Shown here: positions 1 through 59,460 of the stretch, in pieces
Position numbering within the stretch: position 1 is the first letter of the stretch
Layout of the letters: each line of letters begins with the position of its first letter
IMG/VR virus record: IMGVR_UViG_3300033148_005420
Location: 1-59,460 of that record
Reading direction: 5' to 3' (one strand)
Origin: a virus
Length of the DNA stretch: 59,460 nucleotides
Notes under the pieces: model-generated
Database searches by the model: none
The model's input: the letters and a program-made list of their open reading frames with translations, nothing else
What the model was told of the DNA's origin: nothing
Position numbers and translations under genes: made by a program

Positions 1-114
1 CCAAGCAATCCGCAGCAAGAATACTTGTCACAAAATACCGGACAGGGAAATGTAATGGTGGGGGCTCAATTTCAGGATCGTCCGAAGAAACTGATTCAGT
101 AGCGCAGGCGTTCC
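1..114. repeat. Terminal direct repeat, left copy (114 bp)
   Basis: Bases 1-114 are identical to 59347-59460. The gene that begins at 778 stays open to base 1 and, when the ends are joined, finds a stop eight bases further on at 59339-59341. This is what a circular or terminally redundant phage genome looks like after assembly. Whether 114 bp is a true terminal repeat or an assembler overlap cannot be told from the sequence. Confidence 0.97.
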
Positions 115-778
115 CTGAGACGGTGTACTGAATATTATCAATACCAACCGGTCGCAGGTCAACACCTTCCTCTCTTAGGTCTGAATCACTCATGCAATTA
201 AAGACTCTCCAGAGGTAGCCACGCTTGCTTGTTTCGGCTTGGGCATGGTCAGTTGGGAACTCCATCTCCTCGACCACTGACAGGGCGGGGGTGGTGTAGA
301 CTATTACCCTTTGCCCTGGCTGGAACTCATCGTTGCTATCAATGATCGGCACCGCTGATTTTGATAGATAGTCAGGCCCGTTGCAAACTGCAATATCCAC
401 GGTGTTCTGTGCGGCTCCTTTGGTAACGGCTCCAGTAATGATAGCAACCATCAAACAGTCACCACAGCAAGGGCATGGTTTCTCTTCAGGCTCTTTGAGG
501 GGTGGCTCTTCTGTGCTGATGTAGATTTTAGATAACTTGTAATTCATTTCCACGCGGATCGTTACCAGGACTTCACCATGCTTGTAAAAAAAAGGGCCTG
601 CCTTCCCGGTCGGCAAGTTCCCAGGGGTGCTCTGTCCGTATCCTAGTGGAACTCTTGCACCCCGAAGGGCATGATCAAGCATTCCCAGTTTTTTACGGCC
701 GATTGGCTGGTACTGCGAAGTAATACTCCTATCTCCACTTTCAAGGATAATGGGGGATATCGGAGGGTGATAGCTCAT
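1..778 (-). CDS. Unknown protein in the late cluster, spanning the genome joint
   Basis: Start ATG at 778 overlaps the stop of the upstream gene (ATGA), so the two are probably translationally coupled. The frame is open to base 1 and, across the joined ends, stops at 59339-59341, giving 261 aa in all. It carries a compact cysteine group, CPCCGDC, at residues 102-108, which could bind metal, and no membrane segment. I do not recognise the family. Its position at the end of a run of overlapping virion genes suggests a minor tail or head protein, but this is inference from context only. Confidence 0.85.
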   Translation of the reverse strand, partial: MSYHPPISPIILESGDRSITSQYQPIGRKKLGMLDHALRGARVPLGYGQSTPGNLPTGKAGPFFYKHGEVLVTIRVEMNYKLSKIYISTEEPPLKEPEEKPCPCCGDCLMVAIITGAVTKGAAQNTVDIAVCNGPDYLSKSAVPIIDSNDEFQPGQRVIVYTTPALSVVEEMEFPTDHAQAETSKRGYLWRVFNCMSDSDLREEGVDLRPVGIDNIQYTVSGNACATESVSSDDPEIEPPPLHFPVRYFVTSILAADCL

Positions 779-2118
779 AGGCCTGTAGTGCTGTAGCTCT
801 CTCCGATACTCGCACTGTCTGACAGGCTATGTGATTGGCTTTCGCTGCTACCAAAACTTTCACTTGCTGAAGCGTTCATGGCCCCGATGATAGAGGCGAT
901 CAACTGTGACACCTGTTGCCCAAGCGTTTCGAGTATCTTCTCTCTCAAGTCGGCTTCGGCCTTAAAGCCCTCTATATTGATCCCGGCAACTTTCAGATCA
1001 ACTTCAATCTTTGCTAGGAGCTGCTGAAACTCAAAGTTAGCTTCAGCAAGCTTTGATTGTTGTTCAGTGGCTGCTGCGGATATTTCAGCTTTCCAGGTAT
1101 CAATTTCAAGCCCACGGATCTGGACTTTAGCTATGTTCTCGGCACCAGCCGCGTCAACATTAGCCCGGTACCCGTCCCACTCAGCAATATACTGGTCGTT
1201 CAACCCTTTGTTCTTTGAGGTGATCGCCTCAATACGGGCCTTAAATGCGCTTGCTTGTATTTCGATACCTTGCCACTTTGCAAGGTAAACCTGAATAGCT
1301 TGATCAACTGCACGGAATGCGAATTCAAATTCAACCTTAGCTGATTCTAGGGATCTGGCTTCCCAAGAATCCCATTCGCCAAGCATGACTTTTTCCAGCT
1401 CAACACCAAGAGTATGGACAAATTCTTTATTCCGTTGAGCTGTGCTGTAATCCTGTTCAGTGACAAGATTCAGGGCATCCTGATCAAGCTTATCTTGATT
1501 CTTGAACACCTCCGCAATGATAGCGGCCATTTGACCATCAGGTAAGCGGCAACCGTTCGCCCCGCCTGCGTGGACGGCATCCCTTAAAGCACTTGCTTGG
1601 TTGATTTTTCGCCTGTTTTGCTCCCGGTCTAAAAGGGCAGCATGAACAGCAGGGGTAAGACTGGTTCCGTTGGCAATGTCGTTAATGATTGAGGCAATTA
1701 AAACTAACCTCATTTCGCTACTGTAGGGTTCACCTGACCAGGAAAAAGACTCCTCCATGAGTTTTGGTGGGATAGGGTCAATGTAATCAAAGTCTAGGCT
1801 GCCATAGTTCTGTAACTGCGGCTTATTGGGCACGGACTTCGGCCACCGGCTATTCAGGACTAATTTGGCAAAACTTGGCGCTGTCGGAAAGGTGGTGGGG
1901 GTAACGTAGACTTTCTGCAATTCTGCTTCAACGTCTGCGAGGTCAAAATCCTTGGCAAGGTCGATCATCATCTTATGCAGATCGTCAATGGATTTAACTC
2001 TTTCCGCATAAGTGTTCTGCACGAAAGAAAAAACGTCCAGAACATCTCTACGAGGAATGCCAGGGTCAACCCCTATATCACTTGGTACTTGAGCAAACGC
2101 CCCTCTTAAGGTCACCAT
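775..2118 (-). CDS. Predicted virion structural protein with long coiled coil
   Basis: A 447-aa protein. Residues about 245-400 are rich in Ala, Glu, Lys and Gln with heptad-like spacing, indicating a long helical or coiled-coil region. The last 35 residues are a serine-rich tail (SESQSHSLSDSASIGES). There is no signal peptide or membrane helix. It sits between small structural genes with 0-4 base overlaps on both sides, downstream of the head genes. A tail or fibre-attachment role is likely from context; no family was recognised. Confidence 0.8.
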   Translation of the reverse strand: MVTLRGAFAQVPSDIGVDPGIPRRDVLDVFSFVQNTYAERVKSIDDLHKMMIDLAKDFDLADVEAELQKVYVTPTTFPTAPSFAKLVLNSRWPKSVPNKPQLQNYGSLDFDYIDPIPPKLMEESFSWSGEPYSSEMRLVLIASIINDIANGTSLTPAVHAALLDREQNRRKINQASALRDAVHAGGANGCRLPDGQMAAIIAEVFKNQDKLDQDALNLVTEQDYSTAQRNKEFVHTLGVELEKVMLGEWDSWEARSLESAKVEFEFAFRAVDQAIQVYLAKWQGIEIQASAFKARIEAITSKNKGLNDQYIAEWDGYRANVDAAGAENIAKVQIRGLEIDTWKAEISAAATEQQSKLAEANFEFQQLLAKIEVDLKVAGINIEGFKAEADLREKILETLGQQVSQLIASIIGAMNASASESFGSSESQSHSLSDSASIGESYSTTGL

Positions 2119-2649
2119 TTAAGCGCCTCCATTTGATATTCCAGCGGGCCTTTTTATAAACGACACGCTCAACCCTAATAAAGTAAAAGGTTGTTTTGTT
2201 TCTAAGCCTATAGCCCAAAATTCACCTTGTAGGCGACTGCCCACCGCAGCCCTAAAGCCCCTCTGATGGGGTGTGCAGCGGCTCCAGTGGTAAAAACCTT
2301 GATCACCCACAGGAGGTACATGAGAATCATGCAAACAACCTCCTGTATCAGGCTTGGTCAAAACCTCCATGCCATCGTACTTCCCCTTTAACGACGCATA
2401 GATGTAGTTGAGCTTTTTCAAGTGCCCCCTGACTCCAAAATCGGAAGTATTTAGGATAAGCCGGTAAACAATATCTGATTCATCGTCTTTGTCGCCATGG
2501 TTCAGTTGCCACACCCCGCCTTCATTAAATCCATAAGCGTACCCACTGGTTTCAACTAGCCCCAAGAATGGCCCAGGAGCGTACGAAAGCGTTGTGACAG
2601 CTTTACCACCTACCGGCCCAACACCACACTGAACAGTAAAAATAGGCAT
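2119..2649 (-). CDS. Predicted virion-associated protein
   Basis: A 176-aa globular protein with many aromatic and glycine residues and no membrane segment. Its stop abuts the next start and its ATG overlaps the stop of the PPC-domain gene, so it belongs to the same translational unit. I do not recognise it. The composition (beta-rich, Gly/Tyr/Trp) resembles small tail components. Confidence 0.75.
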   Translation of the reverse strand: MPIFTVQCGVGPVGGKAVTTLSYAPGPFLGLVETSGYAYGFNEGGVWQLNHGDKDDESDIVYRLILNTSDFGVRGHLKKLNYIYASLKGKYDGMEVLTKPDTGGCLHDSHVPPVGDQGFYHWSRCTPHQRGFRAAVGSRLQGEFWAIGLETKQPFTLLGLSVSFIKRPAGISNGGA

Positions 2650-4118
2650 TAGAACCAGTCTCCACGGTTAAATTCTGGGGACAGACAAGGGGGTGTCCCC
2701 GTTTGAGCGGTTATCACTGATCCCAGAGCAATTCCAACCTTGAGTTTCCCGGCTTGCTCGCTGGCACCAACCATCTTTACGTCAAGCTTCATGGCCGCAT
2801 TTAGCACATTACCTGGAACAGTATCAGCCCTGAGCATACAGGATAAACATAATTTACCTTTCAACCTGGCGGCGTTTGGCTGGGTAATCTCTCCGGTCAT
2901 ACCCAAGCCAAGAGCGGCCAATAATGCGGCGGGTTTGTGTTCGGCTGCTGCTGTCATGTTTGCAGCCAGAGACAACCCGCAAGATACTGAATTCGGCAGG
3001 GACTGTGTTGCCTTAAGGCTTATGTCCAGATCAAGACCACCTTCTAGTTTTGCCTCATTGGTCTCAGATTCACCACCTGTCAGAAAGCCAAGACTGAACC
3101 CAGCAACAAGGGCGGCTGTCTCGGAAAAATTAACATCAAGGGAATATTCATCTACTTCGTCAACGGCTGAATGGGCTGATATGTCCCCAGCCGTTTGTCC
3201 AAGACGACTGTCAAAAACAAGGATTTCACCAGCAATAGGGACGGAGTCATCTTCGGCGATTATCTGCGTTACCGGGTAGTCGGTAACATATATCTGGGCC
3301 TCACGGACACCCCTTGAGATATCAGCACCGGCTGAATGGAAATTATTGAGGATAACCTCGTCAAACTCAATGTCCTGGGGGAGGACCACGACTAATTGGA
3401 TATAGCCCCCGCCAACTTTATCGCCGGTCGTCGGGGAAAAAATGTCAAAATCTGATATCCAGGCATTGTTGATGTTGAGGTTTCCAGTTTTTGGCCCATA
3501 AGGGAGAAACGCTGAAAATGGTGTTATGTCTACAGTTTGTCCCGGTACCGACGCGTACGCATCCAGCATTGCCCAATTGAGCCTTGCTGTACCTTCTTCC
3601 GACCCGTAACCGCCAACAACTATTTTATATTCAACTCCCTGGGTAGCTTCAAAATTCAAAGCACTCCATGCCCCGCTTATCCCTCCGCCAAGCTCCTGAT
3701 CGTCGTTTTCAACAACCAGAGACAGTCCAAGCAAGGTATCCCCAAGATAAACAGCTAAAACAGTGTCTATTGCGCTGTTTTTCGTATCAAAGAAAACTGT
3801 ACCACTAGAGGGAGCTACCCATTTATACCACGCTGTAGCTGTTGTTCCGCTCTCGGCGTGGTCAGGCTCGTTGGTTTCTGTCGTAAATCCGGTATTATCG
3901 AGCTCTGATGCACCAGCTCCGCCTGTAAGCTCTGTTGCGGATGTAAAGTTGTCTGCTCCCGCTGCTTGAAGCCCACCAAAAGCGGTGCCTGGAAAAGCTA
4001 TCCTTTCGCTGGCCAGCGACAATTCTAATCTACGGATACCCGCTTGTGTTGCCGAACTAATTGCCGTGTAATTTTTGTATATCCTAAAAATCAGGCTCCG
4101 GGCCGTTACGTTGGACAC
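2649..4118 (-). CDS. Predicted virion protein with PPC-like domain and 20-residue repeats
   Basis: A 489-aa protein. Residues about 56-185 match the bacterial pre-peptidase C-terminal (PPC) beta-sandwich: DNFTSATEL, then EPDHAESG, AWYKWVAPSSGTVFFDT, LAVYLG and a closing YKIVVGGYG. PPC domains usually sit at the ends of secreted proteases and are thought to bind carbohydrate or protein surfaces. Residues about 330-485 hold about seven 19-21-residue repeats of alternating hydrophobic type (for example KLEGGLDLDISLKA, RLKGKLCLSCMLRA). No protease motif is present. Being in the tail cluster, a host-surface binding role is plausible. Confidence 0.75.
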   Translation of the reverse strand: MSNVTARSLIFRIYKNYTAISSATQAGIRRLELSLASERIAFPGTAFGGLQAAGADNFTSATELTGGAGASELDNTGFTTETNEPDHAESGTTATAWYKWVAPSSGTVFFDTKNSAIDTVLAVYLGDTLLGLSLVVENDDQELGGGISGAWSALNFEATQGVEYKIVVGGYGSEEGTARLNWAMLDAYASVPGQTVDITPFSAFLPYGPKTGNLNINNAWISDFDIFSPTTGDKVGGGYIQLVVVLPQDIEFDEVILNNFHSAGADISRGVREAQIYVTDYPVTQIIAEDDSVPIAGEILVFDSRLGQTAGDISAHSAVDEVDEYSLDVNFSETAALVAGFSLGFLTGGESETNEAKLEGGLDLDISLKATQSLPNSVSCGLSLAANMTAAAEHKPAALLAALGLGMTGEITQPNAARLKGKLCLSCMLRADTVPGNVLNAAMKLDVKMVGASEQAGKLKVGIALGSVITAQTGTPPCLSPEFNRGDWF

Positions 4119-4882
4119 TACAGCACCGCCGCCGCTGAAATCTCCACGGTAACCTCTGATACATCCACGGGCACGCCCATTGTTAATTGATTCCCGCTGG
4201 CCATGATTAGGTCACCCCCGCCAGCCTGGCCAGTGACCGAGCCATCAAAACGGACAGAAACTACGCTCGCACCTGTGATTACATTATTTGCGTACAATCT
4301 AAACGAGTTAGCGGCCAAAGCCTGCTTGGGCAAACCTCTCATGATCTCCGGGGCTGCTGTTTCTGGATCAATAGCACGGCGCAGGGTGTTCCCGACTAGA
4401 TCCCCAAAGTTTAAACCATTGGTTGGCTCTCCTGCGACAAAAGCGCCAGCATTTAATGTAATATCACAGATGCTTATTCCGGGTTCTGCTTGGTCTGCGT
4501 CCGAAGCCCTCGATTCGTTGAACAGTCGGATAGTTGCGTTCTGAAAAATACTCCTGAAGCACCCAGCAACGTCAAACTCCAATAGGTCAATATCCGATCC
4601 AGCAGCGAGCGTGGTAAAGCTGCCCGCAGGAACTTCCAGCTGCGTGGCCGAAGACGACAATACCTTGACCAGCTTGTTGCGATTCGGATCTCCAGAAGGA
4701 GTCAATGTTTTGACAAAAGCGTGTTGTTTGAAAATATCCAATCCAGATGAAGCGTTAATAGTATCAAGACCACCTGTCCCGTCACCGTCACCAAGACTGA
4801 TCCCGTTACTGATGAAATTGTTTCTCACGTCAAGATTCCACGTAAGCAAGGCGTGTTTGAGTCCTGTGGATGGTTTAATCAT
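4118..4882 (-). CDS. Predicted minor virion protein
   Basis: A 254-aa beta-rich protein that opens with a pattern (STGLKHALL near residue 5) seen in small phage structural proteins that begin STGLRN-LL. The last 100 residues contain FRLYANN and a stretch of alternating hydrophobic residues typical of a beta sandwich. Its stop overlaps the next start by one base. It probably decorates the head or tail, but the exact role is not visible. Confidence 0.7.
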   Translation of the reverse strand: MIKPSTGLKHALLTWNLDVRNNFISNGISLGDGDGTGGLDTINASSGLDIFKQHAFVKTLTPSGDPNRNKLVKVLSSSATQLEVPAGSFTTLAAGSDIDLLEFDVAGCFRSIFQNATIRLFNESRASDADQAEPGISICDITLNAGAFVAGEPTNGLNFGDLVGNTLRRAIDPETAAPEIMRGLPKQALAANSFRLYANNVITGASVVSVRFDGSVTGQAGGGDLIMASGNQLTMGVPVDVSEVTVEISAAAVL

Positions 4883-4886
4883 AGTA

Positions 4887-5843
4887 TTATACGGTAGATA
4901 TTATCAGCATGGATTCGTTGACGAGCATCATGCTGCCTTTTGTTTTCCCGCAATCTCGGGGTAAAGCGAATTTCTTATTTGTCAAATTCATGATTGTGCC
5001 GTCTGGAAAGCCAAAGACTGGCCCTTTAACGGTCATGAACACAGCTCCAAGGGCTGGAGACTCGAATCCAAGAGCAGCGGAATCGACTAGCCCTTGAACC
5101 TTGCAATACTCAACTGCTGGATAGTTCAATACCTTCCTAGATACCCATTTTCTACAATCAAGGCCGGACAAGAACCATATTGATTTATCATCAGAGACGT
5201 AAAGCCCTTCCTGGACGGAAGCCAACAGTCTTACAGATCCCTCGGCTGGCCAAATGTTCTCAAGCTCCCTCATTAGGATTTCCTGAGAGGGTTCAGAGTA
5301 AAAGACAGCCTGGCCGGTTGCAGAAATAACGCTCTTTCCATGCCGCTCGATGTGTCGCCCGAATGGGAGTCGGGCGTATTTTAAGGTATTGTCAGCGGCC
5401 ATCATCTCTGTTGAGTTCGGCCAACTAGTCAACTGATGATCTGTGGTAATAATACCCCTCTCTCGCTGGGTCGAGAACCAGTAATCCCCGGCCAGCTCAA
5501 ACCAGCTCAACCAATTGCTTGGGTACCTAATACGGGCAATCTCTGCAATGACCAGGGAACCCGTTGAATCAGGTCTAGCCTGCATGATTGCGGTGCCTAG
5601 GCCGTCGTCCTTATCACAGGCAAAAAGCAGGCCAGAAGGGGTGTTTACTGGGGAATGGCAAGATCCGCCCGCAAACAACTGCCGACTACCAAGGCGGGAG
5701 TAGAGTTCCCCGGCACGGCCAATCAGCATGTTGTTTGCCACCTGGAGACCGGCGACACCTGACCGTGGGTCAAAAGGGATCAGCTCAGGTTCAACAGTGT
5801 TTGCGATACCGGAAGAGCCGCTGTATAGACGGATTTTAGGCAT
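4887..5843 (-). CDS. Propeller-like tail or DNA-stabilisation protein
   Basis: A 318-aa protein with features of a widespread podovirus family: N-terminal ELIPFDPRSGVAGLQVANN, RAGELYSRLGSRQL, then repeated short beta segments with YWFSTQRERG, AVFYSEPSQE and GLYVSDDKSIWFLSG, a pattern like a seven-bladed propeller. Comparable proteins lie next to the gp4-type connector in P22-like phages and act in tail assembly or DNA retention. It follows the connector and coat genes here, which fits. Confidence 0.7.
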   Translation of the reverse strand: MPKIRLYSGSSGIANTVEPELIPFDPRSGVAGLQVANNMLIGRAGELYSRLGSRQLFAGGSCHSPVNTPSGLLFACDKDDGLGTAIMQARPDSTGSLVIAEIARIRYPSNWLSWFELAGDYWFSTQRERGIITTDHQLTSWPNSTEMMAADNTLKYARLPFGRHIERHGKSVISATGQAVFYSEPSQEILMRELENIWPAEGSVRLLASVQEGLYVSDDKSIWFLSGLDCRKWVSRKVLNYPAVEYCKVQGLVDSAALGFESPALGAVFMTVKGPVFGFPDGTIMNLTNKKFALPRDCGKTKGSMMLVNESMLIISTV

Positions 5844-5848
5844 GGTGG

Positions 5849-6394
5849 TTATTCGCCACTCAACTCGGATAATCCATGTCGGGTATTATCAGCTACGATT
5901 TTTAATCGCTCCAGGACTTCGACTCCCCCGTGATCGTCATAAAGCTTGTTCCGCTCAACCTCTTTAATCACACCTTTGACGTAGTGGAGGTATTCGACAG
6001 GCAGATGAAAAGTGAGCTGTTCGTTCGAGGATTGTAGGCCCAGTATGAACCACCCATCCATAACCTCACCTTCTTTGCTCCTGTGAGTCCAGAAGGCAAT
6101 ATTGGGCGACATTAAGCAGACGTTCACAAAGAGAATATGCCGAGCAGCGTACAGTTCGCTAAAGGTGTGATAACCGTCCGAGATTTCGCCTGGGTCTTTT
6201 GCGACTTTCGGTTCACCGAGAATCCATTTCTCGATTTCCTTACATTGTTTCAGTGTTTGGGCTGGCGCTAACAGCTCCCCTGATCTCGACAGATTGGATG
6301 CTAGCCCCGTTACTGTCTGGAAAATAGCCAGTCGGATTTCAATCTCTTGGTGGCGCTTGCCGTGAACCATAGCTGCTGTTGGTTTATCAGACAT
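5849..6394 (-). CDS. Phage conserved protein of the head-tail region
   Basis: A 181-aa protein with the segment SDGYHTFSELYAARHILF followed by MDGWFILG and FHLPVEYL, a pattern I recall from conserved phage proteins of unknown function (YHTF-ELY-HRH-LF, DGWF-VGI, YHLP). The conserved His, Asp and Trp residues could form an active or binding site, but no reaction is known to me. ATG at 6394 overlaps the end of a small zinc-ribbon frame. Confidence 0.7.
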   Translation of the reverse strand: MSDKPTAAMVHGKRHQEIEIRLAIFQTVTGLASNLSRSGELLAPAQTLKQCKEIEKWILGEPKVAKDPGEISDGYHTFSELYAARHILFVNVCLMSPNIAFWTHRSKEGEVMDGWFILGLQSSNEQLTFHLPVEYLHYVKGVIKEVERNKLYDDHGGVEVLERLKIVADNTRHGLSELSGE

Positions 6395-6533
6395 CCTTGA
6401 AAGCTCCCTTTTTCGTCTTAAAACAACCCGTACAGGTCACAGGATTACATAGTTCAACTCCAATCCCTACCGGCCATCTCTGACACTCAGGACAGGGTTC
6501 TTTTGGACTTTTCTCTTTTATCTCTTTTTGCAC
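6387..6533 (-). CDS. Possible small zinc-ribbon protein
   Basis: A 48-codon frame starting with GTG at 6533. It contains CPEC and CNPVTCTGC about 16 residues apart, five cysteines suited to one zinc site. It overlaps the 47-aa gene upstream in another frame, and its stop overlaps the next start. The ribosome binding site is weak. The cysteine pattern and the many similar small proteins in this genome argue for it. Confidence 0.42.
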   Translation of the reverse strand: MQKEIKEKSPKEPCPECQRWPVGIGVELCNPVTCTGCFKTKKGAFKDV

Positions 6534-6630
6534 TGGCTCTTTCCCGGATTTTCTTCAGTTTTTCGCTGTCTTCGGCTGACAGTGCGTCAGCCATTGTTAG
6601 GGCTGATCCTGATTGGGTTTGTTTTGTCAT
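6487..6630 (-). CDS. Small basic/acidic helical protein
   Basis: A 47-aa frame whose ATG at 6630 overlaps the stop of the connector gene (ATGA). The sequence is highly charged and helical (KKIRERASAKRDKREKSK near the C terminus). Start-stop coupling supports it. Function unknown. Confidence 0.5.
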   Translation of the reverse strand: MTKQTQSGSALTMADALSAEDSEKLKKIRERASAKRDKREKSKRTLS

Positions 6631-7310
6631 GTCATGAATTGGTCTTCATTAGCTTCCACGTTATACGCTGGAGCTGATTCTTTCAAGAAGATATCAAGGT
6701 TAGTTAAGGACTCGTTAAAAAACTGACGGTGTTTGCCTATATTATGCAATGAAGATCCTGCATCCTGATCAATGTCATTCCAAAAATGAATGGCTGGATA
6801 ATTGGTCAGCAATGCATACTGAAGATGCTCCGGTATTCCGTCTGGATTATCGTCATCTTTTACCATCTTTACTGGGTAGCGATAACCCGAAATATTGATT
6901 ACCTCTGACTCCGATGCTTGCCGGGAGTAATACAAAGTTTTCCCAGATAAACAATACGATACGACATTGCCAGTTTTGCTAAAATTTTGAGAATTATCTT
7001 TTCTAAACTTCAGCAAATCGTCGTAACGAGTCAGCATCTTGCCCGAGCCACCCCAGGCTTGCACCCCTCCGTTACGCTGGTACGTTAAAGGCATAACCAG
7101 CGAATTTTGTCCAGGGATGGTATTAACCTGGAATACCGTTTCAAGCAAAGGTAAAGGGGGGAGCGGTGGCACTCCATATCCCCGAGTGCCACCGCCTGCA
7201 ATGAACTCGACTCCACGATTGATCATGTCTTGAATACCTACCTTGTCCAGGCAACCACTGTTCAAGATACGATCAATTGCGTCAACTAATGACTTCAGAG
7301 TCTCAGGCAT
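6627..7310 (-). CDS. Head-tail connector, P22 gp4-like
   Basis: A 227-aa protein directly downstream of the coat gene. It opens with a helical segment that includes LVDAIDRILNSG, followed by beta-rich parts with LYYSRQASESEVINISGYR and a helical end with HLQYALLTNYPAIHFW, the layout of podovirus head-to-tail adaptors placed on the portal ring. The gene order coat, connector, propeller protein supports the call. The family assignment is by pattern and order, not by search. Confidence 0.65.
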   Translation of the reverse strand: MPETLKSLVDAIDRILNSGCLDKVGIQDMINRGVEFIAGGGTRGYGVPPLPPLPLLETVFQVNTIPGQNSLVMPLTYQRNGGVQAWGGSGKMLTRYDDLLKFRKDNSQNFSKTGNVVSYCLSGKTLYYSRQASESEVINISGYRYPVKMVKDDDNPDGIPEHLQYALLTNYPAIHFWNDIDQDAGSSLHNIGKHRQFFNESLTNLDIFLKESAPAYNVEANEDQFMT

Positions 7311-7312
7311 AA

Positions 7313-8290
7313 TTAAGCCGTTAAGCCAGAATGCATTGCATGTGCTGACCGGTCAGACGTTGTTAACACTCCTGTCCATCTGGTATTGGCAATAACATCA
7401 TCTGGCTTGGTAGCCGGATCGTTTGCAATCCATCTTGCAGGGGTAAAGTTAAAATCTTTATGGGCTCTGATTCTAATTTTATCCAGATTCATGGCGTAGA
7501 TATTACCGGTCGGGCACTGAGTATCCCAGACAAAAGGAATGCCGTCATGAGTAATGTTTTTAAAACCGGCCTCTAACATTACCTTGTCAACGAAACGTTG
7601 CTGTGGCTGCAAAGATCCCTTGTATTTATCATACAGAGCTTTTGTCCCTAGGATCAAGTTAGGGATAGACCCTGCTGAGTTTTCGGTGGTAGCGGCGGAA
7701 ATAATATCAGTCATGACAGCGTAACTGATAGCCTCAACGGTTGTTATCACGTTAGGAGACCATAGAGCCATATCGTCTTCAGCTATATTCCCGTAAGGGG
7801 TCGCTGAGGTGGCATTAAACAAGTCGGGCAACCCATCAAAGCCTCGCTGATCCGTAGAGGCGGACCTCGCCACGTACAGGCCTTTCCCCATAGCGTCACG
7901 GATTGTCTTCGCAATACTATTGAGTTTCTTCTGTACGAGGCTAACCATGGCTGCGTCGCCGGAATTCTGCTCTCTCTCGGTCAGCCCGATAGCATCTGAT
8001 GCAAAATACCCCGACCAATCAAAGGCTGCTGTGTTGATGATATCGTTATTGGTTCCCGGTATTGTAGTGGTTGCCCCGTATGTCCCGCTACTTACTGCGG
8101 CATATTCCAAGAATTCCAGTACTCTCTTTCCGCCGTCTACCGTTTCGCTGGCGGTAACAAGCGAAAGTTTGTTCTGTCCAGACCCGAGCAAACGATACAG
8201 CATTATGTTGCTTTTAAAATACAGGTCTTCAACTTTGTTTTTATCGTAGAAGTCGTTCGTTACGGCTTCAATCTGGTCAATCAGTGCCAT
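7313..8290 (-). CDS. Major capsid (coat) protein
   Basis: A 325-aa protein directly after a scaffold-type gene, as expected for a coat protein. Residues 1-40 form the N-terminal arm. The centre has long helices and loops (LVQKKLNSIAKTIRDAMGKG, RGFDGLPDLFNA) and the end has RIRAHKDFNFTPARW and TRWTGVLTTSDR, typical of HK97-fold coat proteins. About 325 residues is normal for the fold. No cleavage site is evident. Confidence 0.85.
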   Translation of the reverse strand: MALIDQIEAVTNDFYDKNKVEDLYFKSNIMLYRLLGSGQNKLSLVTASETVDGGKRVLEFLEYAAVSSGTYGATTTIPGTNNDIINTAAFDWSGYFASDAIGLTEREQNSGDAAMVSLVQKKLNSIAKTIRDAMGKGLYVARSASTDQRGFDGLPDLFNATSATPYGNIAEDDMALWSPNVITTVEAISYAVMTDIISAATTENSAGSIPNLILGTKALYDKYKGSLQPQQRFVDKVMLEAGFKNITHDGIPFVWDTQCPTGNIYAMNLDKIRIRAHKDFNFTPARWIANDPATKPDDVIANTRWTGVLTTSDRSAHAMHSGLTA

Positions 8291-8303
8291 GATGTGTTCC
8301 TAT

Positions 8304-9119
8304 TTAAGCCGCTCCCCGGAATGCAGCTAACCCGGATTCCATAAGTTGGGCTTTGTTTATTTTTTGGGGTTGTTCGGCCCCGGCTGGTACAGGTAGCTGT
8401 TGTCCACTAGCTCCAGTCACGCCTTTTGCGGGGTTCGATCCGCTTACTTGGGCCAAAGTTTCTGCCTTTCCTTTTTCGAAGGCTTCGGTTGCTGCGGTTT
8501 GCGCTAAAGCAGCGCTATTACTCGCCTGGATTTTGTAATATGCATCGTAATGATCCCGGATATAAGGGTCGACTTTAACCATCTCGTCAAGCTGCCCGGA
8601 ACTCATTAGCTGCTCAAACTCGGGGTTCTCAACAATGAACTGGTTATACAATGCTTGTTGATCTCTCTGGGCCAACTGGTCAGTAAAATCTTGTCCCTGT
8701 TTTTCCAGAGCGGACTGGTGCTGCCTTGAGGCCTGTTCACCAACTTTTGCTGCGGCAATATTTGCAAGCCGTGTTGACATTACCTTTTCGTCAATGGTGC
8801 CTGAATCAAACTCTTTGTAAACCTGCTGTTGATCGGCAGCAAAATCCTGCTGCTCCGCTGGCGGTACGGCCTGTTGCTGTTGGGCCTGCTGCATAGTCAT
8901 CATGTTTTCATTAAGAGCTGACAACTGCTGCTTCACCCCTCCTAGCTCTTCTGCCTGCTTACCATTAAATTGCTGCAAGTCTTGGTAACCTTTCTCAAGG
9001 CTCTCTAGACTGTCAAACTTTCCACCGGCGTACGTTCTTGACTCCGTGGTATCCTTATCGGGCACGGTCGTTTTCACTGTGGTATCCTTATCGGGCACAG
9101 CAGTACTTTCGGTTGTCAT
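8304..9119 (-). CDS. Scaffolding protein
   Basis: A 271-aa highly charged, Gln-rich protein placed just before the coat gene. Residues about 25-70 hold a motif common in phage scaffolds (FDSLESLEKGYQDLQ); residues 45-190 are predicted coiled coil. A basic C terminus would bind the coat protein. The N terminus repeats PDKDTT, encoded by a 20-bp direct repeat at 9046-9065 and 9079-9098 with a 33-bp period. It assembles the procapsid and leaves before packaging in related phages. Confidence 0.8.
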   Translation of the reverse strand: MTTESTAVPDKDTTVKTTVPDKDTTESRTYAGGKFDSLESLEKGYQDLQQFNGKQAEELGGVKQQLSALNENMMTMQQAQQQQAVPPAEQQDFAADQQQVYKEFDSGTIDEKVMSTRLANIAAAKVGEQASRQHQSALEKQGQDFTDQLAQRDQQALYNQFIVENPEFEQLMSSGQLDEMVKVDPYIRDHYDAYYKIQASNSAALAQTAATEAFEKGKAETLAQVSGSNPAKGVTGASGQQLPVPAGAEQPQKINKAQLMESGLAAFRGAA

Positions 9120-9379
9120 CCTGTTTGCTCCAAGTTATTCTTTTTGAGGTAATTATTAAAAGATGTCCGGTCAGTAACAAGTTGTTTTGCATCGGCTCTT
9201 AGATTATCCGTGGCGCTGTCGAGCCATGCCGGGCATTCTCTTCGGACTTTAGAACTGATAACTCTCTTGGTCTGGTATCCGCATTGCGGGCAGGGTAAAG
9301 AGTTATTCCGATTTGCAATCCTTCTTACTGTCTCCATTGTTGCCCCACAATGAGCACAATTGTGCTCATACAGAGGCAT
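9116..9379 (-). CDS. FmdB-type zinc-ribbon protein
   Basis: An 87-aa protein starting MPLYEHNCAHCG, the signature N terminus of the FmdB-like zinc ribbons, with the second cysteine pair in CPQCG. I chose ATG at 9379 because it restores this N terminus. It overlaps the scaffold start by four bases. Phage copies are common near head genes; their role is unknown. Confidence 0.75.
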   Translation of the reverse strand: MPLYEHNCAHCGATMETVRRIANRNNSLPCPQCGYQTKRVISSKVRRECPAWLDSATDNLRADAKQLVTDRTSFNNYLKKNNLEQTG

Positions 9380-9641
9380 ATTTAACCACCCATCCATCCG
9401 TAGGCTTACTATCGTCAAGCCTATTCCTCACAGTACTAACAGATACTCCTAGTACTGTTGCGGCCTCGGAAATAGACGGAAGCTTCTTGTCTACCTCCCC
9501 CTCCTTTGACAGAACGACAGATTTTCCGCCCGTGCTCATGGTGATAGCAATTTCCATACAATTAGTACAGACCATGGACTCCCCTAGATCTTTTACAGGG
9601 ACTAAAATTCGGCATTTTTTACAACGTTGTAGCTCTGGCAT
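9366..9641 (-). CDS. Zinc-ribbon plus helix-turn-helix protein
   Basis: A 91-aa protein. Residues 6-30 hold CKKC and CTNC, a zinc ribbon. Residues about 55-80 contain SISEAATVLGVSVSTVRNR, a helix-turn-helix of the excisionase/homeodomain-like type. The start at 9641 overlaps the upstream stop (TAATG). It probably binds DNA; placed between portal and scaffold, it may regulate late genes or assist packaging. Confidence 0.65.
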   Translation of the reverse strand: MPELQRCKKCRILVPVKDLGESMVCTNCMEIAITMSTGGKSVVLSKEGEVDKKLPSISEAATVLGVSVSTVRNRLDDSKPTDGWVVKYASV

Positions 9642-9829
9642 TAAGTAGCTCCTTGTATTGTGCTCTCCATTTCTTCTCGTGCGGCTGCGAGGCAACAGGA
9701 GAAACCGGCCCTGAGTCTTCTTGAAATATTCCCAATCATGTACCTCTTGAGACTTTCCGCACTCGTTTTAGGTTTACCGTGCTTCATTACATGTTGCATT
9801 GCGGCATTGGCCTTCTCTCTGTCCGTCAT
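9641..9829 (-). CDS. Small unknown protein
   Basis: A 62-aa basic, helical protein with paired cysteines (FSCCLAAA). It overlaps its neighbours by one base on each side, so it is part of the packaging operon. I do not recognise it. Confidence 0.6.
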   Translation of the reverse strand: MTDREKANAAMQHVMKHGKPKTSAESLKRYMIGNISRRLRAGFSCCLAAAREEMESTIQGAT

Positions 9830-11724
9830 TAAGCAGCTCCTTGTCGAGCCCTAGGTACACCGGGTTTAGGTTGTCCGGTTGATTGAGAGCCAGTTGTATT
9901 ATTGTTATCTTGAGCTTGATACTGGGCCTGCTCAAGGGCTTCTTTTAACATCATTGCTTGTTCTTCAGGCATACCGGCCTGGATCATTATAGACAGGGCA
10001 GCATCTAGCTGGCCCTCTGCCATCCTTTCAAGTACCGCCTTAGCTTTAGGGTAGGAAAGATCTTCAAGCAATGCCTGTTGATCAATAGCTCCTTTATCAT
10101 ACAGCCCTACAGACTGCTCTTGCTTCTGTATCCTGGTTTGGATCATGGTCGAGCCAGCATGAACAAGATAATTAAACTCGGTGCCAGCAAACTCGGTGCC
10201 ACGGAAAAGAAATGTCTCACCATCGCTTTCTATCGTCTCTTCCATGTGTCCATGCATCTGGTAGAGGGCAATGGCGCTCATCCCCCTGGATTCTACCAGC
10301 TTCTCTATAGCGTCAATTTTATGTTGAATTAACACGGCGTTACTCTCTTTTAACGCGACAATAGCACTGGCAGCAATCACGCCGGAAGGGGCTTCGCCCC
10401 TGTCAGCATCCTGTACGGCGTAAATCCGGTCATGCAGGGTGATTAAGAGCTCTACCAGATTAAAGTATGAGGAGGGTAGTGAGGGTAATGGTAAAAACTT
10501 AACACTATTTACATCAGTTGTAGGGAAGAGAACAAGGCCAGGCTTACTATTAATGTGTTGGCGCTTGATGCCTGAGTTTTGCGTAACCACCATGATTCCG
10601 TAAGCTGATCTCATATGGTAGGCTATAGCCATGGAAACCAACTCCTCTATCTTGGTAGCCAATTCATAGGTCTGATCCAGGGCACTGAAGCCCCAGATTG
10701 AACTGGTATCCTCGTAAGAATTAGCCTTGAAGAACGGTAGACGGCCAAATAGAAAGTTCGTCTTGATCTTGTCGTATTCGAAGGCCCAGTTTATTTGTGG
10801 GTTCTTTCGATCAGCAAGGACTTTTCCGTTATTGCACATAGTGACGCACCTTATGCCGTCCGGGTAATCCTCGTCTTGCTCCACACGTACCCACATTTCA
10901 ACTTTTAAAGCATCGTTGCCTCTGCCAGATGAATTCAGACTACCCTGGAAGGACTCGGTGGCTGATGGTCTAGTTCCCGCTACCCCCCCTGACACAACGG
11001 ACGAATGCTCTTCTCTGTCTAATCCTAACTCATAATAGGCTTCGTCAGCGTGTATGTCATCCGTTCCAAACTCACTCTTTAGCTGATCAACCGGAATCTG
11101 AGTAGCATGGCTAATATGTGGACAATCAAGGCTTAAGTCTTCCCAGTACCCCGCAGCAGGAAAGAAGGTGAAAGGATCAATTACGGCGGTATCTGGGGCT
11201 TTTATTTTGTCATTCCAGAACGGCTTCTCAATCGTGATACCATACACCTCATTATTGATATCTGAGAGCCTAAGTTTCTTGTGCTGATTTGTTTCTTTCC
11301 ACCACTTTTCTAGCTTCCGGGTAAAAATCCTTGGCATGTCACCGCCTTGGCCAGTCAAGTCCTCTATCTCGGCCACCGGGTTACGGTTTACAATGTTCGC
11401 TACTGTCCTAATAACATTAGAGAAGAACAGGTTTGTTGATACCTTGGTCTGTTTGTCTTTAGGCTTGCTACGGCTCCAATGATTGCCCTTGAAATAACAA
11501 TATGCCTTAAACCACTGATCAGGCTTGCCTAGCCTTTCCCGTTCTGTCTTCGCTTCGAGATAGAGATTCCAGAAGAATTTACCCACGTCCTCATGGTCTT
11601 CCGGTGGGGGGTTGGATAAAGACCAGTTGCGTTGCTGAAGGGCTTTCTTCTTCTGGTTCAGCCTCTTGAGTTCTGTCTCTGGAAGATTGATTGTCTCCAG
11701 TATGTCGAGTTCTTTATCAGGCAT
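9829..11724 (-). CDS. Portal protein
   Basis: A 631-aa protein following terL. The first 100 residues include WFKAYCYFKGNHWSRSK; the core has an aspartate-proline FDPFTFFP-like segment (IDPFTFFPAAG) and, near residue 455, DADRGEAPSGVIAASAIVAL, a pattern typical of podovirus portals. The C terminus is a helical, Gln-rich barrel region. It would form the dodecameric ring through which DNA enters the capsid. Length fits podovirus portals. Confidence 0.88.
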   Translation of the reverse strand: MPDKELDILETINLPETELKRLNQKKKALQQRNWSLSNPPPEDHEDVGKFFWNLYLEAKTERERLGKPDQWFKAYCYFKGNHWSRSKPKDKQTKVSTNLFFSNVIRTVANIVNRNPVAEIEDLTGQGGDMPRIFTRKLEKWWKETNQHKKLRLSDINNEVYGITIEKPFWNDKIKAPDTAVIDPFTFFPAAGYWEDLSLDCPHISHATQIPVDQLKSEFGTDDIHADEAYYELGLDREEHSSVVSGGVAGTRPSATESFQGSLNSSGRGNDALKVEMWVRVEQDEDYPDGIRCVTMCNNGKVLADRKNPQINWAFEYDKIKTNFLFGRLPFFKANSYEDTSSIWGFSALDQTYELATKIEELVSMAIAYHMRSAYGIMVVTQNSGIKRQHINSKPGLVLFPTTDVNSVKFLPLPSLPSSYFNLVELLITLHDRIYAVQDADRGEAPSGVIAASAIVALKESNAVLIQHKIDAIEKLVESRGMSAIALYQMHGHMEETIESDGETFLFRGTEFAGTEFNYLVHAGSTMIQTRIQKQEQSVGLYDKGAIDQQALLEDLSYPKAKAVLERMAEGQLDAALSIMIQAGMPEEQAMMLKEALEQAQYQAQDNNNTTGSQSTGQPKPGVPRARQGAA

Positions 11725-11951
11725 TATTTTCGGATCTTCCCGGTAAACGAATCAGCGTAGCAATTGCCGCAGACGGGGCATGTTAAATTGTCGCCTACAA
11801 TGCTCTCTATCTCTTCGAAAGACTCCCAAGATGCATCTTTGTGCTCTTGTTTTAAGCTAAACATGTCACCACGTAACGGCTTATCTATGTCAAAGGCGGG
11901 CGTTGTCTTGTGGGGCGAGTTTGAGCATATTGGACAGGTGAAATCATTCAT
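11724..11951 (-). CDS. Small double zinc-ribbon protein
   Basis: A 75-aa protein with CPICSNSPHK at the start and CPVCGNCYAD near the end, giving two CxxC pairs that could share a zinc. I chose ATG at 11951, seven bases inside the upstream gene, so as to begin next to the first cysteine pair; an ATG one codon earlier is possible. It lies between terL and portal. Function unknown. Confidence 0.65.
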   Translation of the reverse strand: MNDFTCPICSNSPHKTTPAFDIDKPLRGDMFSLKQEHKDASWESFEEIESIVGDNLTCPVCGNCYADSFTGKIRK

Positions 11952-12258
11952 CATCAGCCTCCTCAGCCACAGTATCAATTGCTGCCAGAACGTCATCAGT
12001 GCCCAGTGAAGGGATAACAGCACTGACAGTCGGACTCTCTGCCAACTCAGCAGCAAACTGCTTCACGAACTCATCATTCCGCTTTTCAATTACCCCGGCA
12101 AAGTCTTCATTGACGTTCGCTGCCCGGTCTACAGGGAGCATGAAGTCCTGGTCAAGGTTAACTGGCTTTGTCTGTTCTGGCTGCTTAACGCTTACCTGGT
12201 CACCGTCAACGAGGATAGTGACCATTGTTTCCCCGGTCTTGATAGTAATCTCAATCAT
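11944..12258 (-). CDS. Unknown acidic protein of the packaging operon
   Basis: A 104-aa acidic protein. It opens with a short beta hairpin (ITIKTGETMVTILVDGDQV) followed by helices and an acidic tail. The start overlaps the terL stop region by one base. No family recognised. Confidence 0.65.
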   Translation of the reverse strand: MIEITIKTGETMVTILVDGDQVSVKQPEQTKPVNLDQDFMLPVDRAANVNEDFAGVIEKRNDEFVKQFAAELAESPTVSAVIPSLGTDDVLAAIDTVAEEADDE

Positions 12259-13709
12259 TAGGCTATATTTATCGCTGTGTTGTCGTTTTGGTCGTGGCCA
12301 GTGACCTTCAACCAGTCTTGTTCGGCTGAGGTCTTGATTTCGTCAGGCTCAGATCCTGCTACCGGGTGAGAAAAGGTAAGAGCTAAAGCGTCTGACTTGT
12401 CAGGGCTACGGCCTATTATCTTCTTCAAGTCCACCTTTGCAAGCAATTGCTTACGGTTGGTCTGTCGGTTGTATATCAACTCTTGGACAACTAAATCCTG
12501 CTCAAGTATGTGGTCGTCCGGGATAGATACAGCGTACTGTTCGAACCACTTTCTAGTTTCGTCGTAAATCTCGAACCGCTTGTTCTGGTGCTTTTCTGGA
12601 TCTGAATCCGATTTGGCAGAGAATACAACGGGTATGACATTATCATAACCAAGTTCTATCAACCTACTGTACGCTCCTGACCCATACCCGCCTGTAGTAT
12701 CGATGAAAACCATCTGCGGGTGTGTCTCTTTGATTGCCTGTATAACCTTTCGAGCTATACCCATCTCATCTAAACCATTGTAATTTTTCATACCATGGAG
12801 CTTAACGCCCTGTCTGTGGGCTATACAGGTGTCGTCATCACCATATTGAGCACAATCAACACCAAGTATGTTTGGTGCATGTCTGTAGGCTTCAACAGGT
12901 ATCTTACGCCCTAAAGCCCGTTCTACAGCAGCGGGAGAAATAAGGGTTGACACTGAATTCCTAGGAGGCAAACCTAAGACACGAACCCTGACAAAATCGG
13001 AGTCAATGCCGTAATCTTCTATCCATTGCGCTATCTGTTTTTTGTCGGCATATTTACAGGCTCGGGTGTCTATGATTACCTGTTTCCATCGGTGTTTCTG
13101 ACGACCAAAACAAGTGTCATGAAAAGCGCCGCTATTGAGGGTCGGGTTGCCAAACAACAACCACTTGCGATAACCTCCCTCTGTAGCCGTGGCCCCCTCG
13201 GACACCTCGTAAATTGAACGAGGAATCGCACTCGCTTCATCAAATATCTGGAGCATGTATTTTTCATGAGCTCCTGCAAACGCTTCGGAATTATGTTCCG
13301 TTTGCGGGACAGCTGCCGCAAACCATGTTGCAGGGTCTTCTGTAAGATTGAATTTAGTAGCCGACCATTTAAACCAGTCCTTAACCAATGATCTACCATG
13401 CCACTTAGCCAGCTCACGCCATGTTTTTTGTGTCAACTGCTTTTCGGTGTTGGCTGTTACAATTACTTGTGGTTGCGGGTGGACTGACAGAAAATATATT
13501 ACGATACCAGCTGTTAATGCAGATTTTCCCGATGAATGGCCTGAAGACACAGCGAATCTGTCGTAGGTGTGGAAGTTGTTGCACAGATCCCTTTGCCAGT
13601 CATCCAGTTCCATCCTGACAATGTCAGTCAGGAACTCGGTGGGATGGCCGTAATAATCCTTATGGATAGCTGCGGCGTTGGCTGCGTTATAGGCTATTTG
13701 CGAAGGCAT
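12258..13709 (-). CDS. terL: Terminase large subunit
   Basis: A 483-aa packaging ATPase and nuclease. The Walker A motif is SSGHSSGKSALT (about residues 54-65), Walker B is LQIFDEASA (about 153-161), and the nuclease aspartates are in LGVDCAQYGDDDT and VFIDTTGGYGSG. I start at ATG 13709, one base after the terS stop; an earlier in-frame ATG at 13787 would run deep into terS. The enzyme pumps DNA into the procapsid and cuts the concatemer. Confidence 0.93.
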   Translation of the reverse strand: MPSQIAYNAANAAAIHKDYYGHPTEFLTDIVRMELDDWQRDLCNNFHTYDRFAVSSGHSSGKSALTAGIVIYFLSVHPQPQVIVTANTEKQLTQKTWRELAKWHGRSLVKDWFKWSATKFNLTEDPATWFAAAVPQTEHNSEAFAGAHEKYMLQIFDEASAIPRSIYEVSEGATATEGGYRKWLLFGNPTLNSGAFHDTCFGRQKHRWKQVIIDTRACKYADKKQIAQWIEDYGIDSDFVRVRVLGLPPRNSVSTLISPAAVERALGRKIPVEAYRHAPNILGVDCAQYGDDDTCIAHRQGVKLHGMKNYNGLDEMGIARKVIQAIKETHPQMVFIDTTGGYGSGAYSRLIELGYDNVIPVVFSAKSDSDPEKHQNKRFEIYDETRKWFEQYAVSIPDDHILEQDLVVQELIYNRQTNRKQLLAKVDLKKIIGRSPDKSDALALTFSHPVAGSEPDEIKTSAEQDWLKVTGHDQNDNTAINIA

Positions 13710-13710
13710 G

Positions 13711-14274
13711 TTATTTTTCTTTATCTGCCTGAATAATTGCAGCGGCAACGGAAAGCGCCTTGTCCGCATCTTGCACTGCGGGATCATCCAGAGAGTATGC
13801 CTGGCGTTCGAGAGGAATCAACCGGGAAAAGGTGGTTGATAGTGTGTTCTGGAGGCCTGCGAGTTTAACAGCGTCGTCAACTGTCTCTATTTGGTCTACA
13901 AACTTCAGGGATTTGTCAATGGTTTGGCGTGCTTGTTCGCGCAGACTCTGTATATCTTTTCGGTGTGTCCTGATGACATTTGCACCTTCTTTAGCTGCGG
14001 AGTCCACAGCTTCACGGTCTGCTGTGGACTCGCCTGTGGACTCACCCGCAACAAGCTCGGCTGCTACTTTTAAACGCACATTATCAGCCAAGGAACCATA
14101 TACGATACCAGCTCTTTTCATGTGTGATTCTATGGTATTTCTATCCGGCCCAAACTTACGAGATATAGCAATCTTAGCTAACTGACCAGCTGCCCAAGCC
14201 TGTTCAATACGTTCCCATTCCTTGCGGGTGTACCTTGTGCCGTTCTTCTTTTTACCTTTCTCAGTTTTAGCCAT
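13711..14274 (-). CDS. terS: Terminase small subunit
   Basis: A 187-aa protein upstream of terL. After a lysine-rich N terminus, residues 16-55 form a helix-turn-helix (YTRKEWERIEQAWAAGQL, then AKIAISRKFG), used by small terminases to bind pac or cos DNA. The rest is helical, fit for a ring. Codons 73-85 contain a duplicated GEST unit encoded by DNA repeats that also form an inverted repeat at 14000-14031. A promoter and four 20-bp repeats lie just upstream. Confidence 0.85.
   Translation of the reverse strand: MAKTEKGKKKNGTRYTRKEWERIEQAWAAGQLAKIAISRKFGPDRNTIESHMKRAGIVYGSLADNVRLKVAAELVAGESTGESTADREAVDSAAKEGANVIRTHRKDIQSLREQARQTIDKSLKFVDQIETVDDAVKLAGLQNTLSTTFSRLIPLERQAYSLDDPAVQDADKALSVAAAIIQADKEK
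14000..14043. repeat. Inverted and direct repeats inside terS
   Basis: An exact 11-bp inverted repeat, GAGTCCACAGC at 14000-14010 and GCTGTGGACTC at 14021-14031, is followed by a third copy of CTGTGGACTC at 14034-14043. It lies within terS, where headful phages such as P22 and SPP1 often keep their pac site. A packaging-signal role is inference. Confidence 0.6.
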
Positions 14275-14278
14275 AGCT

Positions 14279-14358
14279 AACTTTCTTTAGGTACACCTAA
14301 CTTTGTTAAAACCTCTGAAACTTTCTTTCGTTGTACCTAACTTTCTTTCCCGTGTCAA
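14279..14358. repeat. Four direct repeats with a 20-bp period upstream of terS
   Basis: Units beginning AACTTT start at 14279, 14299, 14319 and 14339, exactly 20 bases apart; three read AACTTTCTTT and one AACTTTGTTA. The first unit continues into a 14-bp near-palindrome, TTAGGTACACCTAA. The array lies between the terS start and the -35 box of its promoter, on one face of the helix. It may be an operator or the site bound by the small terminase. Confidence 0.75.
14330..14358 (-). promoter_or_regulatory. Leftward promoter for terS and the late genes
   Basis: On the minus strand TTGACA (14358-14353) is followed after 17 bases by TACAAC (14335-14330). The spacer and downstream DNA are made of the AACTTTCTTT repeats, so repeat binding would affect transcription. 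Confidence 0.55.
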
Positions 14359-14390
14359 ATATTTTAACAATCAAACTATTTTAATAAACA

Positions 14391-14451
14391 TGCAAGTTTT
14401 ATCTTGCAAGTTTTAATAGGTATGGTATAACTAAGACAGATGAGAGAGAGA
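14391..14451 (+). promoter_or_regulatory. Rightward promoter module, copy 1
   Basis: A 61-bp element repeated with two mismatches at 14956-15016. It holds -35 TTGCAA (14404-14409), a 16-base spacer and an extended -10, TGGTATAAC (-10 at 14426-14431). The motif GCAAGTTTTA occurs twice, 14 bases apart, overlapping the -35 box, and looks like an operator. It drives the gene at 14523. Confidence 0.65.
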
Positions 14452-14522
14452 GAGACCTGGACAGTAAAGCTGATGCATACAAAATACATCAAGCATAATT
14501 CAAAACAGATTCGGAGAAAACC

Positions 14523-14960
14523 ATGCCAAAAAAAACAATATACCTAACCGACGTTCAGAAAAACACAGTCACCAATATAGTGACCAGCGGAACAGCCGAA
14601 TTGCTTCACAAACTCAACAAGGCCCAGCTTGACGGAGCTGAGCCTAAGAAGGTCTGCAAACTAGTAGATATGTTACCGGCTAAAATACAGTGGACATTTA
14701 ATACCCTCCAGGGCTTGCCTGATGGTGAACGCATGGAACTGACAGCCCTTGCCGTAGCTACCAGCCGAATACTGATAGAGCTCGTTACCTTGCCTCAACC
14801 GTATACCTTGTCCGCCTTGACCCAAGTGCAATCTAATAATACCGGACTTTTTTCCCGTGGCAGTAATACCGCTGCCAAATTGAGCGAGATATTTAAGGAT
14901 AAAAAGATGCCAAGCCTTGTGTTTACGACACAAGGTAAGAAAAAGATGGTTAGCTTGTAA
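14523..14960 (+). CDS. Unknown early protein
   Basis: A 145-aa protein with no recognised family. It is mostly helical (residues 5-110) with a basic C terminus (GKKKM). It is preceded by CGGAG six bases before ATG and is flanked on both sides by the same 61-bp promoter module, as if the gene and its promoter had been inserted or duplicated as a unit. Being first in a rightward transcript opposite terS, it is a candidate early regulator; that is inference. Confidence 0.7.
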   Translation: MPKKTIYLTDVQKNTVTNIVTSGTAELLHKLNKAQLDGAEPKKVCKLVDMLPAKIQWTFNTLQGLPDGERMELTALAVATSRILIELVTLPQPYTLSALTQVQSNNTGLFSRGSNTAAKLSEIFKDKKMPSLVFTTQGKKKMVSL

Positions 14961-15016
14961 GTTTTACCTTGCAAGTTTTAATAGGTATGGTATAACTAAG
15001 ACAGATGAGAGAGAGA
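14956..15016 (+). promoter_or_regulatory. Rightward promoter module, copy 2
   Basis: Repeats 14391-14451 with 59 of 61 identical bases: TTGCAA, 16-base spacer, TGGTATAAC, then the same leader start. It begins in the stop codon of the preceding gene and drives the gene at 15038. Only one of the two GCAAGTTTTA half-sites is intact; the other reads GTAAGTTTTA. Confidence 0.65.
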
Positions 15017-15037
15017 CTAACCAAAACGGAGCCAGCC

Positions 15038-15451
15038 ATGACCAGCAAAGAAATCAAAGCCGAAGCCCATCGCATCCGAAACGAAGCAGCAGCGCGCCAC
15101 GGATTAAAGGCCAAGGAAATTTGTTTTATCAGCTGCTGGAACATGGCTCGTTTAGGGCAGGCACTGCCCTGGGAGGTCGTGGAAATAACAGTCCTGGAGA
15201 CCATCAAGGCCGATAAGATCCGAAGAGAAGACGGAAGCAAGATGCCCGTAATGTGGGCAGAGAGGAACGATAATGCAAATCAGGTAGTCATTGCCTTCCC
15301 CGGCGATCAGGTCACCGGTAACGGAGAGACCTATACCATAACGGCCCTTTATCTCCGGTGCCAAGGGGAAAAGGTGTGTTACCGATTCCAAGAGACAAAA
15401 CTAGAAATAACACTCGATCAATTATACCAAGCAGGAGCCACAAGATGCTAA
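15038..15451 (+). CDS. Unknown early protein
   Basis: A 137-aa protein with an N-terminal helix (residues 1-25) and a mixed alpha-beta remainder. I use ATG at 15038, which has CGGAG in front as in the gene at 14523; the in-frame ATG at 15005 lies in the repeated leader. No family recognised. Confidence 0.65.
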   Translation: MTSKEIKAEAHRIRNEAAARHGLKAKEICFISCWNMARLGQALPWEVVEITVLETIKADKIRREDGSKMPVMWAERNDNANQVVIAFPGDQVTGNGETYTITALYLRCQGEKVCYRFQETKLEITLDQLYQAGATRC

Positions 15452-15609
15452 CACAAGACCAAGTAGCATACCTAGAGCAGCGCCTAAACATGACCGTAGA
15501 TCCAGAGAGCGAGTATTGCACCCACGGAAGCATTGATGACGAGACTGGTTGGGAGCCCATCCCAGAAGACGTTATGCAAGAGGCCTTAGAGGAGTGCCCT
15601 AACGAGTAA
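15445..15609 (+). CDS. Small acidic unknown protein
   Basis: A 54-aa acidic protein. ATG at 15445 overlaps the end of the upstream gene and has GGAG eight bases before it, which fixes the start. It has two cysteines and is rich in Glu. Function unknown; acidic small phage proteins often mimic DNA or bind host proteins, but nothing here shows that. Confidence 0.6.
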   Translation: MLTQDQVAYLEQRLNMTVDPESEYCTHGSIDDETGWEPIPEDVMQEALEECPNE

Positions 15610-15633
15610 CCCCAAGCCGGAAACCCGGCCCCC

Positions 15634-15665
15634 AAATCAGAGCTTATCACGGTAGGCTTTGATTT
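15634..15665 (+). other. RNA hairpin in the gap before 15716
   Basis: Arms AAATCAGAGC and GCTTTGATTT pair with one G-T, loop of 12 bases. No T-run follows, so it is not a standard terminator. It may stabilise or process the transcript. Confidence 0.45.
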
Positions 15666-15715
15666 GTGGATGCAAATAATGGCCGATTGGCCGTAAATAA
15701 AACTAAAGGAAGATT

Positions 15716-16018
15716 ATGGAATTAATAAAAACCTATAAGAGTGCAGCAAGAATCCTGATGAAAGGTCGGGATGACGAGTTCTTAAAGCTAGAAAACCTGC
15801 GAGAAATAGCAGAACATAAAGACGAGATAGCCGATCTTGTGAAAGGCAAACACCTTTACGAGTTTGAAGGCGGGGCTTATGTGTCCCAGCGATTTTATGG
15901 ACTTATCTGGGCCTGGGACTTGAGAGATTTTTACCTTGGGTGTGACACACCTCCAGAGGTAATGACCTCGGAAGAATTAAGAGAGTTCTTCGACCTCGGA
16001 GGGGCAGCTAGGTCGTAG
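15716..16018 (+). CDS. Unknown early protein
   Basis: A 100-aa charged helical protein. ATG is preceded by AAGGAAG seven bases upstream. It contains WAWDLRDFYLG in the middle and no cysteine cluster. Not recognised. Confidence 0.65.
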   Translation: MELIKTYKSAARILMKGRDDEFLKLENLREIAEHKDEIADLVKGKHLYEFEGGAYVSQRFYGLIWAWDLRDFYLGCDTPPEVMTSEELREFFDLGGAARS

Positions 16019-16102
16019 AAGCCGGAACACCATTTGACCAACCTTTTCCAGCAGACGGACTAGAGCAGACAGCTGGGCCAAATAAACCAAGGAGAGGAAT
16101 AC

Positions 16103-16276
16103 ATGAAGGTAATCAAAGCGCCAAGAAATAATACCAGGGCATTTCATAAAGCCCTGGCCAGCAAGCGGGCCTCACTACCTAACACGGATTTTGTAAAACA
16201 GCGGGACTTTAGAGGTCGGCTGCTTACCGGGGAAGGCCGTTATTGGTGGGAAGATCGTACCTTCCAGCAGCGATAG
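16103..16276 (+). CDS. Small basic unknown protein
   Basis: A 57-aa basic protein (MKVIKAPRNNTRAF at the start) ending with YWWEDRTFQQR. GGAGAGG lies seven bases before ATG. Its high Arg/Lys content suggests nucleic-acid contact. Function unknown. Confidence 0.55.
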   Translation: MKVIKAPRNNTRAFHKALASKRASLPNTDFVKQRDFRGRLLTGEGRYWWEDRTFQQR

Positions 16277-16286
16277 AGAGGGGAGT

Positions 16287-16433
16287 GTGAACCGATCCAG
16301 AAACCCCAATAAAAGGCCGTTCAGGATCTTTTGTCGGAAGAATTTCAACTGTGATCCCGTAAAGGTGACAGCTGAGAAATCGCAAAGATGGGCAATAGGA
16401 TTGCTCGTTTTGGTGAACTTTATCGCATACTAA
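16287..16433 (+). CDS. Possible small membrane-anchored peptide
   Basis: A 48-codon frame with a GTG start: a basic first half with two cysteines and a hydrophobic end (WAIGLLVLVNFIAY). The GGGGAG before the start is too close to be ideal, so this is tentative. Confidence 0.3.
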   Translation: MNRSRNPNKRPFRIFCRKNFNCDPVKVTAEKSQRWAIGLLVLVNFIAY

Positions 16434-16436
16434 AAA

Positions 16437-16463
16437 CCGCCCGGCGTATCAATAGCCGGGCGG
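16437..16463 (+). other. GC-rich perfect hairpin
   Basis: Arms CCGCCCGGC and GCCGGGCGG pair over nine bases with a nine-base loop. No T-run follows. It lies between two small genes and may slow RNA decay. Confidence 0.5.
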
Positions 16464-16559
16464 CAACCAAGGGAAAAGCCCCTCCGGATGATACTTAAAG
16501 TTTGAGGAGAGGATAAAATCAACATACAGCCTTTCAGGGCTAGGAGCAAAAAAGATATT

Positions 16560-16772
16560 ATGAAAGAAGAAGACGCAAAAGAAAAATGGTGCCCGTTTGG
16601 GTATTTTCAGAACTCGGAAATATTACAGTCTGGGGCAATAGTCTCAACGCAGGTAAACAGATGGTCACCCGCTAAGGCTGGAGCGAAATGTCTCGGTAGC
16701 GGGTGCATGGCCTGGATATCTTACCGGGGTGAACATCTACCTGAAGGTCGATGCGGGATGGTGTCTAGGTAA
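16560..16772 (+). CDS. Small cysteine-containing unknown protein
   Basis: A 70-aa protein with CPFGYF near the start and CLGSGCMAW and RCGM later, four cysteines that could hold a metal. GGAG lies upstream of ATG. It is the last gene before a strong terminator. Not recognised. Confidence 0.6.
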   Translation: MKEEDAKEKWCPFGYFQNSEILQSGAIVSTQVNRWSPAKAGAKCLGSGCMAWISYRGEHLPEGRCGMVSR

Positions 16773-16818
16773 AAACACCCCTGATCCACAACGGAACAGA
16801 GGTCATAGCCGTTCTAGT

Positions 16819-16850
16819 AAAGCCCTGGGATAATACCCAGGGCTTTTTTT
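16819..16850 (+). terminator. Rho-independent terminator
   Basis: A stem AAAGCCCTGGG / CCCAGGGCTTT with a five-base loop is followed by seven Ts. It ends the rightward 14391 transcript and faces the end of the leftward 22740 operon. Confidence 0.88.
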
Positions 16851-16854
16851 ATCT

Positions 16855-17190
16855 TTACTCCAGTCCCTTTAGCCCCTTAAGATCCTCAATAGTTCCTCTT
16901 CTGGCCGTATCAATAAAAGCATTCACCAGGGACGCAATATCATCAGCGCGCTGAAAACTATAGGCGGAAACGGAAACCAAGTCTCCCGTACCCTTATCCC
17001 AGGCGTTGATCCAAAATTCATCGGTGCCGTCAATCCTTATCTTGTAACTAACATCCAAACTGACATCACAAGGGTCAATATTTATAATCCTTGTGAATGC
17101 CTTCCTGAACAATGCTCGGAGAGCCTTGTTACCAATTTCTCTCGTTTCATACCGCCCCATGACCGCCCTCGGTGCCCCTTCCGTCGTCAT
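16855..17190 (-). CDS. Unknown small protein
   Basis: A 111-aa protein, last of the leftward replication-side operon. ATG at 17190 overlaps the upstream stop (ATGA). The middle is beta-rich (DVSYKIRIDGTDEFWINAW). No family recognised. Confidence 0.6.
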   Translation of the reverse strand: MTTEGAPRAVMGRYETREIGNKALRALFRKAFTRIINIDPCDVSLDVSYKIRIDGTDEFWINAWDKGTGDLVSVSAYSFQRADDIASLVNAFIDTARRGTIEDLKGLKGLE

Positions 17191-17372
17191 CCCTGATTCC
17201 CCCACAAAGTAAGCTGTTTAATTCCCTTAACCTTCCCTTTCGCCTCAACCGCCCGCCGCACAGAGGCAAGCCGCCGCCCCGCCGGAAACCCGATCCGCCG
17301 CAGTGACTCGTCGGATAAATTGGCGTGAAGCCCATCAATTACTGGATTTATGTAATATGCTTTTTTACTCAT
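17187..17372 (-). CDS. Small basic unknown protein
   Basis: A 61-aa basic protein. ATG at 17372 has GGAGG six bases before it. It contains LSDESLRRIGFPAGRRLASV, which could be a helix-turn-helix, but the pattern is weak. Confidence 0.55.
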   Translation of the reverse strand: MSKKAYYINPVIDGLHANLSDESLRRIGFPAGRRLASVRRAVEAKGKVKGIKQLTLWGNQG

Positions 17373-17581
17373 AATGCCTCCAGCTTGTAAATCTGCCCAC
17401 CATCGCAAGTCTTGGATCCATCAGATGCAACCGGCAGCTTATCACGCTCGTATTCCCCATGCTCATCAGTCAGCCCACATAGATGGCACCCGGTGCATTC
17501 GCCCTCAACCTGATCCGGCTTGAGGGAATAAAACTCACCCTGTATCTTTAAATCAGCCATTGCTATTCCGTCTGTCGTCAT
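17369..17581 (-). CDS. Small cysteine-rich protein
   Basis: A 70-aa protein with CTGCHLCG at residues 29-36 and a further cysteine near 59. Start at 17581 is supported by GAGGG five bases upstream; an internal ATG at 17560 is possible. Likely metal binding, role unknown. Its motif order resembles the first part of the gene at 17769. Confidence 0.55.
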   Translation of the reverse strand: MTTDGIAMADLKIQGEFYSLKPDQVEGECTGCHLCGLTDEHGEYERDKLPVASDGSKTCDGGQIYKLEAL

Positions 17582-17599
17582 GTTTCCCTCTTGGCCAGT

Positions 17600-17785
17600 T
17601 CACTTTTCATTATCATCGATAAATTCGTCAAAATACCAGTCCGAAACCTCCCTTATTGCCTCTTCCGTCTTGGCCATAAAATCAGCCAAGCCCTGTTCGC
17701 ACATTCCGCCAGTTTTCAGCCGAGCCTTTAGCTGCTTGGCAAACATTTTAATCATAAGAGCATCTGGGTCATACGATGGCATCAT
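17600..17785 (-). CDS. Small unknown helical protein
   Basis: A 61-aa protein overlapping the upstream gene by 17 bases. I start at ATG 17785 (AGGTGA precedes it). It is helical with an acidic end (YFDEFIDDNEK). Not recognised. Confidence 0.5.
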   Translation of the reverse strand: MMPSYDPDALMIKMFAKQLKARLKTGGMCEQGLADFMAKTEEAIREVSDWYFDEFIDDNEK

Positions 17786-18293
17786 TGTCACCTGGGTATT
17801 CCCCCTTAAAAATAATCCCATCAACCGCGTCTGACAGGCACCCTTCCGCAGCTGCGCAATATTCCTCCATTCCATCCTCGTTTAGGGCGCACCCGTCGCA
17901 TCCTCCGCACCCCTCCTCCGGCGCAGCGTAAAATACCCCATCAAGCACTCTCCTTACCCCCTTAGCCAGCTCTAATGCAGCAAGCGCCGCTGTCATCACT
18001 CCTTTAGCCTCAGCTTTCCGCAAGTCACTCCAGTCGTGGACGCATCTCAGGCCCTTGAAGTGATCAACGTAATACAGTATTTCGACCTCTGGTCCGCACT
18101 GGACAAGATACGTTTTTTGGGGCCATTTTGCCCGATACACAAAGCCTTGCTCGTGGCATCCTATTGGCCCAGTAGAGCAATCAAGCTCTCCTGCTTTATC
18201 AGGCACACCCCATATATCACAGTCGCGACATGTCCCTTTATCACTTGGGGTTTTGACGTAAAGTCGCCCTTTGAATGTTATAGATTTTTTCAT
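17769..18293 (-). CDS. Cysteine-rich unknown protein
   Basis: A 174-aa protein with 12 cysteines in clusters: CRDCDIWG near residue 22, CSTGPIGC near 39, CGGCDGC near 129. This suggests two or three zinc sites. It lies just downstream of a leftward terminator, so it may have its own promoter or depend on read-through. Function unknown. Confidence 0.6.
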   Translation of the reverse strand: MKKSITFKGRLYVKTPSDKGTCRDCDIWGVPDKAGELDCSTGPIGCHEQGFVYRAKWPQKTYLVQCGPEVEILYYVDHFKGLRCVHDWSDLRKAEAKGVMTAALAALELAKGVRRVLDGVFYAAPEEGCGGCDGCALNEDGMEEYCAAAEGCLSDAVDGIIFKGEYPGDNDAIV

Positions 18294-18313
18294 TTCACGC
18301 TCTCAAATTAAAA

Positions 18314-18336
18314 CACCCAGCGTCACCCGCTGGGTG
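18314..18336 (-). terminator. Leftward terminator
   Basis: A nine-base stem CACCCAGCG / CGCTGGGTG with a five-base loop; read leftward it is followed by TTTTAATTT. It lies after the gene at 18354 and would end or reduce the replication-operon transcript. Confidence 0.75.
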
Positions 18337-18353
18337 GTCATTAGTCCCGATTT

Positions 18354-18614
18354 TCACTTTTCGTGCCCAGCGCACCGCCCATCGGGGCCTGGGTTATCGC
18401 AACCGCAAAAATAGGTGTGCCCCATAGCCTGGCAGGCAAAAAGAGCGGTCCTTGTCTCTTGGGCAGAAAGCTCCCCGTTGTCGTCGCTCAGAAAACCAAA
18501 AAGCCTCTCGTCGGGCCAACACAGCGCATCCGCAATCACAATATGTACGTGATGGATACCCTCAAGATCACTTTTCGGCAGTGGCCGCTTTGTTCCGCCT
18601 GATTTCTGCATCAT
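18354..18614 (-). CDS. Small unknown protein
   Basis: An 86-aa protein with HHVHIVIADALCWPDERLFG and a C-terminal CGCDNPGPDGRCAGH, a possible metal site. Its ATG directly follows the upstream stop. Not recognised. Confidence 0.55.
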   Translation of the reverse strand: MMQKSGGTKRPLPKSDLEGIHHVHIVIADALCWPDERLFGFLSDDNGELSAQETRTALFACQAMGHTYFCGCDNPGPDGRCAGHEK

Positions 18615-19124
18615 TCAGCTCCCCTTAATCTCAATCAAATTCGACTGGTAAACAGTCCCAGTATCCCCATTCTTGTACGGCTTATTTTTACCGGTGTACC
18701 TAGTGCCAAAATATTTACAAATCGGAACGCCTAGTGAGATAAGCACGGTAATTTTTTCGACCATTATCCGCCCGTTACAATTCCGTACTATATCACCAAT
18801 CTTTACGTTACTCCTTGATAAGGCGTACTCTTCGGCAAGGTCTTTTTTGCTTGCCCAGTACTGATTGACGAGCTCCTGTAGCCTGCTTTTGTAATCTGCT
18901 TCGGACATTTTGCCACCACCGCTCGCCTCCACCTTAATTGCGGTCTGGATCAGCTCCTCAATCTGACCAGGAACCAAAAGCCCCTGGTCCTCAGCTCTCG
19001 TAACCTGGCCGCTTGGATCCTTCATCAGTACGATAAAAAATCCCCTCTTCACTGTCAAGCGGATGGAGTACCCGGCTGGCAGCGTTTCCTTTGCCAGCAG
19101 CATCGCCTTGTCTAAGCTGCTCAT
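18615..19124 (-). CDS. Unknown protein
   Basis: A 169-aa protein. The first 60 residues are alpha-beta; residues 75-105 are a charged helix; the last 60 are beta-rich (VKIGDIVRNCNGRIMVEKIT), like an SH3-type barrel. Overlaps the upstream gene by four bases. Function unknown. Confidence 0.6.
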   Translation of the reverse strand: MSSLDKAMLLAKETLPAGYSIRLTVKRGFFIVLMKDPSGQVTRAEDQGLLVPGQIEELIQTAIKVEASGGGKMSEADYKSRLQELVNQYWASKKDLAEEYALSRSNVKIGDIVRNCNGRIMVEKITVLISLGVPICKYFGTRYTGKNKPYKNGDTGTVYQSNLIEIKGS

Positions 19125-19303
19125 TTTTCATTCTCCGGCTCAATAATCAGACAACCGATACTTTTGCCAAAAAAGCCATAGGTGCTTTCTACGGCCTCGC
19201 CTGCCTCAATAATATTCCCACACTGGTTCGTGGCGGCACGGATGAAAACTTCCAAGTCGTCTTCTAGTCCTTCTATTTGTTTTTTTAAGTCCTTGATTCT
19301 CAT
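19121..19303 (-). CDS. Small unknown protein with coiled-coil start
   Basis: A 60-aa protein with a charged helical N terminus (IKDLKKQIEGLEDDLEVF) and two cysteines. Overlaps both neighbours by four bases. Not recognised. Confidence 0.55.
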   Translation of the reverse strand: MRIKDLKKQIEGLEDDLEVFIRAATNQCGNIIEAGEAVESTYGFFGKSIGCLIIEPENEK

Positions 19304-19752
19304 AATTCTTCCCTCTCAATTACAACACGGTGCAGATCCTGAGACCCGCAACTCTGACAGTTAAAATTATACTCCAGCGGATCATCTCCCTGAACAATAC
19401 TGTCCTGCCCATGCCAACCACACTGGTTACAGAGCACGGCAACTTTTTGCCGGTCGCCTCCCTGCTGCTCAACTCCTCCTGTCTGATCAACTTGCTGCTC
19501 TCCAAGGCAACTCACCGCCATATCGTAAATACGTTTTATAGATGGCCACGTAATGGGCACCCGGTAGGTAAAGGTTCCGTATCCAGAGCAGACCTCGCAG
19601 CCTTCGTCGCCGTCATCACAGGCCGTGCATTCCAGCTCGACAACTTCAAAAAATTCGCCTATCAAATGATACTTTGCGCCGTTTTCGGCGGTCAGCTTTC
19701 TTGGCATTTTTACGGTTTCGTTCGTCGTTTCTACCAGTTCCCTCTTAGTCAT
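19300..19752 (-). CDS. Two-part zinc-finger protein
   Basis: A 150-aa protein with two cysteine regions: CTACDDGDEGCEVCSGYG (residues about 42-59), like half of a DnaJ zinc finger, and CNQCGWHG with CQSCGS (residues about 107-136), a zinc ribbon. Probably nucleic-acid or protein binding. Last-start overlap with the gene at 19121 supports operon membership. Confidence 0.6.
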   Translation of the reverse strand: MTKRELVETTNETVKMPRKLTAENGAKYHLIGEFFEVVELECTACDDGDEGCEVCSGYGTFTYRVPITWPSIKRIYDMAVSCLGEQQVDQTGGVEQQGGDRQKVAVLCNQCGWHGQDSIVQGDDPLEYNFNCQSCGSQDLHRVVIEREEL

Positions 19753-19789
19753 AGCTATTCTCCGTTAAATTCAAAATACCCGCCCGGTT

Positions 19790-20056
19790 TCATCTGGACG
19801 GCATCCCCTTGCCCATTTTGCCGCGTCTCTTGATCACCGTGATATGGTAATCCTCTCCGTCCTGCTCAACATCATACGCCCCGGCCCCGAAATCGAACGA
19901 TTCGGAAAGCCGGAAATCCTTCACGACCATGCCTAGGGCATCCTTGACTTGCTTTGCATCCGGTTTAGTCGCTGCGTGCGCTCCAGATTGGTGATTTCCC
20001 CATTTTCCGCAAAATGCGCACCATAATCTTGATTGCGCCTTTCTTTTTTTGTCCAC
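19790..20056 (-). CDS. Small zinc-finger protein
   Basis: An 88-aa protein with CAFCGKWGNHQSGAH near the start, a C2H2-like arrangement, followed by a helical and beta-hairpin part. Located next to dnaB. Function unknown. Confidence 0.55.
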   Translation of the reverse strand: MDKKRKAQSRLWCAFCGKWGNHQSGAHAATKPDAKQVKDALGMVVKDFRLSESFDFGAGAYDVEQDGEDYHITVIKRRGKMGKGMPSR

Positions 20057-20065
20057 ACTGATCCC

Positions 20066-21409
20066 CTATGATAAATTAACAAAAGTGGTAGTTTCTGCTA
20101 CCCAGCCTAATCGAACTGTTCCAGTAGGCCCGTTCCGCTGCTTCCCGATGATCACTTCCGCCATACCCATGTTCGGATTATCCTCCGCCTTGTTGTAAAC
20201 TTCGTCCCTATATATAAACATAATTACATCAGCATCCTGCTCAATGGCTCCTGATTCACGCAGGTCAGAAAGTTGCGGGTGTTTATCTGGACGATTTTCA
20301 AGCATCCGGTTGAGCTGAGACAGGACCACTACCGGAATATCCAACTCCTTAGCCATAGCCTTCAGTGACCTGGAAATATCACTGACCTCCTGGGTACGGT
20401 TCTCGTTCTTCGACCTCCCCTGCATTAGCTGGAGGTAATCCACTACTATCAATCCAATATCATGATTCGCCTTCAGCCTCCTGGCCTTGGCCCGCATCTC
20501 CATGACGGTTATCCCGGCAGTATCGTCAATCCAAACAGGGGCACCTTTGATCTTCCCAGCGGCGTTCACCATTTTCGGCCAATCATCATCCCTGAGCTGT
20601 CCATTACGCAGGCCGTGAGAATTAATCATACCAACGGATGAAAACAAACGGGTCACAAGAGCATCTTTGGACATTTCGAGACTGAACATGCCCACACGGA
20701 CACCGGTCTGCATGGCGGCGTACTGGATAATATTCATGGCTAATGCCGTCTTACCCATGGACGGACGGGCAGCCAAGATAATCAAATCAGACGGCTGGAA
20801 ACCCGATGTCATATGGTCGATTTCGCCATACCCGGTGGACACCCCAGTAATGGTGCCAAGGGTATTGCTCATTTTTTCGATGCGACCAAAAACACGTTCA
20901 GAAATAGGGCCGACGGATTCAAAACCCTCTGATTTCCGTTGAGAGGATAGCTCAAAAATGCTCTGCTCTGCCTCTGTAATCAATTCTTCGCCACCTGCGG
21001 CCCCTGACATGCAACGACCTCTTACGTCATCACACAGGGCTATCAGCTTTCTCAGGTTGGCCTTTTCTTTGATCCCTTTTGCATGATGGCCCAGGGCTCC
21101 CGCAAAAGGGATAATATCGGTGATGGAAGTGAGGTAAGCGGCCCCTCCACATTTTTTCAGGGTTCCTGCATCCCTCATTGAGCTGGTGACCGTGACCAGA
21201 TTGCAAGGCTGGTTTTCCTCATGCAGTGCAACAGCGGCCTCAAATATAACCCGGTGAGCAGGGACATAAAAATCTTCGGCATCGATCTTGTGGGCAACCT
21301 TACCCATCACTCCATCAGCAATCAGGATAGTACCGAGCAGATCTTTTTCGAGTTCAGTGCAGTTTGGTGGTACTGGCTGCGCTTCTTGTTCTGGTGGTGG
21401 TTCGATCAT
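20066..21409 (-). CDS. dnaB: Replicative DNA helicase DnaB
   Basis: A 447-aa DnaB-family helicase. The N-terminal DnaB domain covers about residues 15-115; the RecA-like ATPase follows with Walker A ARPSMGKTALA (about 212), Walker B LIVVDYLQLM (about 323), an arginine-rich SQLNRMLENRPDKHPQ loop and the final KQRNGPTGTV. Length and order are standard for bacterial and phage DnaB. It unwinds DNA at the fork and would be loaded by the initiator encoded just upstream. Confidence 0.95.
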   Translation of the reverse strand: MIEPPPEQEAQPVPPNCTELEKDLLGTILIADGVMGKVAHKIDAEDFYVPAHRVIFEAAVALHEENQPCNLVTVTSSMRDAGTLKKCGGAAYLTSITDIIPFAGALGHHAKGIKEKANLRKLIALCDDVRGRCMSGAAGGEELITEAEQSIFELSSQRKSEGFESVGPISERVFGRIEKMSNTLGTITGVSTGYGEIDHMTSGFQPSDLIILAARPSMGKTALAMNIIQYAAMQTGVRVGMFSLEMSKDALVTRLFSSVGMINSHGLRNGQLRDDDWPKMVNAAGKIKGAPVWIDDTAGITVMEMRAKARRLKANHDIGLIVVDYLQLMQGRSKNENRTQEVSDISRSLKAMAKELDIPVVVLSQLNRMLENRPDKHPQLSDLRESGAIEQDADVIMFIYRDEVYNKAEDNPNMGMAEVIIGKQRNGPTGTVRLGWVAETTTFVNLS

Positions 21410-21630
21410 TTTTCTCCCTCGTTTACTTTTCGTATCAGATATATTTCCCCATTCAGCGATTCAAGATGCAGATTTCCGCAATTCATAAATTTACATCTGT
21501 CCGGATTCCGGATCCAGCATCTGCATGGGCCATAACGCTTACGCTTTCTGTCTTTAACCCAAATCAAAAGCTCTCCCTCCTCCTCAATAACACCGCCTTC
21601 TGTGGGTCTTGCTCTATTCCTTTCGCTCAT
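21406..21630 (-). CDS. Small zinc-binding protein between initiator and helicase
   Basis: A 74-aa basic protein with CRCW and later CKFMNC, enough for one metal site. It overlaps the initiator stop and the dnaB start by four bases each. The position would suit a helicase-loading accessory, but nothing in the sequence proves it. Confidence 0.55.
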   Translation of the reverse strand: MSERNRARPTEGGVIEEEGELLIWVKDRKRKRYGPCRCWIRNPDRCKFMNCGNLHLESLNGEIYLIRKVNEGEK

Positions 21631-22565
21631 CCCGCTCCCTCGTCATCCCCAAGCATAGGGTTCATACCCCCGTTGAGGTATTTTTCTTTGTCGAATTTCT
21701 TTCCGCTTGGCACCGGTGTTGATACGTGCGTTTGCTCTAGCTCATCTTCCCAACGCTTTTGAGTTATCCATCCCTGTGCCATTTGTGGCGTTTTGCCGTC
21801 TGTGACGGTTTTGGTTCGCAACGTGGCTTCTGCGTTGGCCGACTTGTAAATCGTTGCGACAATACTATCTGTGAGGTCTGGGATGTCTAACCATGCATCT
21901 GCTGCCGTTGCCTTGCCTCTTTTGTAATTAAAAGCTTCCCAGAATAAAAGGAAGGTCTCAAGCCTCTTTCCCGAAAGCTTCCTCTTGCGGTGCGTCATGT
22001 AGGATTCTCCTGGGGTTCGGTCCCTCTGTCCTGCATCCTTTGGTGCAGAAGGCTTTTTATCTTTTGGATTAGGTTCAGGATCAGGATCAGGATAACTAGT
22101 AGTGTACCGTTGGTTGTTCGTCGGTTGTACCGTTGGTTGCTCGTTGGTTGTTCGCCGGTTGTTCGCCGTGTCTCCTAAGTCACTGTTTCCAAGTGGTCTA
22201 GGTTGTTCGCCGGTTGTTCGCCGATTGTTCGCCGATTGTTCGCCGGTTGTATCGTCAGTTGTTCGCTTTGTCCACGTTGGATCATGAATCACGCTCCCTT
22301 TGGCATTCCTGTTGATAAGTATTTGATTCAACCCTCTTCTTACCTCCTTTGATATTTCCCAGCCTTGCTTTTTGGCAAATCTTGAAACCTTCCCTCTACT
22401 CCAAATCCAAAGCTTTGAGTATCCATTCTCAGAAACCAAACTTTCGTTGTCAAAGTCGCATGTAAGGCAAAATGCGGCTTCGAGTTCCGTGTATGGTCTT
22501 TCTCCACTTTTCGGAAGGCTAGATACCAATTTTTTATTTACTGGAACCCAGTTTCCCCGCTGCAT
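21627..22565 (-). CDS. Replication initiator, lambda O-like
   Basis: A 312-aa protein. Residues 1-90 resemble the winged-helix domain of phage replication proteins (NWVPVNKKLV at the start, LWIWSRGKVSRFAKK near 60). Residues 105-165 are a low-complexity linker in which NNRRTT and GEQP recur with an 11-residue period. The C-terminal 100 residues (FLLFWEAFNYKRGKA, AQGWITQKRWEDE) resemble the conserved end of such initiators. I start at ATG 22565, two bases after the RHH stop. The gene is immediately upstream of dnaB and contains the probable origin. Confidence 0.75.
   Translation of the reverse strand: MQRGNWVPVNKKLVSSLPKSGERPYTELEAAFCLTCDFDNESLVSENGYSKLWIWSRGKVSRFAKKQGWEISKEVRRGLNQILINRNAKGSVIHDPTWTKRTTDDTTGEQSANNRRTTGEQPRPLGNSDLGDTANNRRTTNEQPTVQPTNNQRYTTSYPDPDPEPNPKDKKPSAPKDAGQRDRTPGESYMTHRKRKLSGKRLETFLLFWEAFNYKRGKATAADAWLDIPDLTDSIVATIYKSANAEATLRTKTVTDGKTPQMAQGWITQKRWEDELEQTHVSTPVPSGKKFDKEKYLNGGMNPMLGDDEGAG
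22112..22267. repeat. Iteron array, probable replication origin
   Basis: Eleven-base units of consensus GGTTGTTCGCC occur head to tail: five at 22112-22167 and six at 22201-22267, the two blocks separated by 33 bases. At least four units are exact and the rest differ at one to four bases. The array is inside the initiator gene, as lambda ori is inside O. Eleven bases is close to one helical turn, so a bound protein would meet all units on one face. Confidence 0.8.
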
Positions 22566-22566
22566 C

Positions 22567-22740
22567 TTAAATCTGCCTCGCTTTGATCTCTTCGTTCTTC
22601 TTCCAGTCAACCACCATCGCTCTGAGCACCGCCGCCTTAGCAAGTCCGGTTTTCTCGCAGTAACTTTCCAGAAAGTTGAACAACTCTTTATTTAAGGGTA
22701 CTGAGGCACACCTGTTGCCAGATTTAGCACGTTTTGCCAT
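22567..22740 (-). CDS. Ribbon-helix-helix regulator (small)
   Basis: A 57-aa protein with a strand (CASVPLNKELFNFLESYC) and two helices (TGLAKAAVLRAMVVDW), the layout of Arc/CopG-type repressors. GAGGAA lies nine bases before ATG. It heads the initiator-dnaB operon and faces a control region with 21-bp-spaced direct repeats, so it probably represses its own operon. Confidence 0.65.
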   Translation of the reverse strand: MAKRAKSGNRCASVPLNKELFNFLESYCEKTGLAKAAVLRAMVVDWKKNEEIKARQI

Positions 22741-22769
22741 TATTTAATTCCTCTTTACTTTCTTTTTGA

Positions 22770-22845
22770 TGTTATTAACTATCGCTTGCTTGTTATTAAA
22801 CTACATGGTATAAAGCGGTATGTCAATTAAATTTAACTGGAGGGA
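22770..22845. promoter_or_regulatory. Divergent control region between RHH/initiator operon and 22851
   Basis: TGTTATTAA occurs at 22770-22778 and 22791-22799, 21 bases apart, two helical turns. Rightward: TTGCTT, 17 bases, TATAAA with TGG before it (22809-22814). Leftward: TTGACA lies in the repeated leader (22820-22825) 17 bases from TAGTTT, a weak -10. The RHH protein is the obvious candidate binder. Confidence 0.5.
22809..22845 (+). repeat. Repeated leader element, copy 1
   Basis: About 36 bases, TATAAAGCGGTATGTC continuing to an SD GGAGGG, also found at 23261-23295 and 23747-23782, with a looser relative at 25623-25655. Each copy contains ATG opening a short peptide MSI-K/N-FN. Here that frame stops after 15 codons, overlapping the real start at 22851. 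Confidence 0.75.
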
Positions 22846-22850
22846 GAATA

Positions 22851-23261
22851 ATGAGCATAGCAACTAAAGAAACATGGAGAACGTTCATCACAAAAAAAGA
22901 GGCTGATACGCTCCAGCTTAACGGCGCTGATAATTTTGCGGAGATATTAGCCTTGCGGGAAAGATTACGGAACTCCCTGGCCGGGTCGGTATCAGATGAA
23001 GCTTACGGTATATTCCAGAAGCTTGGGATACCCCTTGCTGGCGGGTGGGGTGAGGACCAAATGAGCGCAGACGAATTGAGAAAAGAATTAGCCGCAGCCC
23101 GGGAAGATGCGGCGGCTCTTATAGTTGAGCTAACGGAAGCCAAGAGATTTGCAGAATGGGTTGAGACCCTTGGCCGTGGGGATGAGGAGATATTAAGGCG
23201 GGATCTGTCGTGCATGTCCGGGAGGTCTATTGACCGGATAGACGAGGCTTTGGGGCTATAA
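22851..23261 (+). CDS. Unknown early protein
   Basis: A 136-aa helical, acidic protein. GGAGGG nine bases before ATG is part of the repeated leader. Residues 85-110 (ELRKELAAAREDAAALIVEL) form a coiled coil. Not recognised. Confidence 0.65.
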   Translation: MSIATKETWRTFITKKEADTLQLNGADNFAEILALRERLRNSLAGSVSDEAYGIFQKLGIPLAGGWGEDQMSADELRKELAAAREDAAALIVELTEAKRFAEWVETLGRGDEEILRRDLSCMSGRSIDRIDEALGL

Positions 23262-23295
23262 ATAAAGCGGTATGTCAATTAAATTTAACGAGAGG
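23261..23295 (+). repeat. Repeated leader element, copy 2
   Basis: Same element as 22809-22845; identical over AAAGCGGTATGTCAATTAAA and the next six bases. Here its ATG is in frame with the following zinc-finger gene. Confidence 0.75.
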
Positions 23296-23718
23296 AAGCA
23301 AGTGCCAAATGGAAAAAACAGTCCAGAGGTAGTTTACACAGACGATGATAATGTGGACTTTGTTTCTGTCCGTAGCGGCGCTCCGTGCCACGATTGTCAT
23401 TTTAGTTACAGTAACGGCAGGCAGTGCCCGGAGAACGTGAACTGTAATATCTGCGGGGAAGACAGGTATCTTATTACTGCCGAAGAGGCCAAGGAAAAGA
23501 CGGTGCAACCTGCGCTTATCGTTGAAATAAACGTCACATGCCCTTGGTGTAATCACTATTTTGACCTACTCGCAACAAGCATGAATGATGAGGGAGAGCT
23601 GTTGAACGCAGCTATACCAAGAAGCTCCCCTTGGGTAGATGCACATGAACGTTTTAAAGAAAGTTGCAAGTGCCCTGAATGCAGGGTGCTGATCAAAATG
23701 AAGGGTATCAAATGGTAA
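23272..23718 (+). CDS. Zinc-finger protein
   Basis: A protein of 148 aa from the ATG at 23272, or 138 aa from GTG at 23302, which has GAGG seven bases before it; the ATG lies in the repeated leader. Cysteine pairs CHDCHFSY, CNICGED, CPWCNHY and CKCPEC give two zinc ribbons. Probably nucleic-acid or protein binding; function unknown. Confidence 0.65.
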   Translation: MSIKFNERKQVPNGKNSPEVVYTDDDNVDFVSVRSGAPCHDCHFSYSNGRQCPENVNCNICGEDRYLITAEEAKEKTVQPALIVEINVTCPWCNHYFDLLATSMNDEGELLNAAIPRSSPWVDAHERFKESCKCPECRVLIKMKGIKW

Positions 23719-23746
23719 AGCGGCATGCCCCGGCCCTGCAAGGGGC

Positions 23747-23877
23747 TATAAAGCGGTATGTCGATTAATTTTAACTGGAGGGCTTAGGTAGAGGAAAGGT
23801 TTTCGCAAGGAAGTGGATGAAATTTTCTCGAAGGATTGAACTGGGAAAGCCCCCGGCCGCAAGGCAGGGGGCTTTTT
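23747..23877 (+). ncRNA. Gene-less unit: leader copy 3 plus terminator
   Basis: A third copy of the leader (23747-23782) is followed not by a gene but, after about 60 bases, by a strong terminator. The leader ATG opens only a nine-codon frame. The unit could make a short RNA or be the remnant of a lost gene. Confidence 0.4.
23846..23877 (+). terminator. Rho-independent terminator
   Basis: Stem AAAGCCCCC / GGGGGCTTT around GGCCGCAAGGCA, followed by TTTTT in the rightward direction. It ends the 22809 transcript opposite the end of the 25566 leftward operon. Confidence 0.85.
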
Positions 23878-23899
23878 GCTGTCTGGGTTTTTCGGACGG

Positions 23900-24202
23900 T
23901 TAAATCAATTCATTTCGCTCGACAATCCATTCTTCCGGGATAATCTTTCTCGCTTCGATATATCGACAAATTGCATTATCAATGTCTTGCACTCTTTTTT
24001 TGTTATGAAGCCTTTGCGGAATTAAGCCGAGCGGCGGTTTTTCGATCGATTCACGGGCAAGTCCACCTGCCTTTGTTACTGAATCGAACTCATCAAGGGT
24101 AGGGACAAACTCGCTTCCCTGGAGCGCCTGATGTTCAGTATCTGTTACAGCGTTGCGAAAATTTGCGAACATGGATTCTTTGACATTTTCTCCAGAACTC
24201 AT
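23900..24202 (-). CDS. Unknown phage protein
   Basis: A 100-aa protein with KPPLGLIPQRLHNKKRV and, near the end, ICRYIEARKIIPEEWIVE, a pattern I recall from unnamed phage proteins. AAAAGGAGAAG lies before ATG as part of a duplicated module. Function unknown. Confidence 0.6.
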   Translation of the reverse strand: MSSGENVKESMFANFRNAVTDTEHQALQGSEFVPTLDEFDSVTKAGGLARESIEKPPLGLIPQRLHNKKRVQDIDNAICRYIEARKIIPEEWIVERNELI

Positions 24203-24426
24203 TCTGCTTCTCCTTTTATACCCTTCGCGGGTAGTTTGTTTTTGTATCCAGCGGCAGGACGGAAATATTCCTCAAGCTTAGATAATAAGTCTCGCGCTTC
24301 TGCTTCCTCGAGCTTGTGCGTGTTTGTTACGTCTTCAAAGGTATAACCTCCATCAGTCGACCAATCGCTTTCGCCTGTGATGGAAATGCAAAACTTATCA
24401 TCATCTATACTTGTTGCTAGCTTCAA
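24199..24426 (-). CDS. Small unknown protein
   Basis: A 75-aa acidic protein with a TTG start at 24426; GAGGTGAT five bases upstream supports it. C terminus KNKLPAKG is coded by a DNA repeat shared with the gene at 24431. Overlaps the next start by four bases. Confidence 0.55.
   Translation of the reverse strand: MKLATSIDDDKFCISITGESDWSTDGGYTFEDVTNTHKLEEAEARDLLSKLEEYFRPAAGYKNKLPAKGIKGEAE
24217..24240. repeat. Direct repeat with small hairpin, copy 1
   Basis: About 24 bases, TACCCTTCGCGGGTAGTTTG onward, repeated at 24438-24461. On the coding strand it folds as TACCC-GCGAA-GGGTA just ahead of an SD, and it encodes the end of each upstream protein (NKLPAKG). Confidence 0.65.
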
Positions 24427-24430
24427 TCTA

Positions 24431-24565
24431 TCACCTCTTTGTACCCTTCGCGGGTAGTTTGTTTTCCAGTTTCCAGGCAGCCTCAGCCCAGCCCCATGCC
24501 CAGAGCTGAGCTGGAGGGATAGCTCGCCGTTTACAGTAAGCCATTTTCCAAAACCATTTGTTCAT
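24431..24565 (-). CDS. Small tryptophan-rich protein
   Basis: A 44-aa protein with a strong SD (AAGGAG, seven bases before ATG). It contains six tryptophans (LWAWGWAEAAWK) and ends NKLPAKGTKR. Not recognised; the Trp-rich amphipathic part might touch a membrane or protein. Confidence 0.55.
   Translation of the reverse strand: MNKWFWKMAYCKRRAIPPAQLWAWGWAEAAWKLENKLPAKGTKR
24438..24461. repeat. Direct repeat with small hairpin, copy 2
   Basis: Second copy of the 24217-24240 repeat, ahead of the TTG start at 24426. Confidence 0.65.
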
Positions 24566-24615
24566 TTGCTTCTCCTTTTATATCCAACCTCGACCGGGTG
24601 TTTTCCAATCGAATA

Positions 24616-24819
24616 TTATGAAAATTTGACCGCTTTAGGCTTGCCGCAAGTTGCACAGAAGGAGATGCTTATACCTGTGCTGTGCTCTCCGTCGCTACAG
24701 TCGTAGAACAGATCCGACCAGCCTGCATAAGCCGTCTCACTGTGGTCACACTTGACAATCTTCCGGCATTTGTCGCACCATTCCGAGTCTAATTTTCCGT
24801 GCTTTTCACACTTGTGCAT
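24616..24819 (-). CDS. Small zinc-ribbon protein
   Basis: A 67-aa protein with C-H-C pattern at the start (MHKCEKHGKLDSEWCDKC), a CDH and a final CATCGK. Two zinc sites are likely. Overlaps the upstream gene by 14 bases. Function unknown. Confidence 0.6.
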   Translation of the reverse strand: MHKCEKHGKLDSEWCDKCRKIVKCDHSETAYAGWSDLFYDCSDGEHSTGISISFCATCGKPKAVKFS

Positions 24820-25201
24820 TCTTGTCCTTTGGCTTCAGTTTTAATATTTGCTTCATCAGAGCAATCACCGCATGCTGATGCGGATGATTTAGAAAATCTA
24901 TCTCCTTTATATGGCTGAGGTGGTTTGTGATTTCGTAACGGTTTTCCACATCCTCCTTCCTCTTTTTGTACTTCTCGGACTCATCCTTGTGCTCCTCGTT
25001 TTCCAGGTAGCAACGGTCGTAAGGCTTGCCGCCAACCATGCTTCCGTTGCTCTTGCGGTACCTGTCGTTACCGATCAGGAACTGCGTCTCCGTGGTTCTG
25101 ATTACGGTCGCTGGTAGCCAGAATGTTTCAACTTTAAACGTGGTTACCCACAGTGACGACTTGACAAGCACGGTATCCCCTGCCTTTATATCTCGGAACA
25201 T
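24806..25201 (-). CDS. Unknown protein
   Basis: A 131-aa protein. I start at ATG 25201 (AAGGGG upstream), two bases after the RHH gene ends, rather than the in-frame start at 25264 inside that gene. N-terminal 50 residues look like a small beta barrel (IKAGDTVLVKSS); the rest is charged and helical. Confidence 0.6.
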   Translation of the reverse strand: MFRDIKAGDTVLVKSSLWVTTFKVETFWLPATVIRTTETQFLIGNDRYRKSNGSMVGGKPYDRCYLENEEHKDESEKYKKRKEDVENRYEITNHLSHIKEIDFLNHPHQHAVIALMKQILKLKPKDKNAQV

Positions 25202-25203
25202 GA

Positions 25204-25566
25204 TTACCCCTTGATCCTGTTGTTTTCCTTCAGGCCGATTTCCATGGCCAGTTCCTTTCCCCATGCTTCAATCACATCCGGCACGTCAATGCCGTATGCG
25301 TCTTTGCAGTGGTTTCTTGCTATCTGGTATGCTTGAGCAAGGTTGCATTCTACGGTGTCAACGAATCCGCTCTCGTAAGCGCCTATCATAGTGTTGACGG
25401 GTCTCATTGCGGCCTGCGCGAGGGCCTGATCGCCCTCGTTATTCATTTCTTTCTCCAGTAGTCGCCTAATCAGGCCCGCCTTGGTTTTGCCGGCCTGCTT
25501 GCAATGCTTATTGAGTCGAGCGAGGAGGTTGTCGGTTAGGTATGCTGATACTTGGTTGTTTTCCAT
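25204..25566 (-). CDS. Ribbon-helix-helix protein
   Basis: A 120-aa protein whose first 45 residues match the RHH fold: strand VSAYLTDNLLARLNKHC, then helices with KTKAGLIRRLLEKEM. The remaining 75 residues are helical and may give effector or protein contacts. It heads a leftward operon and faces a divergent control region with tandem repeats, so it probably autoregulates. Confidence 0.65.
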   Translation of the reverse strand: MENNQVSAYLTDNLLARLNKHCKQAGKTKAGLIRRLLEKEMNNEGDQALAQAAMRPVNTMIGAYESGFVDTVECNLAQAYQIARNHCKDAYGIDVPDVIEAWGKELAMEIGLKENNRIKG

Positions 25567-25658
25567 TATTTTCCCTGCTTAGTGTTATTTAGTGTTGATT
25601 AGTAGTAAAATACATGATACATATAGATATGTCAAGAATTTAACTAGGTGGCCCAGAT
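25567..25658. promoter_or_regulatory. Divergent control region at the RHH gene
   Basis: TTAGTGTTATT and TAGTGTTGATT lie in tandem (about 25579-25601), an 11-base period suited to RHH dimers. Leftward TTGACA (25631-25636 region) is followed after 17 bases by TATTTT. The right side carries a degenerate copy of the leader element (TATGTCAAGAATTTAACT). Exact transcription starts are not visible. Confidence 0.45.
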
Positions 25659-25913
25659 ATGGAACAAATCAAGCTATTCGGGCGGGTAAGCCTGCCGGAT
25701 AAAAAGGAAAATGTGGTGGCCCAGAATACCTGCAAGACCTGCAAGCACCGCCAGAGATGGCAGAGCGATTGGGGAAAGAAGGTTGGACAGTGTTGCGGAA
25801 AAAGAAGGAGCGGCAGGACCAGGAACGGACTGCTGAAGATTAAATGTAAGAATCCGGCCTGTGGCTTTTATCAGGCTGAGGAGGGAAAATGCCAAATGAA
25901 ATTGAAATGCTGA
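25659..25913 (+). CDS. Small cysteine-rich protein
   Basis: An 84-aa basic protein with CKTCKHR, a CC pair and CKNPACGFY, giving seven cysteines. The pattern suits one or two zinc sites. First gene of the rightward methyltransferase operon. Not recognised. Confidence 0.6.
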   Translation: MEQIKLFGRVSLPDKKENVVAQNTCKTCKHRQRWQSDWGKKVGQCCGKRRSGRTRNGLLKIKCKNPACGFYQAEEGKCQMKLKC

Positions 25914-26227
25914 TAATGGATCTGTATGTCAAGCGCAGGGATCATGCCATGGCCAAAGAAGCGTTTAGGAAATTATCCAGCGAGGTGGGGCGATGCTCTG
26001 AGGTTGAGGCATACGGACAGGGGGCTGCACCGTGCTACTCGGTGATGGATCCAGATTTGGACGGGTATTTGCCACCGCATCTATGGTGCGCAGCGTGCGA
26101 AAAGAGGCAGCCACTATGGGAAGCTAAATGCGCCGCATCTTTGGCGGCTGGGGCCGCTCTTCGGCGGGTTTTGTCTGCTGGAAAGCGGGTGTTTAAAGAT
26201 GGCCATGGGGAAAAATGCCAAAATTAA
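25889..26227 (+). CDS. Unknown cysteine-containing protein
   Basis: A 112-aa protein with HLWCAACEKR near the middle and a helical end (SLAAGAALRRVLSAGKR). It overlaps both neighbours (25 and 13 bases). GGAGGG lies before ATG. Function unknown. Confidence 0.6.
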   Translation: MPNEIEMLIMDLYVKRRDHAMAKEAFRKLSSEVGRCSEVEAYGQGAAPCYSVMDPDLDGYLPPHLWCAACEKRQPLWEAKCAASLAAGAALRRVLSAGKRVFKDGHGEKCQN

Positions 26228-26472
26228 GAAAACCCCAAGAGCTCCTGATGCAGATACTGTGCAATGGCGGGAGGGTGGCCTATGATGATCAAATTTTTGC
26301 CATGGGCGAAAAAGGAGAGCTGGGTGTGATTATGCATAATCAGGACGGCGGGGAGGTGCCTGTGAAGGTCGATGCGGATATGGAATTCTTTTGCTCTATG
26401 GCCGAGGATATTGGCTTTGATGCGCTTTGGTTGCAGATTTGCGCTGGAAAGATCAACAGGAGCGTGACGTGA
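26215..26472 (+). CDS. Small unknown protein
   Basis: An 85-aa protein with no recognised motif. It contains GELGVIMHNQDGGEVPV in the centre. The stop overlaps the next GTG start. Confidence 0.55.
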   Translation: MPKLRKPQELLMQILCNGGRVAYDDQIFAMGEKGELGVIMHNQDGGEVPVKVDADMEFFCSMAEDIGFDALWLQICAGKINRSVT

Positions 26473-26714
26473 AAACAGTAGCAGGAATAGTCACCTATGA
26501 GGTGCGGGTGCAGTGTCCAAACCCTGATTGCAAATGGGAGCTGAACCTGACGCAGATGCCTTACGATCCTGATGGTGATTATGCTCCTGATCATGATATC
26601 GGAGGGCCGGTGTTTGGAGGGGAAAATCAGCCGGCGCAATGGAGCGGGCTGGAGCTGGAGTACACCTGCTGTCGTTGCAAGCAGGAATTTATTGTTGATC
26701 GACTGGAGATTTGA
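26469..26714 (+). CDS. Zinc-ribbon protein
   Basis: An 81-aa protein with CPNPDCKWEL and YTCCRCKQEF, two cysteine pairs about 55 residues apart. GTG at 26469 has AGGAG upstream and overlaps the previous stop (GTGA), so I prefer it to an earlier ATG at 26427. It ends next to the methyltransferase start. Confidence 0.6.
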   Translation: MKTVAGIVTYEVRVQCPNPDCKWELNLTQMPYDPDGDYAPDHDIGGPVFGGENQPAQWSGLELEYTCCRCKQEFIVDRLEI

Positions 26715-26716
26715 AT

Positions 26717-27886
26717 GTGGCAAAGGCTTACTATAACGAGATAGATCAAGATTGCTGCGACTGGCTCAGTAATCTGATGGATGCCGGACTTATTGCGCCA
26801 GGCAAGATAGACAACAGGAGTATTGCCGATGTCAATCCAGATGACCTTACCGGGTTTCAGCGAGTGCATTTCTTCGCAGGCATTGCAGGCTGGGAACTCG
26901 CCTTGCAGCAAGCAGGGTGGCCAGCGGAGCGGCCAGTGTGGACGGGATCATGCCCATGTCAAAGTTTCTCTTCGGCAGGCAAAGGCGGTGGAATCAACGA
27001 CCACCGGCACTTGTGGCCAGAAATGTTCCGACTCATCGAATCCCGCCAACCAGAAACCGTATTTGGAGAGCAGGTTTCTGGCAAACGAGTCACCGGAAAG
27101 CTCTTTAGTTCGACAGCGTTCAGGCGACTTAACCAGGCGGCTGCAAAAGCGGCTAGAGGTCAAGACCAAGAGGCTTGGCTCGGGGTTGTACAATCTGACC
27201 TGGAAGGAGCGAATTACGCCCTGGGGAGCCTTACATTTCCGGCTTGTGGCATCGGTGCGCCAATGCTGTCTCAGCGGCTTTACTGGGTGGCCGAGGCCGA
27301 CAAGAACAGACGCAATCAAGACAGGGAGTATATCTCCACGGCCGGGGGCAATGGGATTATCGGAGACGGTACCGCTGACCAACTGGGCACGGCCCCGGCA
27401 CACTGGAAAAGGGCACTCGACCGGCAACCTGGCAAGGGCTCACGACAGGAAAAGCAGATTAGAGGATCAGATTTTCCTCGCAGCGTGGCACCGGCCGGTG
27501 GTGAGGGATCACCGAAACAGCAGGGGCGATGGGACAAATCCCAGGGACTTGCCGAGACAGGTGGCTCTGATCGGCCCGCTCCGACTGCTGGCTTCTGGGC
27601 GAATCCTGATTGGGTCTACTGCCAGGACGGTGCGCTTCGGCCAGCTCAACCCGGATATGAGCCGCTGGCTCATGGGATACCCGGAAAGCTGGAGCAAATG
27701 CGCACCGAATTACAAAAGTTGGCACCTGGTGCAGGAAATATTAAAGACCTGCTCCGGCAATGCAAAAAGATTTTACGGTCGGCTCGTAGCTGCCGTAATC
27801 AACAGCTGAAGGGGTACGGGAATGCTATTGTTACCACGCAGGCTGTGGCGTTTGTCGAGGCCTATCTTGAAGCTGAGGAAGAATGA
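26717..27886 (+). CDS. DNA cytosine-5 methyltransferase (Dcm family)
   Basis: A 389-aa enzyme that transfers methyl from S-adenosylmethionine to cytosine C5. Motif I is HFFAGIAGWELAL, motif IV with the catalytic cysteine is GSCPCQSFSSAG, motif VI is VFGEQV (in place of ENV), motif VIII is SQRLYWVAE and motif X is GYGNAIV. About 40 residues separate PGKLEQMR from the GYGNAIV motif, longer than I expect. Start GTG at 26717 fits GGAG eight bases upstream; TTG at 26711 is possible. No restriction partner is present, so it likely protects phage DNA. A second long frame overlaps it. Confidence 0.88.
   Translation: MAKAYYNEIDQDCCDWLSNLMDAGLIAPGKIDNRSIADVNPDDLTGFQRVHFFAGIAGWELALQQAGWPAERPVWTGSCPCQSFSSAGKGGGINDHRHLWPEMFRLIESRQPETVFGEQVSGKRVTGKLFSSTAFRRLNQAAAKAARGQDQEAWLGVVQSDLEGANYALGSLTFPACGIGAPMLSQRLYWVAEADKNRRNQDREYISTAGGNGIIGDGTADQLGTAPAHWKRALDRQPGKGSRQEKQIRGSDFPRSVAPAGGEGSPKQQGRWDKSQGLAETGGSDRPAPTAGFWANPDWVYCQDGALRPAQPGYEPLAHGIPGKLEQMRTELQKLAPGAGNIKDLLRQCKKILRSARSCRNQQLKGYGNAIVTTQAVAFVEAYLEAEEE
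26829..27809 (+). other. Long second reading frame inside the methyltransferase gene
   Basis: A 326-codon open frame in the +1 frame relative to the methyltransferase, from ATG 26829 with AGGAG eight bases upstream (26816-26820). Its translation contains LYNLTWKERITPWG and QLNPDMSRWLMGYPESW, patterns I recall from phage proteins annotated as hypothetical. They are exactly the +1 readings of LEGANYALG and of EPLAHGIPG. It may be a real dual-coded protein or a shadow of conserved codons. Confidence 0.4.
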
Positions 27887-28101
27887 TGGCGTGGTATTGC
27901 GAAGAATGCCAACAGGAAGTTGGTGAGCATGATGATTTTTTTAAATACTCTCACGGTTTGGGGCCAGGGCAGCACGGAGAGTTCACCATATGCGGCGTAG
28001 CGTGCGAGATGTGGGGCTACACAGCAGTAATACCGAGAAAAAGGATAACCTGCCCTGACTGCTTGAGAGTTATTAGACATTGCAGGACGTATAAGTTTTA
28101 A
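27883..28101 (+). CDS. Small zinc-finger protein
   Basis: A 72-aa protein with WYCEECQQEV, CGVACEMWG and CPDCLRVIRHC; seven or more cysteines for two zinc sites. Overlaps the methyltransferase stop by four bases. Function unknown. Confidence 0.6.
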   Translation: MMAWYCEECQQEVGEHDDFFKYSHGLGPGQHGEFTICGVACEMWGYTAVIPRKRITCPDCLRVIRHCRTYKF

Positions 28102-28115
28102 TTAACAGGAGGATT

Positions 28116-28364
28116 ATGAAGCTTGACGAACAGCAGAGGCGGTTGAAAAAGTCTTACTGTGAAAGAGGGCTGTCGCCATGTGTATCGCATGCACTAGCCT
28201 TTATGTGTGGGATGGAGTGCGACCAAGGTAATGCCACCATATCAGACCCTGTTGTGTACGTGCGGAGTAGCTTGTCTGGGCAGATGGTGTTAAGGGCGCT
28301 GCTTGGAGAAAGCGATACCGAGGCATTGATTTTTGAGTTTTTCAGCTCGTTCATTAACAATTAA
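28116..28364 (+). CDS. Small unknown protein
   Basis: An 82-aa protein, last of the methyltransferase operon, with AGGAGG seven bases before ATG. Four cysteines without a clear finger pattern. Not recognised. Confidence 0.6.
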   Translation: MKLDEQQRRLKKSYCERGLSPCVSHALAFMCGMECDQGNATISDPVVYVRSSLSGQMVLRALLGESDTEALIFEFFSSFINN

Positions 28365-28387
28365 AAATCAAAACCCAATCAATTAAA

Positions 28388-28436
28388 AATCCCCAAAGAT
28401 AACCGTTCATTGGTCGTCTTTGGGGATTATTTTTTG
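28388..28436 (+). terminator. Rho-independent terminator
   Basis: A 12-base perfect stem AATCCCCAAAGA / TCTTTGGGGATT, loop of 17, followed by ATTTTTT. Ends the 25659 transcript. Confidence 0.9.
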
Positions 28437-28453
28437 TTTCCTGTCAAACAAAT

Positions 28454-28759
28454 TCAGAGGCCGACAAGGCCCCTGGTCAGGTCGTCTCCGATGTCCTCCA
28501 TGAGTACAATATCTCCGATTAGCTCCTCTCTGGTAACCTTTCCCTTCTCAAGGATCATCTGAACCAGGCAAAGAAGAGATTCCGATGTCCCGGATGGCTT
28601 CCGCTTGCCGAGTTCCCAGTTCTCCACTGACCTTTTGCTTACCCTGCCGGTGCCGATCGATAGCACTTCTGCGAGCTCCTGGCGGGTCATGCTTCCCCTG
28701 ATTTCTCTGGAGTTAACCACCCGCCGGGTGGTGGAGTGCTGTTTTTTAGCTTTTTTCAT
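28454..28759 (-). CDS. Helix-turn-helix (XRE-like) regulator
   Basis: A 101-aa protein. After a basic start, residues 23-60 hold MTRQELAEVLSIG and RVSKRSVENWELGKRKPSG, a Cro/CI-type helix-turn-helix. I use ATG 28759 (GAGGA upstream); an in-frame start at 28789 is weaker. It stands alone between a terminator behind it and a terminator ahead of it, so it has its own promoter. A repressor of phage genes is likely. Confidence 0.7.
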   Translation of the reverse strand: MKKAKKQHSTTRRVVNSREIRGSMTRQELAEVLSIGTGRVSKRSVENWELGKRKPSGTSESLLCLVQMILEKGKVTREELIGDIVLMEDIGDDLTRGLVGL

Positions 28760-28892
28760 GCTCAATTCCTCTCGTTTATTAGTTCGCAAAGACGATCAGC
28801 GCCTTTTTTGTTGGCACATTTGCTCTGTTCGTGATAACGTAATCTTTCGAATACTTTCAATTGACCGGCCCCGTCGTGGGGTCGGGTTTACC

Positions 28893-28920
28893 AAAAACGC
28901 CCCGGCCAAATGACCGAGGC
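28893..28920 (-). terminator. Leftward terminator of the recombination operon
   Basis: Read leftward: stem GCCTCGG / CCGGGGC (one G-T pair) with an eight-base loop, then GTTTTTGG. It follows the gene at 28929. Confidence 0.75.
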
Positions 28921-28928
28921 TTTACATA

Positions 28929-29153
28929 TTACGACCTGACTCCCTTCAGCTCGTTCCCGTGGCCGGGCTCTTCGGGATCCGGTTTTTTTTCCGCGTAATG
29001 CTCGCATGCGTGAGGGTTTGTTTCTATGTTTTTAGCAAACCCCACACTAGGGTTCCTCATCCCGCGTCTACATATTCTCTGGTAATCAGGATACGACCTC
29101 TTTCCTACTCTTCGGACAAATACAAACTTGCAACCGGTACATTCTTTAGGCAT
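28929..29153 (-). CDS. Small cysteine-containing protein
   Basis: A 74-aa basic protein with CTGCKF at the start, ICRRG and a later CEHY, so possibly one zinc site. Last gene of the recombination operon. Not recognised. Confidence 0.6.
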   Translation of the reverse strand: MPKECTGCKFVFVRRVGKRSYPDYQRICRRGMRNPSVGFAKNIETNPHACEHYAEKKPDPEEPGHGNELKGVRS

Positions 29154-29232
29154 TTTTTACCTTGGTTTCGATTATCTGTATAATGCCAGCTACTGCGCCC
29201 AGCTCTGGCCAATGTTCAGCTATTATTTCCAC
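29146..29232 (-). CDS. Possible 28-aa peptide
   Basis: A GTG-started frame (28 aa, EIIAEHWPELGAVAGIIQII) with GAGGG six bases upstream, overlapping the genes on both sides. It fills the gap in the operon and has a plausible start, but is very short. Confidence 0.35.
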   Translation of the reverse strand: MEIIAEHWPELGAVAGIIQIIETKVKNA

Positions 29233-29401
29233 GTTTCGCCCTCATTTTCACTTGGTAAACAGAGACTTCCGGCCCGTCAGCCGGAAATCTTCCGCATTTT
29301 TGACACATCGACCGGTGCATGTTTTGTTCGCACCATTCTGAGTTTCTTGGCTCTTCCATGTCTGCGCCGGTCGGGAATGCCTTGCATGGCCTAGCTGCCA
29401 T
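29216..29401 (-). CDS. Small cysteine-containing protein
   Basis: A 61-aa protein with four cysteines (RPCKAF, EWCEQ, SMCQKCGRF). It starts inside the end of the gene at 29391 (11-base overlap). A zinc site is possible; function unknown. Confidence 0.5.
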   Translation of the reverse strand: MAARPCKAFPTGADMEEPRNSEWCEQNMHRSMCQKCGRFPADGPEVSVYQVKMRAKRGNNS

Positions 29402-30500
29402 CTCTCACAGCCAGCCTTGCAACAATATCGCCCACAACAAAAGGCCTCTCGCTAACCAGGCTGTGGAAAGCGTCTCTGAGCTCTCCTGCCTGTTCTTTGG
29501 TGCCATCAATATCCGCAGATAGGTGGATGGTGTATTTGCCAGTTTTGGCCTCCTCTTGCCCATCTGTGGGAGCTGGCTCAGGATCAGGCGCTTCTTCCTG
29601 TCGCCGCTCCTCCGTAGCCGGTGGCGGATCGCCTTTCAGCTGACTAAGTTTTTCCGAGTAATACGCTCGGAATTCTGCCAAATCCTCTTTGTTTGGCAGC
29701 CCGTCGCTGATTTCTTGAGCATGTTTTTTCGCCCAGTTCTCCAGGTGGGCAAAGTGGCCTTTTTCGTCAACCTCAGCTTTGAGTTTGGACAGGGCTTCAG
29801 GATTCCTGATCTTGGCAGCGTTTTCCCGCCGCTCGGTTTCAAGGCGGTGCTCGGCTTCTCGGCTCTTGATTTCCGCCACCACCTCTCCGGTTGACTTCAC
29901 GATGAGAGTTTTTTTATCAGGGTAAAGGCCGCTGAATTTCGAGGCATTTACCAGGATAAGGTTTTCGTTGCACTCGGCTGCGAGATCTCCAACTTCTTTC
30001 TCGATTTTCTCCACCGCTGCGTTTACGGCGGTATTTAAGGTGTCGATAGTCCTCTTACCTTTGACCGACAGCTTTATCGGTGACAGGTCAGGGCTCAAGC
30101 AGTCGACTATATCAGGGTAAACCCCGTATAATCCCTTGACAAACTCGACAATACGCTGCTCACCAGTCTTGACCATGTCGGCCTTGACCGACTCCTTCTT
30201 TTCCTTGACCGCCTTGGTTGCGGTCAAGCGTGTTATCCTGATCGTACCAAGGAGCCCGTTGACCCCGTCAAGCAGTTGAGATACATCAGCATTACCCTTG
30301 ATTGCTGCGTCAAGGATTGCCTTAATCTCTTTTTCCGAGGCGGTACAGTCTTTGATAAACTGCTCTGCGGTGGCGAACTCCTGATCTGTTTCAGGGGTAA
30401 GCACCGCCCCATCGATCTTGGCCAGCCACTCTTTATTAATCTCGGTAAAGTTACTTTTCTGAACCCCGCCACTGATGGCGATAATTAACTCTTTCATCAA
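29391..30500 (-). CDS. Coiled-coil protein of the recombination operon
   Basis: A 369-aa charged protein, largely helical, overlapping recT by four bases. The first half contains two helical arrays (residues 40-120), and residues 200-300 are a long coiled coil (SKLKAEVDEKGHFAHLENW). It resembles proteins of unknown role that accompany RecT in phage operons, but I cannot name the family. Confidence 0.65.
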   Translation of the reverse strand: MMKELIIAISGGVQKSNFTEINKEWLAKIDGAVLTPETDQEFATAEQFIKDCTASEKEIKAILDAAIKGNADVSQLLDGVNGLLGTIRITRLTATKAVKEKKESVKADMVKTGEQRIVEFVKGLYGVYPDIVDCLSPDLSPIKLSVKGKRTIDTLNTAVNAAVEKIEKEVGDLAAECNENLILVNASKFSGLYPDKKTLIVKSTGEVVAEIKSREAEHRLETERRENAAKIRNPEALSKLKAEVDEKGHFAHLENWAKKHAQEISDGLPNKEDLAEFRAYYSEKLSQLKGDPPPATEERRQEEAPDPEPAPTDGQEEAKTGKYTIHLSADIDGTKEQAGELRDAFHSLVSERPFVVGDIVARLAVRDGS

Positions 30501-31297
30501 AAACCCTCCGATTTAAGACCAGCTTTTTCGCTGGTTTCTTTTTGACGTGCCGGGCAGCCTTTTCTTGATTGGCATTCGGTGCAAAAGGAAACAGATACTG
30601 ACTCGTTTGTTCCTGGGCAAACCACCCTCTCACCTGGCGCTTCCCCTTGTTTAGCTTGCGGCTTGTCGGGTTCAGGCTCGCCAAGAGCATCATCAAGGCT
30701 CGTTCTCGGCTTGTCAGTCTCTTCCAGCTCATCAGGAGTGTAAACCCCGGCGATAACATCCGGGCAGTATAATCTTGCCCATTTTTTAACGGCAAGGTAT
30801 GCGAGCTGTTGGGCCGGGTCAGATTTCCAAAGTGAGCTGTTCTGTACGGTCTGCTTGGAGATGTGACTCCAAGTCCCCCAGGTTATTTCAGACTCGCCTC
30901 TTACGATGGCCCCTGTCCTGCATTTCAAAGAGTTCCCCTCGCCTCCCCATTCATAGGTAAATCTTCCCCTGATCAGCCTCGAACTGAGGATGACGGCATG
31001 TACTAGCTGGGCCTCGTACCCAAGGGTTCCCTTAACTAAGTGGGTCTTTTGCGCAACCGTAAAGGGGGACATTCCCCATGCGGCAGCCTGGAGAGCTATG
31101 GCAAAGCAATCGCCCTTTGACCCGACAAGGTGAGCCGGTACTGTAACTTTTGCTTGGCACATTATGGCGGCTACTCTTTCGACTTGACTAATCACGTCCC
31201 CGTCCATCAAGTTGAGGACGGGGGGCCGATAATCATCGACCATTACAGGCGCAGGTACTGGGGCTTCGGTTTTTACTTCTGGTAGGTTTTCACTCAT
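30497..31297 (-). CDS. recT: RecT single-strand annealing protein
   Basis: A 266-aa recombinase. Residues about 70-200 carry RecT features: ALQAAAWGMSPFTVAQKTHL, GTLGYEAQLVHAVILSS, AYLAVKKWARLYCPDVIAG. It anneals ssDNA at homologous sites together with the exonuclease encoded next. The C terminus has an added cysteine group (VCPGTNES, CTECQSRKGCP, residues about 220-247), likely a zinc finger, that core RecT lacks. Confidence 0.88.
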   Translation of the reverse strand: MSENLPEVKTEAPVPAPVMVDDYRPPVLNLMDGDVISQVERVAAIMCQAKVTVPAHLVGSKGDCFAIALQAAAWGMSPFTVAQKTHLVKGTLGYEAQLVHAVILSSRLIRGRFTYEWGGEGNSLKCRTGAIVRGESEITWGTWSHISKQTVQNSSLWKSDPAQQLAYLAVKKWARLYCPDVIAGVYTPDELEETDKPRTSLDDALGEPEPDKPQAKQGEAPGERVVCPGTNESVSVSFCTECQSRKGCPARQKETSEKAGLKSEGF

Positions 31298-32052
31298 CGT
31301 ATTTCCTTCAATAATGCTTCAGTTTTAATTCTGGCCAACTGGATCAGCTCGGCCTCTTCGGTTTCTAGGCGAGCGGCCCTGGCCTTATGTTCTTCAACGA
31401 TCTGTTTCGCCATTGGCAGGCGGTCGGCAAGGTCGTTGTTCCACCGATTCATGTCTGTTTCGTATTTCACCCTCTCAATTGCGGTTGGGGCTGGCACTTT
31501 TAAGAGCATCTGGCCGTGTTCTGGGTGCCAGCTGAGAAAAAAGCTGTAAATGGTGTTGCAGATTATCTGCTGCTCGTCCACTTGTTTTTTGTATGTGGTC
31601 GGCAACTTCCAATCTTTTAAGTATTTCAAATGAGTTTTTCTCTCTGGGCATTTGATCTCCAGAGATACCAGGAGGCCTTTGAAGATGATTAGCCGGTCAA
31701 GGCTGGCGTGGAATCCTGGATACTCTCGGTTCCTGATCAGGCCGACTTCTATCGTTTCTAGGCCTGTGGCCCGCTCGAACCATGCAACGGCCTCCTTTTC
31801 CAGGCGGATACCCCTTGACATTGATGCGCTGGAAAAGGTTTCAACAGGTTCGCCGGTGTGTCGCTCTATAATCTTTCGATCCATCAGGGCGATTCTGGTC
31901 TTACCTGATCCACCGGCAAAGGCCGCTGATGCTTCACTGCTGCCGACAGTGTGCCGCTCTTTTAACCATTCCGGCGTTCCCTGGTCGCAGTCGTAAAAAC
32001 GTAGACCGGGAAATCTTTTGTAGGTTTTTGGGGTCACCGGCACAATGACCAC
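31294..32052 (-). CDS. YqaJ/lambda-type exonuclease
   Basis: A 252-aa nuclease. Motifs: QGTPEWLKERHTVGSSEAS at the start, RGIRLEKEAVAWFE (E ligand), GFHASLDRLI (D ligand), SLEIKCPE (ExK) and QVDEQQ near residue 160. Together they form the PD-(D/E)XK site of the YqaJ family. It would resect dsDNA 5' ends to feed RecT. GTG 32052 is the first possible start; GTG 32043 is an alternative. Confidence 0.88.
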   Translation of the reverse strand: MVIVPVTPKTYKRFPGLRFYDCDQGTPEWLKERHTVGSSEASAAFAGGSGKTRIALMDRKIIERHTGEPVETFSSASMSRGIRLEKEAVAWFERATGLETIEVGLIRNREYPGFHASLDRLIIFKGLLVSLEIKCPERKTHLKYLKDWKLPTTYKKQVDEQQIICNTIYSFFLSWHPEHGQMLLKVPAPTAIERVKYETDMNRWNNDLADRLPMAKQIVEEHKARAARLETEEAELIQLARIKTEALLKEIR

Positions 32053-32291
32053 AACCCCCGGTTCATCTCAATGATCCGGAGATGTCGTCTAGCCTGCCGT
32101 GGTGATGCCCCGAACGCCCAGAGGCCACAGCGGTCAGCCCGGTACTGCCTGACTCTGGCCCCGGTTACCCGCTCGGTTAGCGGGGCTGGGGTTGTCTCTA
32201 TTTTCTCCGGGACTGATCTGGCCCGGAAGAAACTGCATAAAACGCCTTGAACCTCTCTGGCGGTTGGTGTTGTGTTTGTTTGTGTTGCCAT
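32034..32291 (-). CDS. Small arginine-rich protein
   Basis: An 85-aa basic protein (ASPRQARRHLRIIEMNR near the end) overlapping the exonuclease start by 19 bases and the nuclease stop by one. Likely nucleic-acid contact; no family recognised. Confidence 0.5.
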   Translation of the reverse strand: MATQTNTTPTAREVQGVLCSFFRARSVPEKIETTPAPLTERVTGARVRQYRADRCGLWAFGASPRQARRHLRIIEMNRGLWSLCR

Positions 32292-32695
32292 TAGTCATCC
32301 TCTACGTACCAGATTTTATCCAGGTACCAATCTATTTTCTTTTTGCAGTCATCAAAACCAAGGCCGAACTCGGCCATGTACCCAGCTTCTGACAAATCCC
32401 TGAGCACCTTTAGTTGCTCAAGGACATGCTGAGATTGCCTGTATGATCCATTTCCTCTGAAGACCTGGTCTCGCCCAGTCTTTATCTCGATAAATAAGCC
32501 CGAATAATGATCTTTTACCGATGCGATAAACAAATCTGGCCAAGCTCTCCGCCCTCCGTTTACTTTTTTCGCCTTCATCGCTAATCCGATCGGCAGGCGC
32601 ATCCCACCAAGGTCTGAGCGGAAAAGAACATCAGGGTATTGCAGTAGCAGGTACTCAATCACTGCGCAGTGGATTTGGTATTCTGGGCCTGTCAT
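32291..32695 (-). CDS. VRR-NUC domain nuclease
   Basis: A 134-aa protein with the VRR-NUC pattern: PEYQIHCAVIEYLLLQYP, FRSDLGGMRL, WPDLFIA, LFIEIKTG (ExK) and QSQHVLEQLKVLRDLSEAGY. The D and E-x-K residues would bind metal. Stand-alone phage copies of this fold are thought to cut branched DNA. It belongs to the recombination operon. Confidence 0.82.
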   Translation of the reverse strand: MTGPEYQIHCAVIEYLLLQYPDVLFRSDLGGMRLPIGLAMKAKKVNGGRRAWPDLFIASVKDHYSGLFIEIKTGRDQVFRGNGSYRQSQHVLEQLKVLRDLSEAGYMAEFGLGFDDCKKKIDWYLDKIWYVEDD

Positions 32696-33549
32696 TCGTC
32701 CACCTTGCCGCCGTAGAACACCACCTCATCGTAGCCCGAGTCATCCTGTAGTTTGCGCTCAACCATAGCGGCGAGCTGCCCGATTACGTGGCTGTACGGT
32801 CTTGCGGCCATGTGCTTGATCCTGTCAGGGGTTATCCTGATTGGCCATGCCGTATTGCTTACTTGCACTTTCAGTGCCCGCATCTGTAGTACGCCGCACT
32901 TTATGTGCAGCTCCTTCTTGTTCCAGGGGTAGATCCAGGCTCTTTCGTCCATAGGGTTGCGGAATGCCTCCGCTTGTCCTCTTCGATACACCTCCACTTC
33001 ATCTTCAACTTCAACTTCCACTGAATTTTTTACCCTCATATGATTCCCAAGCCATGGCAGAATGCCGATGGTTGCATGCATCTCGCGCTGCCCTTCCATC
33101 CAGTAGACCTCAAACTCCTGACCTACTTCAAATGTCCCAGAGGCCAGCTCCGGCCCTGTGCCGGTCTCGGTGAACTCGGCTTGGCAAAAAATCGACAAGC
33201 ATTTAAAGCGGTCGCCAATACTGACAGCTTCAGTCCCGCACTCTGGGCAGGCGTTGCGCTTTTCGTCTTCCGGTGGCTGGAGCGGGTGGTCAGGTAATGT
33301 CATGGGCTGCTCCTTTTGAGTGTCGATATCCCAGTCTGTAAGATTAGAGGAGCTAACCTTCAAGGCTGATTTTCCACGCCTGGCGATCAGTCCCGTGTAG
33401 GTGTTTCCGCTTCTCTCGATCCCGTATACCGTCCGGGTGATGAAACAGAATCCGTGCCACTTGGTCGGCAGTTTCCCGCCGAAGTATTCCTCGTTGTCAT
33501 CGGCGGTAACGTTTACCTCCGCCCTGACATTCTTTATTTTCTGCGCCAT
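32692..33549 (-). CDS. Unknown protein with zinc ribbon
   Basis: A 285-aa protein. Residues about 100-125 hold a ribbon, ACPECGTEAVS with KCLSIFCQAEF. The rest is beta-rich, with EVEVEDEVEVYRRGQ. First large gene of the recombination operon, overlapping the nuclease gene by four bases. A DNA-binding or recombination accessory role is inference. Confidence 0.6.
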   Translation of the reverse strand: MAQKIKNVRAEVNVTADDNEEYFGGKLPTKWHGFCFITRTVYGIERSGNTYTGLIARRGKSALKVSSSNLTDWDIDTQKEQPMTLPDHPLQPPEDEKRNACPECGTEAVSIGDRFKCLSIFCQAEFTETGTGPELASGTFEVGQEFEVYWMEGQREMHATIGILPWLGNHMRVKNSVEVEVEDEVEVYRRGQAEAFRNPMDERAWIYPWNKKELHIKCGVLQMRALKVQVSNTAWPIRITPDRIKHMAARPYSHVIGQLAAMVERKLQDDSGYDEVVFYGGKVDE

Positions 33550-33575
33550 CGCTTCCTCTGGTTGAATTTTACCGC

Positions 33576-33610
33576 AAACCCAAGACTGCCATAATAGTAA
33601 TCTTGGGTTT
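33576..33610 (-). other. Ten-base-stem hairpin between 33638 and 33549
   Basis: AAACCCAAGA and TCTTGGGTTT pair around a 15-base loop. No T-run on either strand, so probably an mRNA stability or processing hairpin rather than a terminator. Confidence 0.5.
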
Positions 33611-33637
33611 GTGGGTCGGGTTGCCCCGACTTTTGGG

Positions 33638-33823
33638 TTATGCGGGTATCGAGGCTAGTAATGCTTTCTCGTAAGCCTCAAGCAAAGTGCGGCCCCGCTT
33701 GAGGCTGCACTGGAATAGTCCCTGGATATTGCTCTGTAGCAAGGCATCGTCCCTCTCTAAGGCCTGCATGCATTCTTCTTCGTTCGTCGGTATTTCTTCT
33801 AACCATTTTTCATCAGGCTTCAT
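33638..33823 (-). CDS. Small acidic helical protein
   Basis: A 61-aa protein, first gene after the leftward promoter of the recombination operon. Acidic first half (EEIPTNEEECMQALERDD). GGGAAC precedes ATG. Not recognised. Confidence 0.55.
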   Translation of the reverse strand: MKPDEKWLEEIPTNEEECMQALERDDALLQSNIQGLFQCSLKRGRTLLEAYEKALLASIPA

Positions 33824-33872
33824 GATAGTTCCCTGTAGTTAAATTTGCCCAAAACAACCTGCCAGTAAATCC

Positions 33873-33900
33873 ATCTTAACCGATTGGCCGGTGGTGTCAA
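33873..33900 (-). promoter_or_regulatory. Leftward promoter of the recombination operon
   Basis: TTGACA at 33900-33895, 16 bases, TAAGAT at 33878-33873 (minus strand). Confidence 0.6.
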
Positions 33901-33977
33901 TTAAAAGTTTCACTTTGCAACTATTTATTAAAAAAGTACTCTATCTGTATATAACCAGATGGCTTTGCGTTTAAAAT

Positions 33978-34000
33978 AAAAGTTGTATACTAAAACTTTT
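33978..34000. promoter_or_regulatory. Inverted-repeat operator between divergent promoters
   Basis: AAAAGTT and AACTTTT arms with a nine-base centre (GTATACTAA), just upstream of the rightward promoter. Related half-sites (AAAAGTTT, CTTTGCAACT) lie toward the leftward promoter. Confidence 0.45.
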
Positions 34001-34003
34001 TGC

Positions 34004-34032
34004 TTGACTTTGGTAAACAGGGGGGCTATTGT
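34004..34032 (+). promoter_or_regulatory. Rightward promoter for 34074 onward
   Basis: TTGACT at 34004-34009, 17 bases, TATTGT at 34027-34032. It would drive the AT-hook/HU operon. Confidence 0.55.
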
Positions 34033-34073
34033 TCAGGCATACCGGTCGAGATGGAAACCAACTAGAGGAAAAT

Positions 34074-34307
34074 ATGAGCGAGAACCACACTGATTTTTTA
34101 ACTACAGAGATTAATAACCAGGCAGCACAGGAGCGACAAGAGTTCAACTTGTTTGCGATGCTGAAACCGTCAATCCAGAGGGATGGCAATCAGTGGTGCG
34201 TCCTGTATGGCAAGGACTTGCAGGAGGGGATCGCCGGTTTTGGCGATTCCCCGCACCATGCGGTACTAGATTTTAACCACCAGTGGTATCAAAGCGTCAA
34301 GTCTTAA
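34074..34307 (+). CDS. Unknown early protein
   Basis: A 77-aa protein. I start at ATG 34074 with AGAGGAAA upstream. Its end (VLYGKDLQEGIAGFG, FNHQWY) has no recognised motif. Confidence 0.6.
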   Translation: MSENHTDFLTTEINNQAAQERQEFNLFAMLKPSIQRDGNQWCVLYGKDLQEGIAGFGDSPHHAVLDFNHQWYQSVKS

Positions 34308-34365
34308 CCTCTTCGAGCGGGTGGCCATCCCATCCGCTGGGACAGATTAAGAAGAAAGGAGAGCG

Positions 34366-34653
34366 ATGGAGAAAAAAACAATGAAGCAGGCCGCACTAGA
34401 TAGCGGCATCAATTACGACACGTTTAAGAAGTATAAGCGACGAGGTTGCAGTGCTACAAAGTCTTACGAGATTGCCCACATGCTTGCAATGTGGGACATC
34501 CGTAAAAATAACGCAGAACCTCGGGTCGCATTGATAGACCCGGTAATTATACTTAGCCCAATAGGGTTCTGGCGGGAGGTCGTAAGGATCTGCCCAGAAA
34601 TAAACACCAAGGGGCGAGGGAGGCCCAAGAAAGATGATAAGAAAAATGATTGA
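34366..34653 (+). CDS. DNA-binding protein with AT-hook-like tail
   Basis: A 95-aa protein with an N-terminal helix-turn-helix-like stretch (MKQAALDSGINYDTFKKY) and a C-terminal GRGRPKKDDKKND, which contains the GRP core of an AT hook for the DNA minor groove. AAGGAGAG precedes ATG. Its last 20 bases overlap the next gene in another frame within a 71-bp repeat. Confidence 0.65.
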   Translation: MEKKTMKQAALDSGINYDTFKKYKRRGCSATKSYEIAHMLAMWDIRKNNAEPRVALIDPVIILSPIGFWREVVRICPEINTKGRGRPKKDDKKND

Positions 34654-34671
34654 GAAATGGAAGAGGAATAG
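34601..34671 (+). repeat. 71-bp direct repeat across a gene junction, copy 1
   Basis: Exactly repeated at 34818-34888, 217 bases away. It encodes the AT-hook tail and stop of one gene and the first 13 codons of the next, which overlap. Because 217 is not a multiple of three, successive genes fall in successive frames. Confidence 0.9.
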
Positions 34672-34870
34672 GGAGAAGTGGAAGAGGAATAGGGAAAAAC
34701 TTGAAGCATGGGACACGTTGCTCAATGGAGCACAGAGTAATCGGGCTCCAGCAAGAACAAGGGAACTGAGCACTATGGCAGGATTCCAGGCTGCTGTGCT
34801 TAAGATAGATCCAACGGTAAACACCAAGGGGCGAGGGAGGCCCAAGAAAGATGATAAGAAAAATGATTGA
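34634..34870 (+). CDS. Short basic protein with AT-hook-like tail
   Basis: A 78-aa protein starting MIRKMIEKWKRNR, then a second EKWKRNR from a 21-base tandem duplication, and ending in the same GRGRPKKDDKKND as the gene before it. It is bounded on both sides by copies of the 71-bp repeat. It may be an expanded linker product rather than an independently evolved gene. Confidence 0.5.
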   Translation: MIRKMIEKWKRNREKWKRNREKLEAWDTLLNGAQSNRAPARTRELSTMAGFQAAVLKIDPTVNTKGRGRPKKDDKKND

Positions 34871-34888
34871 GAAATGGAAGAGGAATAG
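34818..34888 (+). repeat. 71-bp direct repeat across a gene junction, copy 2
   Basis: Identical to 34601-34671. Confidence 0.9.
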
Positions 34889-35561
34889 AGGGGAGAGAGC
34901 GGTTGCCAAGGCCATTGCGGTGCTGGCAACTGCTCCCAGGGCGGCGGTGTCCATCCCCACTAAACAGGCGTTTTTTGACAATAACGATGCGGTAAGGGTC
35001 GTTATTCAGGATTCGCTGAGTATCCTTGTTCACCGGGGGGACATAGAGGTGGTCACTAACTCTGGTACGGTGTCGTTCTGGGGGAGCGATTCACACCGTC
35101 CGTATTTGCAAGCAGGCGGTGAATTTGCATCTGCGCCGCTATTTACCACAGATGAGGTCGTGCGTAACATATGCGCAAATATCAACATCCAGGCTAAAGA
35201 CCCAGGCGGCGAGGTGTTTTGTATCACTATGTATAACCATGTTTTTCATGACGACTTGTCATGGGGTGATGCAAGGAGGGCCGCCGAGAGCATGACGGCT
35301 GTGATCCGTGATGCGGCCAGTGTGATGCATCACGGAGAAAAAGAGAGAGGTGATAAGGCTACAGGTCGTCTTTATTCATCCCTCTTTCTTGCTGGCGAGG
35401 AAGAGTATAAAAACACGCGCAAGGCCAATACGGCCTTGGCGATTTCCGAGGCTGTCTATACATTGAGAGTGGTTAGCACAGCTCACGAGGTTAGGGAGTT
35501 TTTAATTATGTTGTCTCAGGAACAGCATTTGCCGGTTGATGACCTGGAAGAGGAATGGTGA
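34851..35561 (+). CDS. Unknown protein with shared basic N terminus
   Basis: A 236-aa protein that begins with the same MIRKMIEKWKRNR as the gene before it. The rest is mixed alpha-beta with a helical end (AVYTLRVVSTAHEVREFLIML). No family recognised. The basic start is coded by the 71-bp repeat. Confidence 0.6.
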   Translation: MIRKMIEKWKRNRGERAVAKAIAVLATAPRAAVSIPTKQAFFDNNDAVRVVIQDSLSILVHRGDIEVVTNSGTVSFWGSDSHRPYLQAGGEFASAPLFTTDEVVRNICANINIQAKDPGGEVFCITMYNHVFHDDLSWGDARRAAESMTAVIRDAASVMHHGEKERGDKATGRLYSSLFLAGEEEYKNTRKANTALAISEAVYTLRVVSTAHEVREFLIMLSQEQHLPVDDLEEEW

Positions 35562-35583
35562 TAGCACGACGTATGAGGACAAT

Positions 35584-36153
35584 ATGACTAAAGTTCCGAG
35601 CAAAGTAACAAGGGCCATAGAGGCCCTTGAAATAAGGGTCAATGGCAAAAAAAAGACCCTCCAGGGTGAAAAACTCTCTTACCAGGAGATTGCGATAAGG
35701 GTATATGAGATTCTTGGCGTTGCCATGCTGGGATCCCACCTGTCTGGGCGGGTTTGGCAGATGAAAAAGCATGAATATCCTGCTAAATCGGCCATAGAGG
35801 ACGTTATAACTGCTAGGTACATGTGTTCCCTGGGGCTGATAAGCATCCCCAAAGGTGGAACGTTTGGCATCCATGGGGGTTTTGTTATAACCAGCCCGGA
35901 AGTCAAAAAGACAGTTGGTCGTGACGTTGGCAGGACCAGGCTGCCCCTGTTTACTTGCGGGGCGATGAAAGCAAAGGAGGTGCTGTCCCCAAGTGTCAAA
36001 AGGGAGGCGCAAAGAGAAAATGGCGATGACTCTGGCTGGGGTGACTTGACCGGCGTAAGGACAAGAGATCAGGCCGACAGACTTGCCGGGATGGCAAGCG
36101 GTGGCACATGGGAGCGGAAGTGCCTGGGCAATGGAATAGCGAGGCGGATTTAA
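35584..36153 (+). CDS. Unknown protein
   Basis: A 189-aa basic protein. ATG 35584 follows GAGGAC. Residues 30-70 (SYQEIAIRVYEILGVAML, SGRVWQMKKHEYP) look like a winged helix or HTH; the later part has TSPEVKKTVGRDVGRTR. A DNA-binding role is possible. Confidence 0.6.
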   Translation: MTKVPSKVTRAIEALEIRVNGKKKTLQGEKLSYQEIAIRVYEILGVAMLGSHLSGRVWQMKKHEYPAKSAIEDVITARYMCSLGLISIPKGGTFGIHGGFVITSPEVKKTVGRDVGRTRLPLFTCGAMKAKEVLSPSVKREAQRENGDDSGWGDLTGVRTRDQADRLAGMASGGTWERKCLGNGIARRI

Positions 36154-36186
36154 CCACTAAAAGGCCCATTTGGGCCACGGGAACGA

Positions 36187-36420
36187 GTGAAAATGATCAA
36201 GAAACTTATAACCACACTTATATTGATGGCCACTGGCTTTGCGCTGGGTATCATCTACGGAGAGGCCTTGGCTTCTTCTGATATCAACGGCGGAGCTGGC
36301 CCTGCTAACCAGATATATGAAGAAGCTGCAAAGCGTATTGTAGCATCTGTTAACAGTCAGGAAGAAGAAGAGCCTAAACAGGAACCTAAAGACCAAAAAA
36401 CCAAGGAGGACGGGAAATGA
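36187..36420 (+). CDS. Small exported or membrane protein
   Basis: A 77-aa protein with a signal-type N terminus (KKLITTLILMATGFALGII, then GEALA, a possible cleavage site) and a highly charged Glu/Lys tail. Start GTG 36187 or ATG 36193. A hairpin GGCCC-ATTT-GGGCC (36163-36176) precedes it. Could act in the cell envelope, for example against superinfection; inference only. Confidence 0.55.
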   Translation: MKMIKKLITTLILMATGFALGIIYGEALASSDINGGAGPANQIYEEAAKRIVASVNSQEEEEPKQEPKDQKTKEDGK

Positions 36421-36626
36421 GCGACTTGACCAAGGACCTTTTGCTTGCCGTAGGGATTTTTACCGCATTCTTAATCATTGCGTGCTCCTGCGTGCCTGAT
36501 GAATCTGCCGCCACCGAAGTGCCAGTGATTAAGATTGAGGGCTTAATAGTGGATGACGAGGCTGTACCAGCACCTGCACCAAGGGATATTGATGATGTCC
36601 CGGTGATAACCATAGAGGAGGACTAA
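36417..36626 (+). CDS. Small membrane protein or lipoprotein
   Basis: A 69-aa protein with a hydrophobic segment LLLAVGIFTAFLIIACSC, possibly a lipobox (IIAC), and an acidic Pro-rich remainder. ATG overlaps the previous stop (ATGA). Probably paired with the gene before it in the envelope. Confidence 0.55.
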   Translation: MSDLTKDLLLAVGIFTAFLIIACSCVPDESAATEVPVIKIEGLIVDDEAVPAPAPRDIDDVPVITIEED

Positions 36627-36627
36627 A

Positions 36628-36912
36628 ATGGCATTAACAAAAGCAAATCTAGCTCAGGCTATCTACAAGAATCACCCCCACTTGACTAGATCCCAGGCTG
36701 CTGTAGCCGTGGAAGTTTTCCTGACCACGGCAAAAGAGGCCCTGATCGGCGGCGAAGACCTCCTTTTAAGTGGTTTTGGCAAGTTTAGCGTGAAGGATAA
36801 GAAACTCCGAAAGGGGCGCAATCCTCAAACCGGGGAAGATCTGATTCTAGACGCTCGGAGGGTGGTTACTTTTAAGCCTTCGGGGATTTTGCGGGGGCGG
36901 ATTAATGCGTGA
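36628..36912 (+). CDS. HU/IHF-family DNA-bending protein 1
   Basis: A 94-aa protein of normal HU/IHF length: helix-turn-helix dimer core (residues 1-45), GFGKFSVKDKK in the beta sheet and the arm region GRNPQTGEDLILDARRVVTF with the DNA-intercalating proline in NPQTG. It bends and compacts DNA. GGAGGAC lies before ATG. Confidence 0.93.
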   Translation: MALTKANLAQAIYKNHPHLTRSQAAVAVEVFLTTAKEALIGGEDLLLSGFGKFSVKDKKLRKGRNPQTGEDLILDARRVVTFKPSGILRGRINA

Positions 36913-37309
36913 GGAGACGGCAGTCCTGATCTCATTATTGGTCTGTGTAGCTGTCCTGGCTGGCTATCTTAGCTTGTCGGGGAAATTATCAACCTGGATA
37001 GGAATAGAAATGTCTGTAGAAAGCTACGATTGTGACAAGTGCGGCGAAAACGGGGTGTATAGCGAGCATATCGCATCCTGCGAGAGATGTGGAAACAAGG
37101 TGCGCTCTAACTGTACAACCGTGAGGCCGGATGATCATCCTTTTATTCACCAGCTGGTGGATGACGGAGAGCAGCTAGAGAGCAAGTACTGCCCTTTTTG
37201 CAGTGGTGATTCAGTATCGGATTCCCAGCGGGTTGAGTTTCTGCTTGAGAAGTTTGAGGTTGATCCTGCCGACATGGATCGTGAAATTATAGCCAAGAGG
37301 AAAAAGTGA
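36905..37309 (+). CDS. Membrane-anchored zinc-ribbon protein
   Basis: A 134-aa protein with one N-terminal membrane segment (VLISLLVCVAVLAGYLSLSG) and then cysteine pairs CDKCGEN, CERCGNK and YCPFCSG, two zinc sites. It overlaps both flanking HU genes. The combination suggests a link between DNA or a protein partner and the membrane; no family recognised. Confidence 0.65.
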   Translation: MREETAVLISLLVCVAVLAGYLSLSGKLSTWIGIEMSVESYDCDKCGENGVYSEHIASCERCGNKVRSNCTTVRPDDHPFIHQLVDDGEQLESKYCPFCSGDSVSDSQRVEFLLEKFEVDPADMDREIIAKRKK

Positions 37310-37596
37310 ATAAATCAGAATTAATCCAAGAAATGGCCAAGCAAACTGGCCGCTTGGAGAAGGAAACAGCCGCTGTGGTAAATACGATCCTGGATACCAT
37401 GGCTCAGTCCCTGGCAGAAGGTAACGGCATTGAAATCCGTGGTTTCGGAAGCTTCTCTGTTAAAGAGTATGATGCTTATACTGGCCGAAATCCTAAGACT
37501 GGAGGGAAAGTCGAGGTTGGGGCTAAGAAACTCCCTGTTTTTAAGGTGGGGAAGGGGTTAATGGAAGCGGTTGATGCTGGGAGGAGATCAAAGTAA
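37306..37596 (+). CDS. HU/IHF-family DNA-bending protein 2
   Basis: A 96-aa HU/IHF protein (GFGSFSVKEYDAYTGRNPKT, VFKVGKGLMEAV) starting with GTG 37306, four bases inside the previous gene. It differs clearly from the first copy, so the two could form a heterodimer as IHF does, or serve different roles. Confidence 0.93.
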   Translation: MNKSELIQEMAKQTGRLEKETAAVVNTILDTMAQSLAEGNGIEIRGFGSFSVKEYDAYTGRNPKTGGKVEVGAKKLPVFKVGKGLMEAVDAGRRSK

Positions 37597-37766
37597 TGGG
37601 CCTATACTGCGAACTCTGCAAGAAGAATACAAGCCATGACGAAGCGGTGTGGCTTAGCAAAACAAAAGTAGATATGGATTGTCAAAAAATGACCTTAACT
37701 AGGTCATTTTGCAAGGAATGCGCTGGAGAATTAAAAAAAGCAAGAGAGGAAAAATACGATGAGTGA
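37596..37766 (+). CDS. Small zinc-ribbon protein
   Basis: A 56-aa protein with YCELCKKN and FCKECAGE about 35 residues apart, a zinc ribbon. ATG overlaps the HU stop (TAATG), GGAGGAG upstream. Function unknown. Confidence 0.65.
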   Translation: MGLYCELCKKNTSHDEAVWLSKTKVDMDCQKMTLTRSFCKECAGELKKAREEKYDE

Positions 37767-38034
37767 CCCGAAAAAGCTGAAGGAAATACTGTTCAACACG
37801 AAGTTCGAGGCGGAAAAGCAATTCGCCTTACTCAAGGAAGAAGAGAGACTGAGGAACACAATTGTGATCGACAAGGTAGGTAATCTTGCCAAGCTGCCAG
37901 AGCAAGCCTTAAAGGAAATACATTCCCGCATCGCTGTTATTGATGCGGAGCTGTGCGGGTGCCAAATTAAACTCAACCAGTTAAAAGCGGCTTACGGGCA
38001 TGAGTATACGTCTGATTTGGATCTTAGCTCTTGA
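37759..38034 (+). CDS. Small coiled-coil protein
   Basis: A 91-aa helical protein (FEAEKQFALLKEEERL, RIAVIDAELCGCQIKLNQL). Overlaps the gene before it by eight bases. Not recognised. Confidence 0.6.
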   Translation: MSDPKKLKEILFNTKFEAEKQFALLKEEERLRNTIVIDKVGNLAKLPEQALKEIHSRIAVIDAELCGCQIKLNQLKAAYGHEYTSDLDLSS

Positions 38035-38169
38035 CCGTGACCGAGCCCTTTCTCTTGGAGGTGAGGTTTTTTATTGCCAAGCCAGCAAAAAGGGGCTAAG
38101 GTCTAGCCATACCCATTGACGTGGGGAGCGGTTTGAAAGGCCGGGAAAACGTAACAAATAGTTTTGATT

Positions 38170-38248
38170 AAAGGGTTTTATCATTCATCTGTTCGGGGTT
38201 CTTACGTACCTCACTTTCAGGACAGATGTCGGTAAAACCCTTTTTTTA
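38170..38248 (+). promoter_or_regulatory. Two-tier hairpin with T-run ahead of the antirepressor
   Basis: Outer arms AAAGGGTTTTA (38170-38180) and TAAAACCCTTT (38233-38243) enclose an inner pair CATCTGT (38186-38192) and ACAGATG (38222-38228). Seven Ts follow, then an SD (TTTGGAG) and ATG 38264 only 16 bases later. It is either the operon terminator or an attenuator for the antirepressor. The rest of the 38035-38263 gap holds no gene I can support. Confidence 0.7.
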
Positions 38249-38263
38249 TTTGGAGTTTGCAAG

Positions 38264-39043
38264 ATGCATGAATTAATCAAGGTGAAGGAAAGCAGTATTG
38301 GTGGTGAGCAGGTGAATTCTATTGATGCCCGACAGCTTCATGAGTTTTTGGGTAGCCGCAAAGACTTTTCAAATTGGGTAAAGGCCAAGGTTGTAAATAA
38401 TGTATTTTTCACGGAAGGTCAGGACTATATCTTGCTCACCCGATCGGGCGAGCAAACCGGCAGCGGTGGTCACAATAGAAAAGATTATGCGCTAACAATG
38501 GATACAGCTAAAAAAGTATCTATGGCCGAGCAGACCGAAGCCGGAAACAAGGCCCGTGATTATTTCCTTGAGTGTGAAAAAGTTGCCAAGGGCGGGCTGG
38601 CCCCTGCGGTCGGAAGTAAGAGGGAGGTGTTCGAGCTAGAACTGATTGGCTACGAGCACGCAGCGAGAATTCTCGACATTTCCCAAAACAGCCTGCTGGA
38701 CGGAGTTCATACCGTGTACGAAAACAACGGCGTTTCACCTGCTGCCCTGCCGCAATATACCGAAAAGGTTCGAGTGGTTTGTTCAGCGAAAGACCTGCTC
38801 AAAAAGAATAATTGCGGTGGAATGTCAACAATAGGGTTCAATAAGCTCTTAATCCGCATAGGATATCTTGAGACAAAGACCAGGTTAGGATCAAAAGACG
38901 TAATCAAGCCCTACAAGTCCATTACAGAAAAGGGTCTAAAATACGGGCAGAATGATGCTTTTAGAGGTTCATCTACCCAGACCCAGCCACATTGGTTTGA
39001 AGATACCTTTATGGAGCTTTACGCCCTCGCAACAGCGCAATAA
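38264..39043 (+). CDS. AntA/AntB-type phage antirepressor
   Basis: A 259-aa protein. Residues about 15-110 are an AntA/AntB domain: IDARQLHEFLGSRKDFSNWV, then QNRKDY-like HNRKDYALTMDTAKKVSM and YFLECEKVA. The C-terminal half resembles phage antirepressor C-terminal DNA-binding domains (TIGFNKLLIRIGYLETK, SITEKGLKYG). Such proteins switch temperate or lytic programmes by disabling repressors. Confidence 0.8.
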   Translation: MHELIKVKESSIGGEQVNSIDARQLHEFLGSRKDFSNWVKAKVVNNVFFTEGQDYILLTRSGEQTGSGGHNRKDYALTMDTAKKVSMAEQTEAGNKARDYFLECEKVAKGGLAPAVGSKREVFELELIGYEHAARILDISQNSLLDGVHTVYENNGVSPAALPQYTEKVRVVCSAKDLLKKNNCGGMSTIGFNKLLIRIGYLETKTRLGSKDVIKPYKSITEKGLKYGQNDAFRGSSTQTQPHWFEDTFMELYALATAQ

Positions 39044-39056
39044 TAACTCAGCACAA

Positions 39057-39090
39057 AACCACCTAGGTATCACGCAATGCCCAGGTGGTT
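39057..39090 (-). terminator. Leftward terminator at the end of the late cluster
   Basis: AACCACCT and AGGTGGTT pair around an 18-base loop; read leftward it is followed by TTTTG. It lies where the late leftward genes meet the rightward antirepressor gene. Confidence 0.7.
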
Positions 39091-39097
39091 CAAGAAA

Positions 39098-39601
39098 TCA
39101 CTCCCCACCATACCGTTTCCCATATTCCTTGTCCAGGATGAGCAACCCAGGCGGAACCTTCTCCCCTGCATGATCCATGGCTTGCCTAATCTCGTTAATA
39201 TCCTTCCAAAAATCAGCTTCAAGATCCATGAGGAACTTAGCGCAACCGTGCTCTCCGCCACCGGTCAGCTTCCCGACAGCCCCTTTAATAGCAACCAAAA
39301 CAGCGTTATCTTTCTTACTGATCATATCGAGTACCGCCCCGGCTGTCCATCCTTGCCCGGTTGCCGGAACGCTTTCAGTGGCTTGCAAAACAGGAATAAT
39401 GCCCCCGTGGTCGCAAATATGTTCGTAAATCTTACCAGCATACTCCCGGCGTTCCTTTGCCTCAACACAGGCCATAGCGGAAAGTCCAGGGGCATACTCT
39501 GACCGTAACCAGTAAGAGGCGGCTTGGCAATGCTTTGCGGCTCTGCTTAGCTCAGTGGCGACTATCAGTAACAGCCCGGCAGTTTGTTGATCCATGTTCA
39601 T
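39098..39601 (-). CDS. Ferritin-like four-helix protein
   Basis: A 167-aa protein whose helices resemble the ferritin fold: first helix with ATELSRAAKHCQAASYWL, second with ACVEAKERREYAGKIYEHI followed by CDHGGIIPVL (as in RGG turns of ferritins), and a last helix with FLMDLEADFWKDINEIRQ. The usual ExxH of helix 2 reads ExxE (KERREYA), and the helix-3 ligand is not clear, so iron oxidation is uncertain. Last gene of the late cluster. Confidence 0.45.
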   Translation of the reverse strand: MNMDQQTAGLLLIVATELSRAAKHCQAASYWLRSEYAPGLSAMACVEAKERREYAGKIYEHICDHGGIIPVLQATESVPATGQGWTAGAVLDMISKKDNAVLVAIKGAVGKLTGGGEHGCAKFLMDLEADFWKDINEIRQAMDHAGEKVPPGLLILDKEYGKRYGGE

Positions 39602-39602
39602 G

Positions 39603-39824
39603 CTATTTCCCTTTCTTTTTTAGGCAAAATTCAATCACCTCGTCAATATTATCAACAAACCATTCGGCTGTAATTCCAGAGACAATCAGCTTGCATACCG
39701 AAACAATCCAAATTTTCAACATCCCGGACATTGTGCCTGAGTAATGCTTGTCTGCGGCTTTGTCTAAGATTTTTTTATATTTAGGAAGCAGTGAACACCA
39801 CACCTTGTTGGTCTGTTTTTTCAA
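39603..39824 (-). CDS. Small basic protein
   Basis: A 73-aa basic helical protein with one hydrophobic stretch (MLKIWIVSVCKLIVSGI) that could be a short membrane segment. Not recognised; a small holin cannot be excluded. Confidence 0.5.
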   Translation of the reverse strand: MKKQTNKVWCSLLPKYKKILDKAADKHYSGTMSGMLKIWIVSVCKLIVSGITAEWFVDNIDEVIEFCLKKKGK

Positions 39825-39841
39825 AATCTCCCCTTAAATAA

Positions 39842-39869
39842 ACAGGGCCATTATGGTTATAGGCCCTGT
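39842..39869 (-). terminator. Leftward terminator-like hairpin
   Basis: ACAGGGCC / GGCCCTGT stem with 12-base loop; read leftward it is followed by TTATTTAAG. Lies after the gene at 39890. Confidence 0.6.
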
Positions 39870-39889
39870 TGTTTACAAATGGACTGCTT

Positions 39890-40288
39890 TTATCCTGGTT
39901 CAGTTGCTGGCTCTGGCACTGGATCAGTTTCCGGCACTGGATCAAGCTCAATTAAAGGTTCAACCAAAGGTTCTGGCTCTGGCTCCGGTTCTGGTTTCGA
40001 TTCAACTACCGGCTGAGGACATGGCCCCAAGGTATCGCCATGACCATAGTGGGTTTCAAGGGCATTAACGCTCACAGAGATGTCTTCGCCATTGTGGCAT
40101 AAGTCAACCTTTTTTGGCTCCTCTCCACTTCCATCATCTTCGCCGCCGATGATATCAATATCAATATTGATATCGTTATCATTGGTGTTATCGTTGTTAA
40201 GTTCGTTGTTCAGCTCCGTGTCCGCTGTATCATCATAACAACCACGGGTGCCGAATCCTGCATTACTGCTTTTGCCTACCGGTGGCAC
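39890..40288 (-). CDS. Acidic protein with Cys-His motif and Pro-Glu tail
   Basis: A 132-aa protein with a GTG start (GGTGA upstream). Residues about 59-91 contain KKVDLCHNG and HYGHGDTLGPCP, matching a CH...HGD-x-x-G-x-C motif I recall from many secreted bacterial proteins. The N-terminal part is Asn/Asp rich and the end is PEPEPEPEPLVEPL, a stiff Pro-Glu linker. It may be displayed on the virion or cell surface. Confidence 0.55.
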   Translation of the reverse strand: MPPVGKSSNAGFGTRGCYDDTADTELNNELNNDNTNDNDINIDIDIIGGEDDGSGEEPKKVDLCHNGEDISVSVNALETHYGHGDTLGPCPQPVVESKPEPEPEPEPLVEPLIELDPVPETDPVPEPATEPG

Positions 40289-40354
40289 GGTGTCACCGCT
40301 CCCGGCGAGAACACCTTCAGGGGGGCTACCTGCCGCCCCCCGTCCCCCGCCGCC

Positions 40355-40972
40355 TCAGTGGTGGCCGTGGTGGCCGTTATCACGCAGATCATTGAGTAAT
40401 TCAAGGCGTTCGACCTTCCGCTCTGCCCGATCAAGGTCACGGGTAATAGCACGGCCCTCGGAAGCTTTAATCTCTGCCAAAACCTCTGCCTTGTCTTCAG
40501 CAGCCTGTAATTGCAACTTACAGCAGCACTTATCAGACTCTCGGGCGTTTGCGTTAATTTGCGCTACAAGAGCAGCATGTTGGTCAGCGCCTCGTAATTC
40601 TGATCGAAACTGGTTATCACTCGCACGGTTACCGGTTTCGTTGATATTATCACAGATTTTTCCGTGACCATCAACAACGAGATCAGCTATTCGTCCGGCA
40701 GAAATAGACCTCTGGATATTTTCAATCCCGGTGTTTCCAATTTCCCTATTGGCAAGGACATCAGCACGGATCACAGCAGGCCCGGCATAAGGAGCGAAAC
40801 CGCCATTGCCACCGCCTTCACCGCCACGACCAAGAAAGCTACCGTTTCCAGCACGTACAGTGTCAACCAGTTGAGCTAATCCAGATAAATCCATACTCAT
40901 ATCATTCCCTTTTGCTTTATTGTCACCTGTCATGTCGACAGGCGCTTCCTTTGCGGAATTTGCAGCGTTCAT
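40355..40972 (-). CDS. Coiled-coil late protein with His-rich tail
   Basis: A 205-aa protein: Gly-rich region (residues 42-62), then a long coiled coil (residues 115-200, ESDKCCCKLQLQAAEDKAEV) with a CCC triplet, and a terminal GHHGHH that could bind metal. GAGGAA precedes ATG. Probably structural; family not recognised. Confidence 0.6.
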   Translation of the reverse strand: MNAANSAKEAPVDMTGDNKAKGNDMSMDLSGLAQLVDTVRAGNGSFLGRGGEGGGNGGFAPYAGPAVIRADVLANREIGNTGIENIQRSISAGRIADLVVDGHGKICDNINETGNRASDNQFRSELRGADQHAALVAQINANARESDKCCCKLQLQAAEDKAEVLAEIKASEGRAITRDLDRAERKVERLELLNDLRDNGHHGHH

Positions 40973-41060
40973 TTGTTCCTCTTTGTAAAATTTCCGTTAA
41001 TTCATACTAGAGGGACATAAAGAGAATTGCATCTAAATATCTGGAACTGCTGTATTAAAA

Positions 41061-41086
41061 GTTGCTAAACGTTGCTAGACAGCAAC
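41061..41086. promoter_or_regulatory. GTTGCT repeat operator upstream of 40972
   Basis: GTTGCTAAAC and GTTGCTAGAC in tandem, the second completing a 16-base palindrome GTTGCT-AGAC-AGCAAC. It lies in the only gap of the late cluster followed by its own genes, so a regulated promoter for 40972 to 39098 is likely. Confidence 0.5.
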
Positions 41087-41126
41087 AAAAACAAAAGAGG
41101 CGTGAGGGTCTGGTATTATTTTTGCA

Positions 41127-41156
41127 TAAAAAAAGCCAACCCGAAGGCTGGCTTTT
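41127..41156 (-). terminator. Leftward terminator
   Basis: Read leftward: AAAAGCCAGCC, loop TTCGG, GTTGGCTTTT, then TTTATG. It ends transcripts coming from the tail-fibre and lysis genes. Confidence 0.85.
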
Positions 41157-41171
41157 CAGAATCATGTAATG

Positions 41172-41384
41172 CTATTTTTTGCTCTTCGGGGGATCTTTTG
41201 AAGGGTCAATCACCTTGACACTGAGCTCCGGGAACCCTGTTACACAGCCTTGAGTTGCGCATAGAACCATAATACCTTCGGGGGTATCGACTATGAGCAT
41301 GTTGCTGTCTTGGCATTTAGGACATTTCCACGCCTGTACCGGTGGCTGATTGTTTTCACTTTTTTGGTCGGGGGTATCAGTCAT
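41172..41384 (-). CDS. Small zinc-ribbon protein
   Basis: A 70-aa protein with WKCPKCQDS and LCATQGCVTG, one zinc ribbon. ATG 41384 has GAGGGG upstream. Last gene before the terminator. Function unknown. Confidence 0.65.
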   Translation of the reverse strand: MTDTPDQKSENNQPPVQAWKCPKCQDSNMLIVDTPEGIMVLCATQGCVTGFPELSVKVIDPSKDPPKSKK

Positions 41385-42018
41385 TTTGCCCCTCTTTCTG
41401 CTCAACTAACCGAAGATTCTTCAGCACGCTCTCGGTCAACAGTCCAATTTGGAGGTCGGAACCGCCATTCTCCAGCGTCTTGCGCAATTTGGTCACACAG
41501 GTTGCCATTGAGTTATATGAAGTTGCTGCATTCTTAAGCTGGGTGGTTAGGCCATCCTCACCGAGGAGAACCAGTCCTAATAGGTCTTCCAGTGGGGTAG
41601 GTTCGTCCTGGTCTTTAGGAGGAGCTATAAACCCATGGTTCGCTAGCCTTGTCCAGTCAAAACCAGACAGGGGTTCTTCTGGCTTGGCCCGTGCTGCCGC
41701 CTCGAATTTTGCCAGGGATAATTGCCGCTGCTTCCCCGTGCCCTTCGTAAGGTCAACATGACGGAACCTCACGAACCTCTCGGATCCATGAAGCAGGCTG
41801 TAAGAATATTCATCTACAATAATCGGCCCCCACACTCCGGTCGAGGGATTGCACATCAGTCCGACATCGGGGTCTTTCGGGTCGCCATTGGTATCAAGAA
41901 ACCGATTTTTGTAAATTTTGTAATCACTCCTTGCTGCTTTTATCTCGTCCTTCAGGAGTCCGGTTATGAATGCAAGTGATCCGGCTGTGGTTAGCGTGAT
42001 TAAACTAGCTGTATCCAT
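41377..42018 (-). CDS. Late protein with N-terminal membrane segment
   Basis: A 213-aa protein; residues 3-22 (TASLITLTTAGSLAFITGLL) form one membrane helix, followed by a mainly helical soluble part. AAGGAGAA precedes ATG 42018. Located among lysis-type genes. No catalytic motif of an endolysin is visible. Confidence 0.6.
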   Translation of the reverse strand: MDTASLITLTTAGSLAFITGLLKDEIKAARSDYKIYKNRFLDTNGDPKDPDVGLMCNPSTGVWGPIIVDEYSYSLLHGSERFVRFRHVDLTKGTGKQRQLSLAKFEAAARAKPEEPLSGFDWTRLANHGFIAPPKDQDEPTPLEDLLGLVLLGEDGLTTQLKNAATSYNSMATCVTKLRKTLENGGSDLQIGLLTESVLKNLRLVEQKEGQND

Positions 42019-42019
42019 A

Positions 42020-42823
42020 TTAATTATTCTCCTTTGGTTCGAGGGCAACAATCTTGCGACCATTGTTTTCATCAGGAACAATCATTGAATTCTGAATAAC
42101 AGTCAAAGCTTCAGCGATACTATAAGTCCAATCGATATTGCGCTGTTGGGTAGTCACTTGGATAACAATCTGACCATTTCCGCAATCCATAGCTTTGGTA
42201 GATTTCATCCAGCCTTCTTTTTCGCTGGAGGCCTTGCAAAGGAGTTGAAACATGTCCCCGTTTCCGACTACCCGAATATCCTTGACGTTTTTCCGGGCTC
42301 CAGAGACCTCACTGTTGTGAAGGGTTTTAACACCTGTACCAACAGGTACATAGTTTTCGGAATAGTATTTAGGAGAAATATACCACTGGTCTTGCACGTT
42401 ATCTTCGGCATGGCAAATCATGCCTCCTTTAACCGGCGAACCATGCTCGCTTACCGTAATTCCGCCCAGATCCTCCCCTTCAGCATAAGGTCGCATCATA
42501 GTTACGCCCGTCTTGGAGTGGGGGATACTTGATCTTGTTTTGGGTGCTTTTGTTTCACATCTGGTGCTAACAGGCCGATAAGCCTCATCAGCCGGAGTCT
42601 TTGGACTCCAGGAAACATAACCATCTTTGTATCTCACCAAATAACCTTCTCCGTTATCTTTAATAGCATCATCCATGCAGATCTTGTGGGACATGTGCCG
42701 CTCTGCTTCTGTGGCGCTCATTGGCACTAAGTCCACAGTTTTAGTACCGATGTTTTTTACCCACGGAAGGTCATTAATAGCCAATACTTCTTCAGCTTCA
42801 CACATCTTTGCTTTTTCACTCAT
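42020..42823 (-). CDS. Unknown late protein
   Basis: A 267-aa protein. Residues 55-90 contain YLVRYKDGYVSWSPKTPADEAYRP-type wording seen in phage proteins of unknown role (quoted in part: YKDGYVSWSPKTP). The rest is beta-rich. The context is between tail fibre/lysis and the small late genes. Confidence 0.6.
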   Translation of the reverse strand: MSEKAKMCEAEEVLAINDLPWVKNIGTKTVDLVPMSATEAERHMSHKICMDDAIKDNGEGYLVRYKDGYVSWSPKTPADEAYRPVSTRCETKAPKTRSSIPHSKTGVTMMRPYAEGEDLGGITVSEHGSPVKGGMICHAEDNVQDQWYISPKYYSENYVPVGTGVKTLHNSEVSGARKNVKDIRVVGNGDMFQLLCKASSEKEGWMKSTKAMDCGNGQIVIQVTTQQRNIDWTYSIAEALTVIQNSMIVPDENNGRKIVALEPKENN

Positions 42824-42849
42824 TGGAACTACTCCTTTTTAAAGTTATT

Positions 42850-43254
42850 TTAATTCTTTCTAAACCATGCAATACAAAGGGACATCATAGCAAGTATCAC
42901 TGACAGCGCAGAGCCAACTAATGCTTTTCTATCAGCAACACGTTGTTTGTCATTGGCGATATGGTTCCCGAGATCCATTGCCATTTTTTTTTTTTCGTGC
43001 TTGATAATCGCAACTTCTTCTTCAACACGAATAACCTCCTCACGGAGGGCATCCCCGACTTCCCAAAGATCCTGAATGTCTTTTTCAGCCCTCTCCATTC
43101 GTGGGGTCAGGGCAAGAAGTTCCTTTACATCTGCTCTGATCTCTGTGACCATTTCGTACATTAGGGTTTTCCAGTCCTGATTAGCAGCGCCAACGGCGGA
43201 AGGTTCGTGGAGTAAAAAAACACCAAACACTATACTGCATATGATTTTTTTCAT
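42850..43254 (-). CDS. Membrane coiled-coil protein, possible inner spanin (Rz-like)
   Basis: A 134-aa protein with a signal or anchor segment (IICSIVFGVFLLHEP), a periplasm-sized coiled coil (residues 35-95, REEVIRVEEEVAIIKHEKKK) and a C-terminal membrane helix (ALSVILAMMSLCIAW). Directly follows a small Rz1-like lipoprotein gene, with an ATGA overlap. Two membrane segments are unusual for Rz, so a holin accessory is another option. Confidence 0.5.
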   Translation of the reverse strand: MKKIICSIVFGVFLLHEPSAVGAANQDWKTLMYEMVTEIRADVKELLALTPRMERAEKDIQDLWEVGDALREEVIRVEEEVAIIKHEKKKMAMDLGNHIANDKQRVADRKALVGSALSVILAMMSLCIAWFRKN

Positions 43255-43379
43255 CGGGCTCCCTGTACGATATACGGAATTTCTTCTAGTTCAATCGGGT
43301 CACCACTTGGGGTGGGAGGTGGTGATAAGGCGCAGCCACCAAGAAAACAAGCGACTATTACATAAAGTATGATTTTCAT
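43251..43379 (-). CDS. Small lipoprotein, outer-spanin (Rz1-like)
   Basis: A 42-aa protein: signal MKIILYVIVACF, lipobox LGGC, then SPPPTPSGDP. A short proline-rich lipoprotein next to a coiled-coil membrane protein is the arrangement of Rz/Rz1 spanins that fuse inner and outer membranes at lysis. Start overlaps the gene upstream and stop overlaps the one downstream. Confidence 0.65.
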   Translation of the reverse strand: MKIILYVIVACFLGGCALSPPPTPSGDPIELEEIPYIVQGAR

Positions 43380-44026
43380 TGTTCTTCTCCTTTTATCATG
43401 ATCGGATTGGCTGAATCTTGGAGGTGCCCGGTGGTCCCCATGTCAGAATCAATTAAGTTATACTGGTCAGCGTGTGGCCTCCGGATGAACGCCTTAAGCA
43501 CATCACCACCTGTGAACCATTTCCCCAGCTCCACCAAGGGCTCTACCCAGGGGGATATAACGGCATTCCACTTGTCATCCCACGTTCTTAACCCTGGGTA
43601 ATGGTACCTCAATAGATCGGCCTTGGCCTGCTGCATAGGGTCGATTACTTTCGGGCCGACTTGTATATTCACGTTTGATGACCCCTGAACAACATAAACG
43701 TCACCTTTTGCTGTTATTTTTGAGGACATGCTTTCAGGGGTCTTGATAGCTATGTCAAAATTCTGATCCGACTCGCCTGTGCAAACAAGGTTATCGGGGC
43801 ATTGATCAAGGCAGTCTTGAGTGCATTCATTCTCACATATTAGGCCGCAGGGGGTTTCACCACTGCCTTGTGGGAGCGGATCTGCGCTTTGACCTTGCTG
43901 AATTATAAGGCGGTCTGTTCTTCCTTTCTGGTACTCTCTATACATGGCTAGATTTATTTCACCAGGACTGGGAGCGCAGCCAGTCAGTAAAACTAAAGGA
44001 ATTGCAATGAATATTCTCTTCATCAT
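43376..44026 (-). CDS. Cysteine-rich lipoprotein
   Basis: A 216-aa protein with signal peptide and lipobox (IPLVLLTGCAPSP). Residues about 60-85 hold CGLICENECTQDC and CPDNLVC, seven cysteines, possibly disulfide-linked. The C-terminal half is soluble. Between the tail fibre and Rz1-like genes, it may be a lysis or envelope-modifying protein. Confidence 0.65.
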   Translation of the reverse strand: MMKRIFIAIPLVLLTGCAPSPGEINLAMYREYQKGRTDRLIIQQGQSADPLPQGSGETPCGLICENECTQDCLDQCPDNLVCTGESDQNFDIAIKTPESMSSKITAKGDVYVVQGSSNVNIQVGPKVIDPMQQAKADLLRYHYPGLRTWDDKWNAVISPWVEPLVELGKWFTGGDVLKAFIRRPHADQYNLIDSDMGTTGHLQDSANPIMIKGEEQ

Positions 44027-46515
44027 ATCGCCGCCTTAAAGGTTATTTGGTCGATTATCACGCTTAACTCACGAACAGAGGTAACAACATCTGGCTCAGC
44101 GTATATTTTAAATACCAAATCCACGCTAGTAGGCCCGTCTACCCACCTATAACTACTGTCTTTATTTACCTCACCGTTCTGGCCTTCACCAGCCTCTCCA
44201 AAGGTTAAAAGGATTCCGTCCCCGCTATCGCAGGACAGCGTGGAAAACGTCTCTATAAAACCAGATCCCGAGATCCAGTTTTCGGGAACCATGGTGCGAA
44301 CCTCTCCCTCGTTGCCTATATGCTTTTGTATGCCTACGTACTCAAAGTCTCCAGTTTCATATACAGCCCTTACATAGTCCGTTCCGCTGACAATCTCGAC
44401 ACCAAAAGCTATACCCCCGTCAATAGCGCCATCATTATGGGTCGACTGCATCCGGTAAGAGGCTCGTATCTCGGCTATTTGGGTAATCAGTAACGGAGAT
44501 AAGTCAAAAGTTTTTTTGACTATTACAGCAGATCCTGGAGCTATTACAGCTTCCAGAAAAATACCAGTCGCGGTGATTTCGGCGTTGACCCCGGTAGGGG
44601 ACCCAACAACTTCATAGCTCCATCCGTCCGGCCCGGTTGCCCCGTCAACTAAAAAATCATGAGGCTCCCAGTAATCCTCCAGTCGCTCCGCCCAGCCGTA
44701 TTTGTCTGGAACCCAAACACCATCACCCTGACAGGTCTCCTTACGTAGTCGAAATTCTGTGTTGAACACGTAGTTACCCAGGATTGGATCAGGTAAGGCA
44801 TCCCGTTCAGCGGTTGTCAGATTGCCACGAAAACCGTTTATTAATCCATCATACTGAGACATATCCAGATGGATACGCTCATCGGCATTACCACCTTGCA
44901 GTCCTGGCAGGCCATTATGTGCAACCTGGACAACGCCTTGGCTGCCGCCACCCGAGCTGTATAGTAAAATTGTGTGGATTTCGGCTGCGCCTTGCTCGAT
45001 AATAACGGTGGATAGATACACACCCATCCCACCCAACTCTACCGGGAGCACCCCTGGAATTTCTGCGGTCATTGCTTCTTCTGGGTTTTTGAAAGACCCC
45101 GAAGCAACGACAGATAGATGAGGGGTATCATCATCCAGGGAAATGAAAACAAAATAGGCAGTTGACTTACCAGTGCCGAGCGTTGCGGGAGTTATCGAAC
45201 CATCGTTATAGAGCAGGTTGCTTACTTGAGTGTTGTCTTGGGTCTCGCTCCAAGACGTGCCAGAGCCGTAAAATAAAGAAAAGGTGCCAGTGCCGGAAGT
45301 GTCAAAAGCAGGTGTGCTTGGGTTGGACAAAATAAACCAAAACCGCCCGGCACTGACCTTGATGTGCCTTGTTCCAGCATTTGCTGTCAAGGCTGTACCT
45401 GGAACAACAATTTTACCTTCCAAATCCATCGCCTTGCGACGGATTTTTCTGCCCGCATCCACATTGTTCGCAAACGCACCAATACGATGCACGTCGTTTC
45501 CGACTCTACTGGACACATACAAGATGCATTTATCTAAACAATTAAAGTCGTTTATATTGCTTGTTTTTTTGACCTCTGGAACACCAGCACTGTAATCAAC
45601 GTAGACAAAGTTGATAAATCCGTCGATCAACTCTATTTCGGTCTCGGGGAATGAAAGCCAAATTATTGGAGCAGTCTCGGAATCGGTTGCTCGTAACCAT
45701 CCCTCTCCAGCTCCGATTATCGCGGACCCGTTCTCAAGATTTGTCCATGTCACGCCACTAAATAAACCAGCAGAAGCGATATAGTCAATAATCTTATCAA
45801 GGGTTAGCGTCTCTGTAGGGGTGCCAATGATCCTGGAGTCAGGGACACTGATCTGGTCGGTATCTAGCGAGTCGACCGGTGGTATCGTAGCAGCATAATC
45901 CTCGACAAACTTCTTATTGGCCGGGTCATTATCCAGAGCAGGCACAAAAACAGGATCGTCGGTGTTACCTTTCAGAAGGACAGTTTCAATCAGAGCATAA
46001 GGATCAAGGTTTTCATCACCGGTGTTCTCGCCAGTCGTTCGATCCAGCAAATCAGCCAGGGCCGTTAACGCGGTGTCGATTACAGCATGGTCGTTAGTGC
46101 CCTTGTCTGGTAGGTCGGAATGGGTAGCACCATGGGGGTTGCCGCTGGTTATTTCCCTATGTGCTTTACTGGCTGCAACGTCGGTATTTTCTGAGATTAC
46201 GGTATTTGCTTCAGACTCAAGGAGATACTGAACAAAAGGGTCGGAGGTGTTGATTAGATCAGTGATAAGTCCAGCGGCAACGCCTTCATCCTCCTTGCCG
46301 TCTGTGAGGCCCTGAATAGCCGCTACAATAGCGAGGAGGTCTGTAACCAGGGCTGTGATAGCTGATTGAGGGTGTTGGTCGGGCAAGTCACGGTTCAAGG
46401 CAGTAGCATGATCGTTGGTACCGGTGCCCCCTCCGTCTTTACCTGGGGGGCCAGCAAGAGCGTATTTTGGCCTGACGATTACCTGTTGATAGTTAGGTTT
46501 AATATCAACCATCAC
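44023..46515 (-). CDS. Tail fibre protein
   Basis: An 830-aa protein with a collagen-like GPPGKDGGGTG near residue 22, then NDHATALNRDLPDQHPQSAI and a second KGTNDHAVIDTAL, repeats typical of tail fibres with D-HP-SAI motifs. Beta-rich body; near residue 540 HNGLPGLQGGNADERIHL, common before fibre tips. The last 250 residues would form the receptor-binding part. Overlaps the next gene by four bases. Confidence 0.8.
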   Translation of the reverse strand: MMVDIKPNYQQVIVRPKYALAGPPGKDGGGTGTNDHATALNRDLPDQHPQSAITALVTDLLAIVAAIQGLTDGKEDEGVAAGLITDLINTSDPFVQYLLESEANTVISENTDVAASKAHREITSGNPHGATHSDLPDKGTNDHAVIDTALTALADLLDRTTGENTGDENLDPYALIETVLLKGNTDDPVFVPALDNDPANKKFVEDYAATIPPVDSLDTDQISVPDSRIIGTPTETLTLDKIIDYIASAGLFSGVTWTNLENGSAIIGAGEGWLRATDSETAPIIWLSFPETEIELIDGFINFVYVDYSAGVPEVKKTSNINDFNCLDKCILYVSSRVGNDVHRIGAFANNVDAGRKIRRKAMDLEGKIVVPGTALTANAGTRHIKVSAGRFWFILSNPSTPAFDTSGTGTFSLFYGSGTSWSETQDNTQVSNLLYNDGSITPATLGTGKSTAYFVFISLDDDTPHLSVVASGSFKNPEEAMTAEIPGVLPVELGGMGVYLSTVIIEQGAAEIHTILLYSSGGGSQGVVQVAHNGLPGLQGGNADERIHLDMSQYDGLINGFRGNLTTAERDALPDPILGNYVFNTEFRLRKETCQGDGVWVPDKYGWAERLEDYWEPHDFLVDGATGPDGWSYEVVGSPTGVNAEITATGIFLEAVIAPGSAVIVKKTFDLSPLLITQIAEIRASYRMQSTHNDGAIDGGIAFGVEIVSGTDYVRAVYETGDFEYVGIQKHIGNEGEVRTMVPENWISGSGFIETFSTLSCDSGDGILLTFGEAGEGQNGEVNKDSSYRWVDGPTSVDLVFKIYAEPDVVTSVRELSVIIDQITFKAAI

Positions 46516-46994
46516 ACCCCTCCGACAGCATATAAACCACAGGCTTCGTCAATGATAACCTCGGAGCCCACTGTCAGGCCCATAGTGATATACACAATTG
46601 TTTCTTTAGGTATTTTGTTTATCGTTTCAATAGGGATTGTTCCTGACCAGTATTCGTTCTCGTATTTGGTATTGTCGACATCGTATACCCCAGCGTTATA
46701 TTGCGGAATGACGATATCATCATACTCTGTAGTGGCGATATCAAGGTCGCCCGCGAACCTGATATGAAGCTCAGCGACCCCTTGCGGTGTCGGTATAGAG
46801 GAAACCACTTCACCGGTCACTGGATCAATCTCTTCGACAGTACCGATTAAACGGGTAATAGGTATTGATTGGTTAAGCACGAGGATAGAGCCATTTAGCT
46901 CTTTAGTGAACAACAGCCGGATGCTAGAGTCTGGGAGCCCTAAATCTTCTATCTTGATGCCCGTAGGCAAACCACAAGGATTACAGATATTCAT
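46512..46994 (-). CDS. Tail-fibre-associated protein
   Basis: A 160-aa beta-rich protein directly upstream of the fibre gene and overlapping it by four bases. It starts with two cysteines (MNICNPCGLPTG). Gene order suggests a fibre-attachment or chaperone role; no family recognised. Confidence 0.6.
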   Translation of the reverse strand: MNICNPCGLPTGIKIEDLGLPDSSIRLLFTKELNGSILVLNQSIPITRLIGTVEEIDPVTGEVVSSIPTPQGVAELHIRFAGDLDIATTEYDDIVIPQYNAGVYDVDNTKYENEYWSGTIPIETINKIPKETIVYITMGLTVGSEVIIDEACGLYAVGGV

Positions 46995-47030
46995 AGTTTA
47001 TTAATAGCAAAGATTCCATTATTCAGCAAG

Positions 47031-50000
47031 TTACTTTTCGCCCCTTGCATAGCGGCTCATACCCCAGACGGCAAGCACCGGGTGCTTTGTTTGACCTGTA
47101 GACGCATCATACCATCCTTCAAGTGTTCTTTTTACTGGTTTGTAACCAACGCCTGTTCCGTAGGACAGCAAGGTAGCCGCAGAATCGGCCAGGGCCAACA
47201 ATGCTTCGCCGTCTTGATCCTCCACGATGTATCGCTTGCCGTCTTCAACCAATTCTGATAAGCTTTTCCCTATCTCTGTAACAGGGGAGTATGTAGGATT
47301 TTTGCCATAATGATACCCCTTCATGGTATTCCAAAGGCCTTCTGCTGTCTGTCCAATAAGGGGCATGCCCTTTGGCCCTGCCAGGACGATATCTCTCAAT
47401 AAGGTTTCTTTTAATCTTTCGTCGTCTTCATCATCTCCATGCCAAGCGCCCAAGCCACCTGCACCGATGACGGTAAAGATGCCCGGCAAGATAACCCCAA
47501 ACAGAGCAATCCTCTTGCTGGCTGACCTATAGTTCTTTTTTGGATCGGTTAGCAATGCCCTGAAGGAAGCCTGAAGCTGGTTTGTGTATAAAATATTACT
47601 GCTCAAAAACATCGTAAATAATTTGTTCCAACTCCCCCCCCGCTGAAAGTTAGTCTGGTTATAAATGGCCGAATCTTGCTGAGTTCTCCTGGCTGTCTTC
47701 TCGGTCAAGAAGTAAGCCTCTTCCGGGGTTTTTCCTTGGTCTTTGTAATACTTAAATACCGGGAAACTGCCGCCAATTACGCCCGCAGCGTCACCAATCC
47801 CGATAGGCAGCATCATCCAATCCGCAATATTTTTACTACCAGCAATGACGGCTTTGGTCTGCTTGGTTTTGGCAATTTTCATGTCTCGCTCAAAGCCCAG
47901 TTTCATGCGCCGGTCTATGAAATCCCAGTTTTTTACAAATTCCCGCACTTCTCTAGGGTGAGCCACGCCGTATGTAAAATTTTTAGCAAAAGCAGCAGAA
48001 GGGATATCCGCAGACATTGCCGGGATACTTGCCAATTGTTTGACAGGGGTAATCAGGGAGCCACCAAGCAAGGCGGTAGTCACGTTGGCACGGGCTTTGT
48101 CGGCCCAAGCGAAAGTGGTGCCACCTGGAACTTCAGCCATGTCTCTAAAGAAGAGCTTTAGCCCGTCCATGGTGTTTTTACCGTATTCGGCAATGATGCT
48201 AGACTGAACTTGGGGATCATTGAACGTGCCTGTGATAATCCCCATCGGCCCGGCCCACGCCTGGTAATGGGTCATACCCTTCATATGATCCATCATAACT
48301 TGGTCGGCATCCATAAGGCGGAAAGGCTGGTCCTCTTTTTCTATTTCCGAACTAGTTCCGTGCTTCAATCCTGCCTGCCTGGTGCGCTGAACACCAATAT
48401 CAAGACCGCCTGTTTCCCTGTGTAAGGGTACTTCGTTCGGGTTGTTCAGGATGCTGATTCCTTCGACATTCTGAATGACTTTCCCGGTATCTGCTTGAAG
48501 CTTGGGGTAAAATTCCTGCTGCTGCCAGTCTCCCCACTGTTTTTCTTCAGGGCTGAGGTAATTTTCTATATCTTTGAGGGTTTCCTCAGTCACGCCCATG
48601 GCATCCAGTCCAGATTGAGCCTCGTCAAAATTACTTAGCTGCCTGAGATATATCGCTTGACCAGGACCAATGTGGAAAGGTTCTTTCTTTTGCCCGGTCT
48701 GGGAATAACTGTAGACCTTATCTGTCGAGACTTCAGCCATTCGAGCCATGGCGGCCATCAGTTTCTTGCCAGAGCCAAACACCTCGGCTGCTTTGGTCTT
48801 AATAGTGTTCTCGACGATGGACAATTTTAACTGTTCTTCGCGTCTTGTTCCCCAAGCAGCAATGCCCTCAAACAGCTTCACAGTATCACTCTGAAGCATT
48901 CCTTTGCCTGATTTCCCCGCAATTTTGTTCAGGTAGAATCCAAGGATCATGTTGGAATTTTCTACATCAGTAACGAGCTTCTTGGCCCTGCCTGTCACCG
49001 TTTTTTCTTTCTCGGCAACCTGACTCATTTCGGCCCGAGAGTAATCTTTTGGATCCTGTTTACCTTGGACTTCCTGTCGAACCATCAAGGCGTTCTTATT
49101 GTTGAGTGCATTGCGCTGGTCTTGAATAACTCGCCAGGCGCCGGTACCGTTGGTTACTAGATCGTTTACAGCCTCTTTAGCACGGAGGATTTCAGCGTAT
49201 GACAACTTGCCAAAATCTCCAAAAACCGTGAGTAATTGCTTTTCAGAGTAATAATCCGCAAGATTTTCTTCGGCTTGAGCAATGCCCTCTTTGCTTGACT
49301 GAGGACTGCCGATTATTTCCTTTGATCGGTCAATTTTTTTATCAAGGGCTTCTTGCTGGTCAAGGATTGCCCCACGATCCATTTGTTTAGCTTTGCGGAT
49401 TAGACCCATGTCAGTCTTGAGATTCTTGCCCCTTTTACCCTGTCTTAGTTCAGGCTTGATTCTAGGCAATTGACTGCTACGGATTGTTTTGTCAAGATCC
49501 GCTTTTGTGGCTTCAAGCAGGGTGTCTTTCACTTTTTCAAACGCTCGTTTTTGTCGCTCGAATCCTGCTTTTGGATTAGAAATAATACCCAGAGCTTGTG
49601 TTAAATCGCCCTGAACCTCTTCTGGCACCAACCCTTGAAATGCTTCAAGGGTTTCCTGCTTCTTTTTCATGGATGCTACTGGGCTTCTAGATACATTTCT
49701 CAGAGCGTGATAAGCCCCAATAAATTCCCGTTCTTTTTTGATTTCGGCTTGCTTCTCTGCTGTAACTTTACTGACCGCTTCACCGACAGCTTTGCTCACC
49801 CTAGCCATGTAGGACTTGCCCTGCTCCGGCGTTGCCCCCGAAGTGGTTCCGCCTGGAGCGGTGGCGTTCAGGTTCTCGGTATTATTCAACCGCTGCTGAA
49901 TGGCTTCAGGGGTCTTTGGTAGGTCGGCAAGAGAAAACTTAACCTTGGTATCCGTTTTCTGTTTCCTGGGCTTAGTATCAGCCTTGATAGCACTCTGAGC

Positions 50001-53000
50001 CAGCATCTGAAGATCAGCAGTTGTCAGTCTGCTGGTAAAGTATTTCGGAAAGAATCCCTTATTGATCAAGAATTGCTTTATGGCAGCAAAAAGCTTTCGA
50101 ATTAAGCCATGCTCAGGAGACATCGATGCAAGCCGGGCCAATCCCTCTTCTGTGACCTGTTCAGCAGGGGTGCTGTCGGGCACCTTGGCAAAAGCCGCAT
50201 TGATGTCGCTATCTGCTCCTGTTCCAAGGCGACTCTCGAGCTGTTTAAGTATTCGCTTAAATACTTTGCCATCATTAAAACCAAGCTTGCGAGCATGGAC
50301 ACCGAGTTCATGGGTAAGCACAGTAAGTGCTTGACCTTTAGCTATATTCTCCTTGACCAGCCAAACCTTACCATCTGGAAAAGTAAGCCCTTCGATTCGT
50401 TGGCCATCTTTGGAATACTTTGCCTCTGCTTCAGCATCTTTTTTGACTGCGGACAGGGCTTGTTCATTACTAACCAGTTCAAAAGCCTTGCCCTGCTGAA
50501 GCTTTTGGACAACCAGTTGCCCAAGGCTCTCGTTAAGCTCGTCAAGGATGTTGGCCTGCTCAGCCTTGGGCAATACGCCAGCTGCTTTTGACAGCTTAAC
50601 TCGTTCGGCAATCTCTGCTTGGACACGGGCTTTCAGCTCTGCCGCCTTAGCTCTGGAGCCTTTGCCCTTGATTCCTCCAGCTTGTGCAGGAGTAACCCCA
50701 GCCGTTTTCAGCTCCCCAGGTTTAACTTTTTTCACAAACTCGGGTTTTTCCTTCAGCTCTTTGTATTTTTTTCCATACTCTGCTTTTGCTTCCTTGGATG
50801 CGAATACTTTCGCCGCAGGGGCTCTCTTTACGCTAAAGCTCGTATCTCCAGCCTCGTTCCGCCAGGTGTGCCCCACCCCCTTATCTTTCAGGTTATCGAC
50901 CAATTCAGCAAGCATTTCGGCTTTTATAACCTTTTCTTCAATGCTGTATTGGTATTGTTCCGAACTTAACTTAACATGTTCCGTAGCTGCTTGAAGCAAC
51001 GTCTTTGGCCCGTATTGCGATGCGTGGCTTTTTCCAACTTTTACGGGCTGGATAGATAGAGACCTTTTGCCGGGCTTAGGATCGTACTCCATTTGGCCTT
51101 CAGCCTTAAATTTGGCCTTAAGGGCTTCGGTAGCATCATCACCTTTTTGATTAAGGATGATTACTTCTGCACCTACTTCGGGTTTTTTAATGGTGTATGG
51201 TCGGCCTTCAAACTGGACTTCTATTTCTGCCTGACCTTCCTTATCAAAGAGCTTTACAAGGTGCTGTTTACTCTCCTTAACAGAAGCTTTAGCATTATTT
51301 AAGTTTTGTTTTATCGTAGCAGCTTCAGATACAATTTTTTCAGTATTTTTCGGAAGAATTTTCTTGTATTCAGAACTGTCCGTCAAGCGGGGCATTTCCT
51401 TTGGGTTGCGAAACTCTTCTTGAAATTCCTTTGGAGTAAAGTCTTTCAGGTATGTTCGTTCGCCTTCGACACTTAACCCCTCTTTGAGCACCCGTGTGCC
51501 TAATTCTTTTTCTCTAACAGGAGCCTTTTCAGCCAACTCGGCGGAAGTCCTTGAGCTGGGAAAACCTTTAACGAGACCCAGTATCTCTTCTACTTTTCCG
51601 CCAAGGCGGATGACAGGGATTTCTCTGCCCGGTGAATCAGTAAGGCCTTTTACCCATTGATGATGACCGTCGATCACATGGCCATCGTCAGATACCAGAA
51701 TTGCTCTCTCCGTGCCAGTATACTCCCTTGCCTTCTGGATTTTTTCAGGGGAGAATTCTTTCTGAGTCGGCTTTAACTCTGTAGGAAGAACGGTCGTCTT
51801 GGCATACTCGACACCTCTAGAACGAAGGTAGTTCGCTAATGCTCCACGGTCTTCGGACTTGACTTGAGGCATTTCGGCACGGGGGATATTCAGCGTTTCG
51901 GTTTCTTTGCCAAATTCAACCCACTCTTCTTTTGATTCAGCTTGTTCTTTTATCTTGGCGGTAGCGGGTGTTTCTGCCTCAGTGGTGGTTACTGGTTCAG
52001 CCTCGGTCGGCATGGTTGTCTTGCTCAGGTCACGAACGAATTCTTTCTGCTCTGGTGTTCGCTTCTCTGGAGAAATTTTATTGATCCGGTCAACTTCTTC
52101 AGTTGTCCATTTCTTGACTTTCTCTTGATCGGTTAATTCCTGGCCGATCACATCCTTTTTGCTTCCAAGTGCCTCTTTGGTAACCGGGGCCGCAGCAGTC
52201 CCGGCCAAGGTCTCATCAAGAACAGGCTCCGCACCAGCAGCTTGAACACCTCGCTGTATAGCCGATTCAGCAGTACTTGGCGGGGCCTGCTGCGGCTGAG
52301 TGAAGAAATCAACCACATCCTTGTTTTGCTTCAAGGCTGCCTGCTCTTCAGGGATGTTCCGCTGCTGAATCTCTTCAATACTTTCCTTTACCGCTTGAAA
52401 CTCCTCGGTTCCTGGCTGGATCTGGCCCTGCTGGACGGCAAAGCGAGCTTGGTCAAAAGCATCCACGGTATCGGCCTGGAGTTGTGCAGAAAACCCTTCT
52501 GGCTCGATGGTTACGCCGGGAGGTTGGTCGGGTTGGATCGGTTGAGCCCCTTCGGCTGCTCTTTGTGTTGGGCCGGACGGGGGTAGTTGTGGTTGTTGGG
52601 CTAAACCCCCGGCAACGTTTGCCCCAGCACCCATCAGGCCACCTGTCAGCACCGCTTGGGCAGCGGATTCAGGTACGCCGTCCATGAGATCTTTTCCGGT
52701 AGCAGCATTCTTCCAGACCTGCTCCTGCATCTCCTGAGGCATTTCCTCAAACAGCCCTTCAGATACACCGCCGTAAACAATGGCCTTGGCCACATTTGAT
52801 GGTTTCTTGAGGGACGAGCCCGCAAGTAAGGTATCAATATCCGCAATGCCGAGTTTGCCAGCTACCCGGCCACCCGCTGCGCTGAATATGCCTGTGCCTA
52901 TACCAGCGGCCAAGGCGGCAGCTGACTGGGCAGGAGAGAGTAATTTGTTGTCTGTTTGGCTCCGAATGTCTTCAGCCACAAGTCCAGCAGAAACCAAACC

Positions 53001-53591
53001 TTCTCCCATTGCTCCTGCAATAACCGGGGCGATCCGTGGGGCCAATGCCGTGATACCTCGTCCTGCTGCACCACCAGCCACCATTAAGGGGGCTGATTCA
53101 GCCGCAGCTCTGGCAATAGTTGACGGATGCTGTAATGCTGCCTTGAGTGTGGGAACAAAGCCTTTTGCTTCGGAAACTTGCTGTTCGGCGTACTGCTGAG
53201 CTGGGGATAACTGGCCCGCAAGGATCCTTTGAGTTTCTTCAGGTTTGTACCCTAATCGCTCGGTTAACTTGCCAAAGTGGCCACCTGTGGGAATGTCGAT
53301 CAGCCCTTGAGCTGCTTGGGGCAGAGCAACAGCTCCTTTTAATGCCGTTACTCCAATATCCCGAAGAGTGCCGCCAAAAGTTCGCTCAGGTTGCTGAGGT
53401 GGCGCAAATTGCTGGGGCTGCTCAGTCTGTAACGGCTGGACAGGTTGGGGCAAGGTGGCGGCGTACGACTGTCCGTATGCACGCTCAGAGGCTAAACCTT
53501 CCTGTGGGCCTGCTGGGAGGGGGGCAAAAGTCCTTATTGGCTGGACGGGCTGCTGAGGAAGGAATGTTTTTTTCTTTTTATTAATTGGCAT
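47031..53591 (-). CDS. Giant polyvalent internal virion protein (2186 aa)
   Basis: The largest gene. Residues 1-60 are Pro/Gln-rich; about 60-330 contain hydrophobic Ala/Gly-rich segments. A ParB-like nuclease motif lies at 636-646 (GHVIDGHHQW), a zincin-like metallopeptidase motif at 1094-1099 (THELGVHA) with a later EEGLARLA. Residues 1250-1800 are mainly helical; the last 400 include TQQDSAIYNQTNFQRGG and a hydrophobic ALFGVILPGIFTVIGAGG, seen at the ends of phage polyvalent proteins. Such proteins are carried in the head and ejected with DNA, helping entry and disarming host defences. Confidence 0.8.
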   Translation of the reverse strand: MPINKKKKTFLPQQPVQPIRTFAPLPAGPQEGLASERAYGQSYAATLPQPVQPLQTEQPQQFAPPQQPERTFGGTLRDIGVTALKGAVALPQAAQGLIDIPTGGHFGKLTERLGYKPEETQRILAGQLSPAQQYAEQQVSEAKGFVPTLKAALQHPSTIARAAAESAPLMVAGGAAGRGITALAPRIAPVIAGAMGEGLVSAGLVAEDIRSQTDNKLLSPAQSAAALAAGIGTGIFSAAGGRVAGKLGIADIDTLLAGSSLKKPSNVAKAIVYGGVSEGLFEEMPQEMQEQVWKNAATGKDLMDGVPESAAQAVLTGGLMGAGANVAGGLAQQPQLPPSGPTQRAAEGAQPIQPDQPPGVTIEPEGFSAQLQADTVDAFDQARFAVQQGQIQPGTEEFQAVKESIEEIQQRNIPEEQAALKQNKDVVDFFTQPQQAPPSTAESAIQRGVQAAGAEPVLDETLAGTAAAPVTKEALGSKKDVIGQELTDQEKVKKWTTEEVDRINKISPEKRTPEQKEFVRDLSKTTMPTEAEPVTTTEAETPATAKIKEQAESKEEWVEFGKETETLNIPRAEMPQVKSEDRGALANYLRSRGVEYAKTTVLPTELKPTQKEFSPEKIQKAREYTGTERAILVSDDGHVIDGHHQWVKGLTDSPGREIPVIRLGGKVEEILGLVKGFPSSRTSAELAEKAPVREKELGTRVLKEGLSVEGERTYLKDFTPKEFQEEFRNPKEMPRLTDSSEYKKILPKNTEKIVSEAATIKQNLNNAKASVKESKQHLVKLFDKEGQAEIEVQFEGRPYTIKKPEVGAEVIILNQKGDDATEALKAKFKAEGQMEYDPKPGKRSLSIQPVKVGKSHASQYGPKTLLQAATEHVKLSSEQYQYSIEEKVIKAEMLAELVDNLKDKGVGHTWRNEAGDTSFSVKRAPAAKVFASKEAKAEYGKKYKELKEKPEFVKKVKPGELKTAGVTPAQAGGIKGKGSRAKAAELKARVQAEIAERVKLSKAAGVLPKAEQANILDELNESLGQLVVQKLQQGKAFELVSNEQALSAVKKDAEAEAKYSKDGQRIEGLTFPDGKVWLVKENIAKGQALTVLTHELGVHARKLGFNDGKVFKRILKQLESRLGTGADSDINAAFAKVPDSTPAEQVTEEGLARLASMSPEHGLIRKLFAAIKQFLINKGFFPKYFTSRLTTADLQMLAQSAIKADTKPRKQKTDTKVKFSLADLPKTPEAIQQRLNNTENLNATAPGGTTSGATPEQGKSYMARVSKAVGEAVSKVTAEKQAEIKKEREFIGAYHALRNVSRSPVASMKKKQETLEAFQGLVPEEVQGDLTQALGIISNPKAGFERQKRAFEKVKDTLLEATKADLDKTIRSSQLPRIKPELRQGKRGKNLKTDMGLIRKAKQMDRGAILDQQEALDKKIDRSKEIIGSPQSSKEGIAQAEENLADYYSEKQLLTVFGDFGKLSYAEILRAKEAVNDLVTNGTGAWRVIQDQRNALNNKNALMVRQEVQGKQDPKDYSRAEMSQVAEKEKTVTGRAKKLVTDVENSNMILGFYLNKIAGKSGKGMLQSDTVKLFEGIAAWGTRREEQLKLSIVENTIKTKAAEVFGSGKKLMAAMARMAEVSTDKVYSYSQTGQKKEPFHIGPGQAIYLRQLSNFDEAQSGLDAMGVTEETLKDIENYLSPEEKQWGDWQQQEFYPKLQADTGKVIQNVEGISILNNPNEVPLHRETGGLDIGVQRTRQAGLKHGTSSEIEKEDQPFRLMDADQVMMDHMKGMTHYQAWAGPMGIITGTFNDPQVQSSIIAEYGKNTMDGLKLFFRDMAEVPGGTTFAWADKARANVTTALLGGSLITPVKQLASIPAMSADIPSAAFAKNFTYGVAHPREVREFVKNWDFIDRRMKLGFERDMKIAKTKQTKAVIAGSKNIADWMMLPIGIGDAAGVIGGSFPVFKYYKDQGKTPEEAYFLTEKTARRTQQDSAIYNQTNFQRGGSWNKLFTMFLSSNILYTNQLQASFRALLTDPKKNYRSASKRIALFGVILPGIFTVIGAGGLGAWHGDDEDDERLKETLLRDIVLAGPKGMPLIGQTAEGLWNTMKGYHYGKNPTYSPVTEIGKSLSELVEDGKRYIVEDQDGEALLALADSAATLLSYGTGVGYKPVKRTLEGWYDASTGQTKHPVLAVWGMSRYARGEK

Positions 53592-53592
53592 A

Positions 53593-54558
53593 TTACTGAG
53601 CTAAAGCACGTCTTTTTTTAGGCTTCTTCACGCTGCCGAGAAAACCACTTGTTCCAGGGCTGAATGGCGAAATACTCTTGGTTTGCCCGGTACCAGCTTG
53701 TGGCCATTGAGCCCCTTGAGGAGCAGCTGTAAAACTTGAGGGCTGAAACTGAGGGAGATTGGCCACTGGTTGCACTTGAGAAAAAGGAGCTACCGCAGGC
53801 GGCTGAGCAGATTGAACAGGCTGCTGTCCAAAAGAAGGCACGGCCTGCGCTTGGCTCCCGGTGGTCGTGAAACTCCTGGTACCGCCAACTTGTGGCAACT
53901 CCTGGAGCATGTCTGGCTGGGCCATGGTTTGGGCAGGCTGGGGGAGCTGGGCAGGCTGGTATTTAGCCATTTGGTCTTGGATGTATTTTTGCACCCCACC
54001 GTGTTCAACGTCTTCTGCGCCAAAGCCCATAAAACCACCTTCGGAAGTGGTGCCGTACTGGCCCCGTAAAGCCTTTCCGCCTTCTTCGGGATCGTAATAC
54101 TGTTTCCATAAACGGCTCTCCACGTCAGCTCGCTGTTTGCTGGACATGGCTCCCGGCACTCCCTTCGCCCTCGCTATCGGGGGCTTACCCTGTTGCAACC
54201 TGATAGCCTGCTGGCCCTTAGCACCTATCTCGGCAAGGGGTTGCCTACCCGCCGCTTGCTGCCGTTGCAGAGCCTGCTGGCCTTGCTGCCTCTGGAGGCC
54301 TGCTTGAGCAGCGGTGGACGCACGTTGTTGTTGCTGCTGCTGGCCTGCTCCGACAAGCTGCTCTGCTCTTCGTGCCTGCCGAGAGCGTGCATCCTTCATG
54401 AACTCCCGCTTGTTCCGGGCAGCAATAGCTTTTCCAGCTGCTCCAGAGTATCCGGGGGCGGTGTCCATGGAGCGGGGGGCTTTCGGAAGGGCTAGATATT
54501 CTTTTTTAGCTTTCTCTTTGGCCCACTTGTTACGTAGTTGAGAAACAGACTCAGGCAT
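53593..54558 (-). CDS. Gln-rich internal virion protein
   Basis: A 321-aa basic, Gln-rich protein (GQQQQQQRAST near residue 72) with many QP and AQP repeats toward the end. No signal or enzyme motif. It lies directly before the giant polyvalent gene and is probably ejected or packaged with it, as the small internal proteins of podoviruses are. Confidence 0.6.
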   Translation of the reverse strand: MPESVSQLRNKWAKEKAKKEYLALPKAPRSMDTAPGYSGAAGKAIAARNKREFMKDARSRQARRAEQLVGAGQQQQQQRASTAAQAGLQRQQGQQALQRQQAAGRQPLAEIGAKGQQAIRLQQGKPPIARAKGVPGAMSSKQRADVESRLWKQYYDPEEGGKALRGQYGTTSEGGFMGFGAEDVEHGGVQKYIQDQMAKYQPAQLPQPAQTMAQPDMLQELPQVGGTRSFTTTGSQAQAVPSFGQQPVQSAQPPAVAPFSQVQPVANLPQFQPSSFTAAPQGAQWPQAGTGQTKSISPFSPGTSGFLGSVKKPKKRRALAQ

Positions 54559-54567
54559 ATTATTATT

Positions 54568-54594
54568 TCAGCCCTGATTGGGAGTCAGGGCTGA
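54568..54594 (-). other. Ten-base-stem hairpin before 54558
   Basis: TCAGCCCTGA and TCAGGGCTGA pair around seven bases, ending ten bases before the ATG at 54558. No T-run. Likely an mRNA stability or translation-control hairpin. Confidence 0.5.
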
Positions 54595-54601
54595 TCCTTG
54601 G

Positions 54602-54826
54602 TTATTTGTTGCGTTTTTGGTAGAGTTTCCAATGCAGTTCGGTGCAGAATAAATCAACACCCGTGCAATCTTCTTTGTGGGCCACGTAAGGGTGTTTCAC
54701 GGAAGAGATAGTCCTGTCACAGTGGGGACAATGGAGATTAAGGGGAGGATTGTCGTTCAGTCGATAGTCCCCGTAATTACGATGCCTTTCGAGAGCATTG
54801 TTCAGGTCAACCTCAGCTTGCTCCAA
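54602..54826 (-). CDS. Small zinc-ribbon protein
   Basis: A 74-aa protein with LHCPHCDR and later HKEDCTG, FCTELH, giving four cysteines and several histidines for a zinc site. In the structural cluster. Function unknown. Confidence 0.6.
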   Translation of the reverse strand: MEQAEVDLNNALERHRNYGDYRLNDNPPLNLHCPHCDRTISSVKHPYVAHKEDCTGVDLFCTELHWKLYQKRNK

Positions 54827-54834
54827 TCTTTTTC

Positions 54835-55134
54835 TTAAGTCATCACATTCGGCTTCCAGTCGGGCATTGTCTCCGATTGATTCAAGGAAAGAACATACTT
54901 CTCAACCAAGACAGCGTGTTTATCGCCAATATCCTTGGAATTCTCTACCTGACGAGTGAAGCCGATCTTCCATGAGTTTGCATGAGCATTGGCATTGGTA
55001 AGTTTCGTTAAGTTCTCGTTAACCTGGGCCATTAAATGGGTTGAGATTGCAGGTGGTCGCTGGAGGGGAAGATCGTTAAGTTTCCTCTTGGTTTCTCGTA
55101 GCTGCGTTATTAAATCTTCAGACGTTGGGTTCAT
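54835..55134 (-). CDS. Small helical structural-cluster protein
   Basis: A 99-aa helical protein. ATG 55134 has GAGAGGG upstream; the frame extends farther upstream into the next gene, but that start has no SD. Heptads LITQLRETKRKLNDL and LMAQVNENLTKLTNA suggest a coiled coil. Not recognised. Confidence 0.6.
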   Translation of the reverse strand: MNPTSEDLITQLRETKRKLNDLPLQRPPAISTHLMAQVNENLTKLTNANAHANSWKIGFTRQVENSKDIGDKHAVLVEKYVLSLNQSETMPDWKPNVMT

Positions 55135-55144
55135 TTTGACCCTC

Positions 55145-57355
55145 TCAATAATAAGTTTTCCAAACATCATCAGGGGTATTATACAACTCAGGTGCCCCAC
55201 TAACAACCCCATTATCTTTTTTAATAATATCCGATCCGTAAAAATAGTCAATTACGCCTGAATCAGGATCATGACAGCACCGACCAAATGCAAGCCAACC
55301 ATTCTTGCGCTTCTGCACCCATGCTGTATCCCTGGCATGTTGGTACATCATGTACCCCGGATCGCCAGTCAGATTGATAGCGCCAGTACTGACCATTAAC
55401 GGTACCGAGTTAACAGCCTCGTCAAGCGGAGTCGTTGGATAAAAAACACCATCGGCAGAGTTATGATTATAACATCCTGGCTGCCCTAACCCGCTCATGG
55501 GAAACAGTAAGCCACTTAAGAAAGATCCTTTCCACTGCTTTTCTGTGTGGTCAAAGGTTTCTTCACCGGTGAAGCCGGTGCTAAAGGGGTGTACAGGGAA
55601 ATCAATCAAGCTGTCACCCCACGGCGGTATATTCACCGCTGCGCCATCCTGCTGCTCAAAAGGGGTGTATGACCAAATCAGATATTCCGCACCGTTATCA
55701 ATAACGACCCTTTCAACTCGCTGGATACTATAGGCGTAATCTTTTATGTACACATCACAGATAAGTAGCCGATTAATGAGGTCGACATGATGAATGAAAT
55801 AATATCTCTGGTTCCATGTCTCGGAACCAGGGTCAGACTCGCTCAGGTCTTCGCCGTCAAAAAAGATGTTAAAAGTCGAGGTGAACATGGTTATCCCAGA
55901 AATACGGTGAGCTATCTCGATTGATAATTCCTGACTGGCGCTCATTGTAGGATTGGCATCAGTATAATCTGCCCTGATAAGATCTATGTAACTTATTTTT
56001 GGTCTTTTCGTGAATGGATTTTGCCCATCAGTGCAGACCAAGAAATCCTGAGCATCCTGCCCAGCGTGGTTCATTGATGAAGTTTGGATCCACTCGTTGT
56101 AGCTCCCGGGAGTCAAGGCGTTGTCCGTACCTGTGTTGTTTATCTCAAGGATGTATTCAGAATTATATTCGGTTGTTATATAGCTAAAGGTGATATCAAA
56201 ATCAGGAACTCCTAGGATAGTTTTTTCCTCCGATTCCTCTTTGACTGTTACCGTTACAACGCCGTCAACCACATGATATACGTTCCCCACGTACCATTGA
56301 TCGTAGTCATCATCTATATAAGATTCTTTCTTGTAATCCACAAAACCGAAATGGAGCTTAAAACTTGTTCCGGCATCCTCTGGGCAAAAAAGAATATTGG
56401 GCACCCAGTTACCTGTTCTGACTTCTTCGGGGTTGGCGGCAACGGTTCCCCAGGGTCTTGCTATTGTGAAAACCTCTTTGAAATACTTGTCAATCCTTAC
56501 AAAATCCCTGGTATGCGAAAACATGCCATAACCAATATCTGAGGGAGTCACGTAAAACACCAAGTCAGGCAGGTAATCCTCATAATCAGATGTTGCCGGT
56601 TCAAGCTCTCCTGGCTGGACTTCTAACCGGATTGATGGCTGAGGCGTGGGGAATAGCACTGATGGTTTTCTGGCAAAGTCCCAGCCTGTCCAAATTCCGT
56701 TGCATGACCCTCTTCGCCAAGTCCAATTGGTCAGGTTTACTATACTGGGTGTTATCCCGACGTGAACAGGATATGACTGGTTAAAGAGGCCAGATGTTAA
56801 AGTTATTTGGGGTAGGTGGAAATTTGGCCAGTATAAATTGAGGTTGATGAAATCATTAGCATAAGAACCTTTGTCGTAAGGGGAGACAGGTACTTCCAGC
56901 TCGACAACCGAGAAATCATCCAGCAAAAACCGGCGAATATCATCCTTTATCCATAAAATAGGCCCTGCTGAATGATTATCGAGCAGGTCAACCCATTGAG
57001 CATTGTCAATCTCCCTACCGGTGTAAAACTTGTTCGAAACCAGTGAAGTATACGGACTAGAAGCGGGCATTAAGGAGCCAACTACCCAGTAATCAGTTCC
57101 GTTTTTAAAGACTGATACTTTTTCCCCGACCATTATGTACCGGGCGGAAACTAGTTGGCATGGATAGGATTCGGTTTCTGTGTCGTAAGGAACTGCGGGG
57201 TGGTAGTAGGTCTTTGCGGTGACTTCTTGGGCGGGGGACTTGGTGATAATTCGGATTGCCATTTCTGGCCCTGAAAACGAAACAGCCACTACTTCACCGA
57301 TGTGAAGCAGTGGCATGTCACCGGCGTTGAGCTGTAGAGGGGTGTAGGTTGTCAA
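55145..57355 (-). CDS. Large virion structural protein (736 aa)
   Basis: A 736-aa beta-rich protein with many aromatic residues (YYHPAVPYDTETES, TNWTWRRGSCNG, WNQRYYFIHH) and few Ala/Lys, the composition of tail-tube or tail-hub proteins. The N-terminal 110 residues may form a separate beta barrel (LHIGEVVAVSFSG, YIMVGEKVSVFKNG). No enzyme motif. Just upstream of the internal protein genes; a tail or baseplate role is inferred. Confidence 0.65.
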   Translation of the reverse strand: MTTYTPLQLNAGDMPLLHIGEVVAVSFSGPEMAIRIITKSPAQEVTAKTYYHPAVPYDTETESYPCQLVSARYIMVGEKVSVFKNGTDYWVVGSLMPASSPYTSLVSNKFYTGREIDNAQWVDLLDNHSAGPILWIKDDIRRFLLDDFSVVELEVPVSPYDKGSYANDFINLNLYWPNFHLPQITLTSGLFNQSYPVHVGITPSIVNLTNWTWRRGSCNGIWTGWDFARKPSVLFPTPQPSIRLEVQPGELEPATSDYEDYLPDLVFYVTPSDIGYGMFSHTRDFVRIDKYFKEVFTIARPWGTVAANPEEVRTGNWVPNILFCPEDAGTSFKLHFGFVDYKKESYIDDDYDQWYVGNVYHVVDGVVTVTVKEESEEKTILGVPDFDITFSYITTEYNSEYILEINNTGTDNALTPGSYNEWIQTSSMNHAGQDAQDFLVCTDGQNPFTKRPKISYIDLIRADYTDANPTMSASQELSIEIAHRISGITMFTSTFNIFFDGEDLSESDPGSETWNQRYYFIHHVDLINRLLICDVYIKDYAYSIQRVERVVIDNGAEYLIWSYTPFEQQDGAAVNIPPWGDSLIDFPVHPFSTGFTGEETFDHTEKQWKGSFLSGLLFPMSGLGQPGCYNHNSADGVFYPTTPLDEAVNSVPLMVSTGAINLTGDPGYMMYQHARDTAWVQKRKNGWLAFGRCCHDPDSGVIDYFYGSDIIKKDNGVVSGAPELYNTPDDVWKTYY

Positions 57356-57573
57356 GGGATGCCTTGTTCTATTATATTAACACTGTCAATAACACAAACA
57401 ATACCCTTTATTTTGGGGTTATGCCGATTATATAGGAAGAACTCTTTATCAGTTTTTAATTGGCAACTATTCTCGTGCGTGATATCGATACTGATAAGCC
57501 CTGGCTTACTTTCTGCTATCTGGTTTACCAGCTTGCCTATTGTCAGATAATCTGATCTATCTGGCTCGTTCAT
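57352..57573 (-). CDS. Small unknown protein
   Basis: A 73-aa alpha-beta protein overlapping its neighbours by four bases on both sides, so part of the structural operon. No motif recognised. Confidence 0.6.
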   Translation of the reverse strand: MNEPDRSDYLTIGKLVNQIAESKPGLISIDITHENSCQLKTDKEFFLYNRHNPKIKGIVCVIDSVNIIEQGIP

Positions 57574-57941
57574 GACTTTACCTCAACGAAAGTTCCTGCG
57601 CCAATCTCGTAATTGTTCCCTTCCGAGCACATATAGCTCCCGTACCCGAAAGACCGACCGACAAACCTGAAAGAAGGAAACCAAGCCCCTTCCTCTATCA
57701 GTCCTAGCCGTTTCTTTTTCGATATACCTTTGTTCCGATAGAATAAAGCATAATCCTCATCAAGGTACTTGCTCCATAATACAGCACCTTCTATCACATC
57801 AGCCTCGGTTGCGACTCGTAAATTGCTAGGGATGGGTAACTCAGCCATGCTTATGTCTAGACTGGACCTCTTTCTCTCTAGCCTCAAAATCTCTCGGTCT
57901 ATATCGGCTTGTTCAGATAGAAGGTCGTCCATTTCTTTCAC
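57570..57941 (-). CDS. Small unknown protein with hairpin-borne RBS
   Basis: A 123-aa protein: charged N-terminal coiled coil (LLSEQADIDREILRLERK) and an aromatic C-terminal half (FRFVGRSFGYGSYMC). I prefer GTG 57941: GGGAG lies eight bases upstream in a small hairpin loop, in the same place as in the gene at 59014. ATG 57956 and ATG 57932 are alternatives. Confidence 0.55.
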   Translation of the reverse strand: MKEMDDLLSEQADIDREILRLERKRSSLDISMAELPIPSNLRVATEADVIEGAVLWSKYLDEDYALFYRNKGISKKKRLGLIEEGAWFPSFRFVGRSFGYGSYMCSEGNNYEIGAGTFVEVKS

Positions 57942-57944
57942 AAT

Positions 57945-57960
57945 CTCAACTCCCATTGAG
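57945..57960 (-). promoter_or_regulatory. Hairpin presenting an SD in its loop (first of two)
   Basis: On the coding strand CTCAAT-GGGA-GTTGAG forms a six-pair stem (one G-U) with the SD in the tetraloop, ending just before the GTG at 57941. Same element at 59278-59293. Confidence 0.6.
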
Positions 57961-57976
57961 TGTCCAATTTAAAAGA

Positions 57977-58041
57977 AACACGGCAGATGGTTGGAAATCC
58001 ACCCCTCCCTGGTACTAGTTGTCCAGGAAGTTAGCCGTGTT
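57977..58041 (-). terminator. Branched terminator-like RNA structure
   Basis: Outer arms AACACGGC (57977-57984) and GCCGTGTT (58034-58041) enclose two smaller hairpins (CCTGG/CCAGG and a GGTTGG/CCACC pair). Read leftward it is followed by TCTTTTAAA. It lies between the Rha-like operon and the structural genes beyond. Confidence 0.55.
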
Positions 58042-58049
58042 GAGTTTGC

Positions 58050-58205
58050 TTATAAGCTTATCGTGATAGTATTTCCTTTTTTCACAATAAGAGCTGATAT
58101 TTTATTCCACTTGTTGTTGTGGAAGGTGTAGAACTCCTGTTTTTCGACATCTACCATATAGCTTACCCTTGTCAGTCGCATAGGGCTATCGGATTTTTCG
58201 TTCAT
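58050..58205 (-). CDS. Small unknown protein
   Basis: A 51-aa protein (FYTFHNNKWNKISAL in the middle). ATG 58205 overlaps the Rha-like gene stop (ATGA), so it is co-translated. Function unknown. Confidence 0.6.
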   Translation of the reverse strand: MNEKSDSPMRLTRVSYMVDVEKQEFYTFHNNKWNKISALIVKKGNTITISL

Positions 58206-58900
58206 TTGGTATCCTCGATCCTCAGCGCCGCTCCGTACCGCAACAGGTCATCCTTAACAGAGGTGTAAATATCTTTATAATTCCGACCAAGATCCATGTA
58301 CTTTTTCAAACTTACCCTGGCCTCACGCTCAACCAGAGTAAGTTCTGCGAGCTGGTAAAGGTTGAGGCTATCTCTCAGCTTTGGCTTCTTTGCAGCTATC
58401 AGGTCAAGGGCCTTATATGCAGCGTTAGTAATATGCTTATAGTAAAACTTTGCTGACTTGCTACCCTGCGCTGTGGCGTAATCAACAAATTCCTTTATCA
58501 CGTCGGTTTCTTCCCTTCTGGCGACCTTGCTTTGTTCCCTTTGCCCAATCCACTGTTGATCCTTTTCGTTTGTGGCCGTCAACAGGAGGCGCTGCTCCAT
58601 GGCGTTGAATGCTGCTATGAATCTCAACTGCCATTCGAAGGCTTTTTTTCCCCTGAATCTCATGACCAGTAGGGAGAAAAAATCTCGATCCATAAGATAC
58701 GAGGTGTACTCTTGCCCTTTATATTCCCGATCCTGCGCAAAGCTTTTAGGGGTACACATGTGTACCTCTTGAATATCGCTCAAGTCGCTTTGGATGTCGT
58801 TTATCAGCTTAACCACACGACTTGCCTTATATCCAAATTTCTTGGCAACTACGTGACTATCGCAAAAAACTTTCTGATCATTATATTCGACCAATTCCAC
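58202..58900 (-). CDS. Rha-family phage regulatory protein
   Basis: A 232-aa protein. Residues about 5-110 match the Rha (pRha) domain: VFCDSHVVAKKFGYKASRVV, YLMDRDFFSLLVMRFRGKKA, FEWQLRFIAAFNAMEQRLL. Rha proteins interfere with phage growth control in some temperate phages. Start is GTG 58900 with AAAGGAG upstream. A strong promoter and dyad lie just ahead. Confidence 0.75.
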   Translation of the reverse strand: MELVEYNDQKVFCDSHVVAKKFGYKASRVVKLINDIQSDLSDIQEVHMCTPKSFAQDREYKGQEYTSYLMDRDFFSLLVMRFRGKKAFEWQLRFIAAFNAMEQRLLLTATNEKDQQWIGQREQSKVARREETDVIKEFVDYATAQGSKSAKFYYKHITNAAYKALDLIAAKKPKLRDSLNLYQLAELTLVEREARVSLKKYMDLGRNYKDIYTSVKDDLLRYGAALRIEDTK

Positions 58901-58911
58901 ATCGTCTCCTT

Positions 58912-58966
58912 TTAGAGGTATTGTTTATATGTCTTAAACTATACCTCTAAACGCTCTCGGTGTCAA
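58912..58966 (-). promoter_or_regulatory. Strong leftward promoter with 39-bp dyad over the -10
   Basis: TTGACA (58966-58961), 17 bases, TATAGT (58943-58938). A near-perfect inverted repeat, arms of 16 bases with one mismatch (left TTAGAGGTATTGTTTA at 58912-58927, right at 58935-58950), covers the -10 and leader. It looks like an operator, possibly bound by Rha itself. Confidence 0.75.
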
Positions 58967-59013
58967 TGTTTTGACTGCTTAGGCCCCCTATCCAGCAACT
59001 CACATAACCCAAC

Positions 59014-59274
59014 CTAATCTGGTATCACGAGGGGACGCTTTGTGGTTTCCTTGGGATCTTGACACTCGGCTTCTCCCTGCCGCTGCCGATCCCTGGGTAA
59101 GTACATATTACCCTCAAAAGTGTTACCCTTTCCGGGAGTTAAAGGCTCTAGGCAACCAGAGCAATAATACAAACGAAAAAGAAGCCTATCTACCCAACCC
59201 GTCCTTTTATAGAATACGCAACTCTTGCATCTTGCCTTAGTGATTTTCGGTGTTTCCGTGTCAGTATCTTTCAT
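59014..59274 (-). CDS. Small cysteine-containing protein
   Basis: An 86-aa protein with CKSCVFYKR and YYCSGC 16 residues apart, a four-cysteine zinc site, then a basic/acidic tail. I start at ATG 59274 with GGGAG eight bases upstream; a longer frame from 59364 would run back through the joint gene. Function unknown. Confidence 0.65.
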   Translation of the reverse strand: MKDTDTETPKITKARCKSCVFYKRTGWVDRLLFRLYYCSGCLEPLTPGKGNTFEGNMYLPRDRQRQGEAECQDPKETTKRPLVIPD

Positions 59275-59277
59275 AAT

Positions 59278-59293
59278 CTCAACTCCCGTTGAG
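59278..59293 (-). promoter_or_regulatory. Hairpin presenting an SD in its loop (second of two)
   Basis: CTCAAC-GGGA-GTTGAG, six perfect pairs, directly before ATG 59274. Matches 57945-57960 in sequence, fold and distance to the start. Confidence 0.6.
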
Positions 59294-59338
59294 TTCTCCG
59301 TAATAAAAAGTACAGCAGGCGGTGGAGAGCCAACCCCA

Positions 59339-59460
59339 TCACAACTCCAAGCAATCCGCAGCAAGAATACTTGTCACAAAATACCGGACAGGGAAATGTA
59401 ATGGTGGGGGCTCAATTTCAGGATCGTCCGAAGAAACTGATTCAGTAGCGCAGGCGTTCC
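59339..59460 (-). CDS. 3' end of the joint-spanning gene (second copy)
   Basis: The last 40 codons and TGA stop (59339-59341) of the 261-aa protein that starts at 778. Bases 59347-59460 repeat bases 1-114, so only eight bases here are new. Confidence 0.85.
   Translation of the reverse strand, partial: NACATESVSSDDPEIEPPPLHFPVRYFVTSILAADCLEL
59347..59460. repeat. Terminal direct repeat, right copy (114 bp)
   Basis: Identical to bases 1-114; see that entry. Confidence 0.97.

Follow-up and report, generated by a model that had tools for sequence, protein, structure and literature searches.

A C5-cytosine methyltransferase gene in a virus record of 59,460 bases, analysed over its full length and termed here the window, is overlapped almost completely by a second, +1 reading frame that is also open. 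Two possibilities had been put forward in a preliminary description of this DNA: that the second frame, like many annotated phage proteins, is a mere shadow of conserved methyltransferase motifs, or that it is common for a phage C5 methyltransferase gene to encode two proteins. The question raised by the locus is which of these applies and, if the second, what the other protein does.

The methyltransferase frame lacks motif IX

The methyltransferase frame, alpha, matches the family models PF00145 (E=9.7e-11) and phrog_363 (E=5.2e-65); the alpha family profile itself finds M.HhaI (1e-17), the match being confined to one stretch. The features of alpha are:

26717..27886, + strand: alpha, predicted C5-cytosine methyltransferase catalytic subunit, 389 aa; likely start GTG at 26717, with GGAG at 26705-26708
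26867..26893, + strand: alpha motif I (HFFAGIAGW), its core invariant among relatives
26948..26971, + strand: alpha motif IV with the catalytic PCQ (SCPCQSFS)
27059..27076, + strand: alpha motif VI (VFGEQV)
27257..27289, + strand: alpha motif VIII (APMLSQRLYWV)
27812..27829, + strand: alpha motif X (GYGNAI), past the beta stop

Motifs I, IV (PCQ), VI, VIII and X are thus present in order, as they should be in a C5 methyltransferase; but alpha alone has neither motif IX nor a conserved recognition domain. Recombination genes lie nearby on the minus strand (window 29391-32052): a RecE-like family match at 29394-30500 and, upstream of it, RecT-like and exonuclease-like ORFs recognised by eye only.

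The second frame and its start signals

The preliminary description was accurate as to the second frame, beta: it is open for 326 codons from an ATG with AGGAG eight nucleotides upstream, and both of the peptides remarked upon, LTWKER and SRWLMGYPESW, are present in its translation.

26829..27809, + strand: beta, second ORF in the +1 frame relative to alpha, 326 aa; ATG 26829, stop codon 27807-27809
26816..26833, + strand: putative beta translation start region, AGGAG (26816-26820), 8-nt spacer and ATG (26829), inside the alpha box RSIADV

RSIxDV is a nearly invariant box of alpha that is not a catalytic motif, and it houses the Shine-Dalgarno sequence and ATG of beta. Codon usage in the box among 105 homologues differs sharply from that elsewhere in the same genes: arginine is AGG in 49% vs 8%, serine AGT in 53% vs 9%, and aspartate GAT in 92% vs 38%. 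GGAG is found within the box in 78 of the 105; genes without it mostly have a GAGG core, and many of the latter an alternative ATG four codons later. Judged by this bias, the RSIxDV codons are chosen to spell AGGAG...ATG, the putative beta start.

The beta frame might instead be reached by ribosomal frameshifting out of alpha, producing a fusion of motifs I-VIII, recognition region and motif IX with no start of its own. Such a fusion would give back the usual motif order, motif X excepted, and codon statistics downstream of motif VIII do not exclude it. But the conserved Shine-Dalgarno sequence and ATG, with their biased alpha codons, stand 15 (or 11) codons ahead of motif I, and already from motif IV, long before a shift would be needed, the +1 frame is both open and under constraint; we consider frameshifting very improbable, and proceed on the reading that beta has its own start.

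Motif IX resides in beta

The preliminary description held that both peptides were +1 readings of conserved methyltransferase motifs. This is so for LTWKER, which reads conserved alpha residues, but SRWLMGYPESW is itself methyltransferase motif IX and not a shadow of alpha.

27642..27692, + strand: putative beta motif IX (QLNPDMSRWLMGYPESW); weak profile alignment, LQG variants in relatives, in-chain equivalent in actinophages

The beta C-terminus of relatives has LNPAHSRWLMGLPPEW or LNPAHSRWLQGLP where motif IX belongs. Profile searches, with loci fetched by either frame and several bacterial classes included, gave alpha and beta ORFs in +1 overlap at 251 of 251 loci. Motif IX is found in beta at 215 or more of these by a strict pattern (the misses inspected, RWLQGLP among them, are near-variants), and in none of the 251 alpha ORFs. 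Profile alignment of beta with ordinary C5 methyltransferases puts its best local match exactly on motif IX of the latter (e.g. LSLRMAARIQGFPDEW), although this match is short and weak (E ~0.06). Better support for the proposed identity than this alignment comes from the sequences of certain actinophages, Gordonia Trax and Gudmit and Mycobacterium Phasih with its kin, in which a similar element (e.g. PAFPEWMMGWPAGW) immediately precedes motif X on the alpha chain.

The partition of motifs seen in the window recurs in Paenibacillus Jacopo, Lacticaseibacillus R9.2 and Mycobacterium XFactor, and, in a second, distant set, at 66 of the 79 loci that were classified. It is not the only one. In Gordonia GordTnk2 and at loci L282 and L348, alpha stops after motif VIII and the +1 ORF holds both IX and X; a recognition segment, GPDxxRA..SGGDDL, belongs to the +1 reading of Trax and the alpha reading of Gudmit. 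The frame that holds motifs IX and X varies among relatives from Bacillota, mycobacterial, gordonial and cyanobacterial phages. This shifting of motifs between frames, with the pair always complete, fits the prediction of a single two-chain enzyme. Of the GordTnk2 +1 ORF (L279:1749-2637), in which the recognition region and motifs IX and X all lie, the record annotates no more than a fragment (gp29).

These layouts bear on the possibility that beta is a separate protein with a role of its own, regulatory or anti-restriction for example, whose overlap with the methylase is incidental. No structure or assay links beta to alpha, and neither Pfam nor NCBIfam has a model for beta, so that such a role could be entertained. 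Against it, beta provides, at the right position in the gene, the motif IX that alpha is without, and alpha has no conserved recognition domain either; motif X too is in the +1 ORF where alpha ends after VIII (GordTnk2, L282, L348); in actinophages it is the alpha chain that has motif IX; and beta without alpha, sought among the loci selected by beta, was not found. We give an independent role little credence, and take beta to be a part of the methyltransferase.

The +1 frame is kept open and selected

The preliminary description had specified what would refute a coding role: frequent stops in the +1 frame of homologues whose methyltransferase is intact, together with no reduction of third-position variation. 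Stops were counted from motif I to IX in 84 genes (the window gene, 5 phage records and 78 viral-contig loci, picked mainly by alpha alignment) and compared with numbers obtained on permuting synonymous codons within each gene, which keeps protein and codon usage unchanged. The window gene has no +1 stop where permutation gives a mean of 4.7 (P ~0.003), and the length of its open +1 frame was reached in none of 300 permutations. Across the 84 genes there are 4 +1 stops for 328 expected, and 82 genes are free of them for 1.8 expected; in the +2 frame the corresponding stop counts are 1051 observed and 912 expected. As the sampled genes are related, per-gene probabilities were not multiplied. 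Two genes account for the +1 stops: L006, which reflects a landmark error, and N15, whose stop precedes a later beta start. A search of N15 gp58 DNA against E. coli genomes returned no match. The second, distant set of loci has no +1 stop between motifs IV and VIII (38 genes; 108.5 expected). Single-chain C5 methyltransferases of the bacteria represented among the 251 loci, with motif IX in frame, have 6-23 in +1.

Certain loci showed peculiarities. At L001, the nearest viral-contig relative, and as a point against the two-subunit reading, an amber stop (TAG; region 2490-2740) splits beta immediately ahead of motif IX; the piece with the motif remains open as a 52-aa ORF. A Pseudodesulfovibrio contig (L209:1880-3784) has two tandem, divergent methylase genes, each with a +1 beta ORF. 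Apparent decaying copies are seen at L061, L094 and L231, where alpha is interrupted and beta open, and at L247 in an Arsenophonus endosymbiont, where both frames are broken.

Selection was assessed in each frame by a codon-position test on 43 independent, non-overlapping gene pairs; an all-pairs version was also run. The alpha p3/p1 ratio is 3.2 at the alpha-only 5' end, 2.2 at the 3' end, 2.0 over motifs I-VIII, and 0.58 in the recognition region. In this last region, between motifs VIII and IX, the values for alpha positions are 0.323 (p1), 0.195 (p2) and 0.187 (p3); p1, the third position of beta, exceeds p3 in 40 of the 43 pairs and is below it in 2, and conservation is 76% in the beta reading vs 62% in that of alpha. 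Where alpha residues are unchanged, the rate of synonymous change depends on the region: about 0.31 for the alpha-only ends and likewise for motifs I-II, 0.11-0.14 between motifs IV and VIII, and 0.065 for the recognition region. There is no drop in alpha synonymous variation over the first ~40 residues of beta, which overlie alpha motifs I-II and, on this measure, look unconstrained. Because of these codon-position and synonymous-rate patterns we regard the overlap as dual-coding from about motif IV, and the recognition region as mainly beta.

Neither of the refuting outcomes was met with, alpha third positions being strongly reduced in variation within the overlap. The notion of a shadow, a +1 ORF conserved merely through alpha conservation and codon usage that avoids +1 stops, does describe the first part of beta, where synonymous variation is not reduced, and LTWKER and similar parts that read conserved alpha residues, but is otherwise scarcely tenable in the face of 4 stops vs 328 in shuffles that hold protein and codon usage constant, the stop-free second set, the many stops in single-chain enzymes, and, between motifs VIII and X, an alpha that is the less conserved and whose first positions (beta third) change fastest. 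The second frame is real, and it is most likely coding, its translation being inferred, without expression data. Of the two possibilities raised at the outset, the near-absence of +1 stops and the reduced third-position variation support, on sequence evidence, the second, namely two proteins as a common product of phage C5 methyltransferase genes.

Beta carries an array of shuffled modules

Between its hairpin and motif IX, beta consists of tandem modules of a GWxTP type.

27120..27266, + strand: beta helix and beta-hairpin core (SGDLTRRLQKRLEV...LYNLTWKERITPWGALHFRLVASVRQC); AlphaFold2 pLDDT block means 85-92 over most of it, same element in a relative
27285..27380, + strand: predicted beta recognition module 1 (GWPRPTRTDAIKTGSISPRPGAMGLSETVPLT); 75% identical to L198 module 4
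27381..27482, + strand: predicted beta recognition module 2 (NWARPRHTGKGHSTGNLARAHDRKSRLEDQIFLA); 50-59% identity with L096 and L100 modules
27483..27572, + strand: predicted beta recognition module 3 (AWHRPVVRDHRNSRGDGTNPRDLPRQVALI); 77% identical to L198 module 2

Modules number 1-6 per protein, with a median spacing of 33 residues. L198 is a Pseudomonas saxonica locus whose beta is 36% identical to that of the window over the N-terminal part and hairpin (52/145), and the order of the shared modules is reversed, window 1 and 3 matching L198 4 and 2. Clustering of 472 modules from 170 proteins gave 92 clusters in 137 distinct arrangements, with 29 pairs of module families found in both orders. 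None of the 137 distinct arrays repeats a module family; shuffled arrays gave 19.3 that do (minimum 10 in 2000). This pattern looks like exchange of specificity units, by analogy with the multi-domain enzymes of Bacillus phages. That modules are never repeated, and are reordered between phages, suggests a shuffled multi-specificity in which the target sites are inferred, not measured; that one module reads one site is likewise inference.

Structure prediction was less informative. The betas of the window and of L055, modelled alone by AlphaFold2, are confident only in the helix-hairpin and of low confidence elsewhere (mean pLDDT 59-61), and Foldseek found nothing in the PDB below E=0.001 with either model. 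The beta profile matched no PDB sequence, and Pfam and NCBIfam gave no significant match; GcvT and SspK, which appeared there as weak matches only, were disregarded as identities for beta. About 26 codons of the window (27074-27160), between alpha motifs VI and VII, are missing from relatives; they lengthen the beta helix that precedes the hairpin and resemble a second copy of it.

Discussion

We conclude, with high confidence, that this one gene specifies a split DNA cytosine-5 methyltransferase in full, both subunits included, with the reservation that beta translation and the assembly of the chains are inferred, there being no expression or complex data. The product of the +1 frame is most likely the part that recognises the DNA target. 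The best reading of the sequences, and one that had escaped the preliminary description, is that the second protein would supply motif IX and the target-recognition part of the same enzyme. Alpha, in frame 0, would serve for cofactor binding and catalysis through motifs I, IV, VI, VIII and X; beta, translated in +1 from its own Shine-Dalgarno sequence and ATG within alpha, would furnish the small-domain parts that alpha is missing, namely the helix-hairpin, the three recognition modules and motif IX; and the two chains would join into one enzyme. Between motifs VIII and X, alpha would be mostly filler, reading the beta recognition modules out of frame. The module array would set the sites methylated, and in the window phage the enzyme would probably be a solitary methylase that shields phage DNA from host restriction; both the multi-site specificity and the anti-restriction role are inferred.

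The arrangement was found here in hundreds of phages. It is probable, if less securely so than the conclusion for this gene, that these represent a large and widespread class of phage C5 methyltransferase made of a catalytic chain and an exchangeable, multi-module recognition chain in two overlapping frames of one gene, with modules shuffled between phages while both frames are kept open, and motifs IX and X moved between frames in different lineages. Among bacteria and phages, long overlapping genes on one strand whose two products are both needed are seldom found and difficult to demonstrate; this methylase family, with its hundreds of natural copies, allows the selection on each frame to be read apart from that on the other. 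If our reading is true, a class of phage "hypothetical proteins" is explained, genome annotation is losing half of a common enzyme (beta being missing from the standard cellular protein family libraries, Pfam and NCBIfam), and nature offers a split methylase whose recognition modules can be swapped. To clone or classify such methylases by the alpha ORF alone would yield the wrong specificity, or no activity should beta be required.

A general description of this arrangement in phages was not found in the literature searched, though coverage was partial and a published one is not excluded. In most single-genome records just one ORF of the pair is annotated. Both are annotated in several phage records, e.g. 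PhiXhv-28, PhiXhv-5, K1H ("Mte8-like protein") and Jacopo, and we found in the readable text of these no statement that the two form one enzyme. PHROG families 1008 and 31772 ("DNA methyltransferase") already include beta proteins, and match all 97 aligned beta relatives, without stating that these are overlapping partners of phrog_363.

Among characterized enzymes, M.EcoHK31I, which targets YGGCCR and requires both of its chains for methylation, has a small chain that reportedly lies in an alternate frame inside the large-chain gene, according to work of about 1995. This enzyme is a two-polypeptide C5 methyltransferase, the larger chain having motifs I-VIII and X and the smaller IX, with the predicted target-recognition domain placed in the large chain (PMC3404938). 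The window enzyme shows the same partition (I, IV, VI, VIII and X in alpha, IX in beta) and, if the reported layout is right, also the same nesting of the small-chain frame inside the gene for the large chain. It differs in having its target-recognition domain in the small-chain frame, in a beta that starts near the alpha 5' end, and in the lack of a recognised adjacent restriction gene. Since the large-chain recognition domain is not met with here, we regard it as a variant that works like M.EcoHK31I, not as a member of the same type. M.AquI, a split C5 methyltransferase specific for CYCGRG, divides its motifs into I-VIII on one chain and IX-X on its partner, as do the relatives GordTnk2, L282 and L348; the window alpha, however, retains motif X, and the two genes of the window overlap almost completely. 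Lastly, temperate Bacillus phages have multispecific C5 methyltransferases with several target-recognition domains in one polypeptide, a single enzyme guarding against many restriction systems (PMC12707154). Beta of the window type resembles these in being an array of different modules of ~33 residues, but the array is on a separate subunit in an overlapping frame, apart from the catalytic motifs.

Follow-up and report, generated by a model that had tools for sequence, protein, structure and literature searches.

How did a small gene come to lie between two copies of one and the same gene junction? The question is raised by a locus in virus record IMGVR_UViG_3300033148_005420 (59,460 nucleotides, referred to here as the window), in which three overlapping genes on the + strand, A (34366–34653), B (34634–34870), and C (34851–35561), are joined through an exact direct repeat. 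The original prediction was that this repeat carries a gene junction, that the three genes lie in successive frames with common tails and heads, and that the middle gene, B, is new and arose from the junction by recent duplication. The first two of these claims are borne out by our analyses. The third is borne out only in part, as B outside the repeat looks like an old relative of A.

The Repeat and the Genes It Joins

The repeat is 71 bp long, exact, and direct (34601–34671 and 34818–34888, offset 217), and among the exact repeats of the window only the 114 bp shared by the contig ends are longer. A chance origin was ruled out because the longest direct repeats in dinucleotide-Markov sequences of the window's length were only 14–17 bases (n = 30). 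The first copy, R1 (34601–34671, + strand), holds the tail of A, its stop, a Shine-Dalgarno (SD)-like GGGAGG, and the start of B, while the second copy, R2 (34818–34888, + strand), holds the tail of B, its stop, the same GGGAGG, and the start of C. In both copies the GGGAGG (34618–34623 in R1, 34835–34840 in R2) is situated 10 bases ahead of the next ATG and within the codons for KGRGRP, and the codons of the AT-hook-like tail may therefore double as a ribosome-binding site. The start offsets from A to B and from B to C are both 1 modulo 3, so that each gene lies one frame on from the gene before it. As a result of the repeat, A and B have a 16-aa tail in common (NTKGRGRPKKDDKKND) and B and C a 13-aa head (MIRKMIEKWKRNR).

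Gene A encodes 95 aa, with a helical N-terminal half and a C-terminal KGRGRPKK tail, and gene C encodes 236 aa with no assigned function. Searches of A, B, and C against Pfam, PHROGs, and NCBIfam returned no usable family match. The tail had been called AT-hook-like, and this description stands for the motif, which is evident by eye, but not at the level of the Pfam family, as the AT_hook scores of A and B (PF02178; 13.3 and 15.6 bits, respectively) are below the curated cut-off of 17.4 bits. The AlphaFold2 model of A is weak (mean pLDDT 65), with helices at residues 6–13, 17–25, and 30–49, and its N-terminal half is a possible helix-turn-helix (HTH), an assignment made by eye without a family match. 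Foldseek with this model identified no fold (the best PDB match had an E-value of 4.0), and a profile search of the PDB sequences with A gave no match. A 29-residue segment of the portal protein (11110–11196, - strand) resembles A residues 52–80 with 34% identity (tblastn E-value of 4e-4 in a small database; score of 54 over the 29 residues), a likeness that is probably due to chance.

A Relative With a Single Junction

Scans of 2.9 million viral contigs with A, C, or B each identified a single contig, IMGVR_UViG_3300033151_000729 in IMG/VR, which is the only relative found. Its A homolog is 92% identical to that of the window and its C homolog is 68% identical over residues 1–226. In this relative A overlaps C directly through one copy of the junction and there is no B; with B as the query, only the tail of A and the head of C were matched in its record. 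From the start of A to the start of C there are 485 bases in the window but 268 in the relative, exactly 217 fewer. A comparison of one versus two junctions in related phages, as had been proposed for this locus, thus gave one copy without B in the relative and two in the window.

The junction of the relative differs from R1 and from R2 at the same 10 of 71 positions, while R1 and R2 are identical to each other. Had the two junctions been apart since before the window and the relative split, about 10 differences between them would be expected; there are none, which indicates that the repeat was duplicated or homogenized after the split. The recent duplication that had been proposed is therefore upheld to the extent that the repeat itself is either recent or recently homogenized.

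The Composition of Gene B

Gene B encodes 78 aa and can be divided into parts with different resemblances. Its head consists of the head of C followed by a tandem copy: Tandem Repeats Finder identified a 21-bp repeat of 2.3 copies (34652–34699, + strand), of which the first lies within R1, the second is nearly exact and the third is partial, ending at 34699. Codons 1–13 are thus the head of C and codons 14–20 a tandem copy of its EKWKRNR. The body (34700–34817, + strand) appears to be a diverged homolog of A codons 40–78 (34483–34600, at the same offset of 217), so that codons 23–61 of B would correspond to old, diverged A residues 40–78, and the last 16–17 codons are the tail of A. These parts lie where a tandem duplication running from mid-A to the head of C would place them, with the 217 offset kept throughout.

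The resemblance of the body to A was found by an ungapped alignment anchored in the register set by the repeat, in which just 11 of 39 residues are identical to A residues 40–78, with a BLOSUM62 score of 33. This score was reached by none of 100,000 shuffles of the interior of B, and registers slid by 1–10 positions in either direction (-10 to +10) scored at most 4. Against the A of the relative, the body of B scored 37. When the score of 33 against A was sought throughout the open stretches of the window, it was reached at one of 28,348 positions, which was the portal segment described above. Tests without the anchor were weaker, with a gapped local alignment of B and A equaled by 90 of 20,000 shuffles, and in a codon-shuffle test at the DNA level 144 of 20,000 were as good. 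An A profile matches B at profile positions 40–95 with 38 bits, a score that includes the tail encoded by the repeat. Similarity to A outside the repeat is, then, present in B by the anchored test and weaker in the unanchored gapped test. The homology is short and weak, and since the portal segment outscores the body of B in the comparison with A (54 to 33), a chance similarity in the C-terminal half of A is possible. Based on the anchored register, however, the body of B looks like an old, diverged homolog of the C-terminal half of A.

At the DNA level the body of B and A are identical at 44 of 118 positions, which is close to saturation, while the A bodies of the window and the relative differ at only 14 of 235 positions. 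On this comparison of sequences, the body of B is far older than the split of the two phages. These values led us to reject B as a plain recent duplicate, because such a copy would leave all 217 bp alike, whereas the junctions are alike at 71 of 71 positions and the bodies at 44 of 118. They also bear on the proposal that a simple recent duplication of the junction, with unrelated filler between the copies, gave rise to a gene from non-genic or out-of-frame sequence. That proposal is consistent with the single junction in the relative and with the lack of any family match for B other than weak or sub-cut-off ones, and about 50 unique open codons would not by themselves be improbable. We consider it unlikely, though, since the body of B is similar to A in register and the divergence is confined to the part between the junctions. 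The claim that B is a new gene made from the junction is accordingly not supported, and a diverged, in-register A homolog is the more probable source of its body. An ancient middle gene, diverged outside the repeat, had been named as the contrary expectation; the divergence was found, although no relative carrying B was found among the viral contigs by which its age could be read directly.

Origin of the 217-bp Segment

We best read B as a chimera formed by recombination from the head of C, an A-like body of old origin, and a tail that it has come to share with A recently. The 217 bp that are missing from the relative have a direct copy of the A/C junction at either end and would encode this chimera, and as an explanation of the locus as a whole we regard this as probable, if by no wide measure. 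The divergence of the body is far too great for a recent copy of the resident A, which leads to two possible histories. In one, the duplication would be old and the 71-bp junctions recently homogenized by gene conversion; in the other, recombination at the shared junction would have brought in an A-like body from a phage whose A allele had diverged. Both rest on recombination at short homologies. Whether B was gained in the window's lineage or lost in that of the relative is undecided, as one relative cannot separate the two.

An old tandem duplication within the lineage, in which the bodies diverged, the junctions were gene-converted, and the relative lost B, accounts for the finding that the whole unit keeps one 217-bp offset, the diverged body included. 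The loss would be a one-step deletion of 217 bp between the two junctions, which is mechanistically simple between 71-bp direct repeats. Homogenization is also consistent with another pair of repeats in these phages (at 14403 and 14968 in the window), which is identical within each phage but differs between them. However, this history requires four steps (duplication, long divergence, conversion, and loss in the relative), and the searches identified no relative in which B lies between unequal junctions. We view it as a serious possibility that falls short of an even chance.

Recent import, by which the C-terminal half of a diverged A allele recombined in between two resident copies of the junction, would explain directly why B is missing from the relative and why R1 and R2 are identical. 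It is also in keeping with the mosaic nature of the locus. In the relative, an unrelated gene takes the place of the one just upstream of A (34053–34301) while both flanks are conserved, and 25,654 of the 59,460 bases of the window align to the relative (mean of 90%; 60,000 of its 60,589 bases were used). Based on these alignments the neighborhood is highly mosaic. Against import, the left joint of the segment lies in the 21-bp repeat, where no homology to A can be seen, and neither a donor nor another phage carrying the insert was found in the viral contigs, phage records, or genome contigs. Specifically, tblastn of A, B, C, and the next gene, D, against 50,697 phage records gave no match, nor did blastn of the locus; scans of genome contigs with an A alignment and with the D protein identified none, and scans of viral contigs with a D alignment and two DNA patterns identified only the relative or nothing. 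A terminase scan of the viral contigs identified 13 further contigs, and among the 14 records A and C each matched only the known relative (1 of 14 each), but the absence of A and C from the others means little because most are fragments of 5–48 kb. With the precedents described below also in its favor, import is conceivable to a degree that we would place under one half.

The window encodes proteins by which such exchanges could occur, a RecT annealing protein (PF03837, 90.9 bits) and a YqaJ exonuclease (PF09588, 55.2 bits), and we infer that recombination over 71 bp would be easy for this phage. For the two genes (30497–32052), tblastn at 1e-3 against 60,000 of the 60,589 bases of the relative gave no match, and judging by this search the recombination module has been swapped or is very diverged. 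Further along the window, two genes for HU-type DNA-binding proteins are close together (36628–36912 and 37306–37596) and both are kept in the relative.

As the source is a metagenome-derived virus record, the arrangement could in principle be an assembly artefact, either a chimera joined at the 71-bp repeat or a longer array that had collapsed. We expect this to be very unlikely, since the joins from repeat to B and from B to repeat each span unique sequence, and DNA with B beside the repeat on both sides must therefore exist. In addition, 71 bp is presumably less than the common read length, and the 114-bp overlap of the contig ends is what a clean circular assembly would show.

Comparison to Known Systems

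Phage inserts bounded by repeats are of a known type, and genes 67 and 68 of mycobacteriophage Island3 are by analogy a close precedent. In Island3, a sequence of about 60 bp gives gene 68 (85 aa) the same C-terminal 18 residues as gene 67; Brujita, a close relative, holds this sequence once and lacks the extra gene, with deletion versus acquisition left open by the authors (PMC3029335). As at the window locus, there is a small extra gene whose tail is shared with the upstream gene and a relative with one copy, and a donor or second phage with the insert is likewise unreported (PMC3029335). The shared Island3 sequence differs in that it is situated at the 3′ ends of genes without a following start, whereas the window repeat carries the start of the next gene and is longer as an exact match (71 bp versus about 60 bp). 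We also compared the bodies of Island3 gp67 and gp68 and found no similarity (2,076 of 3,000 shuffles were as good), by which a hidden paralogy in gene 68 was rejected. Since B resembles A in its body and the two Island3 proteins do not resemble each other in theirs, hidden paralogy of the body is a feature of the window and not of Island3.

A second case is mycobacteriophage LRRHood, in which genes 43–46 lie between 29-bp direct repeats of a sequence that Cali holds once (PMC3029335). The likeness is that added genes lie between direct copies of a sequence found once in relatives, an arrangement that the window locus shows with B and its single-junction relative. In LRRHood, however, the insert is 1.35 kb with four genes, and the repeats are not a tail/start junction that makes three overlapping genes. 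More generally, PMC3945230 relates short conserved boundary sequences and relaxed RecT/Rad52-like recombination to phage mosaicism. That case and the window have in common a phage with a RecT-type annealing protein and the exchange of gene-sized pieces where homology is short; in the window, though, the boundary is duplicated in one genome and codes for two overlapping genes. Our literature search identified no closer case than Island3 and LRRHood, which is not a claim that none has been published.

The instructive part of the locus is its probably chimeric middle gene with an A-like body. If read correctly, it is a compact example of a small orphan gene of a phage arising from existing coding parts between repeated start/stop junctions, and not from scratch. 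It also suggests that "orphan" genes can hide an old paralog that is recognized as a homolog only if a repeat common to both genes is used to anchor the alignment.

Predicted Expression and Function of B

The junction would act as a self-contained translation module with an A-type tail, a stop, an SD, and the start of the next gene. Because it carries these elements, an insert with an open frame and a unit length of 1 modulo 3 would be read as a complete gene whose head and tail the junction already supplies. A wider reading is that the 71-bp junction is a gene-making capsule, whose repeats, held identical through conversion by RecT, dock accessory genes that are gained, lost, or exchanged; we offer this as speculation that is quite improbable on present evidence. 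If true, any in-frame insert between the copies would at once be a translated gene with a DNA-binding-like tail.

If B is made, its translation is expected from the overlap and the SD to be coupled to that of A. The protein would be a short relative of A that keeps the basic AT-hook-like tail and lacks the helical N-terminal half, and perhaps it modulates A, a role that we suggest very tentatively. Modeled as a single sequence, B gave a poor structure (mean pLDDT 68) that is helical at residues 2–35 and 40–55 and has low confidence in the tail.

Other Repeats in the Window

The repeat pair mentioned above is a 49-bp exact repeat (14403–14451 and 14968–15016) with a promoter-like TTGCAA/TATAAC that flanks a gene for a 145-aa protein (14523–14960). 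Around its 49%-identical gene, the relative has another promoter-like pair, of 38 bp (at 960 and 1706). The pattern looks like a joint change of one regulator and two operators. A 28-bp repeat is situated at two gene starts (22810–22837 and 23262–23289); the version in the relative is 22 bp with a spacing of 1555 bases and different content between the copies. The identity of the contig ends (1–114 and 59347–59460, 114 bp) fits a circular assembly or a genome with terminal redundancy. A 24-bp repeat with a short hairpin (TACCC...GGGTA) is present at 24219–24242 and 24442–24465, and it is conserved in the relative with the same spacing of 223 bases.
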